DNA of 64,000 nt from positions 6,967,501 to 7,031,500 of the forward strand of contig NC_053042.1 of NCBI RefSeq assembly GCF_003473485.1. Direction: 5' to 3'. This document shows positions 1 through 64,000 of the stretch, in pieces (position 1 is the first letter of the stretch; each line of letters begins with the position of its first letter). Made by a program: the position numbers and the translations under genes. Under the pieces are notes generated by a model. The model was not told the DNA's origin and ran no database searches. It was given only the letters and a program-made list of their open reading frames with translations. This stretch comes from Medicago truncatula. Taxonomy: Eukaryota; Streptophyta; Magnoliopsida; Fabales; Fabaceae.

Positions 1-339
1 GGGAATTGGATTGATTGTGATCATATTCAATACAATAGCAACATTTGTCTTCATTACAATTTGATCCATTACATTCTGTTTAGAACATATGGGTCACCAT
101 ATTAGAATAGATCACGGACACCCCCTTAATATATACTTATGTAGCAAGTCTTTCATAGTCACAAAATTATGACACGATTCTTAAGCACACTCCTAATGAT
201 GTCCAAAGTGTGCTTCAGGTGTGCAAAATGTGTGATTGGTCGTAACTGGTAAGATGGCTGCCTTTGATAAAAGTTTGGAAAAAGGGGAGGGGGGTACAAA
301 TATAAAACTCCCACTGGTACTAAGCAGCAATTTAAAGCC
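1..339. other. intergenic, nothing recognised
   Basis: AT-rich sequence before the first duplicated block. I see no open frame with recognisable protein similarity and no clear repeat ends. Confidence 0.5.
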
Positions 340-2940
340 AATATCAAACAGTATTAGTTTATGGGCCTTCCCAAAAGCTTAAAAAAAATGAAAAACACGT
401 CTCAGACAAAAATATCTTGTCATCATTATCGAGAACCTTCTTTTCCTTAAACCGCCTAACTAACTTAATCAATCTGGACCGTTGATACAGTTGTTACCAA
501 CTAATCTCAGCTGTTTATTTTCTCCACAACTAACTTTATATAAACACCTCCTAAACCATTTCTTACCTTCACCTCGTCTAATTTTTGCCGCGTGAAAAAT
601 CGCTTTATTATTATCACCTTTTGTCCTTTTCTCTCCAATTTTCAGCTCCATTTTTCCTCAATGGAACCTCGATCTGTTTCTCAACGATCGATTACTTGTA
701 AATTTTCTCCTTCGATATCGATTTCGTTGAGTCGTTGAAACTCTCTCTTTTGATCTCGATTTCTTTCACTTTGATCGTGAGTCGAATAAGGTTAGCTGAT
801 TTTCTACTTTTGAATTTCAATATCTGTAGTAGCTCTATTTGAATTTCGTTTAATCGATTCTGTTGTTTTGTTTTGTAGATCTCCGTGGATCTGTTGATGA
901 TCGTGGTTATTTTCCACATCGCGGTGATACGGATGCGAGATTTGCGTTGAATCAAAGCAATTAACACAAAATTAGTTGAGTTTTTTTGTAACAATTATTC
1001 TTTAGTAAGTGATTATGTTTTGTATCGCTTTCGAATTCAGAAATTTTTGGTTGATAGAGAGAGAAGGTAGTTGTTGAGTTTGTGTGATATTTGTGAATGG
1101 ATCTTTGCCATGTCAGGTGCGCTTGCATGGCAGATCCGAAAAAAGTTAATAAAATTGCAGTTATTTTGTTTTGAGAGGGAAGAGAGAGATTGGTTTGGGG
1201 ACAGTTTTTTTATTTGCCCCCCCTCTCTCTCTTCCTCTGTTGTGTGTGTCTTGCCTCTTGCGTCTCTTTTTCTATTCTGTTGCTTTTCTTTACTCTACTA
1301 TTATGCTCGGCGCGTACACTATTACAAGAATTTTAATTAACAAAACCTAATTCAACAAGCAATCCGCAACACATTGAGGTATGGCTGCAATTGAACTTTT
1401 TGATATGTTATTGATTACGCTCCATTTTGTTTACGATAAGTTATTTTATTGTTTACATCCATACACTACGAAGCACGGACACAGACACAGACACAGCACA
1501 CACAAACACTGAAAAACCTCTGGTAGAAATTTAATAAAGTGATATAATTGTAAATAATCACAAGTTTTGGTGTCGGTGGTCTCTATCAGAAGGGTCGCTA
1601 CATAGTCTATATATTACCTCCGTCTTTATTTTCAAGACTGTAAAACAGCCGCTATTTAAAACAAATCACTTCTGTTCCAGGATCCGTTGTTTAGAACAAA
1701 GTAGTCAAATAGCCGCTATTGTTGTGTTATAGCATAGTGAAATTGGAGCAAATTGCATTTGTTCCACTATCTGCAATTGACAACTCTATCGCCAGCTTTT
1801 CATTTCCATCCAAAAATCTTTGAATCTGCACAGTCGAATTGGCCCTGAATCATCTAAATTATCTTCCCGAAGAGGCAGTTAACTTATTGGTGAATACAAT
1901 AAATTAAACACAATGCATTTATTTGTTGCCTTATGACCACTTGGACTGTGATGCGTAAAATCTCAACTTCTTATTTGCCAATTTTATTTGATTTTTCCAG
2001 TATATATCTACATTGTTGTATTCATGTCTGATATCCGTATTCATTCAATACTATAACTGTCAACATGAAATGGCAGTTGGGAAGTACTGGATGGCATTTT
2101 GATTCTGTTATAAGCTGTTAGTTGGACTTGTAATTGGGTTTTCTTTGGATGTGGAATTTTATTGTATGAACCATTTGTATAAGGTGACAAAGAGCTTACT
2201 TCCTGAAGAGTGCAGATTGTTTTAAAAAACTCTGTCTAGTGTATCCTCAAAGCTCTTGATGTAGTTTACTATTGATCAACAACTTCAAGCATTGTGCGAC
2301 CTGGAATAGAACTTGTAGAGTGAAATCTGAAGACCTGATTGCTGCTAGAGGATGAAGGTTTCAGGACTGGTCTGCTCAACTCGTCCTACAGTTTTCTGAA
2401 GCAGAGAAGGTCGTTGAATGCTTTTGTTGGAGGTACAGGTTTCATCCCGAATGAGTTACAGCCAGCTCATGGCATTTGATCAAGTTTATATTAATTCTTT
2501 TATTTACTCTCTTTGCAGAATTTGTTAGCAGTATATGTTCGTGTGAATTTCAATTGGCAAGATAAGAAGTCGTGGATGCGTGACAAACATGTAATGCGAG
2601 TGTGAGGTATATACGCAACAACACAAGGTATCTGTGTTAAATGGATCTTTGCCATGGCAGGTCCAAAAAAATTAAATTGTTTTGATATGTTGGCTGTATA
2701 TGTTCTTGTGAATTTTAATTGGTGAGATCAGAAGTCGTGGTTGCGTGAGATACATGTAATGTGAGTGTGAAGTATATACACAACCACACAAGGTATCTGT
2801 GTTAAATGGATCTTTGCTATGTCAGGTGCGCTTGCATGGCAGGTCCGAAAAATTAATGAAGTTACAGTTATTTTGTTTTGAGAGGGGAGATAGGTTTGGG
2901 GACATTTTCTTTTATCCCCGCCTCCCTCTCCCTCTCTGTT

Positions 2941-2971
2941 GTGTCTTGTTCTTTTTTTTTTTTTTTTTTTT
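2941..2971 (+). repeat. poly-T / CT-rich tract
   Basis: An uninterrupted T run inside a pyrimidine-rich stretch. The paralogous stretch at 22.03 kb is instead a long C run, so this tract is unstable between copies. Confidence 0.8.
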
Positions 2972-3353
2972 GTCTTCTCTCTCTCTTTCTTTTCTTCTTG
3001 CTTCTCTATTCTGATACTTTCCTTTACTGTTATGCTCCACCCATAAAATTGCGAGGACTTCTAATAAACAAAACCTAATTCAACAGGCAATTAACAACAC
3101 ATTGAAGTACACAGTGCGATAACAAGGTACATGGTTATGCTGTTATGATACCAGAATTTATTCTCTCCTGAATTCATGACATTATTTGTGGTTTATGACT
3201 AAAATTGAAGGCCATGGATGCAATTAAACTCTGATATGTTTAATTGATTTGCTTAAGATAGTCACGAACTACGAGCAATATTTTCATCATTGAGTTATTT
3301 TATTATTTACATTTAAGTATATTTTGTGTTTTCTAGAAATACAGTGAAAGAGT

Positions 3354-3432
3354 ACATTAAGGATATGTTTGAAATTCTAATATATGAAGGATATGTTTGA
3401 ATTTTAATACATTAAGGATATGTTTGAATTCA
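3354..3432 (+). repeat. short tandem repeat, three units
   Basis: The phrase AAGGATATGTTTGAA occurs three times within about 80 bases. Copy 2 (near 22470) has a single version, so the triplication arose after the block duplicated. Confidence 0.7.
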
Positions 3433-4659
3433 ATCAAGCAGATTTTTGCAATTTTTTCTACTATAATAGCGTGTACTTGATTTTGTTTTGATACACATTC
3501 TACTTGACTCTGATGAGAACGAGATTACTGTCAATTCAATACTCTATATTTACACTAAATTTAATTGAGTTTAAGTGTCAAACATACTAATACTAAGTGT
3601 CGTTAAATAGTTTTTGCTATACAGCAGAATTTGATCAAGCTGTTGTTTTCTGCAATTTGCGATCGACAACACTACTAATATCATTATCACTCAAAAGCAT
3701 TAAATCTGTATATATTTGTCAAATTGGGTCATCCAAATTATGTGACTGAGAAAGCAGTTAACTTACTCAATACAAACACAGATGTATATATTTGTCGATT
3801 CAAGAGCATTGATACACATATGCGTCTACTCAACAGTTGACATGAAATTGACTTTGAAACTGGTCGGCTAGTTGGACTTGTGATTGGGCTTTTTGCGATG
3901 TGTCAGATGTTGTATGAAAGCTTGCTAGCTGATGATTGCAGATGGCTGTAAAAAACTGTAGGCACTGTAGTTGTGTAGTTTGTGCCAGCTGATAATGCGA
4001 CCTAGAATAAAATGGTGAATTCCGAGGATATGGTTGCTACTAAGGTTCCAGGGTGGGTTTCTACAACTTGTTCTAAGTTTTGTGAAGTAGGGAGGATCAT
4101 CAGATGCTTTATTGGAGGTACTTGTTTTTGCCATGAATGATTGTTACTAGTTCATGGCAGGCAGTGGATAGTTATATTTTATTTGGTTTCTTTACAGTGG
4201 AGTTTTAAAGTTCATATCTGCCTACTAGCGTTTCTCTACTAGCGTTTGTTTTGGATGGCTCCATTTTTTTTATCAGGATGAATCCAATTTCTCGTTAGTG
4301 TTTGAAAACTTATGTACTTAAAAACGTTGTTTGGCATGATTGATTAAGCTGCTTTTTACCTTCATTAAGCGTAGCATTATAATATAGTCCAAATATTCAA
4401 TGCCAGTATGTCTGTTGGAAATGGAAATTGCATTATTTTCTAATACAGTTCATTTTCTTTCCAGGTTGTAACTGGCTTTGTTTGGTGCATCAACATTAAA
4501 GGTTGTGCTTGTGTACAAACATGTGTCTCTTAGCCGTACATTGAGATATTCCGTACTGTTGGTGGATTTTTTTATAGCCTTGGGCTGTGAACACGGTATA
4601 AATCTGTTTAATTCATTGTATTTTACTCATCCATGTTAATGTTTTTGCGGAGGTTGGAT

Positions 4660-5381
4660 TTGCTTTATATAAACGACCCCTTTAACCCGGGGGAGCAACC
4701 TCTCCCCTGTTCGTCTTCGACAAGACACCCTGAATAAGAACCATCATAATATCATATATTCTAATGAGGTCTTTTCATTTCAACCTAGGTAAGTAAGGTA
4801 GGTCACTGAGAAGCCAAATCAGTGACCAGCTGCCCCCTACACTTCGTATGATATATCACATAATACTCACCTAGTGCTAAAGAAATAATGCAAATAAACC
4901 AAAGATATCAAGTTACATGCTATTACAAAATTTCTAAAGCATGTAAAATATTCTGTTTTAGTCGGTAGAGAATATTTTGCATGCTTTGGAAATTTTTTAG
5001 TTGGTAGAGAATATTTTGCATGCTTTGGAAATTTTGTAATAGCATGTAACCTGATATCTTTGGTTTATATTGCATTTTCTTAAAATTTTCTTATCATCAA
5101 CTTTAGCAATAGGTGAGTATTATGTGACAGGTTTGTCACTAATTTGGCTTTTAGTTTCATAAGTTATTGACTAGTTTCTAGTGATATTGGGATGTAGTTC
5201 TAATTAATTCTCAGTGAGATGATCAGAGTATCCACAACCTACCTTACTTACCTAGGTTGAAATGAAAAGAGCTGTCATTAGAGTATATGATACTATGATG
5301 GTTCTTATTCAGGGAGTCTTGTCGATGACGAACAGGGGAGAGGTTGCTCCCCCGGGTTAAGGGGTCGTTTATATAAAGCAA
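4660..5381. mobile_element. fold-back element with arms of about 300 bp
   Basis: The first about 160 bases (from TTGCTTTATATAAACGACCCC) reappear inverted at the right end (5225-5381). A second inner pair (about 4905-4975 versus 5000-5075) also folds back, so nearly the whole 722 bp is one imperfect palindrome. The centre holds a tandem duplication of a roughly 40-bp unit (4957-5038). A GC-rich patch near each end reads CCCGGGGGAGCAACC. No transposase is present and I could not settle a target-site duplication. Long arms suggest a non-autonomous Mutator/fold-back type element. It is absent from the paralogous block. Confidence 0.7.
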
Positions 5382-6061
5382 CCTTAAAATTTCTTTTCCA
5401 TTGCTGTTGGTGGTTTCATAACCGTCATATCCCCCTCTAATTTAACTTTCATCACCTGTATATATATCTCCGACTAATTAGTTTTGGCCTTTGCTAATTG
5501 AGTTCTTCCAATTTGTGACTTGGTAAATTTGTTGTCTCACATGAGTCTAAAATGCATTTGAAATGAGGAGCCTAGCAAATATTATAGATTTATGAGATTC
5601 AATTTTGTTTTGAACACTAACAGATAGTACAAGGAAAAATTTGGTCCCTTTAGGTTACTCTTTTAGATACAACGCTGAACATTAATTCCTTTCAAAGGAT
5701 AAACATCAGTGTTTTGAACTAGAATTATACCAAATGAGTAAATATCAATTAAAAGTTTCCTTAAAATAGTAGCACCATTGAGATTCTTGTGTCTGTTTGC
5801 ATTGTATATCAGTTCACCTATATTATTCGAAGCTGCAACATTCCTCAGAATAGCAGCAATTGAGGAGCATGCACCGCAAGTGAATTTGTTTATTCAATTG
5901 AGGAAGAAGAGAATGAAGATGAGTTCTAATCTGATGATTTTCAATCTGGTCCAGACACTAACTTCTTCTCTTACACTTTCAGTATAGGGGCTATAATTTG
6001 CTTCATGGAGTAAAATTTTCAATTTTAAATGTAGTGTTAATAATGACAGGTGTATAATCAA

Positions 6062-6117
6062 CTCAACACAGTCAATGTTTACGTAATCGACTCAACACGG
6101 TCAATGTTACGTAAAGT
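6062..6117 (+). repeat. short tandem duplication
   Basis: Two adjacent units of about 29 bases, each containing ATCGACTCAACACGGTCAATG or a one-base variant followed by TTACGTAA. Confidence 0.6.
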
Positions 6118-6620
6118 GCACAAATGTCATGTGTTATAAAAGTACTGATGAAATACTATTTGTTATACTGAGGGGTAAAAGTATCTTTTTAAGGTATCTA
6201 ATGTGTTTTCATGATTTTTTTCTCGGGATGATTTTCATGATATCATTAATCATTTTAAAAAAATAATGAATCTTAAATTTAGGCTTAAGATATATGAATG
6301 AATAGTAAATTTTGGCTTGTGATATATAATTTGTTGTAAATTATAATTTTCAAGCTTAACATACATTTTTTAACAGATAATTTTCTTTTTTAGGTGAACC
6401 GATAATATTTTTATGTAGAACAAATATGGGGACAATAGTTCTCTATATAGCAATGCCGAGTCCCTAGGGCTCCATTAAATATCAGATAGCAGCCAGATTA
6501 TAGATTTAGATTTTAGTATTTCTCTTTTGGATATTCTTAAAAACTGCAAACAAAATGCGTTTGTTTGTTTGTATTTATCTTATTTGGAGAAAATGTGTTT
6601 TTCATGGTCTATTTTTGTTA

Positions 6621-6977
6621 GGGTGTGTTTGTTTCAAGTTTACCAAATTTATTCCTAGGAATAACATTCCTTGGAATATAAAGATGGGAATTTTATTCCA
6701 AGGAATTTATGAAAAATATGTTTGGTTAGCTTTTTAATATTCCTAGGAACCATAAAAATAGGGATTATAATAGGTAAACTATTTATGAATTTATTCCCAT
6801 CTCTATGGGAACTTTATTCCCACCATTTTCCTTGGGAAATTTTTTCTATTCCCAGGAACATTTTATCATTTTATACCCAGGAATAAAATTTAGTAAACTT
6901 GTAACAAACATAGGCATATACATTCTTATCATTTTATTCCCGAGAATCAACAATTATAACTTGAAACAAACACACCC
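6621..6977. mobile_element. Tourist/PIF-Harbinger-type MITE, 357 bp
   Basis: The terminal inverted repeats are perfect for 20 bases and start GGGTGTGTTTGTTTC. The element is flanked by a TTA duplication (6618-6620 and 6978-6980), the hallmark of PIF/Harbinger insertions. The interior carries repeated ATTCC/GGAAT words that fold back on each other. There is no coding capacity. Confidence 0.85.
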
Positions 6978-7201
6978 TTAGAAAACAGTCGGAGGTGTAA
7001 AGTAGATCTCTTTTTCTTTAGGGTATGGTAAAATTTGTTTGGATAATAGGCAATTTATTTTTGTTTGGATAAATAGGCAATTTATATTTATGCGAACATA
7101 CAAACTGGCTTTTACAGCTATTACTGGCCATTTATAGTTATTCAATGTCTTTGAGCTCGTGTTAATTGTTTAAAATTTAGAATAGTATTTAACCCTCTGA
7201 T

Positions 7202-7278
7202 GGATCCATATGCTCATACTGGAATGAGCCCCAAACTACTTTGTATGGGAGATTGGTGGTTCGACTCCACCTGGATCC
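7202..7278 (+). other. tRNA-like cloverleaf relic, copy 1
   Basis: A 77-nt stretch with a 7-bp acceptor-like pairing (GGATCCA with TGGATCC), a D-stem-like pairing (GCTC with GAGC, GG in the loop) and a 5-bp T stem with loop TTCGACT. The anticodon region does not form a canonical 5-bp stem with 7-base loop, so I do not call a tRNA gene. The same structure is kept at 24739-24816. It could be a tRNA-derived relic or chance. Confidence 0.35.
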
Positions 7279-7628
7279 GACTTATGTCAATCATGTTTAA
7301 GCATGGCAATTAGCACTCATCTTTATCTGTCTGGTAAATCAAGTTGTGGCAGCATGTAATTCAATGGAAAGGCCCAGATACGTGTTAGAGGTGTATGCTA
7401 TAAGAGAGTTTAAAAGCAGGCTACTTTCACTTTTTGTGAATTCATGTAGAAATGATTTGATTAGAAATGGTACTGATGTCGAGCTTAATTAGATGGAAAG
7501 TCTATAGCATACAAGGATTGGGTGGTGAGAAATCTTATTTAAGTTGTGAAAATCATGAACAATTCTACATGTTCCCTTTTTCTCTATTGGGTTAGTATTT
7601 TTCACGGTTCACTGAATATTATTATTTT

Positions 7629-7906
7629 GGCTTAATTGCACTTTTGGCCCCTATCTTTTCAAAAGTTGCGATTATTTTTCTAATTAATTAAAATACAAAA
7701 TAGTCCCCTATGTATTGGATCTTTGACAGTTTTGCTTCATTTAAGGGATGTGGGTGCCACATCAGCGAAGACTAAGTCAAAAGTGGCCTTGGAGGCCAAA
7801 ACTGCCAAAGATCCAATACATAGGGGGCTGTTTTGTATTTTTAATTAGTTAGGAGGCCAAAATCGCAACTTTTCAAAAGATAGGGGGCCAAAAGTGCAAT
7901 TAAACC
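7629..7906. mobile_element. Mutator-like MITE, 278 bp
   Basis: A fold-back element with ends reading GGYTTAATTGCACTTTTGGC. Flanking sequence is duplicated as TATTATTTT (7620-7628) and TATTATTTG (7907-7915), 8 of 9 matching, the length expected for Mutator-like insertions. The arms are over 100 bp and nearly meet in the middle. No coding capacity. Confidence 0.8.
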
Positions 7907-8052
7907 TATTATTTGAGTACTTGGGCTAGAAGGATTGATCGTTTTTAATTAGATTTTTGAATGCAACTCTAGAAGAACATGTATTTTAGGTCTAAGCTGA
8001 ATGATGTGCCATCTGAAATTCATGGATAGATGATTAAATTGATACAGTATTA

Positions 8053-8379
8053 CTACCTCTGTCCATAAATATAGGACATTAAGTTAAAAGCACGAAATTA
8101 AGAAAGTTGATTCTATTAATTTTATTGACAATTGATATTATTTCACAAATTTACCCTTTAGGAGAAAGGATTTGTTAATGTTTCCAAAAGTATATATTGA
8201 AGAAAAATATGTAATATAAATAGGGGTATATTGGTGAAGAAATAATTAATGTATTTTGAAAAGAGTCTTATAAAAAGAAACAAAAAATGAATCTTATAAT
8301 TAAAGACGAAGGTTAGTATATGATTGAAGAACTACAAACATGAAAATGTTAACAAGTGTCTCCGGACTTAATAAGGAAG
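8053..8379. mobile_element. Stowaway-like MITE, decayed
   Basis: Left end CTACCTCTGTCCATAAATAT, right end inverted ACTTCCTTATTAAG, flanked by TA dinucleotides. This resembles the plant Stowaway CTCCCTCCGTCC type but is diverged. Confidence 0.5.
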
Positions 8380-9350
8380 TATTTATGAAAATTCCTGTTA
8401 TTACTGCATTGGAAATCATTATATTAACTTTTTAAAAGAATAATTCTTAAATTAAGATCCTTAAAAAATGTCATTGGGACACTAGTTAACATTGATCCAT
8501 AATAAAATACATTACTCACTTCTCATAAATAACAAAATCTATACCAAAAATAATTATTTTGGATACTCTAAAAAGGGTACCCTAAACTTTTAAAATCATT
8601 CTAAAGTTTTAAACTATTTTTTCAGACAACTATTTAGTCCCTCGTTAACAAAATTAGTTGTCTTTCAATAGTTTAAGGATTAAATAGATGTATTGACCTG
8701 TTAGTTGATTTACTTATTTAAAAAGTAGTAGATTAACAAAAGAATGAAATTTATTCTTGTGAGTTTAGCTCGGTTGGTATGGACAATGTCACTTTTCTTA
8801 TCTTTTACCACACTACTTGGGTTTCAAAATGAACCGTCCTTTTCTTTCTCTTGATGCAGCTGCCTTAACCATTTCTTCCTTTATAGCAAAACTAGTTTAT
8901 TTCAATTCCAATCCCATGTTCATCGTAACCATAATCTTATTGTTTAACCACTCTCTTTCATCATCTCATGCAGTTTCAGATCTGACCTCTCTGTTGCGTT
9001 GCACTCTTTCATCTATCTATTATCAGGTAAACTCTCGTTTATGTTACCATTTCTCTTTAAACCTTTTTATTTCGTGTTTATAATGGTAGTAACAAAGACG
9101 GTGAATTTTTGAATATATTATTTTATCTGTTTTTTACATATGTGAACTGGAGTCCAAATTTCTTTACGTTGTTCATTTTCTATACTGATTTGCGTTTTCA
9201 ATATTGCCTTTCGTCACTAACATATCCCTTTTCAGTGCAAGATTTGAAGATTTCATGTTCTAGAGATTGTTGTGTGATGTCTACGATTTTGTCTGATGGG
9301 TTGCAAAATTTCACTACTTTACCAACTGTGATTTCCTTGATTAAATGAAG

Positions 9351-9719
9351 TGCCTTCTATGTTGAAGAGTAACCAATTCTCGATAGAGAGCTAATTATGG
9401 GATAATGGGAATAAACCAATGGTAAAATATACCATTCACCGGCGTCATCCTCGAAAAGAAAGAGTATGAGGTCTTTCTCCGGAGTGGGAGGAGGGAGGGA
9501 GTTGGTGGGTTAGGGTTTTAGACCTTAGGGTTTCGGACCTTTTGTCGCAATCGGGTTTGAGTTCCTTGCTTTCAAATTGATGGAGCAATCGAGGGCGGAA
9601 GGATAATTTTGAGAAGAATGTACATTGTTTATTAGTTTAATCCAAGAAAAACAATTTTTCTTAATTCTTGTGTATTTATTAAAAAGGTCTTATACGTAAA
9701 ATTTTTGTGATCAATTTTG
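9351..9719. other. intergenic with a Stowaway half
   Basis: 9589-9712 resembles the right half of the element at 20123-20336 (GAAGGATAATTTTGAGAAG onward). The rest shows nothing recognisable. Confidence 0.45.
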
Positions 9720-10400
9720 TACTGTTAAATTATATAATTAGGATATGTTTTGATTGTTTAAATTCAATCTAACACATGTTTGCGATGTTTTCTACTATAA
9801 AAAAATGCACTTGATTTTGTAATGGTATGCATGCTACAATTAGATTCAGGAGAGAGTTAGATTACTCTCAGTTGGTGTCAAATAGCGGCTATTGTGGCAC
9901 CATGACGCAGCAAAATTTGAACAAATCACTTCTGTTCCATGATCCGCTATTTAGAACAAAGTGTAGTCAAATAGCCTCTGTTGTGGCGTTATAGCATAGT
10001 GAAATTTAAGCAAATTCCAGCTGACAACTATATTATCAGCTTCTCATTTCCATCCAAAAATCTTTGAATCTGCACAGTAGAATTGGTAACGAATCAACTA
10101 AATTATCTTGTCAAAGAGGCAGTTAACTTAATCGTGAATACAATAAATTAAAACGCAAATGCATATATTTGTTGCCTCATGACCACTTGGACTCAGATAC
10201 GTGTAATCTCAACTTCTTATTTGCCAATTTATTTGATTTTTCCATTACATATCTACATGGTTGTAATCATGTCTGATATCCGTATTCATTTAATACTATA
10301 ACTGTCGACACGAAATGGCAGTTAGACAGTACTGGTTGGCATTTTGCGTCTGTTATAAAGCTGTTAGTTGGACTTGTAATTGGGGTTTCCATGAACGATA
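9720..10400 (+). repeat. third, partial copy of the duplicated block
   Basis: Aligns with 1640-2150 and with 20380-21220. It contains the same phrases around TCAAATAGCGGCTATTGTGG, the CTGATATCCGTATTCATT segment and the TGGACTTGTAATTGGG end. It lacks the SINE present in the 20.5 kb copy and so serves as its empty site. Similarity stops abruptly after about 10390. Confidence 0.75.
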
Positions 10401-10664
10401 TGCACTTATTTTGCAATAGATCTTGGTGCTTGATGATTATGTAAATGTGAAATTTTGCTTAATATATATTCTTTTATACTAATATGATATGATAAACAAT
10501 GTGTTTAAATTTTAATTATTAATATGTTATATAGCAAAAATAGTTAGCTATCAACAATGTGTTAATCTAAAAGAATAAAACAGTAAATAACATATTGTTA
10601 TAGGGTGCACCTTGTTATATTATTTGTTGTTTAAATAATTGAAATAAGTACTAGAACTACGGTT
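10401..10664. other. intergenic, AT-rich
   Basis: Nothing recognisable. Confidence 0.4.
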
Positions 10665-10784
10665 TTGGTAACTGAATGTCTCTTCCAAGCCAAACCAACA
10701 TACAAAACACCTCCCCTATCATTTCCTACCATTCATCTCTGCTTTGCACACAAATTGCCAAGACATAATAGCCAACCGGGCTCT

Positions 10785-10916
10785 TCAACGAACTTTGTAA
10801 TGAAGGCATTCAAAGCTTATTACAAGCTTCGCCTTGGATGCACCAACAAGCGTCGTTTGGGTGCTAGGCTCAAGAGGGCTGCTGCTGAGGCAGAAAAGGA
10901 GGACAAGATTACTTGA
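10785..10916 (+). pseudogene. RPL13: 3' fragment of ribosomal protein eL13 gene
   Basis: The translated end (MKAFKAYYKLRLG, then TNKRRLGARLKRAAAEAEKED and a stop) matches the conserved C-terminus of plant cytosolic 60S protein eL13, a structural protein of the large ribosomal subunit. Only about 40 of the roughly 200 residues of the family are present. The open frame continues upstream to 10665, but that part is unrelated to eL13. Several substitutions stand where plant eL13 is basic and conserved. No intron or promoter is visible, and no poly-A tail follows closely. It is best read as a truncated, probably dead gene fragment. That it is eL13-derived is fairly sure; how it got here is not. 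Confidence 0.7.
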
Positions 10917-11248
10917 CATCCCTTTTGTTTATTCTCTTTAATATTTAGTTGATGTTTTTATTTATATGAAGATTATCATCTATAGAGATACTTTACTCAT
11001 AATTTTACAACATTTTGTGTACTGCTACTTAAGTTTGTTGGTTTTGCAAGTGCTATGTTTTGTTTATCTGTTCACGTGTTTCCAAATCAGAATTGCATCA
11101 TGATTAAGCATACCATCCATGGCTTCTGCCAAGTTACCACCGGATGTCTCAGATTTTTCAAAAGGCATATACTAAATTGATTATAACAGCAGATGAGCCT
11201 GTGGGTGTGTATTAGCTTTTGAGGAATCAAACAATGGTTACTGTTAAC
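10917..11248. other. 3' flank of the eL13 fragment up to the hAT element
   Basis: 10917-11080 looks like a former 3' UTR. 11241-11248 (CTGTTAAC) is the left target-site duplication of the hAT element. Confidence 0.5.
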
Positions 11249-12407
11249 CTGTGAAGCCCGGATACGAGATACGATACGGATACGATACTGCACCGATACG
11301 TCGATACGGCAAAATTTCAAAAATCAAGATACGATACGGCTGAGATACGTTAATAAAAAAATTATATAATTAAATGTACTATATAATTATAACCATTTTT
11401 TATTATGCAAGTATATTAACAAACACAAGAAACCAGACTCGTAGCACATTAATATAAATATAATATTGACGATTAAGAGAGTGGTCATTAGTCAATTACA
11501 TACGCAATATATACCAAAATTAAGAGCACCATCAGTGTTATACATCAATGCTACACTATATCCAAAATGAACTTGTTAGTGATATACTATATCGATCCAA
11601 AAAAGAATCACTATATCCAAAAAAAGAACACATCAGTACTAAGAGTTAACACTAACAAGTAACTGACGTTTACATCTCCTCTCCTCCATTCCCATCATCA
11701 AGATACAGATCAACTTCCAAATCCGGTTCATCCAAAGACAACTCTGCTAACTCAATTCCAACACCATCAAGCGGTTCATGCGCATCTCCTCTAATGTCCC
11801 ACATTCTTGATTGTCCTTTCTTATATCCACATTCTTTCCTTGACAATAGTCGAAGATTAATATGCACATAAACCAAATCTTCTACCCTTTTTGGATCCAT
11901 TTTGTTTCTTTTCAAAGAATGGATAAAAGAGAAAGTACTCAAATTTCTCTCACAACAGGAGGAAGAACAAGGTTGCACAGGAAGCTTTAAAGCAAGCTTT
12001 TGGATAGTTCGACGGTGGCCAAAGTGGACGGCGACCACTTTGGAAGAAAAAGTTGAAACCCTAATTTCTTAGAAAGGGAAAGATGCAATTGGTTGTGTGG
12101 TGTGGTGTGGGTCGTACTGGCACCAAAGAAAGATAAAGGAAATATATATATATTATAGTAATATAATGTTTTTATTCTTATTTTTTACACAAAAAAAAAA
12201 AACAGAAATCAAAATAATATAAAAAAACACAAGTATCCGTGCGTATCGGGATGTATCGGAAAGTATCGGATAATTATTTTTTAAAAAAATAAAATTTAAT
12301 ATTTAGATACTCTCCGGATACGTATCGGAAAGTATCGGGCAGGTATCGGTGCAGGATACGCAGGGGATACGGTACGTCATCCATTTTGAAGTATCGGGGC
12401 TTCACAG
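11249..12407. mobile_element. hAT transposon derivative, 1159 bp
   Basis: Ends are CTGTGAAGCCCGGATAC on the left and the inverse of CTGTGAAGCCCCGATAC on the right. The flanks carry a perfect 8-bp duplication, CTGTTAAC (11241-11248 and 12408-12415), the hAT signature. Inside both ends are dense GATACG/CGTATC repeats (11260-11345 and 12236-12395), in the place where hAT transposases bind subterminal sites. The interior keeps only a C-terminal transposase piece on the minus strand, so the element is non-autonomous. The intact duplication and near-perfect ends suggest it is fairly young. Confidence 0.92.
11670..12038 (-). pseudogene. hAT transposase C-terminal remnant
   Basis: An open frame of about 120 residues inside the hAT element. 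The region SSCCERNLSTFSFIHSLKRN followed by RVEDLVYVHINLRLLS is the hAT dimerisation region at the C-terminus of plant hAT transposases, and an acidic tail follows, as usual. The BED zinc finger and the catalytic RNase H-like core are missing. A stop codon closes the frame about 15 codons upstream of 12038, and no ATG begins it in a sensible place. It cannot encode an active transposase. It might at most make a dimerisation fragment, for which there is no evidence. Confidence 0.8.
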
Positions 12408-12557
12408 CTGTTAACTACAGTTGGGGATAAAATGGTATTTTCCATGTGTTTTTAAGCAGAACTTGATGTGGAAAAACAATTTTCCTCTCCTAATATGATA
12501 AACTTGTGCCCTTAACGGCTCAAATTAAAGAACTAAGAAAGGAAATAATAAATAAAT

Positions 12558-14299
12558 GAGTAAATAGACAATTATCCCCTGAAATTGTAAGTTTCGTCAA
12601 TTACCCATCGAAATTAACAAAATTTCAATTACCCCTGAAATTTTACAACTTTAATCAATTTACTACTTCCGTCAAATTTTTCTGTCAGTGAACATGACGT
12701 TTTGCAAATACTCCCTAAAGTTTTGCATTTATGTGCAAAATGCCTCACGAACTTAAAAATTTATATTATTTTTTAATAGGTGGAAGAAAAATACACACCA
12801 TAAACACAAACACTAGAACATGACTGCTCTAAATTCAAGATCAATGGAAACTGGTTGAGAACCAATAAATTAATTTTCATATTTCTTTTGAATTAGAAAA
12901 GTAATTATTACCGACCTGTTTGGTTGGGGAGAGAGAGAAAGATGGACGAGAGAAACAGCCAAGAAACTGTCAACTTCTTTCGTTTGGCACACGAGAGAAA
13001 CAGGTGCGAGAGAATAAATCAGCGTGGGTCCCACACCTTTTTTCTTCGTCTCTATCCTGCGAAAAAAACAGAGAGAAAGATTCGTTAATTCATTTTTCCA
13101 TTAATACCCATGTTTCTCTGTAAATAATGGAGAGAAGCTTCTTCTCTACTCTTTGGAATTTTCCTTAGTGGCCAAAAAATTTACAGCTTAAATATTGCCT
13201 TGTATCTGTAAAAGAAGTCGATAGAAGACAGAGGTTAAAAACAAATTGGAGTTTAATAATAACAATCGTTGATAGACTTATCAAAAAAACTATATTAATT
13301 TAAAACTGAACATTTGTGTCTATAGTAAGAGAAGTTAATATTAACAAAAAAAGTGATTGTGGATGAGACGAAAGGAACAACGTGTATATATACTATGATG
13401 GTCTTTGGGTTAATTATGAATATTTATAGGTTAATTTAGTCAATTAAATTTAAAATTAAAAGTTATAATAACAATTCTGTCAAAAAAAATTACAATAACA
13501 ATATTTATCAATTCAAATTTATAATTTCTAAAATTACAAAAATAATATAATATATTACTTTCAATTAAAAAAATAATCTAATAGGTTAAACTACTAGAAA
13601 CTTGATTCAAGTTATTTAAAAAATTAAATAAATGGCTCAAAAAACATTAAATTAATTTTTATATAAGGCTTTTCACTTAGGGGTATTTTGGTACATTCCA
13701 ATATAATCAATATTTCTTTCTTCTCTATCTCTTCTATCTTTTTCTTATATCAAACAACCTATCAAATCAACTTTGTTTCTCACTTATTTATCTCTTTTCA
13801 AACTCTCTCTTATCTATTTCTCTCTTCACAATTTATCTTCTCAATCAAACGCACCCAACATGTTGGCTATAGTACTTACAATCTTATTCTAATGAAAAAC
13901 AAAAAATATCAGCACAGGAACAAATGACTTTGTCATTTGCACTCTTATATCATATAATTTCTATACATATCAATAGTGAGCAAGAGATTTCACAGAAGGA
14001 AAAAGCCAAAAGTAATGAAAAAATAATATAAATTTTTCCCACCCCATAGAGCCAACTTTTTTTGTTCTTATGGTGTGTATTTTCATTTATTCTAGTGTTC
14101 CACTTATGAGAAAATAATATAAATTTTTAAGTTCGGGAGGCATTTTGCACATAAGTGCAAAACTTTGGACGGTATTTGCAAAATGTCATATTCACTAACA
14201 GAAAAATTTGACGGAGGGGGTAAATTGATTAACGTTGTGAAATTTTAGGGGTATAATTGACGAAACTTACAATTTCAGGGGGTAATTGCCTATTTACTC
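12558..14299. mobile_element. long-TIR Mutator-like element, 1742 bp
   Basis: Arms of about 230-250 bp, starting GAGTAAATAG, lie in inverted orientation at 12558-12800 and 14080-14299. They are flanked by the direct repeat ATAAATAAAT (12548-12557 and 14300-14309), matching the 9-11 bp duplications of Mutator-like elements. The interior (12.8-14.05 kb) is AT-rich with purine- and pyrimidine-rich tracts and has no transposase. It could be captured host DNA or nested repeats; I do not recognise it. Confidence 0.85.
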
Positions 14300-14309
14300 A
14301 TAAATAAAT

Positions 14310-15200
14310 TTGTATTGAAAAATATAAATTGTTAAACTTTTACAACATTGAATACACAAGTTTCAAGAAAATATTTTTATCTTTAGTTTTTTAACTTGTG
14401 CTTTAAATATTCAAGTTAATATTTTCCATAAATAAATTGGTTATGTAATATTGATTATGTTTAAGAACATGATAAACAATAAATTTGAGTTTAAAAATCA
14501 ATTGTAAAGGCAAAAATTATGTATTCTAACTTCAAATTAGAATGAGTAAAGGGTGATAAGATCATCATGCGTTTGAAGCATAGCTCTCTTGAATTCTAAT
14601 ACCGAGTTTCAAACCATACTTGACAATTGAGACAACCATTTCATCATCAAAACAGCAAGTTTAATTAGAGCACTACCTTCCTTTATATAAGTTCATGGAG
14701 AAGAAATTTAAGTAACATTATGCATATCAAATAATTTTTTATTTTTTTTTAAAAGTATGTCCAAGTCTCAAACAGAAGACCTCAAGGTGCAAGAACAAGT
14801 TCGAAACCAAGTGATCTTTTGAGAGACAAACAATCTTTTGATATATATGAGCGAGGAGCAGGACATACAATATTTGAAAATTGAAATACACAACTAAGTT
14901 TTGTCCTAATGTGTCATTGATGAATGTCTCGATACATTATGTTCAAATCATTTGCAATGCTATCCTTTATATCTAATCCTAGCAGCAATGCAAACTCTAA
15001 TTGCCAACCTCTAACCCTACTTTTTTGGCTCCATTTTATTCTGACCGTTAGATCATTGTAATTAGAAAAATTAGCACATCAGCCGTTAGATCAAATCACA
15101 CTCTTTGAAAAATGAAACACAAAAACAAAACAGCTGTTATTATCTGATCTTTTTTCAATGTACATATTTTCTTTTTCCACGCTTTTTTCTTTTCCAAACA
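14310..15200. other. intergenic, nothing recognised
   Basis: AT-rich with short open frames only. Confidence 0.4.
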
Positions 15201-15242
15201 CTCTTTTGTGAAACTCTTTTCTGCTTACCTTCATTTCACTAC

Positions 15243-15244
<2 letters not shown>

Positions 15245-15276
<32 letters not shown>
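15245..15276 (+). repeat. CT microsatellite, about 16 units
   Basis: Pure (CT)n. It sits in a pyrimidine-rich stretch resembling a plant 5' leader, followed by GC-richer sequence (15340-15550) and a possible donor site near 15424. This may be the former 5' end of a gene whose body is missing. Confidence 0.9.
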
Positions 15277-15279
<3 letters not shown>

Positions 15280-16134
15280 AATGAAAAATTTCACTCTCTT
15301 CCATACGTCTTTTCTACTTTCACAATCGTGTTTCTCCTCTCATCCCTCGCCGTCGTCGACTTGACCGCCACCGTCCACCTCAGCCTCAACACACCGCCGT
15401 CGTTTTTCCTTTTCTTGAGACCAGGTATTTCTTTGATATTTGTTCCCGATAAATCAAATTCAAATCCCTAAAAAAGCATCACCTTTTTTCTCTTCCGCGT
15501 CGGCAAACCTGAGACGGACGGCCACGGTCCCGGCCTTATCAGCACCGGAGGTGTACTAAATAGTCAATTGAGAACGAGCAGGTATTCATTCAATCATTGT
15601 TATCAATTTAGTGGATTCGGTCTATTCCAATTTGGTTGAATTATGTGTTTCAGTGTTTGTTTACGGGTAAGTAAATTTGATTGAATTTGGGTGATTATAA
15701 GAATATAATGTGTTTTATGGGTACTGGGTAGTATATTTTGTAGTTGGTTTGATGGCAATGTTTATGGTTCAGTAATGACCATGTTTAAGTCTACTGATTA
15801 TTATTATTGGTTTTAAAGAATAGTGCAGCGAAACTCAGAGAAACTAAGTGCTAAGAAGTTGGGAATTGTGGATTTGAAACCGCGGCCCAGTGTATCAAAT
15901 GTCTCTATATTATTTGTTTAATTAGTAAATTATCAATGTTTTGAACATTAGTTGTGGTAAATGCCGTGGTTGTATCACGATCTTTAGTGTTGCAGTGAGA
16001 TGCAGTCAATGCGGTTTCAGTCGTGGCCGAATTCCTGTTTCGATAACATAAAAGGTTATCACGTCGCAGTCCAGGCTGTGGTCACGGACCTCTATTTAAA
16101 ACCTTATATATTGTAGTAAAAAAATTAAAAATTA

Positions 16135-16413
16135 CTCCCTCCGTCCCAAATTGTATGACGTTTTGGGCATTTCACACATATTAAGAAATGTAATTAATAT
16201 TGTGTGGGAAAGAGATATTATGAGTTGTTTTACAAAATTATCCTCAATAAATGATATGGGAAAGATAAATGAAGGAATTGAAAGGAGAGAGTAATAAATA
16301 GTTAAGGATATAATAGGAAAAGTAATATTAATTTTTCATTGGTATTGTAAAGCGACATATAATTTGGGACAAATATTTTTTCTAAAGTGACATACAATTT
16401 GGGACGGAGGGAG
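16135..16413. mobile_element. Stowaway MITE, 279 bp
   Basis: Near-perfect inverted ends beginning CTCCCTCCGTCCCAAATTGT, flanked by TA on both sides (16133-16134, 16414-16415). This is the classic Stowaway (Tc1/mariner-derived) structure, with no coding capacity. Confidence 0.92.
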
Positions 16414-16632
16414 TATATAATTATCTGTGGTTTGACTGATGTTGAACATCATTCTGACACTGTTCATGTTCCATCACTTTATCTAACAAGGTTAGAACAG
16501 AAAACACATTAATACATTCTCTCCTTTAACTTTTTTCAGGTGGCCATGCTCTTGGTTCTTTTTATTGAATAGCATTGAGCAACAAAATTGAAAAATAACA
16601 CTTGCAGAACATTTTCATTGTAAATTTGATCA

Positions 16633-16815
16633 ATGGGTTCTAGATTTGTGGAAGGAGAACAATCATCACTCACTGACGATTAGGATGCCTTGATTTCGAC
16701 GACTGATGTTGAGCTTCTCAAGCGAGCTTGGCGTAATGAAAAGGCAGCCCCCCCTGAGATTCTTCGTTTTGAATCTGATTTGATCAACCGCGTCAAAGGA
16801 CAGATTGAATTGATG
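16633..16815 (+). pseudogene. SLD5: broken exon of GINS subunit SLD5
   Basis: An ATG-initiated stretch ending at a GT donor. After an in-frame TAG at 16681-16683 (codon 17) it reads LISTTDVELLKRAWRNEKAA and continues through APEILRFESDLI. This is the conserved N-terminal part of SLD5/GINS4, a subunit of the GINS tetramer that joins Cdc45 and MCM at the replication fork. The following two exon-like pieces (17167-17243 and from 17762) are not recognisable as SLD5, and the remaining roughly 160 residues of the protein are absent. With a stop near its start and no continuation, it looks like a captured or duplicated fragment, not the working gene. The Helitron end at 18971 offers a carrier. Confidence 0.75.
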
Positions 16816-17166
16816 GTAACGTTTCAAAAACTGATTACCTTTTACTTTTTGTGATTTCTTATGATAGCTTGCCAACTGAAACGAATTTCAGTTTTGAACA
16901 ATTCTAAACTCAATTATATCATTTTCTGAAAAAGGATTCTTCATAAAATCTTTAGGCATGAACCAAAAATGTATGACACATTTGGATCTTAAAGCAACCT
17001 ATAACCCAAAAGGTTTATTTAGCATGATATTTTATGTTGAGAATGTGTCTTTGCAGATGGTGTTATGTATCTCATTTTCAAATTGCTATATAGTGTTGGT
17101 AGTTAATGTGTTTTTAGATCGTATTTGAATTAAGAATACTTAAGTTTATATGTTCGGACATGATAG

Positions 17167-17243
17167 GTTGAGGACCACTTCAACAAATTTGGAATGGACA
17201 TTTGCAGAGATCTCGAAGGTGAAGATGAAATAAGAATTTTCAG
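17167..17243 (+). pseudogene. unidentified exon-like fragment
   Basis: An open stretch bounded by AG and GT (25 codons plus two bases) encoding an acidic peptide containing HFNKFGMDICRDLEGEDEI. It may be spliced to 17762, where the frame closes after about 13 codons. I do not recognise the family. It follows the SLD5 fragment on the same strand but does not belong to SLD5. Confidence 0.35.
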
Positions 17244-18840
17244 GTATGAATTGGAAGTAGAGAAAATATTGTGAATGAAATGAACTACTTGAATTGTGTA
17301 CAATCAAAGAAACTTAAAGATTACTACTCTTCCTTTGATACATCTAGAAATTTTATCTACTATGTAAAAGTAAATTTGTTTATAAGGAGTTTTTTGAATT
17401 CATGTGTAACCACTCCCTTTTGAGTTCTAACCCCTCCAATTATATAATTTAAATAACATCATTACCTTTGATTGCTGTCAAAAAACATGAGAATCATTTA
17501 AGATTTCAATAGAGTAAAATATATGTAATTATGAAATTATTGAAGATCAATATTAGTAAGTTTTGACCACTGTTGGAAACTCTGACACATGCTTATTCCA
17601 TGATCATTGATTGTTGTCAATCCACCAATTCCTTTTATTCTTTGCCTTGAATAGATTTTGTAGCATCCACACAACTATTCCTTTAATTAGCAAAATTTAT
17701 TATGGATATTAGAATGAATATTAAGTAACTTATAAACCTTTGATTTTTTGTTTCAATGCAGACATTGGCAGGACCATTGTCGCTGCTTGCCGAAAGTGCA
17801 ATAATCCTAAGGTTCACCTTGATAGTCTTAGCTTCCACTTTCAATAGTTATGATATCCAATTCTCCTCCCGTTGCTTTTTTTGTGAGAGGTGCCTTATGA
17901 CTATGCAACTGATGCTTCTTTGTAGCAGCAGGGACCTTTGTTGGTTTAGTTTGACGAGTTTATGTGTTTTGATGAATTTTTTAGTGGTTTTGCTGTTATA
18001 TCTCTTTTGTTTGCCACATTGTAATGGTCTAATTTGGTTATGTTACAAACTTCTTGGTGTTGAACACTTCTGTAATCTTTAATTTTGTACTATCAATCTT
18101 ATTTCAAAATTCTGTTACTATGACAATGGTGGTTTGAACTAAATCATTGGAGTATGGTGGATCTGATATGATAACTATGATAGTGTATGTGACAATGGTT
18201 TTTTTCTTGGTGTCATTACATTGTACTGCCTATTAGTGTAGTTATGTTTGTAGTAGGTTTGGTCTTCTGTTATGATGGGCGTAAAGACAACCACTGTTTA
18301 AGGTGTAGCAGTGTAAACCGAAGCATAAGATATCAAGATTCTTGATGGAACTTTGTTTAGTGTTTGTCCATCTTGATAGCACATTATTTTGTGGGCCCAC
18401 TACAATTCTTCACTGTAAATTGGTAGTGTCTTGCTGAATAATAATGGTGAAGTTTGTGATAAATTATCACTATCTTATTGATTTCATATGCGGCACAAAA
18501 CAAGATTAAATACAAAATAGTAAAGTGTTATAAGGTAAATGACATTTAAAATAAACTAATAATCCACTCTTTAATCCCTGTTACATAAGATTGGGTATGT
18601 AGGTACCTGAATGCATTTCCGACCTATATACGTGGATCGAAATACACTCTCATTTACTAGGAAGGAAAGTTAACGAGAATGAAAATGGAAATCTAAATTG
18701 AAATTGATATGTTATCTTAACCGATGAAAATGGTAATTGCAATGATACTACTACCAATGTCGTATACAAAGAAATTTTCCATAATGTATGAACATTGACA
18801 ATGATGTTAAAAAGATAATATTAAGGTCATCTTAGTCAAA
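17244..18840. other. gene-poor stretch, possible Helitron interior
   Basis: One 108-codon open frame (17756-18082) is rich in Leu, Cys and Phe and has no similarity I recognise. The rest is AT-rich. It may be passenger DNA of the Helitron that ends at 18971. Confidence 0.35.
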
Positions 18841-18940
18841 AAAATTATGTGTATTATAGCGCACGGGTTGTCGCATAAGTTGTATTAATTACGTTTGACA
18901 TATTAGAATGAAGTTCAACTAATATTTTTAGCTATATATG

Positions 18941-18971
18941 ACCCGTGCTGCTGCACGGGTAGACGATCTAG
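18941..18971 (+). mobile_element. Helitron 3' terminus
   Basis: An 8-bp perfect hairpin (ACCCGTGC, loop TGCT, GCACGGGT) is followed 7 bases later by CTAG at 18968-18971 and then T. Helitrons end in CTRR preceded by a short GC-rich hairpin and insert between A and T. The 5' TC end was not located, so the element's length is unknown. The SLD5 fragment upstream may be cargo. Confidence 0.7.
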
Positions 18972-19676
18972 TTTATTTCAAGGTAAAGATGTATATATAA
19001 AAATCAGGGGTTCAAATATCAACACCAAACAAGTAGTATTAGTTTTTGGGTTAACCCAAAAGCTTAAAAAAAAAAAACGAAAAACACGTGTCAGACAAAA
19101 ATATCTGGTCATCATTATCGAGAACCTTCATTTCTTTACACCGCCTAACCAACTTAATCAATCTGGACCGTTGATACAGTTGTCACCAACTAATCTCAGC
19201 TGTTTATTTTCTCCATCACTCACTTTATATAATCCGGTGATAAACCATTTCTTACCTTCGCCTAATTTGCCGCGTGAAAAATAGCTCTATTATTACCACC
19301 TTTTCTCTCCAATTCTCACTTCTAGTTTCATCCATGGATCTTCGAGATCTCAATTTCGTTCCACCTGATCCTGAATCGAATAAGGTTAGTTAATTTTTGT
19401 TTTTTTTTTCTCTTTAGTTTCTGTGATGAGATGCATCGATTTGAATTTCGTTTAATCGATTCCGTTGTTTTGTTTGTAGGTCTCAGTGGATCTACTGATG
19501 AATCGATGATCGTTTTTCCATGTGTTGGAGATACTGATGGGAGATTTGTGTTGAATCAGAGCAATTACCACGATATTAGTTGTTAATAATTTCAGTTTAT
19601 GGTAACAATCCTTTAGATGTTGTTATATTTTGTATAACTTTCGAATTCAATCGGTGAGATCGGAAGTTTTTGGTTG

Positions 19677-19697
19677 AGAGAGAGAGAGAGAGAGAGG
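19677..19697 (+). repeat. GA microsatellite
   Basis: An uninterrupted run of AG dinucleotides just upstream of the repeated cassette. Copy 1 (near 1056) has only a few units. Confidence 0.8.
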
Positions 19698-20122
19698 AAG
19701 GTGCTATTTGTTGAATTCCTGTGAGATTTGTGAATGGATCTTTGCCATGTCAGGTGCGCTTGCTTGGCAGATCCGAAAAAGCTTAATAAAATTGCAGTTA
19801 TTTTGTTTTGAGAGGGAAGAGAGAGATAGGTTTGGGGATAGTTTTTTTCTCCGCCTCTCTATCTTTTCCCTCTGTTGTGTGTGTGTCTTGCCTCTTGCAT
19901 CTCTTTTTTTCTGTTCTGTTACTTTTCGTTACTCTACCATTATGCACGATGCGTACACTACTAATTACAAGAGTTATAATTAACTAAACCTAATTCAACA
20001 ATCAATCGGCAACATGTTGAGGTATGGCTGCAATTCAACTTTACGATACACTTCATTGTGTTTAAGATAGACATGTGCAATGTTTTCATCAGTAAGTTAT
20101 TTTATTTTATTATTTATATTTA

Positions 20123-20336
20123 CCTTTGTCCCTATTTATAAAAATGTCAAATTTTGTTGTCCATTTTATAAGACCCTCTTCAAATATTAAGTTTACAAGA
20201 TTCATCAATTCTCTCTCTTAATAATTGAAGGATAATTTTGAGAAGATTGTACATTGTTTACTAATTTAATGCAAGAACATTTTTTCATAATTCTTGTGCT
20301 TTTATCAAAAGGGTCTTATAAATATACGGACGGATG
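20123..20336. mobile_element. Stowaway-like MITE
   Basis: Left end CCTTTGTCCCTATTTATAA and inverted right end CATCCGTCCGTATATTTATAA, with flanking TA at 20121-20122 and 20337-20338. Diverged arms, no coding capacity. Confidence 0.6.
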
Positions 20337-20497
20337 TAGTTTCATATTTTTTGCTTTTTGTGAATCAATTTTGTACGGTTAAATTCAATTGACCATGTCT
20401 GGATTGTTTAAATAATAACATGTCTGCAAAGTTTTCTACTATAAAAAAATGCAGTTGGTTTTGAGGGGTAACGGGTTCAAGTTTTCTGCAAAGTTTT

Positions 20498-20671
20498 CTA
20501 CTGGTAAAGTTGTTGTCATGTGACTGGAAGGTCACGGGTTCAAGTCCTGGAAATAGCCTCTTGTGTAAAAAATAGGGTAAGGCTGCGGACAATACACCGA
20601 ATGGTGGGACCCCTTCCCGGTCCCTGCGTATGCGGGAGCTTTAGTGCACCGAGTTGCCTTTTTTTTTTTTT
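20498..20671 (+). mobile_element. Au-type SINE
   Basis: A tRNA-derived head with a B box (GGGTTCAAGTCC at about 20537), then the characteristic body with GGGTAAGGCTGCGGACAAT, GGGACCCCTTCCCGG, GCGGGAGC and TTTAGTGCACCGAGTTGCC, ending in a T tract. This is the Au SINE layout found in many angiosperms, transcribed by RNA polymerase III and moved by LINE machinery. The partial paralogue at 9.80-9.84 kb reads through without it, giving an empty site. Confidence 0.85.
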
Positions 20672-22034
20672 TATGCATGCTACGATTAGATTCAATAGAG
20701 AGTTAGATTGCTCTCAGTTAGTGTCAAATAGTGGCTATTTTGGCACTATTGCATAGCAAAATTTGAACAAATCACTTCTGTCACATAATCCGCTGTTTAA
20801 AACAAAGTGTTGTCAAATAGCCGCTATTGTGGCGTTATAGCATAGTGAAATTTGAGTATTGCACTTGCAATTGACAACTCTATCATAAGCTTTTCTTTGA
20901 TTCTGCACAGTCGAATTGGTACTGAATCATTTATCTTGCCGATGAGGCAGCTAACTTATTGGTGAATACAATAAATTAAAACGCAATGCATATATTGTTG
21001 CCTCATGACCACTTGAACTGTGATACGTATAATCTCAACTTCTCATTTGCCAATTTTATTTGATAATTTTCCAGTACATATCTACATGGTTGTAATCATG
21101 TCTGATATCCGTATTCATTCAATACTATATATAACTGTCAACATAAAATGGCTGTTGGACTGTATGGTTGACATTTTGCGTCTGTTATAAGCTGTTTGTT
21201 GGACTTGTAATTGGGTTTCCTTTGGATGTGTGGAATTTTATTGTACGATCCATTTGTATAATATGCCAAGGAGCTTACTAGCTGAAGAGTGCAGATTTTT
21301 TGTAAAAAACTCTGTCCAGTGTATCTTCAAAGCTCTTGATGTAGTTTCTACTATTGATCAACAATTTCAAGTTATGCACTCTTTTTAAGCATTGTGCGAC
21401 CTGTAATAGATCTTGTAGCGTAAAATGTGAAGACCTGATTGCTGCTAGAGGATGAAGGTTTCAGGACTGGTCTGCTCAACTTGTCCGACAGTTTTCTGAA
21501 GCAAAGAAGGTCATTCGATGCTTTTGTTGGAGGTATAGGTTTATCCCAAATGACAGTTACAGCTGGCTCATGGCATTTGATTAAGTTTATATTAATTCTT
21601 TTATTTACTCTCTTTGCAGAATTTGTTGGCGGTATATGTTCGTGTGAAATTTCAATTGGTGAGATCAGGAGTCGTGTTTGCGTGAGATGCATGTAATGTG
21701 AGTGTGAAGTATATACACAACACAAGGTATCTGTGTTAAATGGATCTTCGCCATGCCAGGCGTGCTTGCGTGGCAGGTCCTAAAAATCTGAATTGTTTTT
21801 TATTTGTTGGCTGTATATTGTTCTTGTGAATTTCAATTGGTGGGATCAGAAGTCGAGGTTGCGTGAGATACATGTAATGTGAGTGTGAAGTATATACACA
21901 ACAGCACAAGGTATCTGTGTTAAATGGATCTTTGCCATGTCAGGTGCGCTTGCATGGCAGGTCCGAAAAATCTTAATGAAGTTACAGTTATTTTGTTTTG
22001 AGAGGGGAGATAGGTTTGGGGACATTTTATTTTA

Positions 22035-22071
22035 TCCCCCCCCCCCCCCCCCCTCCCTCCCTCCCTCCCTG
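22035..22071 (+). repeat. poly-C run plus TCCC repeats
   Basis: About 18 consecutive C followed by roughly five TCCC units. The minus strand is therefore a G-tract array able in principle to form a G-quadruplex. The paralogous site near 2918 has only short, interrupted C runs. Confidence 0.9.
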
Positions 22072-24738
22072 TCGTGTGTCTTGTCTCTGTTTTTTCTTTT
22101 CTTTCTTGCTTCTCTGTTCTGTTACATTCCTTTACTCTACTATTATGAAGGATTCTTATAAACAAAACCTAATTCGACAAGCAATCGACAGCACATTGAA
22201 GTACATAATGCGATAAGAAGGTACATGGTTGTGTTGTTATGATATTATTACCAGATTTATTCTCTATCCTGAATTCATGACATTATTTGTGGTTTCTGAC
22301 TAAAATTGAAGGCCATGGCTGCAATTAAACTCTACGATACGTTTAATCGATTTACTTTAGACGGTCACCTCACGAGCAATATTTTCATCATTGAGTTATT
22401 TTATTATTTTTATATCAAATAATTTTTTTACAGTGAAAGAATACAATTATATGTTGAATTCTAGAATACATTAAGGGTATGTTTGAATTCAATCAAGTAT
22501 AGTTTTGCAAATTTTTCTACTTTAATAGTGTGTGATTGATTTTGTTGTGGTACACATTCTACAATTAGACTCTGATGAGAGGAGATACTGTCAATTCCAT
22601 ACTCTATGTTTACACTAAAATTTTAATTGAGTTTAAATGCAAACATCCTAATACAATAGCAAATGTAACTTGATATCTGGTTTTTTTTTTTTGAGAGAAA
22701 GAACTTGATATCTGGTTTATATTGTATTGTTTTTTATTCAGTGTTTTGAACCTGAATTATACCAAATGAGAAAATATTAACCAGAAAGTTTCCTTAAGCA
22801 CTATTGAGATTCTCGTGTCTGTTAATGTGTGGAATTATCAACCATTTCAAGTTATGCACTCTTTGCTTGTGCGACCTGGAACACATCTTGTAAAAGTGAA
22901 ATTTGAAGACTTGATTGCTGCTAGAGGATCAAGATTTTGTAAAGCAGGGAAGGTCATTTGATGCTTTTGTTGGAAGCCTTGGAGGTATATGTTTTTATCC
23001 CGAATGACAGTTGCAGCTGGTTCATGGCATTCGATGAAGTATATATACAGAATTTGTTGGAGGTATGTTTTTTTATTCCTTGTGAGCATGTGAGCGTATA
23101 CTACATCAACACAAGGTACTTGTTCTGTTTCTGTGTTAGTTAAGGGATCTTTGCCATGTCAGGTGCGCTTGCATGCCAGGTCTGAAATATCTTAATAAAA
23201 TTATAGTTATTTTGTTTTGAGAGGTGAGGGAGAGATAGGTTTGGAGACATTTTCTTCTATTTCTTTGCCTGGCCTCTCCCCCTCTCTGCTGTGTGTCTTG
23301 CCTCTTCTGTCTCTCCTAGCCTCTCTTTTTCTATTATGTTGCTTTCCTTTACTATTATGCGCCACACATACTAATAACAAGATTCTAATTAACAAAACAT
23401 AATCGGCAACACATTGAGGTACACAGTGCGATGACAAGGTGCATGGTTATGTTGTTAACCTGAATTTGTGGCATTACTTGTGGTGTATTGATTAAAATTG
23501 AAGGCTATGAATTGAAGGCTATTTCTGTAATTGAACTCTACGATATGTTCATTCTATTCACTTAAGACAGTCACGAGCAATATTTACATCAATATTTTAT
23601 TATTTATATCCGTTACCATTTTTTCGCGATTTTTAGAAATAAACTTGTGGTTAAATGATACATTTAGGATATATTTTGTGATTTCTAGAAATAAATTTTC
23701 ACAGTTAAATGACACATAGGATATGTTTGAAATCAATCAAATTTCTGTTTGCAACTGTAGGAGCCTGCACTTGATTTTGTAGTGTTACACATGTTACAAT
23801 TAGACTCAGATGAGCACAAGATTACCGTCGATTCGGTATTGTGTTTATAAGTGTTAAACATATTAATACCCGGTGTCTGTTAAATAGTGGTGCTATAGCA
23901 CTGTTGTATAGCGGAGTTAGATTAGACTGCTATAGTGCTATTTTCTGTGATTTGTGATTGCCAACAATGCTTGTACCTTTTCATTCCGCTCAAAGCATTA
24001 AATCTTTATAATAACAGACTTGATTTGGTATTGGATCATCCAAATTATCTGACAGTTAACTTCTTTTGTGAAGACAATAGATAAAAATGCAGATGCTAGT
24101 TGACATGAAATGTGTTTGATATCACTTGGTTGTAAATCGGATATTCCATGTTTATAATTTAGAAGCTGCGGCATATCTCAGAGTAGCAGGAATTGAGGCA
24201 TACACCCTAACTCACTACTCTTCATCACATGACAAAGTGAATTTATTTATTCATTGAGGATGAAGAAAAGGGAATGAAAGAAAGAAGAGAATGAAGATGT
24301 GTTCTATAATATAATTATTGACAGGTAGACAATTCACTCAACAAAATCAATGGAGAAGCACAATTTCTTGTTAGAAGTACCGATGAACTCCTATTTATTG
24401 TACTGAGAGACAGAGTATTTTTTAGGGGATAAAATGGAATTTCATGATTTTATTCCTCAGACAAAAAATGTTTTAATAAACTTCAGTTTATGATATAATT
24501 TTCAAAAAAGAATGATCTGTAAATTTAGGCCCGTGATTTACAATTAATTTTAATAAGATATTTTTATTGTAGGAATATTGAAAACAGAGTGATGTGTAAG
24601 GTAGCTTTCTTTTTCTTGAGAGTCTGTCAGTCGCACATGATAATTTGTTTGGATGAACAGGCCATTTTATAACATACAAATAAACCGGCTTTTTCAACTA
24701 TAATGAATTTGTTATTAGATGTGTCTGAACCCTATGAT

Positions 24739-24816
24739 GGATCCATATGCTCGTATTGGAATGAGCCCCCAAACTGCTTTGTATGGGAGATTGGTGGTTC
24801 GACTCCACCTGGATCC
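24739..24816 (+). other. tRNA-like cloverleaf relic, copy 2
   Basis: Paralogue of 7202-7278. Acceptor, D-like and T-like pairings are all retained despite several substitutions in loops. The anticodon region is again non-canonical. Confidence 0.35.
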
Positions 24817-25340
24817 GACTTTTGTCAATCATGTTTATGCATAGCAATTAGCACTCATCTTCATATGTCCGCTAAATCAAGTTGTGGCGGCATGTATGAA
24901 AGGCCTTGATAGTGTTAAGAGGTGTACAATTGAAGAGAGTTTAAGAGTAAGTTAGCAGGTTACTTTCACTCTCTAAGGCAAATATTGTGAAATAATTTAT
25001 AAATGATATTTTTTTTATTTAATCATTTAGAAATAATACTGATGTCAAGCTTGTTAAATACTTGGCATAAATATCATGCATGCAAGTGATTAGTTAGTTG
25101 GTAAGAAATCTTAAGTAGTGAAAGTTATGAACAATTCTGCATGTTCCCTTTTTCTCTATTGGGTTAGTATTTTTCATCCCTTTTTCTCTATTGAGTCAGT
25201 ATGATTGATCGTTTAGTTGATTTGTATGCTGATTTGGTTTTTCAATATTGCCTCTTGTCACTAATATGTGAGTATTTTGTGCTTTTCAGTGCAAGGGATC
25301 ACGATTTCATGTTGTAGAGATCGTTAACACTTAAGAGATA

Positions 25341-26014
25341 CTACATGTGATATCTATGATTAATTTAGTCCTTTCTCTGTGTTATTTTTATCATGGAAGA
25401 AAAGCAAACAAAAGTTAGAGAGCAATGACCAACAAAGTTGTTTGACCTTTTTCTTTTGGACCTTTCCTTTGTAGAGGTAGCATCAACATACTGTACTATC
25501 TACTTTGTGGTGGAAATTTCTGAGTACTAAAGATTTTTATATGCTTGGGTTGGATTTTTTCTCATGACTGATTGAAAGTGACAAACAACACCACAATACA
25601 ATGTCCATCACCAAACTTTCCTTTTTTAATAAACCAGAAAAGAAAATATCTAACTAGAATTTCAGAATAAGAAAGCAGTTTACCAGTCAATTGTCACCAC
25701 ATTATAAATTTTCCACAAAAAATGAATTTCTTGTCTAACATATACTACTAAAATGGAATTTCATGCAAAGTTTTATTTTTATCTTTTATTGAAGTTATTT
25801 TGGTGACGTATTCGAACACTATTTCCGAATATATTTATTCATCAAATTATCATCCTCTTTAACAAAATACTCGTTAACTTTCTCATCAAGCCATAAAGCA
25901 ACCTTATATTCTCCTAAAGTAAGATGAAAAGTTTATGACATATCAAGCAATTATTATCTTGTGTGAAAGAAGCGATATTATGATTCAATACGATACCCAT
26001 TTTCCAACACGGTA

Positions 26015-26070
<56 letters not shown>

Positions 26071-27424
26071 TGGAAGGTCGGTATGAATATTTCTAGTAGC
26101 ATAGGATAATAATACCTACAATTGAAAATAAAATAAAATTAACGAGGAAGCAAAGTGTGAAACTCATTAAGGGCCAACAGCTACCAAACAAGATTATATT
26201 GATATTATGACAATTACTACTCTTTGATTAGTAATTATATTATTGATATTATAACATTTTTATATTGTGTAGTACTATTTGTGACCAAATAGTATTTTAT
26301 TTATTTTTGACAAAAAAAATAGTATTTTAAATTTATTTATTAATAAGTTGACAAATAAATATAATTATTGTGTGAATGATTTTGATATGAAATTCACAAA
26401 TGAAATTACAAGCCGTTAACATGGTGTAAAAGGAAAAAAAAATCATAATTCAATGTAACATTAAATTAAATGTTGTTTTTCCTATACTATCAAATAAATT
26501 GAAAATCTCGGGTGTAACTGTCACTTTTGCAGATTTTTTTTATTTCTAATTAGCAGTTATTTTCAAAGTTTAATGTAACATTAAATGTTGTTTTTTCTAT
26601 AAAGCCTTTAGTAATTTTATTGGAGAGAGAAAAGTATATGAAATATGATATTAAATATTCAAGGATATTATAGGCAAAACATAAATTATTGTATCAAAAG
26701 TATTGAAATATATTTAGTGTATTGGTTGGTATAAAAAGTTAAAATGTGACAATTAAAAAGGAACGAAGATGTTAATGTTAAAAAGGTGCAACTATCAAGG
26801 GCACCCGTGTGTAAAAGCAGATCCGCAATTCTTTCTAGAAGTACTTTACCATTTTATATTTATTTTTTTCCCTATGGTTAATGTGGCAGTGTCATATGTT
26901 TTTGTTTTTATTAATATTGAAAAAATACTTTACCATCTTTTTGTACACATGACACATGCACATCTATTCTTTCTTTCCTCACTCTTTCTTTCTTGTGAAA
27001 CCTGTACTTTCATGACATGAAACAAAATCTATACCTTACAGGTTCTCTTCTATGTTCTTTCACTCTCCATATATTTTTATTTTATTTTCTGTCACAAACT
27101 TGTGATTTCTGTTTATGCATGTTAGGTTGGCTAAGCATAATATGAAATATATAATTTAATTTTCTTTGTTTTTATTTTTATTTTTTGGATCTGTTACAAT
27201 GATTATATTTCAATAGTACATATTCTTCTGTCATTATAGATTGATAATGACAAAAATTTAAAAACAAATTATACTCCTTATTGGATACTGTTCGTGTGAT
27301 CTATGAGCTTCTTGAGACAAGAATATTAATAATTTTGTTTTTGTTAATAATTGTTTTGGTTTTGTTTTCTATTGTTATTGAAATAGGATTTGGTTGTAAA
27401 GAGTGAAAAGAATCTTCAATTGCC
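25341..27424. other. intergenic, upstream of the Sec14 gene
   Basis: Very AT-rich. It contains the TA microsatellite at 26018-26067 and two about 30-base direct repeats (around 26453 and 26571, both with TGTAACATTAAAT). The 5' leader of the downstream gene probably lies in the last few hundred bases, possibly with an intron ending at the AG near 27386. Confidence 0.4.
26018..26067 (+). repeat. TA microsatellite, about 25 units
   Basis: Uninterrupted alternating A and T. Confidence 0.95.
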
Positions 27425-29740
27425 ATGTTTAATCTCTGGGGCGGCTCTCAACAAGACCAGCAAAACAAAGAGGCTTATGCTGAATCCAAGGTAAGTTGGT
27501 TCTGCGGTGACAAAATTTGATTTTGAATGAATTGATTCTGACTAAAAGTGAGTTGAATGTAAAATGATCTTCGTTTGGATTCATTCGTGTAAAGGTGAGT
27601 TGAACAATAGATTTTAGTTTAGAAATCAATTGTAGAGGCGTAAAGATCAAATTCTAGTTTGAAGTTAGAATCAATTATGGATGCAAAATCAATTTTACTC
27701 GAAAACAGCTAAACATTTCAGAATAAATTCTATACCTATGGAATCAATTTTGGCACATTGAAAAGGGGAACGATATATGCAAGTTATTGTTTGGTGATGT
27801 TATGTTCTATTATGTTATTAGTTATTACCTTTGTTGGGTTACATCATGGTTCTGATTCTGAATATTGAAATCTTGAAACCAGATTAAAGAGCTCAAGCTT
27901 GCAATTGGACCCTTATCAGGACACGACTTGAAGTACTGCACCGATGCTTGTTTGAAGCGATATCTGGAAGCTCGAAATTGGAATGTCGACAAGTCCAAGA
28001 AGATGTTGAAAGAGACACTCAAGTGGAGATCAGTCTATAAGCCTGAGGAAATCCGCTGGGTGAGTTTTGTGTTTGATCTTGTTTTGATGATTTTGGTGCA
28101 TAAATATTGTCTTAATTTAATTCAAGGCGATGTAAATGATGATTCAGGATGAGGTTGCCGTGGAAGGAGAGACAGGTAAAATGTATAGAGCAGGTTTTCA
28201 TGACAGACAAGGAAGGACTGTTCTTATTTTGAGACCTGGAATGCAGGTATCATGGTTTTGAGATGTTTGGTTTCACTATAGGCTTGTTTGTATTGACTTA
28301 TTTGAGATTATCCACTGACACAAACACTTGTGAAACTGGTTGGGAGAGCTATGGAAACAGTTTATGATATGTTCATAAGTTAGTTTCAGTTTATTTCCAT
28401 AAGCTCTTCAGGACAACTTATGAAAAGAACTAATAACTTCTATGAAAACAATTTGACTTTATTTTATGTTTTGTTATAAAAATGGCTTATACATGAGCAC
28501 TTATTTGATTAGTGATTAATATAAGTGCTTAATTAAGTTGTTTATCCAAACAGAGTCCATCCTTGAGCTTATACGGTATAGAAATTGAATGTTTGATGTG
28601 TTGCAGAATACTTCTTCAATAGACAATCAGATTAAGCATCTCGTGTATCTTTTGGAAAATGCTATGCTTAATCTTCCACCAGGGCAAGAACAAATGGCCT
28701 GGTTGATAGACTTCACTGGGTGGTCAATTACCAACAATGTTCCCCTCAAATCAGCCAGAGAGACCATCAGTATTCTCCAGAATCACTATCCTGAGAGGCT
28801 TGGCATAGCATTTCTTTATAACCCTCCTCGAATTTTTGAAGCTTTTTGGAAGGTTTGTCATCTTTAATTTCCATGGCCACTACTATTGATATCCTTAAAT
28901 TCCAGATCAAAATTCATTGCAATTAGGGAATGACACATTTGATGCAGTCGTATGATTTGGACTGTTGTTGAATCAAAGATTAGACAGTCTACATTTCGAC
29001 TTTGGTGAACTTAGTCCTAAACACAAAGTCGGACGTGAACCATCTGATCTTGGTCTGAGCGAATCACACATTTGACACAATCACATGATTTGGACAGTCG
29101 AACCATTCGCACTTTAACTTTGGTAAATTTGGTCCAAAACACAGTATGGACGTGGACTGTCGTCCGACCTTGATCAATGGAATCACACATATGACACAGT
29201 CACTTGATTTGGACCGCCGAATCAAGATTAGACAGTCCACGTTTCGACATTGGTAAATTTGGTCCAAAACAAAATGTAAGGACTTAAAGTGTCGGATCTT
29301 GATCTGATAGTTTAGATCAACAACTGCATAATTTCGCGACTGTGATGGATCCAAATCTTCAAATTTCACCCTTAAATATAAATCTAATACTGATTCTATT
29401 GCGTTTTAGTATCAAAAAGTTAAAGTTTGTACTTATTTTTATGCAGATAGTGAAGTATTTCTTGGATAACAAGACATTTCATAAGGTGAAATTTGTGTAC
29501 CCTAAGAACAAAGACAGTGTGGAACTCATGAGGTCTTACTTTGACGACGAAAATCTTCCAAGTGAACTAGGTGGAAAAAGCATATTGAACTACAACCATG
29601 AGGAGTTTTCCAAAATAATGGCTCAGGATGATTTGAAATGTGCAGACTATTGGGGCACTGACGAAAAGCTAAGAAACCACAGGCATTGTGCAGCAGAGGT
29701 AGCTCCAGAACCAGTTTGCAGTGAAACTCCAGCTACTTGA
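27425..29740 (+). CDS. Sec14-like CRAL-TRIO lipid-transfer protein
   Basis: Five coding exons: 27425-27490, 27883-28059, 28148-28246, 28607-28852 and 29447-29740. All introns are GT-AG and phase 0, giving 293 residues. Residues 23-80 form the CRAL-TRIO N-terminal helical region (CTDACLKRYLEARNWNVDKS is the typical RFLRAR-like segment). Residues about 90-245 are the CRAL-TRIO lipid-binding domain, with RTVLILRPGMQ, MAWLIDFTGWS and the YPERLGIAFLYNPP gate segment. The ending KSILNYNHEEFSKIM is typical of plant Sec14 relatives. The family binds and exchanges phosphatidylinositol and other lipids between membranes. The protein has no GOLD or nodulin tail, so it belongs to the small stand-alone class. 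The start is the first ATG, in an MFNLWG context common to these proteins. Intron 3 carries a MITE and intron 4 a tandem repeat. Function is from the family; substrate is unknown. Confidence 0.93.
28277..28558. mobile_element. MITE-like repeat in Sec14 intron 3
   Basis: A stretch beginning GGCTTGTTTGTATTGACTT and ending TTGTTTATCCAAACAGAG, with internal GCTTAT/ATAAGC words that fold back. I recognise it as a dispersed repeat type common in legume introns. The ends are imperfect and no target duplication was established. Confidence 0.5.
28925..29320 (+). repeat. three degenerate tandem units in Sec14 intron 4
   Basis: Units of about 117-135 bases start near 28932, 29067 and 29184. Each carries ATTTGGAC(A/T/C)GTYG-like sequence, a TTGGTAAATTTGGTCC-like segment and a GGACGTG/TCTGATCTTG-like segment. 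The first unit is the most diverged. Confidence 0.7.
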
Positions 29741-30549
29741 GAAATCTAACCTTGTTTTAACTTAGTGCAGTTATAAGTATTAATTATCATAAAGCCATTC
29801 GATTCAGGCAAATTAATAATAAGTAACAGCTTTATTATTCCATCACGATGTAGTAATAGTACACTTGTTACCTGCTAGCAGATTAGCTCAAGCTGAGTGA
29901 TTTTTGAAAATATGGCAATGTGCAATATTGATATGATTAAATAAGTAATTACTTGACTGTAAAAACTTCCACGCCATTTTAATTTTCGAGTATTAACAAT
30001 TTTGCATCAGATTCACAGAAAAGTCAATTGATCACCTAGATGGAAACATGCTTCATACAAATGTGCTATTTACAAGTTTTTCTTTTTGGTTCATGTAAAA
30101 TTTACTCTCATGAAAGAATCATCAATTCCAACAAGAATTTACTATGAAATTTACATATTGACTACTAAAGAGAAAATTTGGATTTGAATTCAAATTAAAA
30201 CTAGTGTGAATTTTGTGTCAATCTTCATTGGTTGCTACTTACAACCTAGCAATAGAACCACATTCATACAAAGTGTTTTATGATTCCAATGACAACAATT
30301 AAACTTTTCCACTGTCCTTCAAAACAAAACAAGAACATTTCTTTAAAAGCCTTTGAAGGGCACAGAAAATGAAAGATTGTGTGCTAAACAAGGGAACTTC
30401 TAAGTAGTTGCCCTTTTTTATATCTAGGAATCAAACTCGGTATCTCGAGATTTACAACACTCACACATAATGCGCACTACCTAGTGGTAGATAAGTAATT
30501 GACTTTGAGCTATCAAGCAAATAAATTTCAGCTTACAGAAGGAGTTATA
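29741..30549. other. convergent intergenic stretch
   Basis: Lies between the 3' ends of the Sec14 gene (+) and the At1g01500-like gene (-), so it holds both 3' UTRs. 30424-30500 on the minus strand has a SINE-like B box (GTTTGATTCCTAG), too weak to call. Confidence 0.4.
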
Positions 30550-33276
30550 TTATATGAACCTCCTCTTGAAACTACGAGTAGTTGTTTGGTATGAACGTGC
30601 CAAGAGGCTGACCCCTATACCAACTCCTACAAAGATGCCAAGTCCAATTCCAACACCAACTCTTACTCCAGCATTGAACCATGATAGCTCACCATCTTCC
30701 ATATCTATATATCCTTCCCTTTGGCAATACATGTTGTTGTAATGCTCTTCTTGTTCTGGTTTGAAGCTTCTGTACTCAGTTACCTATGAACCAAAACCAA
30801 ACAAGCTAAGTTATATAATAGGTGCTTAACATAAAAGTTATTGCTATTGTGACACTCATAAGTACTTGGAAATTCTATTGCCATTTTATAATTAGATATA
30901 TGTAGTTGAAGGACTAATACTAGGAGAATTTAAGTCAAAGTAAAATGGTAAATAAATGCTATTTGATGGAATTCCTAAGAAAATCCATGTATATATTAAT
31001 GCGTAAACAATACTAAGTAGATACTCCTGAGAAGATAAAACATAAATGAAAAATCAAGCTCTAAAAGCAAATACTATGTTAGGTATTGGATTTGGACCTT
31101 AGACAAATAAATCGGCCGAATAGAGGGCACCAATATGTATTTGATGGTTGCTCAATAGACCCCTCAAAATTACTCACATTTATAAAAATAGCCGATCGGG
31201 AGTTACAACCTGATCAGGAGCAAAATTGAGGGGTCTATTGACTAACCATATATGTATATAGTTACAATTGCTGATGTGGTCAATATGCTTGAGAGAAAAG
31301 GTAGTTATAAGAAGGAGACACTTACCATTAGGGGAGACATTGGTTATTATCTTGTCAAAAAACCTTATGGTTTAGACAGAAAGAGAATTAACTCTTCTCT
31401 GAATAGCTGTTTTCCTTCAGTAATATGTTTATTTCAATGAATAATATAATTTTATGTTTCTCTTGAATTTAGGTTACTATCACACTCAATATCAACAAAT
31501 TTGTACCATAATAGAAGGAGTAGATTGAAAGTTTTGGTGCAATTTGACTAGACTTTGTCAATCCATTTTAACAACTCACACCTTCTAGTTGTACATTCAT
31601 CTGGTCTTAAATATAAATAAAAATATTATATGCATTTGATCCAATCTAATAGATAGACTTTTTTGTTTATATCTGAGACAGAGAGCATAAAGTCTTGAAG
31701 CACACATGAAGATGTTGAGATACAACATAGAGAAAATCTATGAAGCATGGACACTCCTCGGATTAAGGGTATTCTGGTGTCGGATATGCGTCGGTGTCCG
31801 ACACAGACACGACACCTATGATTACACTTAATTATGTCATTTTCTCAGATTATTATCCGTGTTGATGTGTTAGTGTTCGTGTCGTGTCCCATGTTCGTCA
31901 CTATGTACGTGCTTCATAGCAGAAAATAAGGCCTCCCCACTACCAGTACTTGTCCTTTAATGGGGAAGGTCAGAATCTATTTACAAGGGACATTGGAGAA
32001 TGCAAAACAGAAAATAATAAGTTAAATTTGTAGTTCCCAATAGTTAATAAAAGATATGTGTATTGTGGTTTGAGCCTCCCCATGCAACAGTCTAGGATAG
32101 GATTGTTGGGACCAATATCTAAAGGTACTAAATTAGAGGGACCAAAACATAGATAACATTAATAAACAACTTGCATTAGATTATTCTAGCAAACAGAAGT
32201 TTAGCCATAGAACATGCTTTATACAAAAAAATCAGTATTATCAAGGGAATATGCCACATCTTATTCCAATTCCAAAAATATAGTCAATTAGTCATTAACT
32301 TCATACCTAGTAATTTGTATTATCCACAAAAATTGCATGGTAAAAGAAATAAGCATATCCCATGATAGTGAAAATTATGATATCCCTAATAGACCAAATG
32401 GAATATTCACCAAATTAGTGCATGTTTGGATTGACAATGAGGTCTGACATGATTACATTGTGCCACCGTGATTTTGTAAAAAGCTAGATGCTTCAACAAA
32501 ATCACGACATCACTGTGATTTCATCAAACTCGGTGATTCCAAACACGCACTTATAAGTTGTGCAATTTTACCTGTGAATCAAGTCCATGATCATGATCAC
32601 AGACATCTTTCTTAATTTCAGATGTTTCATATTCTGGAATCACATCCAACATGCACATTTTCCTATTATGCTTCTTCCTGCAATTGATCTGCAGTGTTCT
32701 AGTTAAGATTATAGGTTTTCCTGAGAAACAACCAGCAACATAAACCTCAATTTCAGGAACAGAAACATGTTTTCCTTTGAAAAAACCACTATTAGATGCC
32801 ATTTCTGTTTCACAATTCATACTCCAATATCTCTTATCATTATCATGATTTTTCATCTCAAGAACACAGGAGAGAATGCATTGATCTTTATCACAAACCT
32901 CAAACTTCATGCTACCATTTAATCTTATACTATCTGTATTCACAAAAGTGACTTGTTCAGATTTCTTATCAATTCTATCCCTTCGTAGAATTGAAGAATC
33001 TTCATCACTGTTCATGCTACTTCTAACACCATTTACCTCTAAGAGTGTATCAAGACTTAAAGGTATATGATGAAGATATAGAAATTGTGGTGTGGATTCA
33101 TTCACTTGAATTCCACTAACTCTTACATAAAAAACTCTTACATCAAACCAAGGTAATGAAAATGATAATTTGATGCATGATGGATCATATGGTGAATATT
33201 CAATTATTTGAAGACTTTTATTTCTTGCTTCTCCTCCATTGCATGATGATGCATCATAAGATCCTCCCATCTTCAT
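30550..33276 (-). CDS. conserved plant protein, At1g01500-like
   Basis: Two coding exons, 33276-32572 and 30783-30550, with a GT-AG phase-0 intron, giving 312 residues from the ATG at 33276. The frame stays open upstream of this ATG (to about 33380) without another ATG, so a longer first exon spliced from further up is possible. The segment LPWFDVRVFYVRVSG, then IPLSLDTLLEVNGVRSS and RRDRIDKKSEQVTFV, is the conserved core of a land-plant family containing Arabidopsis At1g01500. Databases label it an erythronate-4-phosphate dehydrogenase family, but I see no dehydrogenase (Rossmann) motif and would not infer that activity. The C-terminus (about 271-298) is a Gly/Val-rich hydrophobic segment followed by basic residues, consistent with a membrane anchor with a short basic tail. 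The role is unknown. Confidence 0.85.
31738..31919. mobile_element. small hAT-type MITE in an intron
   Basis: Ends are CTATGAAGCA and its inverse, with internal GACACGACACC-like subterminal words. The flanks are GAGAAAAT (31730-31737) and CAGAAAAT (31920-31927), an 8-bp duplication with one mismatch. The end resembles that of the hAT element at 11249 (CTGTGAAGC). Confidence 0.65.
32418..32550. mobile_element. Tourist-like MITE, 133 bp, beside a splice donor
   Basis: Inverted ends GTGCRTGTTTGGA with TTA duplications at 32415-32417 and 32551-32553. On the minus strand the insertion starts about 20 bases downstream of the donor of the At1g01500-like gene. Confidence 0.75.
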
Positions 33277-33321
33277 ATCCAAAACTGAAATTGTTAATCC
33301 ATAATGTTTTTTTCCAATCAA

Positions 33322-36016
33322 AACAAAACCTGTTTCACAATCAACGAAACAGTTAAAGGATCGCTGATGTAATTTTGCCTAAAATATTGTACAAACTCGA
33401 AGCGAAAGAAGAAAAACAAATTAAAAAGGACACAAAATATGAAATCTAAAGGGAAGAAAAGAAGGTAGAAAGAAAGAGAACTTGAGTGAAGGTGGAAGAT
33501 TATAAGTCACAAGATAAAAATGGCAATTTATTATATTGTTTATGTTTTGTAGATTAGAATGAAAATGAAATGGAAAAGGTGAAGTATATGAAAGTGAAGA
33601 GCATTTATTTATTTATGTAGCAAATAATATACACTTCATATAGTAATTTACTAGGAGACAAATCTATGTGTTTATTTAAGGAAGATGTACCACCACAAAC
33701 AAATTTAAATTCCTATTTTTCAGGAAATAAACTCTAACCATGAAAAATTGAACTATTCATGCACACTCTTTGACTTTGATTATGATGTTTTCTTCTCTAT
33801 CCTTTACCACAGCCACGCATGCTTTATATATGCAATCAAATTCTTAAACCAAGGTACCTTTCATATCTTTTGTCCACATAATCTAAGTCCTGCCCCGTGA
33901 TCGTGGCAGGCTGGCAACAATATCAACTATGTGTTCTTTCTTCTAAACAAAGCATAATATATAGTAATACATTAAAAATATATTAAGAAAGTATAGGATC
34001 ATTTATTTATTTTGTAATACCTGATTACTTGTAGGATCATTTGTAGATCAAAAATCTTACGAAAGCATCTCCTTTTAATTTTCCTTTGCTCTTTTACTTT
34101 GATATAATATTTTAAACATGCTTGCAAAACAAACTATTCTAAAAAAAGAAAGAGTACACCTGAGTTATTAAAAAATAGAGACAAAATACCGACAGAAACA
34201 TTTGAAGGATCATTGTTTGAAGGCATTTATTGGAGGATTAAAAATTGAATATAATTTATATATTTATAAGCTTTAAAAAATTATGCAACCTTTTTTTTTT
34301 ATGAAAAAAATTGAAGGTGTCGAAATGGTGCCCCGATTTATAAGCTCAAAGAACACTTTTAAAGGAATTTACATTTACCTTCGTATTAGTTTTATTTTTA
34401 AAAATTTAATTTCCACTTGGATACGTTCTTAGACATGTTAAACACTATGCAAGTACCTCTCAATTCTCATAGTACTGGGGGAATTTGAACCTTGACTCGC
34501 TATGTTCTCATCTAAGGCATAAAATACCTTAAGGCTCAAAGAAAACTTTTAATGTACCACAAGACAAGAGAGAAGGAGGTCACATTTACACTAATAATCT
34601 TTAAGGCGTCACTTTTCTTATTCAACATTTAACTCATCTATATCCACTTCCTTTTAAAAAAAACTCATCTATAATCATTGTGTGACTTAACCACTCAAAC
34701 TTGAACTAACAAATGACTATGCGGCAATGAAATGATGAACTTTGTACATATATTTAATCATATTTCACTGTCATAGTATTGCTAAAAAAAAAAGATATGA
34801 ATAAATTTCTACATGATAAGATATAATTGACTTTGCAAGATAGAATTCTTCTTCATTGTTATTGAATTATTTTAAAAATGAATTTAACAAGTAACGTTAT
34901 AGCTTGGCTGGATGATGATATATAGCTACTTCGAGATAATAAAAAAATTACTTATTTAATTTTTTATTTAAATTGTAAATTTAAATACATTTTTTGAACA
35001 AGGTAAATTGAAATACTTTAATTAGATAAACCAGAAACAGAGCACGAGACATGGTGATGGGGCCTGAGTATACTTTTGAAATTTCAATATTAGATTTCAA
35101 AATGTTGAAGCTAAAGTTTTAGAGCACGAGACAGGATGATGGGGGACTAAGAATTAATCAAAAAATAATAATAATATTAGTAGTTTAGTACAATGAAATG
35201 GGCCTTCTGACTAGAAAATTTAATCCTATCCGATGAAATTGCATTTACGTCTCACGAGGTCGGTCGGTGTCTAAATTGAACGTGATGTGGATGAATATTT
35301 TATTAAAAAATGATCACTTTCTATTTATGAGGTTTAGCTCATTAATTAATATCATTATTAAATTGATTATTTAAATCATAATTTGATAGGATAAAATCTA
35401 CATTGAGATTATGACTGTTTTATACTAGTCTGCTGGTTCAATCCATTAGTTTTTTTTTTTTTTCTTCCTTCTAAAGAAAGTATATCTGTGACTTGCTTGG
35501 GAAATTAACACGTATATTTGTCTACTTATTTTTTTATTAAGGAAATGCATTTGTTTGTGTCTTTGATTAAATAATTCTTGCAGAATTCCAACATTTTATA
35601 AATATAAATGAAGACCAAACCTTAGCACAAGAAATGCCAAGACAGGCCAATTGCATAGCTGAATACAATTCCGATCATGTCACATATGCTGCTAATTGAC
35701 TTGATTCTTAGCTAATATCGAAATACACAATGTTGCAAGTTTGAGCAACAACAAGAAAGTTCTTATTCTTATTATGATGATGTAAAATATGTTTACCAAA
35801 TATCATCAATAACAAGAAAAAAAAAATGCATACCATACACTTATATTTTGAAATTTTCAATATACGTGGAACATAAAGATATAATGTAAATAATTTAAAT
35901 GAGCCAATTTAGGTTGATACAATTTAGAGGTTGAATGCACGAATTCATTAGGGTTTATTTATTTTTTATTCAAGACTTAGTATAAACATAACATTTCATT
36001 TTTTTTTCTTCTTTAA
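33322..36016. other. intergenic, AT-rich
   Basis: The first about 300 bases are probably the 5' leader and promoter of the At1g01500-like gene. 34440-34560 contains, on the minus strand, a B-box-like GGTTCAAATTCCC, perhaps a SINE relic. Near 35040 and 35122 a 20-base phrase with GAGCACGAGACA is duplicated. No gene is seen. Confidence 0.45.
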
Positions 36017-36382
36017 TAGCAGTTATGACCCTCTAAGTAGGAAGTTACGATTTTAGTCACCTAACGAAATAAAATACATTCCAACCCTATAAGTACCGAC
36101 CCTTTTGGGATTTTGGCCCATGCCAATTTTGATCAATTCAACGGTGATGTGGATGTCACATGTGTAATTTTTTAATTTAAAAATAAATTAAAATGTCACG
36201 TGTGTAATGCTTTAATTTAAAAAAAATTACACATGGCGTCCACATCAGCATTGAATTGATCAAAATTGGTCTGGGCCCAAACTGCAAAATAGGCCGTACT
36301 TAAGGGCTGGATTGTATTTTATTTTGTTAGAGAGACAAAATTGCAATTTTCTATTACTTAGGGTCAAAACTGCTATTAAACC
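36017..36382. mobile_element. fold-back MITE, about 366 bp
   Basis: Inverted ends TTTAATAGCAGTTWTGACCC, with arms of more than 150 bp meeting near 36190. The terminal style resembles the Mutator-like MITE at 7629. Target duplication is not resolved because both flanks are T-rich. Confidence 0.7.
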
Positions 36383-36433
36383 TTCTTTTTTCCCTTGTCT
36401 CCTTTTACATTCTAAATGTTTAAAATGTTTTAG

Positions 36434-37212
36434 AGCCCGTTTGTTATAGATTTTTTAAGTAAAAAAATCACTTATTTTAAAAAAAAAAATCACTTTTAAA
36501 AGTTTTGCATCCGTTTATTACAACTTTTGAAAAAAATCAGAATCTAAAACAACTTCAAATGAGAAGCTGTTAAGAACAACTTCTCAAAAAATAGATTTTA
36601 TTTAGAGGAGAGAGAGAAAATATTGTTGAACTAATTTTGGACCCGTTTGTTACGGATTAAAATAAAAGTGATTTTGACGTAAAATAATTTAGAAATTTTA
36701 TGAAAAATCAGAATCTATTTTGTGTTTGTTTACCGTGATAAAAATCACTTTTTTTTAAACAAATAATCTAGTTTGTTTGCATATATACAACTATATCAAA
36801 TGGATTTTTGTTACAAAATAACTTCAATCTTTTAAAAAATATTTTTTCTCTCCTCTAAAAAAAATATATTTTTTGAGAAGCTGCTTTTAACAGCTTCTCA
36901 TTTGAAGCTGTTTTTAGATTTTTTTTGGATTCTGATTTTTTTTTTAAAAGTTGTAACAAACGGATGCAATATTCTTAAAAGTGATTATTTTCTTAAAATA
37001 ACTGATTTTTTCTTTGAAAAAACTATAACAAACGGACTCTTTGTAACAAAAAGCTCTCTTTTGTATAGTTGTATCCAAACAAACTAGATTATTTGTTTAA
37101 AAAAAATTGATTTTTATTACGGTAAATAAACAGAAAATTGATTCTGATTTTTCATAAAATCTCTAAAATATAATCTTTAAAATTTAAAATCACTTTTATT
37201 TTAATCCGTAAC
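36434..37212. repeat. two interleaved long inverted repeats
   Basis: Arm A (36434-36640) is inverted at 36830-37045, and arm B (36645-36800) is inverted at 37050-37212, giving the order A, B, A', B'. A and B share words such as CCCGTTTGTTA and AAAATCAGAATCT, so both come from one repeat family. No coding capacity. Confidence 0.7.
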
Positions 37213-37594
37213 ATGTCATTAAACTACTCTTTTGAATTTTTGAGTATATTCAATAATTTCAATGTTTAAAAAAAGTTCGATTGATTGAACTGAAAATCGG
37301 GCTGGTTCATGTCCAATCACCCTTTAAAATCTGGTAGTAGTTAGTCAAACCCCCGTTAAAATGGAAAAACTTTTTCAAATAATACATAACCGCCAAAAAA
37401 AAAAGAGATGCGGTTTAGTGCTACCGTCTGGTTTTTTTTTCGTGTTTTTTTTGTATTTCTTTTAATTTTAGGGAAGTTTCAAGAATTTAAAATTATTCTT
37501 AGGAATATTGTACATGAAAATATAAAGATAAAAATTCAATTCCTAAATATTTTTTTGAAAAAACGTAAGTTTGTAATTTTTTATTTAAAAAATA

Positions 37595-38390
37595 GTGGAT
37601 TCTAAGGTGAGGGATCAATTAAGTCCTTCATCGGTGAACCACTTTATTCCACCGTTAGATTAAATATGTCTACAAGATTTCAATACTTATTACCACACTG
37701 AATCTTTGCTCCATGTCCTCTATTCTCTGTGTTCACGTTCCCTTTCATGCCTTGATGAAAACCAAAATCATTAACAACTCAAAACAAATAAAATTAACAA
37801 ACCCAGAATTGCATAATCCTTAACTTCACAATAAATTTTAACTCGTACTTTGATTTAATATTGTGTAGGTTTGATATTGAAGTTTCTTCAGCTTAGGGTG
37901 TTTAGCAATTTTGAGGGATAAAGCTACCATTTTTATCACAACTATATCCCAATTTAATTATAGTTTGTTTACAATTTAAATACTACATAATATCCGCATA
38001 TGATTCCTTTTCCATTTCTCTTTTGACATCGATTTCATTCACAAGGTGCTTCAATGGTCAAATTTATTGATTGCTTTGTGTTATTGATATCCTCTTTGGA
38101 CTTATGACTGTAAATTCGTCCTACAACTCAGGGAGCAGTAATGAATGACATTAACAAACTTTGAAAACATGTAAAACAAGGGTGTAAACTGATGATTATT
38201 TGAAGGGTTATCGTGTGCAAGCATTCATAAACATTACGGTGAGAGAAGAAAAGGTGCGGGCAATGGAGACTGGATAGCGAGATCTACCGGTAGAGGGAGA
38301 AATAATTTGGATCAAATATGGTGGTAAATAATTAGATCATGTAGGCTTGTTTAATCTGACGGTGGAATATCCCTCACTATAGAATCCACC
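37595..38390. mobile_element. Mutator-like non-autonomous element, 796 bp
   Basis: Ends GTGGATTCTAAGGTGAGGGA and the inverse of GGTGGATTCTATAGTGAGGGA, followed by imperfect arms containing TTCCACCGTYAGATTAAA. The flanks carry the 10-base direct repeat TTAAAAAATA (37585-37594, 38391-38400). The interior is AT-rich and unrecognised. It ends about 470 bases upstream of the F-box start codon. Confidence 0.72.
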
Positions 38391-38859
38391 TTAAAAAATA
38401 TATAAAATTTGATGGGAATGGACATTATCGATAATTATCACCTCCTTATAAATCCATAAAAAGTTACTTTCCAACCATAAAACAAACGCGGTATAATCAT
38501 TCTCTCCAATTATTCCCGCTAATTAAAATCTTTGAAACCCATCGTTCTTCTCTCACGCTTCGACGCAACCCGTTTCTCCGCCAGCCACGCCACCGTGCCT
38601 CGACGGTGGTTGCCAAAGCAACACCTCAGCCTGCAAAACCTGCTTCTGCACGTTGTTCATATTCGTCACTTTGCTTTTCTTCTCCAGGTTCGTTCTTGAT
38701 TCTGTTTTCCATACTGCTTATTCATTCTTACGTTTTGAATTGTTAATTGAATCTTCTATGTTGAATCTTGCACTGTGATGTTTCATTGATTATAGTTTCT
38801 TTTTTTGTGCTTATAGGTTTCTTGATTACAACTTACTTGTTTTCATCAAAACCCTAACA

Positions 38860-40002
38860 ATGAAAAAATTGTGCATACAAGACATATCGGAGATGGTGAA
38901 TTTAGGGTTAGATTTAGAGACGGAGATTTTGGCGTGGCTGCCACTAAAGTCATTGATGCTTTTCAGATGTGTTCAACGATCTTGGAATGTTCTTGTTCAG
39001 AGCCCTGCCTTTCTGAAACGGCGGCACATGAATATGCATGATAGTCCTAGTCTCATGATCCTTAATAAAAAACAAAATTATGTAACCCTTCTCTCATGTG
39101 ACAACCTAATACACATCAAATCCCCCTTTTCCAACAATTCTCATTATCCCATAACAATGGAAGGTATTTGTAACGGTGTTTTTTGTCTCAAAGGTTTCTG
39201 TTGGTATAATAGTTGTGTAAATGAGTTAGCCATCTTGAACCCGACAACTAGAGAGGTCCATCGTATCCCTCACACCTGCTACCTCAGTAATGGATCATAC
39301 TTGTATGGTTTCGGTGCTGATGATTCCAACATCATCGATTTCAAAGTTGTGAAACTCTGTATCAATAATCATTGGAGAAAACACAAACTTTCTGTTTCAT
39401 CAGCGGAAGTTTATAGTCTAATCACTAAATCATGGACCCCTACCCGACATCCTCCTCCTCCTTTTACTATCATCACACGTCAATGTCCCTTCAAATATAA
39501 CACTCTTGTTAACGGCGTTTATCATTGGATTACAAAAAATTCATTCTACCATCGCTATGATGGTGTTGCAAATATCTTATGCTTTAACTTTCGCAACGAT
39601 CAATTTCACCAACTCAGAGGGCCAACCTTATCAGCTGAAGATCGATACTTTCTATGTGATGAAGAAGTTGCTGAAATCAAGGGTTTTCTTGCTTATGTTG
39701 TGCAGTGTCACTATAACAACTTGAAAATTTGGGTAATGGATCATCGAAATGGATGGGAGAAAAAGTACAACATTGTCCCACCTTTGTTCAATTTTCGAAT
39801 GTGCGGTCTTTGGAAGAACGGGGATCAACTCCTTGGAGGAAGGGCTGGAGAACTGCTCAGATCATATGACCATCAAGGCAACTCACTTTGCCAATTTCAA
39901 ATTGATGTTGATTATGCTAAATATTTCTGGATCCATGAGTATGTACCAAGCATTGCTCCTTTGTCAGCATATTTAGCTAAGGCATTAGTCACACCAAACT
40001 GA
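38860..40002 (+). CDS. F-box protein with F-box-associated domain
   Basis: A single coding exon of 380 residues. An F-box lies at about 16-55 (LDLETEILAWLPLKSLMLFR followed by CVQRSWNVLVQSPAF), the part that docks on Skp1 in SCF ubiquitin ligases. The remainder, about 105-340, has the F-box-associated layout: GICNGVFCLKG, then LAILNPTTREVHRIP, a YGFG segment, VYSLITKSW and a closing Trp-rich part. This region normally chooses the target. The target is unknown. The first ATG is used; a second at codon 12 is also plausible, because the F-box begins just after it. A possible 5' UTR intron (donor at 38688, acceptor AG at 38815-38816) lies upstream. This is a type greatly expanded in legumes. Complete, with no breaks. 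Confidence 0.92.
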   Translation: MKKLCIQDISEMVNLGLDLETEILAWLPLKSLMLFRCVQRSWNVLVQSPAFLKRRHMNMHDSPSLMILNKKQNYVTLLSCDNLIHIKSPFSNNSHYPITMEGICNGVFCLKGFCWYNSCVNELAILNPTTREVHRIPHTCYLSNGSYLYGFGADDSNIIDFKVVKLCINNHWRKHKLSVSSAEVYSLITKSWTPTRHPPPPFTIITRQCPFKYNTLVNGVYHWITKNSFYHRYDGVANILCFNFRNDQFHQLRGPTLSAEDRYFLCDEEVAEIKGFLAYVVQCHYNNLKIWVMDHRNGWEKKYNIVPPLFNFRMCGLWKNGDQLLGGRAGELLRSYDHQGNSLCQFQIDVDYAKYFWIHEYVPSIAPLSAYLAKALVTPN

Positions 40003-41860
40003 GATATATTTTGTTAATGCATACAATGGTGTTATTTAGCATAGGTTTTAGCTAATTTGACTTACTAAGAAAGAATATCTGCAAGAGTTATGATCATTGA
40101 TCAACTATGTTTACCAACATCTATCACATTTCTCTGAGATTACTGTTTTTTTATTATTTAATAGTTGTTCTTCCTTACTGTTTTTCAATTATTTAATAGT
40201 TGTTTTCATGTAGAAATGCAACAAAAGATGTCTTTCTGTATTAAAAACAAAACAAATTCTAGAAAATGTGGTTTTAGGAGTTTGATTACTATTGTGACTT
40301 GTGAGAAACATATATGGATGATAGATTACATTGAGTAAACTAAAGAGGAAAAGAATATCATATAGGATCCACACTCAGAATTCCTAGCTGTTTTTTGCTT
40401 TGCAGCATCTACAAAATAGAAAGGAAAAAGGCAGCTTCTTAACCTCATAAAAAGAGAGAAACAAAATATACTTTTTTGGCCATATTATTGTTTCTTATGT
40501 CAAATTCCATCTCTAAGGGTATTGTTTTGAGTTGACACACAATTAGTTGGAAAGAAAAAATCAAAACAGATGATACTTATACTACTTTGGTTTATTAAAA
40601 TTGTCTTTATTCTTTGATTTATTTGTGATTTGAAAAACTGAAACAATTATTATTTTTTCCTTAATTTCCCTTGTTACAAACCTCTATTCATCAATCAAAA
40701 TACAGGTTCTTATGGTATTATGTCTAACTTGTGAACAATTACATTAGAAAGGATATATGATATTTGTATTCGTATTGTTATGATGAATATTAGCTCGTTT
40801 TTTGTGATCTGAAACGTAAGAGTTCAAGAATTAATTCAAGAGTTTGACAACTTTAATTGAATTTTATACAGGAAAGATAGCTTTATTACTTGTCAAGTTA
40901 AGCCCAAATTGAAATGAGGTCCAATAGCCGGAGATAAGTGCTCATAATTCATAAGCACGGTTGACACTAACAAATTAGGCAACTCACTTTATAGAGTAAA
41001 GTGAGAGTATTATGGAATATTGATTAACAAATTAAATCTGAACATTGTAAGTATATCATAATAAATTTCGAGTTTGTTGAAATAATAACATCCGATTTTT
41101 TTTTTCACTTTGCACTTTATTCATTTGAAATGAACCAGATTTGCATGAATCAAAGAGCACAGGTTACAACATTAATCAATGGTGTGTGAATCCGAGGGTG
41201 TGTATGGGCGATATAGTGACCTGAAGTTTCAGACCAGATTGATGCATTGGTGTTTTGTCTCACTGTTTCTGTATTAGTTGTCTTGGAGGTCTCATTTTAG
41301 TTTTCTTTAATGGCAGCAGATTGGGGTATTTTGTCTTTTGATTCGCTAACAGTTAACTGTTTTTCCTTTGCATTGTGAGGTTTGGTGGGTCAGGTGATCT
41401 GTGGAGTTTAATCCTTTGGTGAAATAGTTGATTGTTGGTCAATCTTCTGGGATGTAGTTCATGGTGCCTTTTCTCTGGCTTGATAGGAGTTGTAGAGATG
41501 TTACAATTTTGAAAAGGCTCTTGGTTGGATCTTTGGTGTTGGTGAAGTATAATTCTGAGGTATGTTAATTGCATTGTTGAGTCGTCTTGGTTGTATCTCA
41601 ATATCCTTATCATGTTGGCTGCGAAATAGAAAAGGAGAGAGATGCACTAACTAATTAACATGTTATTTTGTAAATTTATGGTACTTAGTTTTCAAAAAAT
41701 ATGTACTCCTTATTATTATTTTAATATTTTATCTCTTTTCCCTTTAAAAAAATATTTGATCTCTTATTACACTCGCATTTTCTTTCTTTTCAAAAGACTC
41801 TTATTTTGCTGTTAGGATCAATCATGCTACACTTGTTAAGAAATCAAATAAGTGAAGTTT
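40003..41860. other. intergenic, nothing firm
   Basis: 3' flank of the F-box gene, then AT-rich sequence. 41140-41620 is less AT-rich and has an open minus-strand frame without recognisable motifs. Confidence 0.4.
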
Positions 41861-41865
41861 TATAT

Positions 41866-43075
41866 TGATTTTTTTTTTTTTTTAAAATTAAATTTTTTTT
41901 TTGGTAAGGCCAGAGCAAGATGACAAGGTAAGGAATAGAGGACATCTCAACGAAGTTGACGCCCCACTCTAACCCTACGTATGTCAAATGCTCATATATA
42001 TTATTAAAAAAAGGAAAAAAAATACATAAAAATTGGGGGGACATAAAACCTGACCCAGTGAATCCGAGTGTGTCAACCCTAATGGGAAATACAATCAGGA
42101 ACAACAATACACTCGATTCTACCCTAGTCAACTCTAACAAATGATGTTTACCAGCACGAACCGGGTCTATAAGCTGGTGAATGAACTGACTGTCAACACA
42201 GAGCGGATCATGTACCATCAACTCCCTGCACCATCCGTAACAAGCATTGACGACTCTTTCGAGTCCAAAACAATCCGTACTCCAACAATTCATGAACCAA
42301 CAATTAATGCAAAGGATCAAAACGGATTAAAGACCCATATAGGTTGACGAGCATCAGACCAAGATGAGTCTACTCTTCTCAATACGGCGAATGAATTGAC
42401 CACCAACACGATCAAATTCACGTTCCAACAACCCCCTATTAGCAAATCACAGCATGCATCAATGCTCTTTCAAACCTAACAAGTACGAACAATAGTAAAG
42501 ATCGTTCATTTGTAACAACACTGGTAAATGAAATTGTCCGCTAACACGGAAACAACCCAATTTCATGTACACGCCATTTACTGCGACGAAAACCACAACA
42601 AGTTTACGACCACGATCACAAAGCCATCACCCTTTCGAGCACCACAATCCGAATCGCAATCCAAAGTGGAAGGACCAGCAAAGTAGATGCAAATAACACC
42701 CATTCGAGCCCTCATCACCTTTAAGAATAGAATAGGACCGTTTTCAACCATCGCAGCCACCACAGATTGACCGCGTTTCTGGGATTAACCAGTGGTTTTA
42801 AATAACTGATCCGCAGCGGATCACAACTTACCCGAAACCTGATCCAGACACCACGATAGAGAAACCCAAACCAGAAATTCGGCGAGCATAAGACAGAACA
42901 GACCAGATAACAGTCACGGCGGCGCGATCTGAGCGAACCCACGCCCCCGACGCGATGAACCACCGGAAGATCAGGGTCGAGAGGCGGTGTGGACGGTTGA
43001 ACCATCGTCACACCACCACCACCACCGTCGTCTACATCGTGACCAGCAATAGGGGAGGCTGTGCATTCCAAATCT
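41866..43075 (-). other. possible retroposed sequence, minus strand
   Basis: A less AT-rich island whose minus-strand 3' end runs into a homopolymer tract (T runs at 41868-41882 and 41889-41900 on the plus strand). This is the look of a poly-A-tailed insertion. The minus-strand 5' part (about 43071-42721) keeps an open frame starting MECTASPIAGHDVDDGGGGG, with no family I recognise. No target duplication was established. It could be a LINE 5' region, a processed gene or ordinary sequence. Confidence 0.3.
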
Positions 43076-43097
43076 TTTTAAATTAACTACATAACTT

Positions 43098-43557
43098 CTA
43101 AAATATTACCACCTCCAACTTAAATTATATGTTACTTTGATTTTTTGAAGAGGTATATGTTACTTTGATAATTTTGCATAAATTAATAAATGTAATTAAT
43201 GTTATATGGAGAAGAGAATTTATGAGTAATTTTACAAAATTTTCTTCATTAATGATATTGGAAAATAAATTTAAAAAAATTTAAAAAAAAATAGAGAAAT
43301 AAATAACAAAGGACATAATAGAAAAAGACGCATTAATTTTTCTTTGATATTGTAAATTGACATATAATTTGATACAAATATATTTTGTCAGAATGACATA
43401 ATTTGATATGGAGGGAATATTTTTTTTTTTTAAGAAGTTAAATTAACTCATCTAAATTGACACCGGTGAGAATTGAACATGAGACCTCGAGGAGCAGCAC
43501 ACTCCCAGATGTCAAACTAATACCACCCGACCAACCCAAGCGGATGGAGGGAGTATT
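43098..43557. mobile_element. decayed Stowaway element split by a SINE
   Basis: Left end ACCTCCAACTTAAATTATATG and right end with ATATGGAGGGA.TATT resemble Stowaway ends. The interior (43170-43400) matches the family of the element at 16135. A SINE interrupts its right end. Confidence 0.55.
43422..43543 (-). mobile_element. tRNA-derived SINE inserted in a Stowaway end
   Basis: On the minus strand it has an A-box-like TGGGTTGGTCGGGTGGT, a B-box-like CATGTTCAATTCTC and a 3' A tract (plus-strand T run at 43421-43432). It is flanked by ATGGAGGGAATATT (about 43408-43421) and ATGGAGGGAGTATT (43544-43557), a 14-base target duplication with one mismatch. Confidence 0.7.
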
Positions 43558-44170
43558 AATTTAAGGGTTATGCTAACAAAAGATATTTATTAAGGATTTA
43601 AAAGAAGATATAATTTATAAATTTTACATAAAAAAAATCATTTTTAAAATTTCAATGTCTTGAATACACAATTTCTAAATAAAAGAAAATTCTTTAAACT
43701 TTTAAAGATACACTTGTATTTTTGTTTGTTCATAAAATATACTTGCGGAAAAAACAACTTTAGTCTGATTATGACTTTTTTGATAAATGACTTTATCCTA
43801 ATTAAGATTTTTCAGTGGTCTACAGTATCTCCACCAATTTAAGTTCTCTAATTTGACTAATGATTATGAAATTAATTTTTTGTCATCTGTCTACAAATGG
43901 AATTAATTGGAGTAGTCATTTCTCCCACTAGCCACTAACATGAAAAAGCTTCAAAAGCAAACATGAATTAGCGTCATTGATTACAAATTTGGTCCCCTAA
44001 ACAAATCAGATTTTTGCGATTCAAGTAATGTGCAAAACCAGAACACTCATATAAGACAAACATCAAAACTCAAAACATAAGACCGCACATTCTGTGTCTT
44101 GTTCTATAATTCTATTAATTAATTACTTCGTGATTAGACAATAATCTACACTTTTTAGTTAAGTAAAGCT
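43558..44170. other. intergenic, nothing recognised
   Basis: AT-rich, short open frames only. Confidence 0.4.
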
Positions 44171-44178
44171 GTATAACC

Positions 44179-44363
44179 TGGGTAAAGATCCTCTCCATTT
44201 ATAATTTTTTTCATTTGTTGCAATTTGGAGAGAGATAGACAAAAAAAATATAAGTGGTGGGTCCTATCACTAAGTGGATCCCACCATCATTATTTTCTAT
44301 GTGTCTATCTCTCTTCAAATTGCAACAAATGAAAAAAGTTATAAATAGAGAGAATCTTGATCC
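44179..44363. mobile_element. fold-back MITE, 185 bp
   Basis: Arms containing TTTCATTTGTTGCAATTTG are inverted around a short centre. The flanks carry the 8-bp direct repeat GTATAACC (44171-44178, 44364-44371). hAT- or Mutator-type; the duplication length favours hAT. Confidence 0.75.
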
Positions 44364-44524
44364 GTATAACCCAAAATAATGCTGATAAAAAAAATCCAAA
44401 ATAGTGACCCACAGATTTAGCGATACCATTTTCTGCATTCTTGAATTTTTGAATTACTCTTACATGTTGACCCCATAAATTTCTGGTGCATTAAGCTCGT
44501 GTCTCGTGCATGCCATTCGAAGTA

Positions 44525-44840
44525 CTTTCTCCGTTCTCCGTTTTAAAATGTGTGTGGTTTAAAGTTTCTATATATATTAAGAAATATAATAATTTTGTCT
44601 AAACACATTACATTTTTACTAAAATAACTTTTTTCTTTTTGAAGGATACTAAAATAATCTTGTTAGTGTATTTCTCATCATTATAAATTAAAGTAGAATA
44701 TGTGCTTCGAATGTAGTGTACATAGTAATAATTAGGGGCACCGAAAAAAATTAATTGATACTACATTGAAAATCAAAACGACATTCATTTTGAATTGATT
44801 TATTTTTGCTAAAACACCATTCATTTTAAAACGGATGAAG
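44525..44840. mobile_element. Stowaway-like MITE, decayed
   Basis: Left end CTTTCTCCGTTCTCCGTTTTA and inverted right end CTTCATCCGTTTTAAAATG, with flanking TA at 44523-44524 and 44841-44842. Confidence 0.55.
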
Positions 44841-44984
44841 TAATATTTTTTCTCATAAATAGGAGGGTGAATAGAATAGGTCGAACTAATGCTAGTGTTG
44901 TTCCAGCTGCTGCTAGTACTGATATCTCTGCCGTAATAGCTGTTGTTCCTGCTGTCTTCCAACCAGCAGCTGTTCCAGCTGCTG

Positions 44985-45292
44985 TCCAGCCGCGGTGGCA
45001 GCCTCCCGAGCATGGCAGTATGAAACGCAACGTTGATGCGGAGTTCTCCAGTCAACGCAACAAAACAGGCGTAGGCATTTGCATCCGTGACGAAGATGGA
45101 GTCTTTGTTTTGGCTAGAACAATCACCTTTATTGGTGTATATCCTGTTGACAAAGGTGAAGTTTTAGGCCTTTACCATGCGCTTCAATGGGCGAGTGATA
45201 TGCACTTAGATAATATTGATTTTGAAGTCATCCCAAACCAACTCCAGACAATTTATACAAGAGGTGTGTTATCTGAACAACTATTTGTGTGA
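44985..45292 (+). pseudogene. RNase H-like domain fragment of a LINE
   Basis: The frame reads RWQPPEHGSMKRNVDAEF, then GVGICIRDEDGVFVLART and EVLGLYHALQWASDMHLDNI before a stop at 45290-45292. This is the N-terminal half of the RNase H-like domain (RVT_3) found at the end of plant non-LTR retrotransposon polyproteins and their domesticated relatives. It matches the WxPP...G..K.NVDA opening and the GxGxxxRD strand. The second half, with the remaining catalytic acids, is missing, and no reverse transcriptase precedes it. The upstream open frame to 44867 is an Ala/Val-rich repeat (VPAA words) and not part of the domain. A dead fragment. Confidence 0.7.
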
Positions 45293-47516
45293 CAACTTTT
45301 ACGATAAATATAAATTTATAAAGAAAAGTAGATATTGATACGAAAAACAAAGCAGTAGAGAGAGAAATTAAAAACATAATGTAAGTATGAGAGAGAAAAT
45401 TATCATCAAAGTTGTTGCAAAATAATTGTACAATTATAATTTCTTTTTACACAAACACTAGAGTTCCTTATTATTTCTACCACTACCATGATTTTACACA
45501 CTCACATCATATATGAGTGAAAATGTAACTTATGTATGACCGTAAAAAAAAAGGATAGAATTGATGGTTAATTAATAAATCATTACTTTTTTCATCCTAT
45601 CAAGTTCTCGCACTTATTATTCGGATTCTAAAATTCAAAATATTTCAACGTATTTTTAAAAGTTTTATAAAATTTTATGAATCCAAATTGCATGAATCGC
45701 ATGAGAAACTCAGAGGAGGCGCATGAAAAAAGATGGAGTCCAATTAATATAGTAAAAAAAAGACAAGTACCCACTTGTGTGATAAGTGAAGAGAGGACGC
45801 CGAACCATGCAAGCAAGCAACAACATAACACAAAACAACACAATTGGTCAGACTGCAACACTGCAATATTGAGTAGTACAACACACCAAACCAAACCTGC
45901 CAATACTGCCTTTTACCTTGCCCTACCTCTAGTAAAAATACCCCACATACCCTTTTTTGGTCCACATCCTTTCTTTAACCATGGTTACTATTACCATCAC
46001 TTTTCCACTTTCTTACTATCTTACCATAGTTTATTCAGCAGTCAAAGAGCATGTAGTAAGGTTTTTGTCCTCTCACACACCTCCCTAGTTTGTTTGTACA
46101 ATACTCTACTCTCTTATTGTACCTTAGCTACTTTTTATTTTATTATTTTACCCCTTTTTCATGCAATGGTAGAAAGGAAACAACATGTACATTGGAATTG
46201 CATTGGACGGAATGAATGGACAAAAAAAGAAAGTAAAAGATGACTTAAATTACTTTTTCAGCATTTTTTTAAGAGATTTTTTTTATTTCATTGAGAGTAA
46301 AATGATGACCTTTAATTACTTACTCTCTCATTTTCACAAAAATTGTACCTATTTGATCAAGTATTAATCAATTTACCATTATTATAAATAAAAACAAATA
46401 GTTATTGAATTGAGAATGGTATATGTAACATACTCTCTCCGTCCTATATGTAAGCACACTTTGCCTCTAATAAAAGGGTGCTTAGATATAAGGACGGATA
46501 AAGTATATTATATGGTACAATTGAAAAAATAAACCTAATACATTTTCAAAATTATTCATACATCGACACTTTAGATTAAAAATGTATCAATATCTAGCAT
46601 CAATACGACACCAATAAATATAATAACATTTAATTAAATCTTTATGTGAATAAAATATCATTTACGTGCAATTGTGAAGGTTAATTCTTGAAACTCAAGA
46701 CATTTAGTTAAGTAAAAAAAAATCATTTATCATCTCATTATAGTGCTTTTGGATAATCAATTTATTTTCTCAAATTATTTTAGAGCTAAGACCATCTTAG
46801 TCAATGTACAATTATTAAGATGAGTTTGTCTAACATATATAATATTGCACGTTAAAAGAATTAAAAGTAACAATTTTTTTTTATAGATAAACAATAATTA
46901 TTTTATATTTAATTTGTCAAAAAATGTATATTCAGTTTTCAAAATTATCTTTCAATAATTACCAAAAAAAGGAAATAGTTCAATTTTTAATTGTCTTTAT
47001 TTAATAAGAACATTTTTGTGAAAAACTAATGAATGTATCTTAAAATTTTAAAGGGACTCTATCCTATAAAATGAACAATTTTTTAAAGGGAGAGTATCAT
47101 TTGACAAAGAATTTGAAGTGAACTCGACCTTTAAAGTTTGATGGTCTAACTTTTACACGTATTATGTTAACAATTTATCCCGTGTCTTATACGAGTGCTT
47201 CACAATGATGCTTGCTTTTGGACCCGTGTTTGCAAAATCTTGGTTCTGGTCAAAGATATTGGTCTACCTTTTTAAATATTGTTAATTACATTTTATTATA
47301 AATAATATATATATACACTACATTTTTAAGAGAGAGAAAAAAGTGATTATTTTGTCTAAGAAAGAGGTTCATATGTTTTCTTCTCACCTCTTTTATCAAA
47401 TGATATTATGGTATATATTTGATATTGATGGGTTTGTGTAAGGTTTTTGTCTAGATAGAGAGATTTGAAAGTTGTTATTTGTAATAGAGTAAGAATAGTT
47501 TTATCATATATCATAT
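45293..47516. other. intergenic, upstream of the AT-hook gene
   Basis: AT-rich with one small MITE (46433-46503). The long open frame at 45677-46243 has no domain character, and equally long frames overlap it on the other strand. Confidence 0.4.
46433..46503. mobile_element. very short Stowaway-like MITE, 71 bp
   Basis: Inverted ends CTCTCTCCGTCCTATATGTA and CTTTATCCGTCCTTATATCTA with TA on both sides. The arms are nearly the whole element, so it is a bare hairpin. Confidence 0.65.
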
Positions 47517-47846
47517 ATGGGTAAGAAACCACAAAAAACAAAGGAAGTTTGGGCAGCAATAGCTGAAGCATCATCAACAATAGATGAACAACAACCTCAA
47601 CCTACAAGAAAAAGAGGTAGACCTCGTAAGATTGTTGTGAAGATGGAAAGTTCAGAAGAAAAAGCAGAAGAAAACAAAGAAGAAGGAACAAAAACATCAT
47701 CAGAAGTAGAAGCATGCATGGTTAGAAAAGAAGAGGGAGGTGAACAAGAGATTCAACTTGTTCCAAAAGGTGTGTCTGTGTCTGTGTCTTGTAGAAGCAG
47801 CAGAGCTAGGCGTAAAAGCAAACCCATAAAGAGTAGTACTCAATAA
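47517..47846 (+). CDS. small single AT-hook protein
   Basis: A single exon of 109 residues starting MGKKPQKTKEVW. Residues 31-39 (RKRGRPRKI) form a canonical AT-hook with the GRP core, which binds the minor groove of AT-rich DNA. The hook is followed by a Lys/Glu-rich, probably disordered stretch (about 43-77) and a Ser/Arg-rich basic tail (93-106, RSSRARRKSKP). There is no PPC domain, so it is not of the AHL family. Small proteins of this kind occur in legumes and other dicots with unknown roles; nuclear location is inferred. The ATG at 47517 is preceded by about 170 bases with no other ATG in frame. It has codons typical of plant genes and no breaks, but I cannot verify expression. Confidence 0.75.
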   Translation: MGKKPQKTKEVWAAIAEASSTIDEQQPQPTRKRGRPRKIVVKMESSEEKAEENKEEGTKTSSEVEACMVRKEEGGEQEIQLVPKGVSVSVSCRSSRARRKSKPIKSSTQ

Positions 47847-49263
47847 TATTTTTATTTTTATATTTTATCACTCTGCTTATAATTAATTAATGATTACTGC
47901 TTTCATTAAGAAATTATTAGCTTCTTCATCTGTCTAAGTTTTTATGGAGATTGATATTTAAACTGATATTATTATAAGTTTCAAAAGAAATGAAACTATT
48001 TATCTTCAAGTTATTTGGTTTAATTTCTCACTTAAAAAAAGAAAGTTATTTTATCTTGAAGTTTTTTTTTTTGTGCTTTATTGGTTTATTATCTAATCCT
48101 TATATTGCACAAAACCATGTATTGTGTTGTGATTCTATGTGAGTTCAGTTCAGTTCATTTTATTTGTTTCTTTACTTGAACTAGAATAATATCGATTGCT
48201 TGAACTATTAGGGTTGAATCTATACTATTAAGATTTAGGTAAGTAGAATAAGTTGAGTACTAGTGATTGAAACATGCTTGTGGTTAGGTTTATTTTCTTA
48301 CAACCAGGCTCTCTTTCTTTTCCCTTATTTATATAATTATGTTATAGGAGTTGAATTTCAAAATGTACATATGTATTTTCATCACTCTTTTACTTCATAT
48401 TTCTATAAGTTACACGTATTTTAAAAATACACAACCAAAGAACAAAGAATTTGACATCAAATTTATGGTGTAAAAATATCATTACTCTAACTATATATGT
48501 GATCGTCTGTTTGTTATTTGCATATAGTTGGATTACAACAATTGCATGTTGGATCTATATATGAAATGTTGAAAGTATTTATGTATCTTAATGCATCAAG
48601 TTTGTTGATTTGATTGGAAAGGTAAAGAATAGTATTAATATTAGGAGGAGAATAACAAAATGACATAGGTAAGACTCACTCACGTGTGTGGGTGCAGTGA
48701 ATCTGAAAGGAGTATGGGGTTTGAGTTTTCTCGGTTCTCACTTCACAGACAAAGTGAGTGTGAGTGGGTACCATTGCAATTTACCAATACCATTTGCAGG
48801 AGCTCATCACGTGAGTATGCACCTTTGTTTGTGTGTTTTGATTAAGTGCATGTTTGGTTATGAGGTGTCGAATGAATTGATTATTATGAATAAAAATGAG
48901 TAGAATGTAAAATGGTTTATGTTTGAATGTATTTATGTAAAAGTGGTTTTCACAATAAATTTTAAGTTCAACTCAATTATAAAAAGCTTCAAATAGAATC
49001 AATTCTATAAACAAAATCAAGTCTCCTCTAAATCATCCAAGTGCTTTAATGTATATTTGGTTCAACAGTTACAAAAAGTGATTGAGCGAATTGATTATGC
49101 AAAATTGATTTTTAATAAAAGTGATTTTCATGTAAAGTTATTTATGTTTAGATGTATTTGAGTAAAAGTGCTTTTAACAATAAATTTAAGGCTTAATGAT
49201 TCGAATAAGACTTATTTTGATATATTTTGTAACTCACATTGACAACTCCATGTATCTGGTTAT
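47847..49263. other. intergenic with a dispersed repeat
   Basis: 48838-49195 holds two related segments (ATGTTTGGTTATGAG...GTAAAATGG and AGTGATTGAGCGAATTG...GTAAAGTTA) that also resemble 27515-27720 in Sec14 intron 1. This is a dispersed legume-type repeat. No gene is seen. Confidence 0.45.
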
Positions 49264-49272
49264 TATAAACAG

Positions 49273-49558
49273 GGGTTAATAGTGTTTTTCACCCCTGTAA
49301 TATATGTCATTTCTGGTTTTCGCCCATATAAAATTTTCGGTTTGATTTGCATACTCGTAAAATTTTTATTTTCTGGAAAACACCCTTAATAGGCCATTCA
49401 AAAACCAAAATTTCTTGAAAAAAAATTCTGAAAATGGCCTATTAGGGGTGTTTTCCGGAAAATAAAAATTTTACGAGGGTGCAAATCAAACCGAAAATTT
49501 TATAGGGGCGAAAATCAGAAATGACATATATTATAGGGGTGAAAAACACTATTAACCC
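49273..49558. mobile_element. Mutator-like MITE, 286 bp
   Basis: Inverted ends GGGTTAATAGTGTTTTTCAC with arms of about 130 bp. A perfect 9-bp duplication, TATAAACAG, flanks it (49264-49272, 49559-49567). The near-identical arms suggest a recent insertion. No coding capacity. Confidence 0.92.
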
Positions 49559-49567
49559 TATAAACAG

Positions 49568-51643
49568 TGCCATACAGAGAGAAAACATTGTATTATGCTT
49601 TTGTCCAGAGCATGGTCAAGCACGTTCAACCTATGATCTAGTGTTTCCTTGCTGCGTCTTAATTTGTTTTTCATCAGAGAAATGATATATATACAACATT
49701 TGTGACAACTTTTAAACAATATTATCTCTCATATTCACATTATGTTCTTACTCTCTCCCATTCTTTTTCTCTCTATTAAGAATAAAGAAAAAGAAGGTTT
49801 GTTGTCACAAAAGTTATCATATGGTTTGTACAAATATTATCACTCTTTCATTAAGGATTTAGTGGCGTTTTATACATTGCGTTGCAAGCTTGTGTAACTT
49901 AAAAATGGTGATCCTTGAGACTTGAATACTGGTATATTTCCTTCATTGATCTGTTGTCTTCTATATGTTCTCTTTTTTTCTTCTCGTTCATAATAATGAC
50001 AAATGAATCAAATACAAAAATCTCCATTCCCAAATCAAAAGCAGGAAATCTGTACCATCGTCTCAGAATCTTTACCGACTTTCTTTGGGTAGTACGATTA
50101 CGTAGTTACAAAAAACTTTTTACTTCGTAGATGCAATTTATCAAAATTTGAAGGTGATACGAAAATAATCCAAGTAAAAACTATAGTGTTTTTATTAGTG
50201 TTATTTAGTAGTATTCATGAGATTTTTATTAATGCCTATAAACACTGTTAATGTAAAAATAAATCAGGCCAAATAGTGTCGGTTAACCAAGTAACCTTGA
50301 CCCTCGAAATTGAATTGAGTCAGTTCTCTAACAGGACGATTCTATCACGGTCCAAATTTGTCATCAGTTTAAAACATGTCCTTAGTCCTTACTCCTTAGT
50401 TAAGTACATCCATGGAAAATGTGTGTAATTGATAGGGACCACTAAGAAAAAATGCAATTGTTAGTGCCACTGCGTGAAAGCGTGTTTAAGGAAAAAGGGA
50501 AATATGGCTTATAAGTCTAACATTTGCACGCAGGACAATTATTAATAAATCTTGCAACTTGCAACATCAGAAACCAAATTTTAAAAATTAAATTATGCAT
50601 ATAACTTAGTGATACATTGTTAGATTATGACTCACAATTCCACGAGTTCAATGCATATGAACAGAGTGGGTGATGCAGTATGGAAAAAAATCACATGAGG
50701 TACTAGTAGGATTTTCACTTCAATAATATAATTAGGATGCAATTTAATAAAGAAAACACACTACCATTTTGATCCTTAAAAGGGATTTTATAATTGTAAT
50801 AACCAAATTACAAACGATAACAATTTAATCACTTATACATAGAAAGTGATATTAATTTAATCAGATAAATAATTAGCATCCTTTCAGTCACACAATAAGA
50901 CAAGAAAAATAACAATTCAGTCGTTCAAAAATAAGAAAGAAATGACATCAATTTAATTTAATATTTCAAATTTTCAATCTCATGGATTTTGTATAAAATT
51001 ATGTTTGGATATCACATATGATTGATGGATTAAATTGCTGTCAATTTGATGCAAACTTAACCTTTCAAGGACTAAAATATATATTTATTCTTAACAAACA
51101 AAATATTGAAACTGTGAAGACTTGGCTATGAGCCAATCAAAGTCAATAGCTACCAAGGTTTTAAAACCTTAATAAATAACTAATGAACCCCCAAGAAGAA
51201 AAAAGGAACGAGTGCAATATTGTTCTAAGATTTATACATTTTATTTGTTTGCTTTGCATTATGATTACCACTTTATCTACCTCTCTTCAAACCAAAATAC
51301 TATTATGTTAGCAACATTACAACAGAGCAAATACTACGGAATGCTATTTATTGCAAGGAAAACTCAAGATATTCTTCAAATCTCAATTTCAAAAACAAAT
51401 AGCTGCAAGACTAATCTCTATATTCTGCAACTACAATAATTAATTAAAATAACTACAAAATTCTTTCCTCAATTGCCTCGAAATGGGAAAACATTGGGAC
51501 TTAAATACACTGGAATGCTTTAACCTATGTCTAAAGCATTGTATTACAAAACTATCCTATTGAAATATGTTGTAATAATACCTATAGTTACACAATAAAG
51601 AAATGAAAGGGGAAATGGATGTTGGCTACCCAAAGCCTAACTT
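49568..51643. other. intergenic, nothing recognised
   Basis: AT-rich. The last few hundred bases probably hold the 3' UTR of TYW1, which ends at 51644 on the minus strand. Confidence 0.45.
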
Positions 51644-54600
51644 CTAACCTGATTCTTTGCGGTTCGACTTGTGATGTCTCTCTTTCCTATATCTCAACTG
51701 TCCTGGATCAAATCCACCTTCCTCAGCTCCATAGACGGCCCAGGATGGTGTGGCAGCCATGTAATCTTTGCTGTCAAAAGTACTTCCAGAAGCCACCTGA
51801 ATTTAAATTGATGATAAATGTCAGAAACAAAACAACAATCCAAATTCAGTCCAAAGTAATAGGGAAATAAACACCCACCAGATCATGAAATTTATCATAG
51901 TCTATCCATGTATACCACTGGCCATCAATTTTGAACTTCTTAGTTTTTGCCAAGAGGATACAACACGAGTGAACATGCTCACATGCAACTTCATACTCCC
52001 CTTGGCTTTTCAGAGACAGAGCCTCCGAGAAAGCTTTCACGTCGGCATGCCAAGGGACATTTTCCATTGTTAATTTTGATGTAGCAGTCCTGAGAAGAGT
52101 TCATTGTCATTCGAAGATGGTTTTCAATCAAGAATTTAGCTGGACTAAGGGGTAGAGATAGAGAGAGAAGAGGGGGAGACTTACGAGCCACAATATGTAA
52201 CACCCTTGATTTCAATGAAGTCGGGTTCTCCAATACTGAAGAGTTTATAATAAGCATCAATTTCTTCAGCATTCCATCCTTTCACCAGGGTCAGGCGGTA
52301 TACAGTGCGCTGGTGTTTTTCCTTCAGAGCAGTCAAGGAATCCTGGCAAATAGTTATCAAAATACATAGACAATGTGATCAAGAGGACACAGTATCATCA
52401 AACAGTCAAATAAAATCCAGCGCAGTCGCCCCTTCTTCAGATGGCGATCATGCAGTAAAGAGTCCATGATATATGAACTAAACTCTTAACACAAATAAAT
52501 GCATTTCAGCTAGGCTGCTAATCAGAGTAGTTACATACATCATACATCATGAATTCATGATTTGATTATACTTTTCTAGATTTTCACTGACATTGAAAAA
52601 TACTCACAATAAATCTTTCCCAGAAATCTCCAAAGAGTGGTCTATCGATTGCCTTAAGAGAGTCCTTTGTTCCGGCATCTACACTGACATATAACTGCAA
52701 GCAGCAAACAAGAATATTAAGTTTGGCTTGCTTATCCAGCATGTTCAAATTATAAAATTCTGAAAACCTCAAAACCTGGGTGATAGGCTTCAGCAACTTA
52801 ATTTTATCAGGAAATTGTGCATTTGTAACTAGAAAAGTGGAAATCCTCCTTTTGTGCAACTCATCCACAAGTGTGTTTATCTCTGGATACATAATAGGTT
52901 CACCAACAAGAGATAATGCACAATGCCGTGGTGTCATGCCTTCAGTTAATCGCTCCGAGGTGACTCCTACAAAAAGAGTTAAATGAGCCAATTTTGAAAC
53001 TAATTATATGCAGAACGGTTGGTTGTTTTGAAGCTAATCCTCCCAGTATCAGTCAAAATGATATAACGGTGCTGGAGTCCGATTTTACTTATTTATAAAA
53101 ATATTTGCAACTTTGCAATGCCAATATGGAAAACGACATTACAAAATGGGTCAAAATCAAAATCCTAGACAAGATCAGGGAGGGATCACAAATAAATTCA
53201 TAATTTCACAAATAAATTTGACATATATATCGCAATAAATTCATGTATATGCATAACAAATAAATTGTATACTTACTAATTAAATAATATAATACTCCCC
53301 ATAAAAAAAAACGTTTTCTTATTATTTATTTATTTTTTGACCAAAAACATTTTCTTATTATTCATATTTTGTTTATGTGTATGCTTTTCTTAAGTCGCAT
53401 GATCGGTTATTAATTAATTATTGAAAACAAAAAGAAACAAGGAAATGTTGGCGTGTAGCACAAATAGGAAACCACAGCGTTGGACGTGTTTAAGTACTTT
53501 GTGGAAAAGAACAAACTCAAGAATCTATTGAAGTACTTTGTGGATAGTGACAGGCCCGGCCACTGGATAAGACCAGACCAGAATTCAGCACATCAGAGAT
53601 GGATCCTTTCGCCTACCTGGCCTGATTGCAAACATGTGTTTTCTAGTTTGTGAATTCATTTATGCAGAGAGCTATGGGATGAGACTCGATAAAACATTGT
53701 TTACCTCCTCTCAGATGGGCTAACATTTGAGATATTAGATGCACCTGTGTTGTAGAGAGCTACAGCAATTGAGATTTCTTTGGGTTTCAAAAAACCTAAA
53801 CCATTGACATTTTATTTGGAGCACTTTTTTTAATAAAAATACCAATAATTATTGTTTACCTAAAACATAAATTGAAGAACAATTTTTCTATGCACAAATT
53901 TAATACACTGTCACTATCTAGTTTTTTTGATGTGTGAAATTGAGAGATTCTCAAATGGTGCTTTCAATGAGGGAATAACAATGGTTGTCAAACTTAACAC
54001 ATTTCCAACAACAAATATATTGGAAATGCTCAATTATTTGAGGAGGGTTTAAGGCAAAAGAAGAAATAGAGAATTATCCAGATTGAAGAAGGCGAGTCAA
54101 ATGGCAATCCCAACAACACATGTTTTTCATGTCAAACTTGAAGTGGGGAACTCAAAGCAAATATCTACCAAAAACTAGGGGGAGAGAAAAGCTTTAATTT
54201 CATTTTATGATAAAAAATTCATTTATACTTGTTATTTCACAAAAAAAAAAAAACAAGAAGAAGAAAACCCCGGATCAGTTGAATTTCAAGTATTCAATTT
54301 CCATAATAAGGTACTAAGACTTACTTCACATTTGGAATTACACCCAAAAGACTATTTATCTCAAAGGGGTTTACATATAATTCTAGGAAAACGGCAACGA
54401 CTACTGTCTTATTTGTCAAAGAAAAATAAAATACGTTATAAAAAACTAATAAATCACCTCAGATGCAATAACGCCGCCATTATCGATACTGTCGGTGCTT
54501 CAATGTTTAATTCCAACGAATCAGCAGAGATCGTGGTTGTGAGAGAGAAACTGATACATGATCAGAAAACCGCCACAGATAGAATGAAAGACACGATTTT

Positions 54601-57600
54601 GAGAGAAAGTGTAGAAGATATAAAGACTCTAAAGTTGTGGAATCAGAGAATGAGGCAAAAAAAAGAGATAAAAGCTCCGGTTACCGTCTTTGGTAATGCG
54701 AAACGTGATTTCACTTCTCCTACGAGAATTGGTGGCGGCAATAATGTTTCATCCAGGTTGAGAAGTAATATTAATAGTAATAAGATTGAAAAATCGAAAT
54801 TATCTGATCAGCTTTTGAGGAAGGAAATCGAGGAAGATTTCATAGCATGCTTGGGCCGTCAGTCAAGACAAAAGCGGCCTAGAGTTAGTTGCATGTTTTT
54901 CCTTATTAATTAAAAATTATTTTCTCTGACATTGCTTTTTTTAAATCTTTCATTGATTATAAACTCATAATTTGATTTTTTATTTTTCATTTTTCATTTC
55001 AAACTTGAAGTGGGGAACTCAACGCCGCCTTAGATGCACCGACGCCGCCGTTATCGATACTGCTAGTGCTTCAATGTCTAACTCCAACGAATCAACGGAG
55101 ATCGTGGCTGTGAGAGAGAAGCTGATGCATGATCTGAAAATCGCCGTGGATAGAATGGAAGACACGATTTTGAGAGAAGGGAAGAATATACAAAAACTCT
55201 TTTAAGTCGTAGAATCAGGGAAGAATATACAAAAACTCTTTTCATAGCATGCGAAACATTAGTTGCATGTTTTTCCTTATTGATTAAAAATTATTTTCTC
55301 TGACATTGCTTTGTTTAAATCTTTCATTGATTATAAACTCCTAATTTGATTTTTTTTTTTTTTTTGCAGAATGTTTTCCCTGGATTGTGGTTAAGGGAGG
55401 TTAATGCTGAAATGTATGAGGTTCTTGATGCAAATCAAAATAGGAGATCTGCGAAGAGGAACGGGAAAGGGAAGTGTTTTGATGATGAAGAATCGGATTG
55501 AGACTATTTCTGAAAACCTTTGCCTTGGTTGACGGCCCAGCCATGCCATGAAATCTTCCTCGATTTCCTTCCTTGAAAAAGGTGAACAGAAAATTTCGGT
55601 CTTTCAATCTTATTGCTATTAATAATAATTCTCAGCGTTGACGAAACATTATCGCCACTGTCAATTCTCGTCGGAGAAATGAAATCATGTTTCACATTAC
55701 TGAAAACAGTAGTTGGAGCTTTAATCTCTCTTTTTTACCTCATTCTCTGATTCTACGACTTAAAAGAGATTTTGTATATTCTTCCCTTTCTTCTCTCAAA
55801 ATCGTGTCTTCCATTCTATCCGCGGGGATTTTCAGATCATGCATCAGCTTCTCTCTCACAGCCACGATCTCCGTTGATTCGTTGGAGTTAGACATTGAAG
55901 CACTAGCAGTATCGATAATGGCGGTGTCGGTGCATCTAAGGCGGCGTTGAGTTCCCCACTTCAAGTTTGAAATGAAAAACATAGATGTTGTTGGGATTGC
56001 CGTTTGTCTCGCTTTCTTCAACCAGGATAATTCTCTATTTCTTCTTTTGCTCCAAACCCTCGTCAAATAATTTTGAGCATTTCCAACATATCTGTTGTTG
56101 GAAATGCGAGTTTGACAACCATTAAAAATTGCTACTGTTCTCCCTTATTGTAAGGACTATTCTCTCAATATCACACATTAAAAAAATTCGACAGTGTATT
56201 AAATTTGTCCATTTCGTGCATAGATGTTCCAAAATTGTTCCCAATTGATGTTTTAGGTGAACAATAATTGGTAGTATTTTTTATTAATAAAAAAAAAAAG
56301 TAGTGCTCCTAGAAATTTGAAAAGGGGTTTGTCTTTAGGGACAAGATACTTTTTTTCAACTGGAGTATTTAGGGAAAGAGGTAGTGATGAATATAATCAA
56401 ATAAAGGATAAATGATGATCTCATAATAGGAAAAAATCAAATAAGAGAATACTTATGTCAAATGAAAAAATTTACCCTCATTTATTTTTCCCTCAAACTC
56501 CTGCACGCAAACATTATAATCTACAGCTAGAGCTAGTCTCCCGTATGAAACTTACCCTACTTTATGAAAGTGTGCATGTTATGATCTAGAGCTACTCTCG
56601 TTAAATCACTATTAACATATGTAAGTCCATCAACCTGACAACAGTGTTGCAGCGTCAAACTTCTAAAATGATAACAGCAAAGAAAATATAAAATTACCAG
56701 GAACTCCTTTCATTTGTTTAATCATATTTGTATGCTGATCTATTGCAGAATTTACGATCTCTATTGGATCGTCCATCTCCCACACCCAACTTTTCGCTAC
56801 TGGATTTGTGTGATGCCTCCAGCAGAAAACACATTTATTTGCACATGCCAAGCTAGGGGTTGCCTCCATGCACCTATTTCACTCATAAAAGTTGATAAAA
56901 TGAATATATGATAGCTGAGGTGTGATTGCAAACACATAAAGCAGAAGATAAATCCACTTATAACAAGCACCAAAAAAATACTTAATAAAACCCATGAAAT
57001 GATCAAAAGTTGCAGATAATGCAAAAGTACAACAGAAATTATAAATCCAGAACATTCTTCTTCTAAAGCCATGTCAAATACCAACACAAAGTTACTTAAA
57101 AAAAAAAGATACACTCTGTTTCTTCTCTCTTCCTGATTACTTTACAAACTTATTTTCATTCAAATTTAAGTTCAATCCATCAACGATTAAAAACTGTCAC
57201 ACCATCGATGAAACGTACATCGAAAACAAACAAGCTCCATTTTGAGATTTAGGTTTTCATTGGCATAAATAAGGTAATTACAGGATGACATATATTATAA
57301 TAAAGTTGTCCCCGCTAGCACGAAACATAAACGATGTTCAGACCACCAAAACCAAATGCTAATGAAACGTGAACTTAAGTAATTTGTAGAGGAAGTCAAG
57401 TCTCAATTACCTATGACTCTCAATTCCGTAAAATGAATGCTTGTAGCAACCACCTCGACCTCGAAGCTGTGACTTAGTCCATCTACAAATCTTGACACCA
57501 CTGTGTGAACCAATAATCTTATAACCCTGTAAATCGATCATATTTTAAAAACATTACATCTTAAGTAACAAACAGAAAGTTCAATCAATTGACAAAAACT

Positions 57601-58756
57601 GCATATCTAATGTAACAAACAGAAAGTTCAATCAATTGACAATAACTGCATATTTAGCATCACTGTTGGATCACCATAGTAATTTTGCAAAATCCAAACC
57701 AGAGTGTAGCTTTTGCAAAATCACAGTGGGTCATCATAATTCTGACAAACTCACGGTGATGCCAAACAAGTACCAAGTAAGCAAGCAATATCACCATGAT
57801 ACCAAAATCACAATAGCTCTTCTGACAAACTCACTAAATAAGCAATATAAGAAATTGGAATCTAATGCAACGCATATATGAATTACATTACACAAAGTAA
57901 AAATTGAAAAACAATATACCTGCTTCACCAAATTTGCTCTAATAACAGGAGTCACCATTTCTTTCTTTCCATTCAACCTCCCATTACTCTCCTTCACTGT
58001 AGCCACCAACTTCCTTGAAGGAGCTTTACCTGCAATATCTTCTAGATCAACAATCTCCGACTCCGCCTCTTCCTCCTCGTCAGACTCCTCTTCATCGGAA
58101 CTCAAAGCACCACTTTCCTCCTCCCCATTCTCCAAATCACCACCACCATCGTCAACACCTTTCAGCATTCCAACAACCTTCCCACACCACTTCTCAAAAA
58201 CCTCATCCACCTCACCACCATTAACATCTCCTTCCCCCAACGGAATCATCTCATTACCACCCAAAGCCTTCATCCGTTTCACAATCTCCTTACCAACAGC
58301 ATTGAAATTATCACCATAACCTCCACTACCGACACCAAAAACCGCGAATCTACACTTCGACAAAATCAACGAACCAACTCTAAAATCCTCCGAACTCTCC
58401 GCAAGCCAATCAGCGAAGAATTTATACTCCGGCGGTGGTTTACCGTCTTCCCAAGTGGAAGCAACGATAAGGAGAAGCGTTTCCTTAGGGAGATCTTCGG
58501 GTTCGTAGTTTCTGCCATCGATGATGTCGAATGCGAGGTTGTTTGAGGTGAGGAAACGGTGGAGATGGTTAGCGAGGGTTTTGGAAGTGTTGGTTTGAGA
58601 AATGAAGAGAATTTTAGGGTTAGTGTTAGGGTTTTGGGAGTTTAGGGTTAGTTGTTTTAGGTTTCGTAAGCGGCGGGATTTGTAGAAGAAGTAGAAGGTT
58701 GTGGCGGAGAAGAGAGCGAGGAGTGTGAGACGAGCTGGGACTGATGAGAATGGCAT
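51644..58756 (-). CDS. TYW1: tRNA 4-demethylwyosine synthase TYW1
   Basis: Eight exons: 58756-57920, 57526-57411, 56873-56698, 52966-52776, 52694-52608, 52342-52185, 52089-51879 and 51796-51644. Phases agree throughout, giving 642 residues. TYW1 condenses N1-methylguanosine-37 of tRNA-Phe with pyruvate to the tricyclic 4-demethylwyosine, the second step of wybutosine synthesis. Residues 9-25 are a hydrophobic anchor. About 48-198 is a flavodoxin-like FMN domain (SQTNTSKT loop, [12 protein letters not shown]). About 205-240 is an acidic linker. The radical-SAM core follows [20 protein letters not shown], with the 4Fe-4S cysteines C328, C332 and C335 (CANKCVFC) and then [24 protein letters not shown] lies near the end. 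The membrane anchor plus flavodoxin domain suggests an ER-surface enzyme; this is inferred. Intron 3 is 3.7 kb and holds foreign sequence. All key residues are present, so it appears functional. Confidence 0.95.
54155..54463 (+). pseudogene. rps15: plastid-derived rps15 insertion (NUPT)
   Basis: A start at 54207 ([12 protein letters not shown]) and, in another frame from 54272, [10 protein letters not shown], then [20 protein letters not shown] and [14 protein letters not shown] match chloroplast ribosomal protein uS15 almost from its first residue to near its end. A run of 13 A at 54240-54252 separates the two frames, a frameshift typical of nuclear decay of plastid DNA. The last residues of S15 are missing. 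The piece sits inside the left DUF1639-like arm: the other two copies run straight from GGGGAACTCAA into the sequence resuming at 54464, so they show the empty site. There is no transit peptide, so it is not a relocated functional gene. The exact left junction is uncertain by some bases. Confidence 0.85.
54464..55501 (+). pseudogene. DUF1639-like gene fragment, antisense in TYW1 intron 3
   Basis: Two exon-like parts: open frame to 54883 (donor GT at 54884) and 55370-55501 (acceptor AG at 55368-55369), both phase 0 and ending in TGA. The join reads ...QKRPR then [18 protein letters not shown], resembling the plant-specific DUF1639 motif (basic RPR followed by FPGLWL). The rest is polar, with a Ser/Asn-rich part and a VREKL...RMKDTILRE helix. 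The reading frame is continuous at its 5' end with plastid rps15 codons, forming a chimera of about 193 codons before the donor. The native 5' end is lost. The function of DUF1639 proteins is unknown. A diverged copy also lies in its own intron. Whether it is transcribed is unknown. Confidence 0.55.
54960..55265 (+). repeat. second direct copy of the DUF1639-like segment
   Basis: Repeats the [20 protein letters not shown] part and its upstream GGGGAACTCAACGCCGCC, then stops early. It is followed by a repeat of the TTGCATGTTTTTCCTTATT intron segment also found at 54888. It lacks the plastid insertion. Confidence 0.7.
55505..56110 (-). pseudogene. inverted copy of the DUF1639-like segment
   Basis: The minus-strand frame 56066-55740 carries [20 protein letters not shown] and [18 protein letters not shown] before a stop. 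A further frame (55695-55504) continues with the [15 protein letters not shown] part. Reading is interrupted by stop and frame changes. It has the GGGGAACTCAACGCCGCC empty site, no plastid DNA, and no FPGLWL exon. It shares TYW1's strand, so it would lie in TYW1 pre-mRNA in sense orientation. Confidence 0.7.
57563..57655 (-). repeat. tandem duplication in TYW1 intron 1
   Basis: Two units of about 47 bases, each with GTAACAAACAGAAAGTTCAA followed by TCAATTGACAA and AACTGCATAT. They start about 35 bases upstream of exon 2. Confidence 0.85.
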
Positions 58757-58908
58757 GGTAATGGTGATTCGATGATGGTGGAAGTGTGGCGGTGGAAAAC
58801 GCCGTGGGAGGGAAAATGAAGACGAAGAGGGAGTGCTGTTTAGTGGGCTTTAGGTTTTGAAGTTAGAAGCCCGGTTGTTTTGTTAAGGCCTGGTGGGCTT
58901 TAGCAGTC

Positions 58909-59072
58909 GATAATTGCTCTTCTCCCATCTGTTTTTACTCGTTCCCATCAAAACAGGGTTAACTCACGGTACATTTTCAACGTGAGTTAACTTACGTAGG
59001 TGTATTTTTCAGTGTGAGTTAACTTACGTTTGATGGGGATGAGCAAAAGCATATGGGAGAAAAGCAATTTTC
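58909..59072. mobile_element. Mutator-like MITE in the TYW1 promoter, 164 bp
   Basis: Inverted ends GAWAATTGCTYTTCTCCCAT and a perfect 9-bp duplication, TTAGCAGTC (58900-58908, 59073-59081). It sits about 150 bases upstream of the TYW1 start codon. The centre repeats GTGAGTTAACTTACGT words. No coding capacity. Confidence 0.9.
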
Positions 59073-59081
59073 TTAGCAGTC

Positions 59082-60132
59082 TGCCTGTATCGCTTGAATT
59101 AGACGCTGCTCCATGCGTCTCTCGGATTACTCAACCCCTTAGATAAGTTGATGTGAAGTTACAATTTGATTCGATGAATAAATAGTTGATTAGGAGTTAC
59201 GATCCAATAAATTTTGTACAATCAATAGTTACATTCGATAAATTTTGTTCGATCAAAAATTACGATCCGATAACTCAAGTGATTTTGAGCAAAACTAAAG
59301 GACTCGTAGAACAGTTATCCTCAAATGATGAAATTGATGGCTGCAGGATGAAAATGAATAAATATTTAAGAAAAAAATATAAGAACTTTTAAAAAGAAAA
59401 GAAAAAAATAAAATAAAGTAAGACTTGTGGTAAGATTAATCTTGAATGAGTGATTCTCACTCCGATTATTGTTTGTAGCATTGAATATCTAAAAGTTTTC
59501 TTTTTTGATGGTGGAAAGGGTAACTCTAGTTGTTGGTTGGAAAAAGAGACATTTTGCAATCACGTACTGGATGATGATGATCAACATCTTTCTCATCATT
59601 GTGTCCACTATGCTTTAGAACATTATCAACAAGATTACCATTTTTTTGATACAGAAATGATAACTGAACACAAAAAAAAAGACACAAATTCGACACCAAG
59701 GACAATTATGTAATTTCCATCAAAGTTTAATGGCATAATTGAGATTTCAATTGGAAATTAAGGGTACTTTGTCAATTTCTTCCTCTCTTTCTTCCCAGTT
59801 CAATCTACCCTTATATGAACAGCCACCACCACCCTCCACCATCATCGCGCCACCAACTTCTCAGTTCAAATACCCACCTTCGTCCTTGGCACCATGACCT
59901 TCGTCCTCTCCACTATCGTTTTCCTCCTCGCCATCAGTTTACAGATCCGCCGTTAAAGAACAGATCTGAGCGAGAACACAGTGAGAGAGATATCGCGATT
60001 GAAATCAAGAGAGTGATGTCATGGTCGCCGATGAGATCAAGGGAGTGACGTCGGAGCCGATGAGACATTCGTCGAAGCCGGTGGAACAGATCTGAGTTGC
60101 AGAGGCGTTGCAGGGAGAGGATAAAGTGTTTG
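59082..60132. other. intergenic, unassigned
   Basis: 59186-59280 contains short repeats of TACGATCC(A/G)ATAA. 59450-59713 is an open frame including HHCVHYALEHYQQDY that I do not recognise. 59815-60110 is GC-richer with a Pro/His-rich frame and could be the leader of a gene cut off by the retrotransposon. Confidence 0.35.
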
Positions 60133-60286
60133 CATATGGGAGAGAGCTTTACACGTGAAAGAGGAAAAAAATATATAACCGTATAAGTGAACAGTAAAAT
60201 ACGACACCATCGTATATATTTTTACTGTTCACTTATACGGTTATATATTTTTTTCCTCTTTCACGTGTAAAGCTCTCTCCCATATG
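60133..60286. mobile_element. perfect palindrome with 67-bp arms
   Basis: 60133-60199 is the exact inverse of 60220-60286 (checked base by base at sampled positions), from CATATGGGAGAGAGC inward to ACAGTAAAA. The 20-base centre itself forms a 5-bp stem (TACGA/TCGTA). It is probably a fold-back MITE. Its right end touches the LTR at 60285: the last two bases (TG) are also the LTR's first. Confidence 0.85.
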
Positions 60287-62231
60287 TAACACCCCGTTTC
60301 CCAAAATCAATTTAATTATAAATTATAAAATCAGAGTTCCACATTAAACGGCATGTCACACTACAAAATATAAATTCTTAAATAGATTAAAACTATTTAA
60401 CAACATCCTTCATTAAACTGCAGCGGAATAATCTTTAAATTAAACTCCATTATCCAAAATAATCTTGGCATTAAGCCTCAACATAAAATATTCCATCAAT
60501 CATAGGGCTACAACAACGTTAACCAAAATTTGATACATAGAATGAATTTAAACAATAAAATCCCATCCCACGTATCAGAGCCCTAGACACTTGAGCCACC
60601 ACCAACTACTCAGGATCACCTGCAAGTTACCCATAGGAAGGGCAACATTTTCAAGCAGAAGGGGTGAGATTCACAACAAAATATAGATAAAGAATACATC
60701 AATTGAATCTAACACCCTATCATAAATCATCAACATTATTATTGTTTATATAACATCATTTTCGCATCTTATCACAATATTAATTCATACACCTCTCAAC
60801 AATATATACAACTTATCACCACTCCACTAAGACTCCTCTAAACACCCATGCATGTGGTACCAAAAATCAGGGCCGTGACCCACACCGCTGTCGAATGGTT
60901 AAAGCATTCTCAACAGGACATAAGTCCTCACCACTACACCACTTTGAGTAACTAGTACTCCACCACTTTGAACGACTAAGCATTCCAGAGCCGAAGCTCT
61001 CCCACTGTTATGTTAATGCAACTAATCCTCATAGAGTATATCTACATACCAACCAACCTAGACATATACGTATATATGATTCACCAACCAACTTACACCT
61101 TTAAGGGAATTTAATTAAATACAACATTCATTCAGTCAGCATCCATTCATCAAAACCAACCAAAACGTCCAGGGAAATATATATCAGCATACAAGCCATG
61201 CAATAATTCAACCAAATACACAATCCAAACAACAACAGAAATTAACCAACCAAATACTGGGCAGCTCGCCTCGCGAGCTCATCTACTCGCTATGGCGAGC
61301 TCAGAAAAACAGGTACTCGCCATGGCGAGTTGGAGGCGAACTCGAGGCGAACAGAAATATGGTGCTCTCGGGAAAAATGACATTTTTCTCACTCAAACCT
61401 CAATTCTAAGCTCCCTAATCATCTTTTACACTTAAAACTTGCTCTAGTCCTCTTAAGAATCATCTAGGTACACGAAACTACCCAAAATACGGCTTATAAC
61501 AACTTTTTCAAAATCCAGATTTTTACAAGGTTACTCGCCATGGCGAGCTGTATCACTCGCGAGGCGAGCGATGAAGTTGTTCACTCGCTATGGCGAGTAA
61601 TGGTTACTCGCGAGGCGAGCGATGAACTTCAGTACGGGCAGAATGCAGGTTTTTCCCAAAAATCCCATTTTTCCTCAAATCACTCCCCAAATTAGTTTAC
61701 AGATATGAAATGAAAGGTTTTATGCACCCAGAACCCATTTCTACCTTCAATTCTATGATTCCTACACCCAAAACTCCTTAATCAACAAAAACCCAATTTC
61801 TCCCAAATCCTCACATAAACCTGTTAGAACACAATCAACATTCAGAATCTATATAATTGCGGTAAACCTCACCCTTACCTTAGAATTGCAGAAAAAATAC
61901 AGCAGCAATGATTCCTAAGCTTCTCTCCCTTGCACTAGCTTTTCTCCCAAAACCAGACTGTTTTCACGTAAAACTGTTTTCTCTATTTTTCTTTCCTTTT
62001 CTCAACTCCCAAAATGTAACCTCCCACTCCCTAATTAGCAATTAACTCCCTACTAATTATGTTAATTATTTCATAACCCCCAAGATAATAATTAATCCTA
62101 TTCTTATATTATTTTAATTATTTAATAAAATAATCATATAATAAATAAATATACACTACATAAATCACCAAAAATCACATAAATGACACCACACAATTAA
62201 AAATAATTAAATAAAAAATTAGAGTGTTACA
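60285..62231 (-). mobile_element. 3' LTR of a Ty3/gypsy retrotransposon, 1947 bp
   Basis: Read on the minus strand it starts TGTAACACTC and ends GGGGTGTTACA, with TG...CA ends and short inverted TGTAACAC termini. It follows directly on a polypurine tract and a pol frame. The 5-bp host flank is CCATA (60280-60284); the matching flank lies beyond the window. It contains an array of short GC-rich palindromes at 61262-61640. Confidence 0.9.
61262..61640. repeat. array of GC-rich palindromic words in the LTR
   Basis: At least eight occurrences of variants of ACTCGCCATGGCGAGT, ACTCGCTATGGCGAGT and ACTCGCGAGGCGAGC near 61266, 61288, 61315, 61334, 61532, 61555, 61581 and 61605. The last four form two units of a longer direct repeat containing GCGAGCGATGAA. 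The surrounding LTR is AT-rich. Confidence 0.85.
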
Positions 62232-62243
62232 ACTCTCCCCAAA
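62232..62243 (-). promoter_or_regulatory. polypurine tract of the retrotransposon
   Basis: On the minus strand TTTGGGGAGAGT lies immediately before the LTR, the place where plus-strand DNA synthesis is primed. Just upstream is TTTCGAGGACGAAAT, a palindromic motif usual between pol and the tract in plant Tekay/Del-type elements. Confidence 0.85.
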
Positions 62244-62272
62244 TTACTGAATTTCGTCCTCGAAATCTTACC

Positions 62273-64000
62273 TCAAACAAACAACTCCGGATACGAGTCC
62301 CTCATCTTACTTTCCAGCTCCCAAGTCAAACTTTCACCAGTTGCTCCGCCCCAAACGACTCTCACCAAGGGTATTTCCTTGCCCCTCAATGCCTTTACTT
62401 TCCGATCATCGATCCTCAACGGCAAAGTCTCAACTGTGAGATTGTCCCGAACCTGTACATCATCTCTCGGAATAACATGTGAAGGATCTGCTACATACTT
62501 CCGAAGTTGTGACACGTGAAACACATCATGCAAGTTCGATAGATGTGGTGGCAAGCCAACTCTATATGCCACCGTTCCGATTCTCTCTGAAATCTGATAC
62601 GGACCAATGAACTTCGGAGTCAACTTTCTCGATTTCAAAGCACGTCCTACACCCGTCATCGGAGTCACTCTTAGAAATACATGATCACCCTCTTGAAACT
62701 CAAGGGCCTTTCTCCGCTTGTCATGGTAACTCTTCTGTCGACTCTGTGACGCTTTCATCTTCTCTCTGATCATCTTGACTTTTTCTGTAGTCTCCTGAAC
62801 CAAATCCGGTCCCAGCACAACACTTTCTCCTGACTCAAACCAACACAACGGAGTCCTGCACCTTCGACCATACAAAGCTTCGAATGGTGCCATTCCTATA
62901 CTCGAGTGATAACTGTTGTTGTAGGTGAACTCTATCAATGGTAGGTGACTATCCCAAGCTCCACCCTGTTCAAGCACACACACTCTCAACAAGTCTTCCA
63001 ATGATTGGATCGTTCTCTCCGACTGACCATCTGTCTGAGGATGATAAGCCGAACTCAGCCTCAACTTCGAACCCAAAGCGTCCTGTAAACTCTTCCAGAA
63101 CCTAGAAGTGAACCTCGGATCCCTATCCGACACAATACTCGAAGGAACTCCATGTAGCTTTACCACACTATGTATATAAATCTCAGCCAACTGAGCTACC
63201 GGATAACTAATGTTGATAGGAATAAAATGTGCCGACTTCGTCAACCTATCAACCACAACCCAAATCGAATCATGTCCCCTCGGAGTGTTTGGTAAACTCG
63301 TCACAAAATCCATAGAAATGCTATCCCATTTCCACTCCGGTACATCCAATGGTGTCAACAATCCTGCAGGTTTCTGGTGTTCAACCTTAGACTTCTGACA
63401 AGTTAAACATGCATACACAAAATGAGCAACATCTCGCTTCAACCCAGACCACCAAAACAGCTTTTTCAAATCATGATACATCTTCGTAGCTCCCGGATGA
63501 ATGCTTAAGCTACTCTTATGACTTTCCTCTAGGATTAACTTTTTCATTTCTTCATTATCAGGAATACAAATTCTACCTCTGAATCTCAACACACCCTGAT
63601 CATCAACCTTGAAGTCACTATCTTCAATACTATTACCAGTAACCATTAGATCAACCAACTTGACATCCACTTGCTGTGCTTCTCGAATACTATTCAGGAA
63701 ATCGCTGTTAATCTTTAGCATCCCCAACTGTATGCTTTGAGGCGACAACTCACACACCAAACTCATGTCTCTAAACTGTTCCAATAAATCAAATTCTTTC
63801 ATCATCATAGCAGACATATGGAGTGTCTTCCTACTCAACGCATCCGCGACTACATTAGCTTTTCCCGGATGGTAATTCAACCCAAAATCATAATCTTTTA
63901 ACAGCTCAAGCCATCTCCTCTGCCTCATATTCAATTCCTTCTGGTCAAACAAATATTTCAAGCTCTTGTGGTCACTGAACACTTCAAATCTGGAACCATA
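62273..64000 (-). CDS. Ty3/gypsy pol: RNase H end, integrase, C-terminal domain (partial)
   Basis: The frame is open from the window edge to the TGA at 62273-62275. It is the C-terminal part of the polyprotein. Numbering from Val at 63982 (position 1 below): 1-52 is the end of RNase H (FSDHKSLKYLF and HPGKANVVADALSR). About 150-200 is the integrase zinc-binding part (two His, then CLTC at 192-195). The catalytic triad is D225 (MDF), D286 (SDRDPRF) and E322 (GQSERT), spaced as DD35E. About 425-500 is the GPY/F-like module (KFIGPYQISERIGTVAYRVGLP). The tail (VRVVWGGATGESLTWELE) resembles the reduced chromodomain of Tekay/Del chromoviruses. No stop or frameshift is seen, so the element may be recent. 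Gag, protease and reverse transcriptase lie outside the window. Confidence 0.93.
   Translation of the reverse strand, partial: YGSRFEVFSDHKSLKYLFDQKELNMRQRRWLELLKDYDFGLNYHPGKANVVADALSRKTLHMSAMMMKEFDLLEQFRDMSLVCELSPQSIQLGMLKINSDFLNSIREAQQVDVKLVDLMVTGNSIEDSDFKVDDQGVLRFRGRICIPDNEEMKKLILEESHKSSLSIHPGATKMYHDLKKLFWWSGLKRDVAHFVYACLTCQKSKVEHQKPAGLLTPLDVPEWKWDSISMDFVTSLPNTPRGHDSIWVVVDRLTKSAHFIPINISYPVAQLAEIYIHSVVKLHGVPSSIVSDRDPRFTSRFWKSLQDALGSKLRLSSAYHPQTDGQSERTIQSLEDLLRVCVLEQGGAWDSHLPLIEFTYNNSYHSSIGMAPFEALYGRRCRTPLCWFESGESVVLGPDLVQETTEKVKMIREKMKASQSRQKSYHDKRRKALEFQEGDHVFLRVTPMTGVGRALKSRKLTPKFIGPYQISERIGTVAYRVGLPPHLSNLHDVFHVSQLRKYVADPSHVIPRDDVQVRDNLTVETLPLRIDDRKVKALRGKEIPLVRVVWGGATGESLTWELESKMRDSYPELFV

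Follow-up and report, generated by a model that had tools for sequence, protein, structure and literature searches.

The window, i.e. the whole 64,000-nucleotide stretch of Medicago truncatula DNA that was analysed, carries TYW1, a tRNA-modification gene, on its minus strand; the exons give Flavodoxin_1 and Wyosine_form matches above the cut-offs. Two Radical_SAM matches within the TYW1 exons stay below the cut-off (17.5 and 18.2 vs 29.5), one exon has no profile match, and the exon with the CxxxCxxC motif was recognised by eye. A 3.7-kb intron of this gene (52968..56695, minus strand, limits approximate), delimited by a donor and an acceptor found by eye with exons on either side, encloses an entire cluster of three copies (A, B and C) of a DUF1639-like segment. 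The cluster is antisense to TYW1, as the initial annotation had stated.

Architecture of the three-copy cluster

Copy A runs on the plus strand and begins with an upstream flank (53825..54158), which is repeated in inverted orientation at 55944-56292 with 78% identity. A genome search found this flank at four places, three in the window and one as an 88-bp match on C3 (74%), and at that sensitivity there is no sign of transposon-like spread. Beyond the insert described below lies the DUF1639-like exon 1 remnant (54457..54883, plus strand) with its own ATG at 54503. It is followed by a putative intron (54884..55369, plus strand) with splice sites assigned by eye, and by the FPGLWL exon (55370..55501, plus strand), which represents the C-terminal part of DUF1639 and was identified by profile search and by its resemblance to the C5 paralogue at 25169348 (125 bp at 89%). 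A splice from 54883 to this exon at 55370, as suggested earlier, is plausible from these sites.

Copy B (54990..55222, plus strand) is held within the putative intron of copy A. It consists of an exon 1 remnant with an internal deletion and resembles copy C in exon 1 (96%) and copy A in the intron (96%), a 103-bp intron stretch occurring twice, at 54885-54987 and 55259-55361, with 96% identity. Copy C (55519..56292, minus strand) is an inverted copy with a frameshifted exon 1; an intron and exon 2 were not found in it.

Taken singly, the two DUF1639 exon stretches of copy A, at 16.2 and 19.4 bits, miss the cut-off of 22.2 (PF07797). It takes in-silico joining of the exons from the ATG of copy A to reach the gathering score; this yields a 170-aa frame free of stops with 29.4 bits. 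Exon 1 lacks seven core codons: all three C5 paralogues compared have, between KRPR and the FPGLWL exon, a core of the xVQKQLD type, which is absent from copy A. A further match of 142 bp at 76% on C6 (L029) gives short protein matches only.

The plastid-derived insert and its empty sites

Copy A is interrupted by a plastid-derived insert of 298 bp (54159..54456, plus strand), which comprises the rps15 upstream spacer and the first 81 of 91 codons in plastome numbering. It aligns to the rps15 region of C42 with 95.3% identity (4 mismatches, 10 gap bases). C42 belongs to the same assembly and looks like a plastome: several plastid genes were named on it from their translations, and its gene content is the ground for treating it as the plastome. 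The alignment extends beyond the coding sequence into non-coding bases upstream of rps15. In agreement with a plastid origin, the open reading frame 54179-54910 matches Pfam Ribosomal_S15 with an E-value of 3e-20, and its best PDB match is chloroplast S15 (4v61_AO, E 3.8e-24), which we take to be the spinach protein. A plastome match had been predicted for 54207-54463; it was found over 54159-54456. The insert had originally been placed from 54155, a position that stands except for the start, where the tighter limit is 54159.

The initial annotation had also described a nearly complete rps15 frameshifted at a poly-A run, and both points hold. Translation from the rps15 start codon (54207..54209, plus strand) ends at a stop after 36 codons, the S15 frame breaking at a run of 13 A (54241..54253, plus strand); the last 10 of the 91 codons are absent. 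The rps15 gene of C42 is complete, with 91 codons and a Pfam score of 83.6 bits. With the nuclear frame broken and the C42 frame intact, a functional relocation of rps15 to the nucleus was rejected.

Both junctions are defined by the sister copies. The flanks of copy A, ending at 54158 and resuming at 54457, are separated by 2 bp in copy B (55025/55028) and likewise in copy C (55944/55941, minus strand), which shows that one of three copies carries the insert while the other two are uninterrupted, as had been claimed. Compared with copies B and C, about 2 bp were lost in copy A, and no target duplication is seen at the junctions.

Elsewhere on the chromosomes of the same assembly, the rps15 region occurs at least seven more times. 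Four of these seven sit in multi-kb plastid stretches of 98.95-99.95% identity and three are older (91-95%). Aligned with C42 and with each of these chromosomal copies, the insert stops matching at the same two bases in eight of eight cases. The host contig C1 measures 56.7 Mb and the insert is embedded in nuclear DNA. An assembly artefact, in which plastid reads were joined into a nuclear contig or the length of the poly-A run was misread, would draw on the error-prone nature of homopolymer lengths. However, plastid reads joined in error should carry the sequence of the resident plastome, whereas the insert departs from C42 by 4 mismatches and by indels; moreover, a leader longer by 5 bp is common to the insert and three of the seven chromosomal copies, one of which also shares a G with it. 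An artefact is therefore the most improbable of the explanations considered.

An open frame across the junction

The S15 codons downstream of the frameshift run into the DUF1639-like frame, and this fused frame runs without a stop through 244 codons (54179-54910), as the initial annotation had noted. However, the first methionine of the fused frame is at 54503, past the insert, and the S15 part contains no ATG in frame; a chimera starting from an ATG inside S15 was accordingly rejected. The rps15 ATG, for its part, leads into the frame that ends after 36 codons, and the DNA as it stands does not support a chimeric protein of the kind that had been envisaged. The open phase at the junction has no stops, the other two have 12 and 15. 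With one of three phases open, an in-frame join is a one-in-three event and provides no evidence of selection.

A chimeric gene would then require a plus-strand transcript spliced from 54883 to 55370 and translation of an S15-DUF1639 fusion, initiated at a non-AUG codon or reached by slippage on the A13 run. The run itself, the open frame and the plausible donor and acceptor are in place, and organelle-derived exons of nuclear genes are known (Noutsos et al. 2007, as cited in PMC7037861), in which organellar coding sequence likewise adjoins nuclear coding sequence in frame. Unlike in those cases, the joined frame here has no start codon, the host fragment looks degenerate, and the locus is known from DNA alone. 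Together with the missing final S15 codons, this makes a chimeric gene very improbable. We regard it as highly probable that the insert is a nuclear plastid DNA insertion (NUPT) and, jointly with this, that the open frame is an accidental phase match whose S15 part supplies no start codon.

Constraint on the copy A remnant

The remnant could nevertheless be expressed as a small DUF1639-like gene from its start at 54503, with the NUPT serving as a new 5' leader or promoter region. The 170-aa spliced frame above the Pfam cut-off and the 89% match of its second exon to the C5 paralogue speak for such a gene. Copies A and C differ at 76 positions, of which 60 fall in coding sequence (54503-54872). 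The C5 paralogues gave no polarity for 7 of these, which were excluded. Only substitutions were counted, indels being left aside, and polarity is rough as the outgroup paralogues are 67-68% alike. The copy A branch carries 24 changes (15 nonsynonymous, 9 synonymous) and the copy C branch 29 (17 nonsynonymous, 2 stop, 10 synonymous), the two stop changes adding to the frameshifts of copy C, in contrast to exon 1 of copy A, which stays open from its own ATG.

Third positions account for 13 of the 24 changes in copy A and 10 of the 29 in copy C, a bias in the direction expected for a gene but not significant (Fisher p 0.17). The ratio of nonsynonymous to synonymous changes does not differ between copy A and the frameshifted copy C (p 1.0). 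Purifying selection on copy A is not detectable in these counts, with 15:9 against about 73:27 expected without constraint (synonymous excess p 0.17), and weak constraint would be compatible with these counts. At the observed rate, 0.83 stop changes are expected among 24 changes, so that the openness of the frame has about even odds on stops alone, indels aside. Considering also the lost core codons and the N-terminal part cut off by the insert, a small expressed gene appears unlikely. In the three C5 paralogues, coding sequence lies on both sides of the insertion point, indicating that the insertion broke a frame rather than extending one.

The inverted repeat formed by copies B and C

Copies B and C form an inverted repeat (54990..55979, minus strand; arms 54990-55222 and 55743-55979), whose transcription would put a long hairpin into the TYW1 pre-mRNA. 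The arms of 233 and 237 nt agree at 95.8% (237 alignment columns with 6 mismatches and 4 gap bases), with a core, I1, of 190 nt at 98%. The predicted fold of -524.6 kcal/mol compares with a shuffle mean of -230.9 kcal/mol (z -36.9), and none of 20 shuffles was as low.

The repeat derives from a gene with surviving paralogues, the DUF1639 genes at 25.11-25.17 Mb of C5, and 21-mers of arm B lie within one mismatch of the exon 1 frames of two of them (6 of 213 for L027, 4 of 213 for L028). The remnants might thus represent a young small-RNA locus: the hairpin would be transcribed within the TYW1 pre-mRNA and diced, and 21-nt RNAs one mismatch away from two C5 paralogues would act on these. The NUPT would be a bystander outside the stem, marking the third copy as dispensable. 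This locus shares adjacent inverted copies of a gene fragment, surviving paralogues and a strong predicted hairpin with the inverted-duplication model of how plant miRNA genes arise (Allen et al. 2004, as described in PMC3237417). It differs in that the repeat here is inside the intron of an unrelated gene, has arms about 520 nt apart and is known from sequence alone. However, 21-mer matches of this kind follow from descent alone. Furthermore, L026 is reached at one mismatch by none of the 213 arm-B 21-mers, DUF1639 loci outside the C5 cluster are matched at best with 4 mismatches, the same as for shuffled arms, and an Rfam scan of 53000-57000 returned no matches. A small-RNA locus is hence improbable as well, if slightly less so than an expressed copy A gene. 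Reports on almond miR398b-DUF1639 (PMC4890778, PMC8438446) and PMC12572781 are outside the evidence base used here.

Origin and significance of the insertion

The insert is very probably an ordinary NUPT in a decayed DUF1639 remnant, ordinary because the region recurs at least seven more times on the chromosomes. A double-strand break in copy A of the small cluster of gene remnants may have been repaired by ligating in the plastid fragment, presumably through end-joining; repair would have cost about 2 bp, made no target duplication and cut what remained of the host frame. The NUPT locus is presumably without function. For M. truncatula, 361 NUPTs totalling 477.8 kb have been recorded (PMC3989485). 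Like those, this one is plastid sequence in nuclear DNA with sharp junctions, an empty site in duplicates and a decayed coding frame; it differs only by its site in one of three DUF1639 remnants in a TYW1 intron. Among the papers listed on DUF1639, and on TYW1 with Medicago truncatula, nothing on this locus was noticed.

With two uninterrupted copies no more than 1.5 kb away, both junctions can be placed with nearly single-base precision, which makes this a clean example of a NUPT. It also carries a lesson of method: one phase in three can be expected to read openly through a NUPT junction, which says little where a start codon is lacking. The inverted repeat of copies B and C is a by-product more interesting than the NUPT: if it yields small RNAs, the locus would show a small-RNA gene at an early point of its birth, housed within an intron.

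The host intron and the insert

The feature lies in an intron (~52968–56695, donor and acceptor visible) of a minus-strand gene, TYW1; the window covers positions 6967501–7031500 on contig C1, in an assembly of 430 Mb and 42 contigs. Its exons run in the order flavodoxin (57794–58849; Pfam Flavodoxin_1, E 1.8e-25), CxxxCxxC (56696–56872), radical SAM stretch (within 52587–53003) and two Wyosine_form exons (52184–52342, E 3.8e-5; 51849–52100, E 5.2e-14). Since both Radical_SAM matches fall under the family cut-off and a family search with the exon 57410–57526 gave 0 matches, the name TYW1 derives from two domains, flavodoxin and wyosine, together with motifs that we take to be those of TYW1. 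Elsewhere in the window, 49273–49558 is a MITE-like or hairpin inverted repeat (126-nt arms, 94%, spacing 34 nt), and a 575-codon minus-strand open frame (62276–64000) resembles, by eye, RNase H plus integrase from a Ty3-type retrotransposon. Several direct-repeat families in 1–24000, many spaced about 18–19 kb, suggest a duplicated segment or gene cluster.

The intron holds three DUF1639-like (PF07797) gene remnants, copies A, B and C, the last inverted. In a self-comparison of the window, 53825–54158 and 54457–54872 of copy A recur inverted in copy C (56292–55944 and 55941–55519), where the blocks are separated by 2 bp, and 54123–54158 and 54457–54650 recur in copy B (54990–55025 and 55028–55222). 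Since the flanks are contiguous bar 2 bp in the other copies, 54159–54456 is an insertion of 298 bp in copy A alone, which confirms the interruption of one copy in three described in the initial annotation and fixes its exact limits. Inspected by eye, the junctions have lost ~2 bp and show neither a target duplication nor clear microhomology, a pattern pointing to end-joining as the probable route of integration.

The insert matches C42, the plastome-like contig of the assembly, at 95.3% over 298 bp (4 mismatches, 10 gap bases), and the plastid origin proposed for the rps15 piece thus holds. We treat C42, 117.5 kb long and interrupted by N stretches, as the plastome on account of its genes: rps15 and ndhH frames are complete, a long ycf1 frame is open as far as an N stretch, and further frames elsewhere on the contig read, over their first 70 residues, as ycf2, petA, accD, cemA, psbD and psbC. 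Chromosomal matches to the insert were found in at least seven places, on contigs C1 (two), C2, C4 (two), C6 and C7; these counts are lower bounds and leave out a 35-bp match on C8. Four of the seven sit within multi-kb plastid stretches 98.95–99.95% identical to C42, and the remaining three are at 91–95%. All eight matches, C42 included, stop at the identical two insert bases. One chromosomal plastid stretch, at C4:12630500–12639000 (at least 8.1 kb), is very recent, because it is 99.95% identical to C42.

The leader of the insert is 5 bp longer than that of C42, a state common to three of the seven chromosomal copies, and the insert has one G in common with the C2 copy. Its departure from the plastid thus probably predates these changes. 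Four substitutions are specific to the insert, seen in none of the eight other sequences, although one lies inside the longer leader and is comparable in three sequences only. At about 6.5e-9 substitutions per site and year, this gives a rough age of the order of two million years.

Probable decay of copy A and the junction frame

PF07797 has 14 matches in the genome, all above cut-off, and the window copies are absent among them. At the DNA level the nearest relatives comprise a trio of C5 genes (25.11–25.17 Mb, 67–68%) and a 142-bp match on C6 (76%); over 125 bp, exon 2 of copy A is 89% identical to one of the C5 genes. All three C5 genes are coding to either side of the insertion point (KWGTQ or similar, then a shared stretch). 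At the end of their exon 1, KRPR or KRPK precedes seven core codons that copy A lacks. Copy A spliced in silico gives a 170-aa protein that, at 29.4 bits, still exceeds the 22.2-bit cut-off, and the C5 exon 1 frames alone score 44.6–53.3 bits. Changes on the A branch (15 nonsynonymous, 9 synonymous; p 0.17) and the C branch (19, two of them stops, and 10; p 0.23) do not depart from the ~73:27 expected without constraint, nor do the branches differ (p 1.0). Decay is the best reading of copy A, though weak constraint may act on it. A 103-bp intron stretch is present twice (54885–54987 and 55259–55361, 96%), so a partial duplication has lengthened copy A's putative intron.

The proposed frameshift in rps15 is borne out: the frame from its ATG (54207) breaks at an A13 run and stops after 36 codons. 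On C42, rps15 has 91 codons, and the insert ends two bases past codon 81. An alternative frame (54179–54910, 244 codons) is open from S15 (Pfam E 3e-20) into the DUF1639-like stretch, as the suggested chimeric protein demands, but its first Met (54503) comes 108 codons into the frame and lies beyond the insert. The DUF1639 host frame run into the insert stops 12 insert codons in. Trimming the insert end by 0, 1 or 2 bases gives 0, 12 or 15 stops in the joined frame, and the in-frame junction is therefore one of three outcomes.

A candidate hairpin from copies B and C

Together, copies B and C make up an inverted repeat whose arms measure 233 and 237 nt (95.8%, 6 mismatches, 4 gap bases), with a core of 190 nt at 98%. 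TYW1-strand RNA 54988–55981 is predicted to fold at −524.6 kcal/mol, whereas 20 shuffles average −230.9 (sd 7.95). Against exon 1 of the C5 paralogues, 21-mers of arm B matched with at most one mismatch in 6/213 cases for L027, 4/213 for L028 and 0/213 for L026. A separate comparison covered 18 loci, among which the three C5 genes recur. Shuffled arms had at best 4–6 mismatches to these loci in three trials; DUF1639 loci beyond the C5 cluster had at least 4 to arm 21-mers, and the C6 locus 3. Such matches are expected through descent alone, so a small-RNA role is possible, and 54990–55979 may be regarded as a candidate hairpin source of small RNAs. PMC3237417 sets out the inverted-duplication model and reports one Arabidopsis miRNA gene spanning two neighbouring inverted paralogous pseudogenes.

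Nature of the element

Yoshida et al. (PMC3989485) give 361 nuclear plastid DNA insertions (NUPTs) in M. truncatula, totalling 477.8 kb. The review PMC7037861 places most NUPTs and NUMTs in introns or untranslated regions and counts, across yeast, human, Arabidopsis and rice, 34 genes in which 45 insertions are involved in 49 protein-coding exons. Both such a NUPT and the idea of a NUPT-derived exon are thus of known kinds. The initial interpretation is supported in part, and the element is an ordinary NUPT inside an apparently decayed gene fragment.
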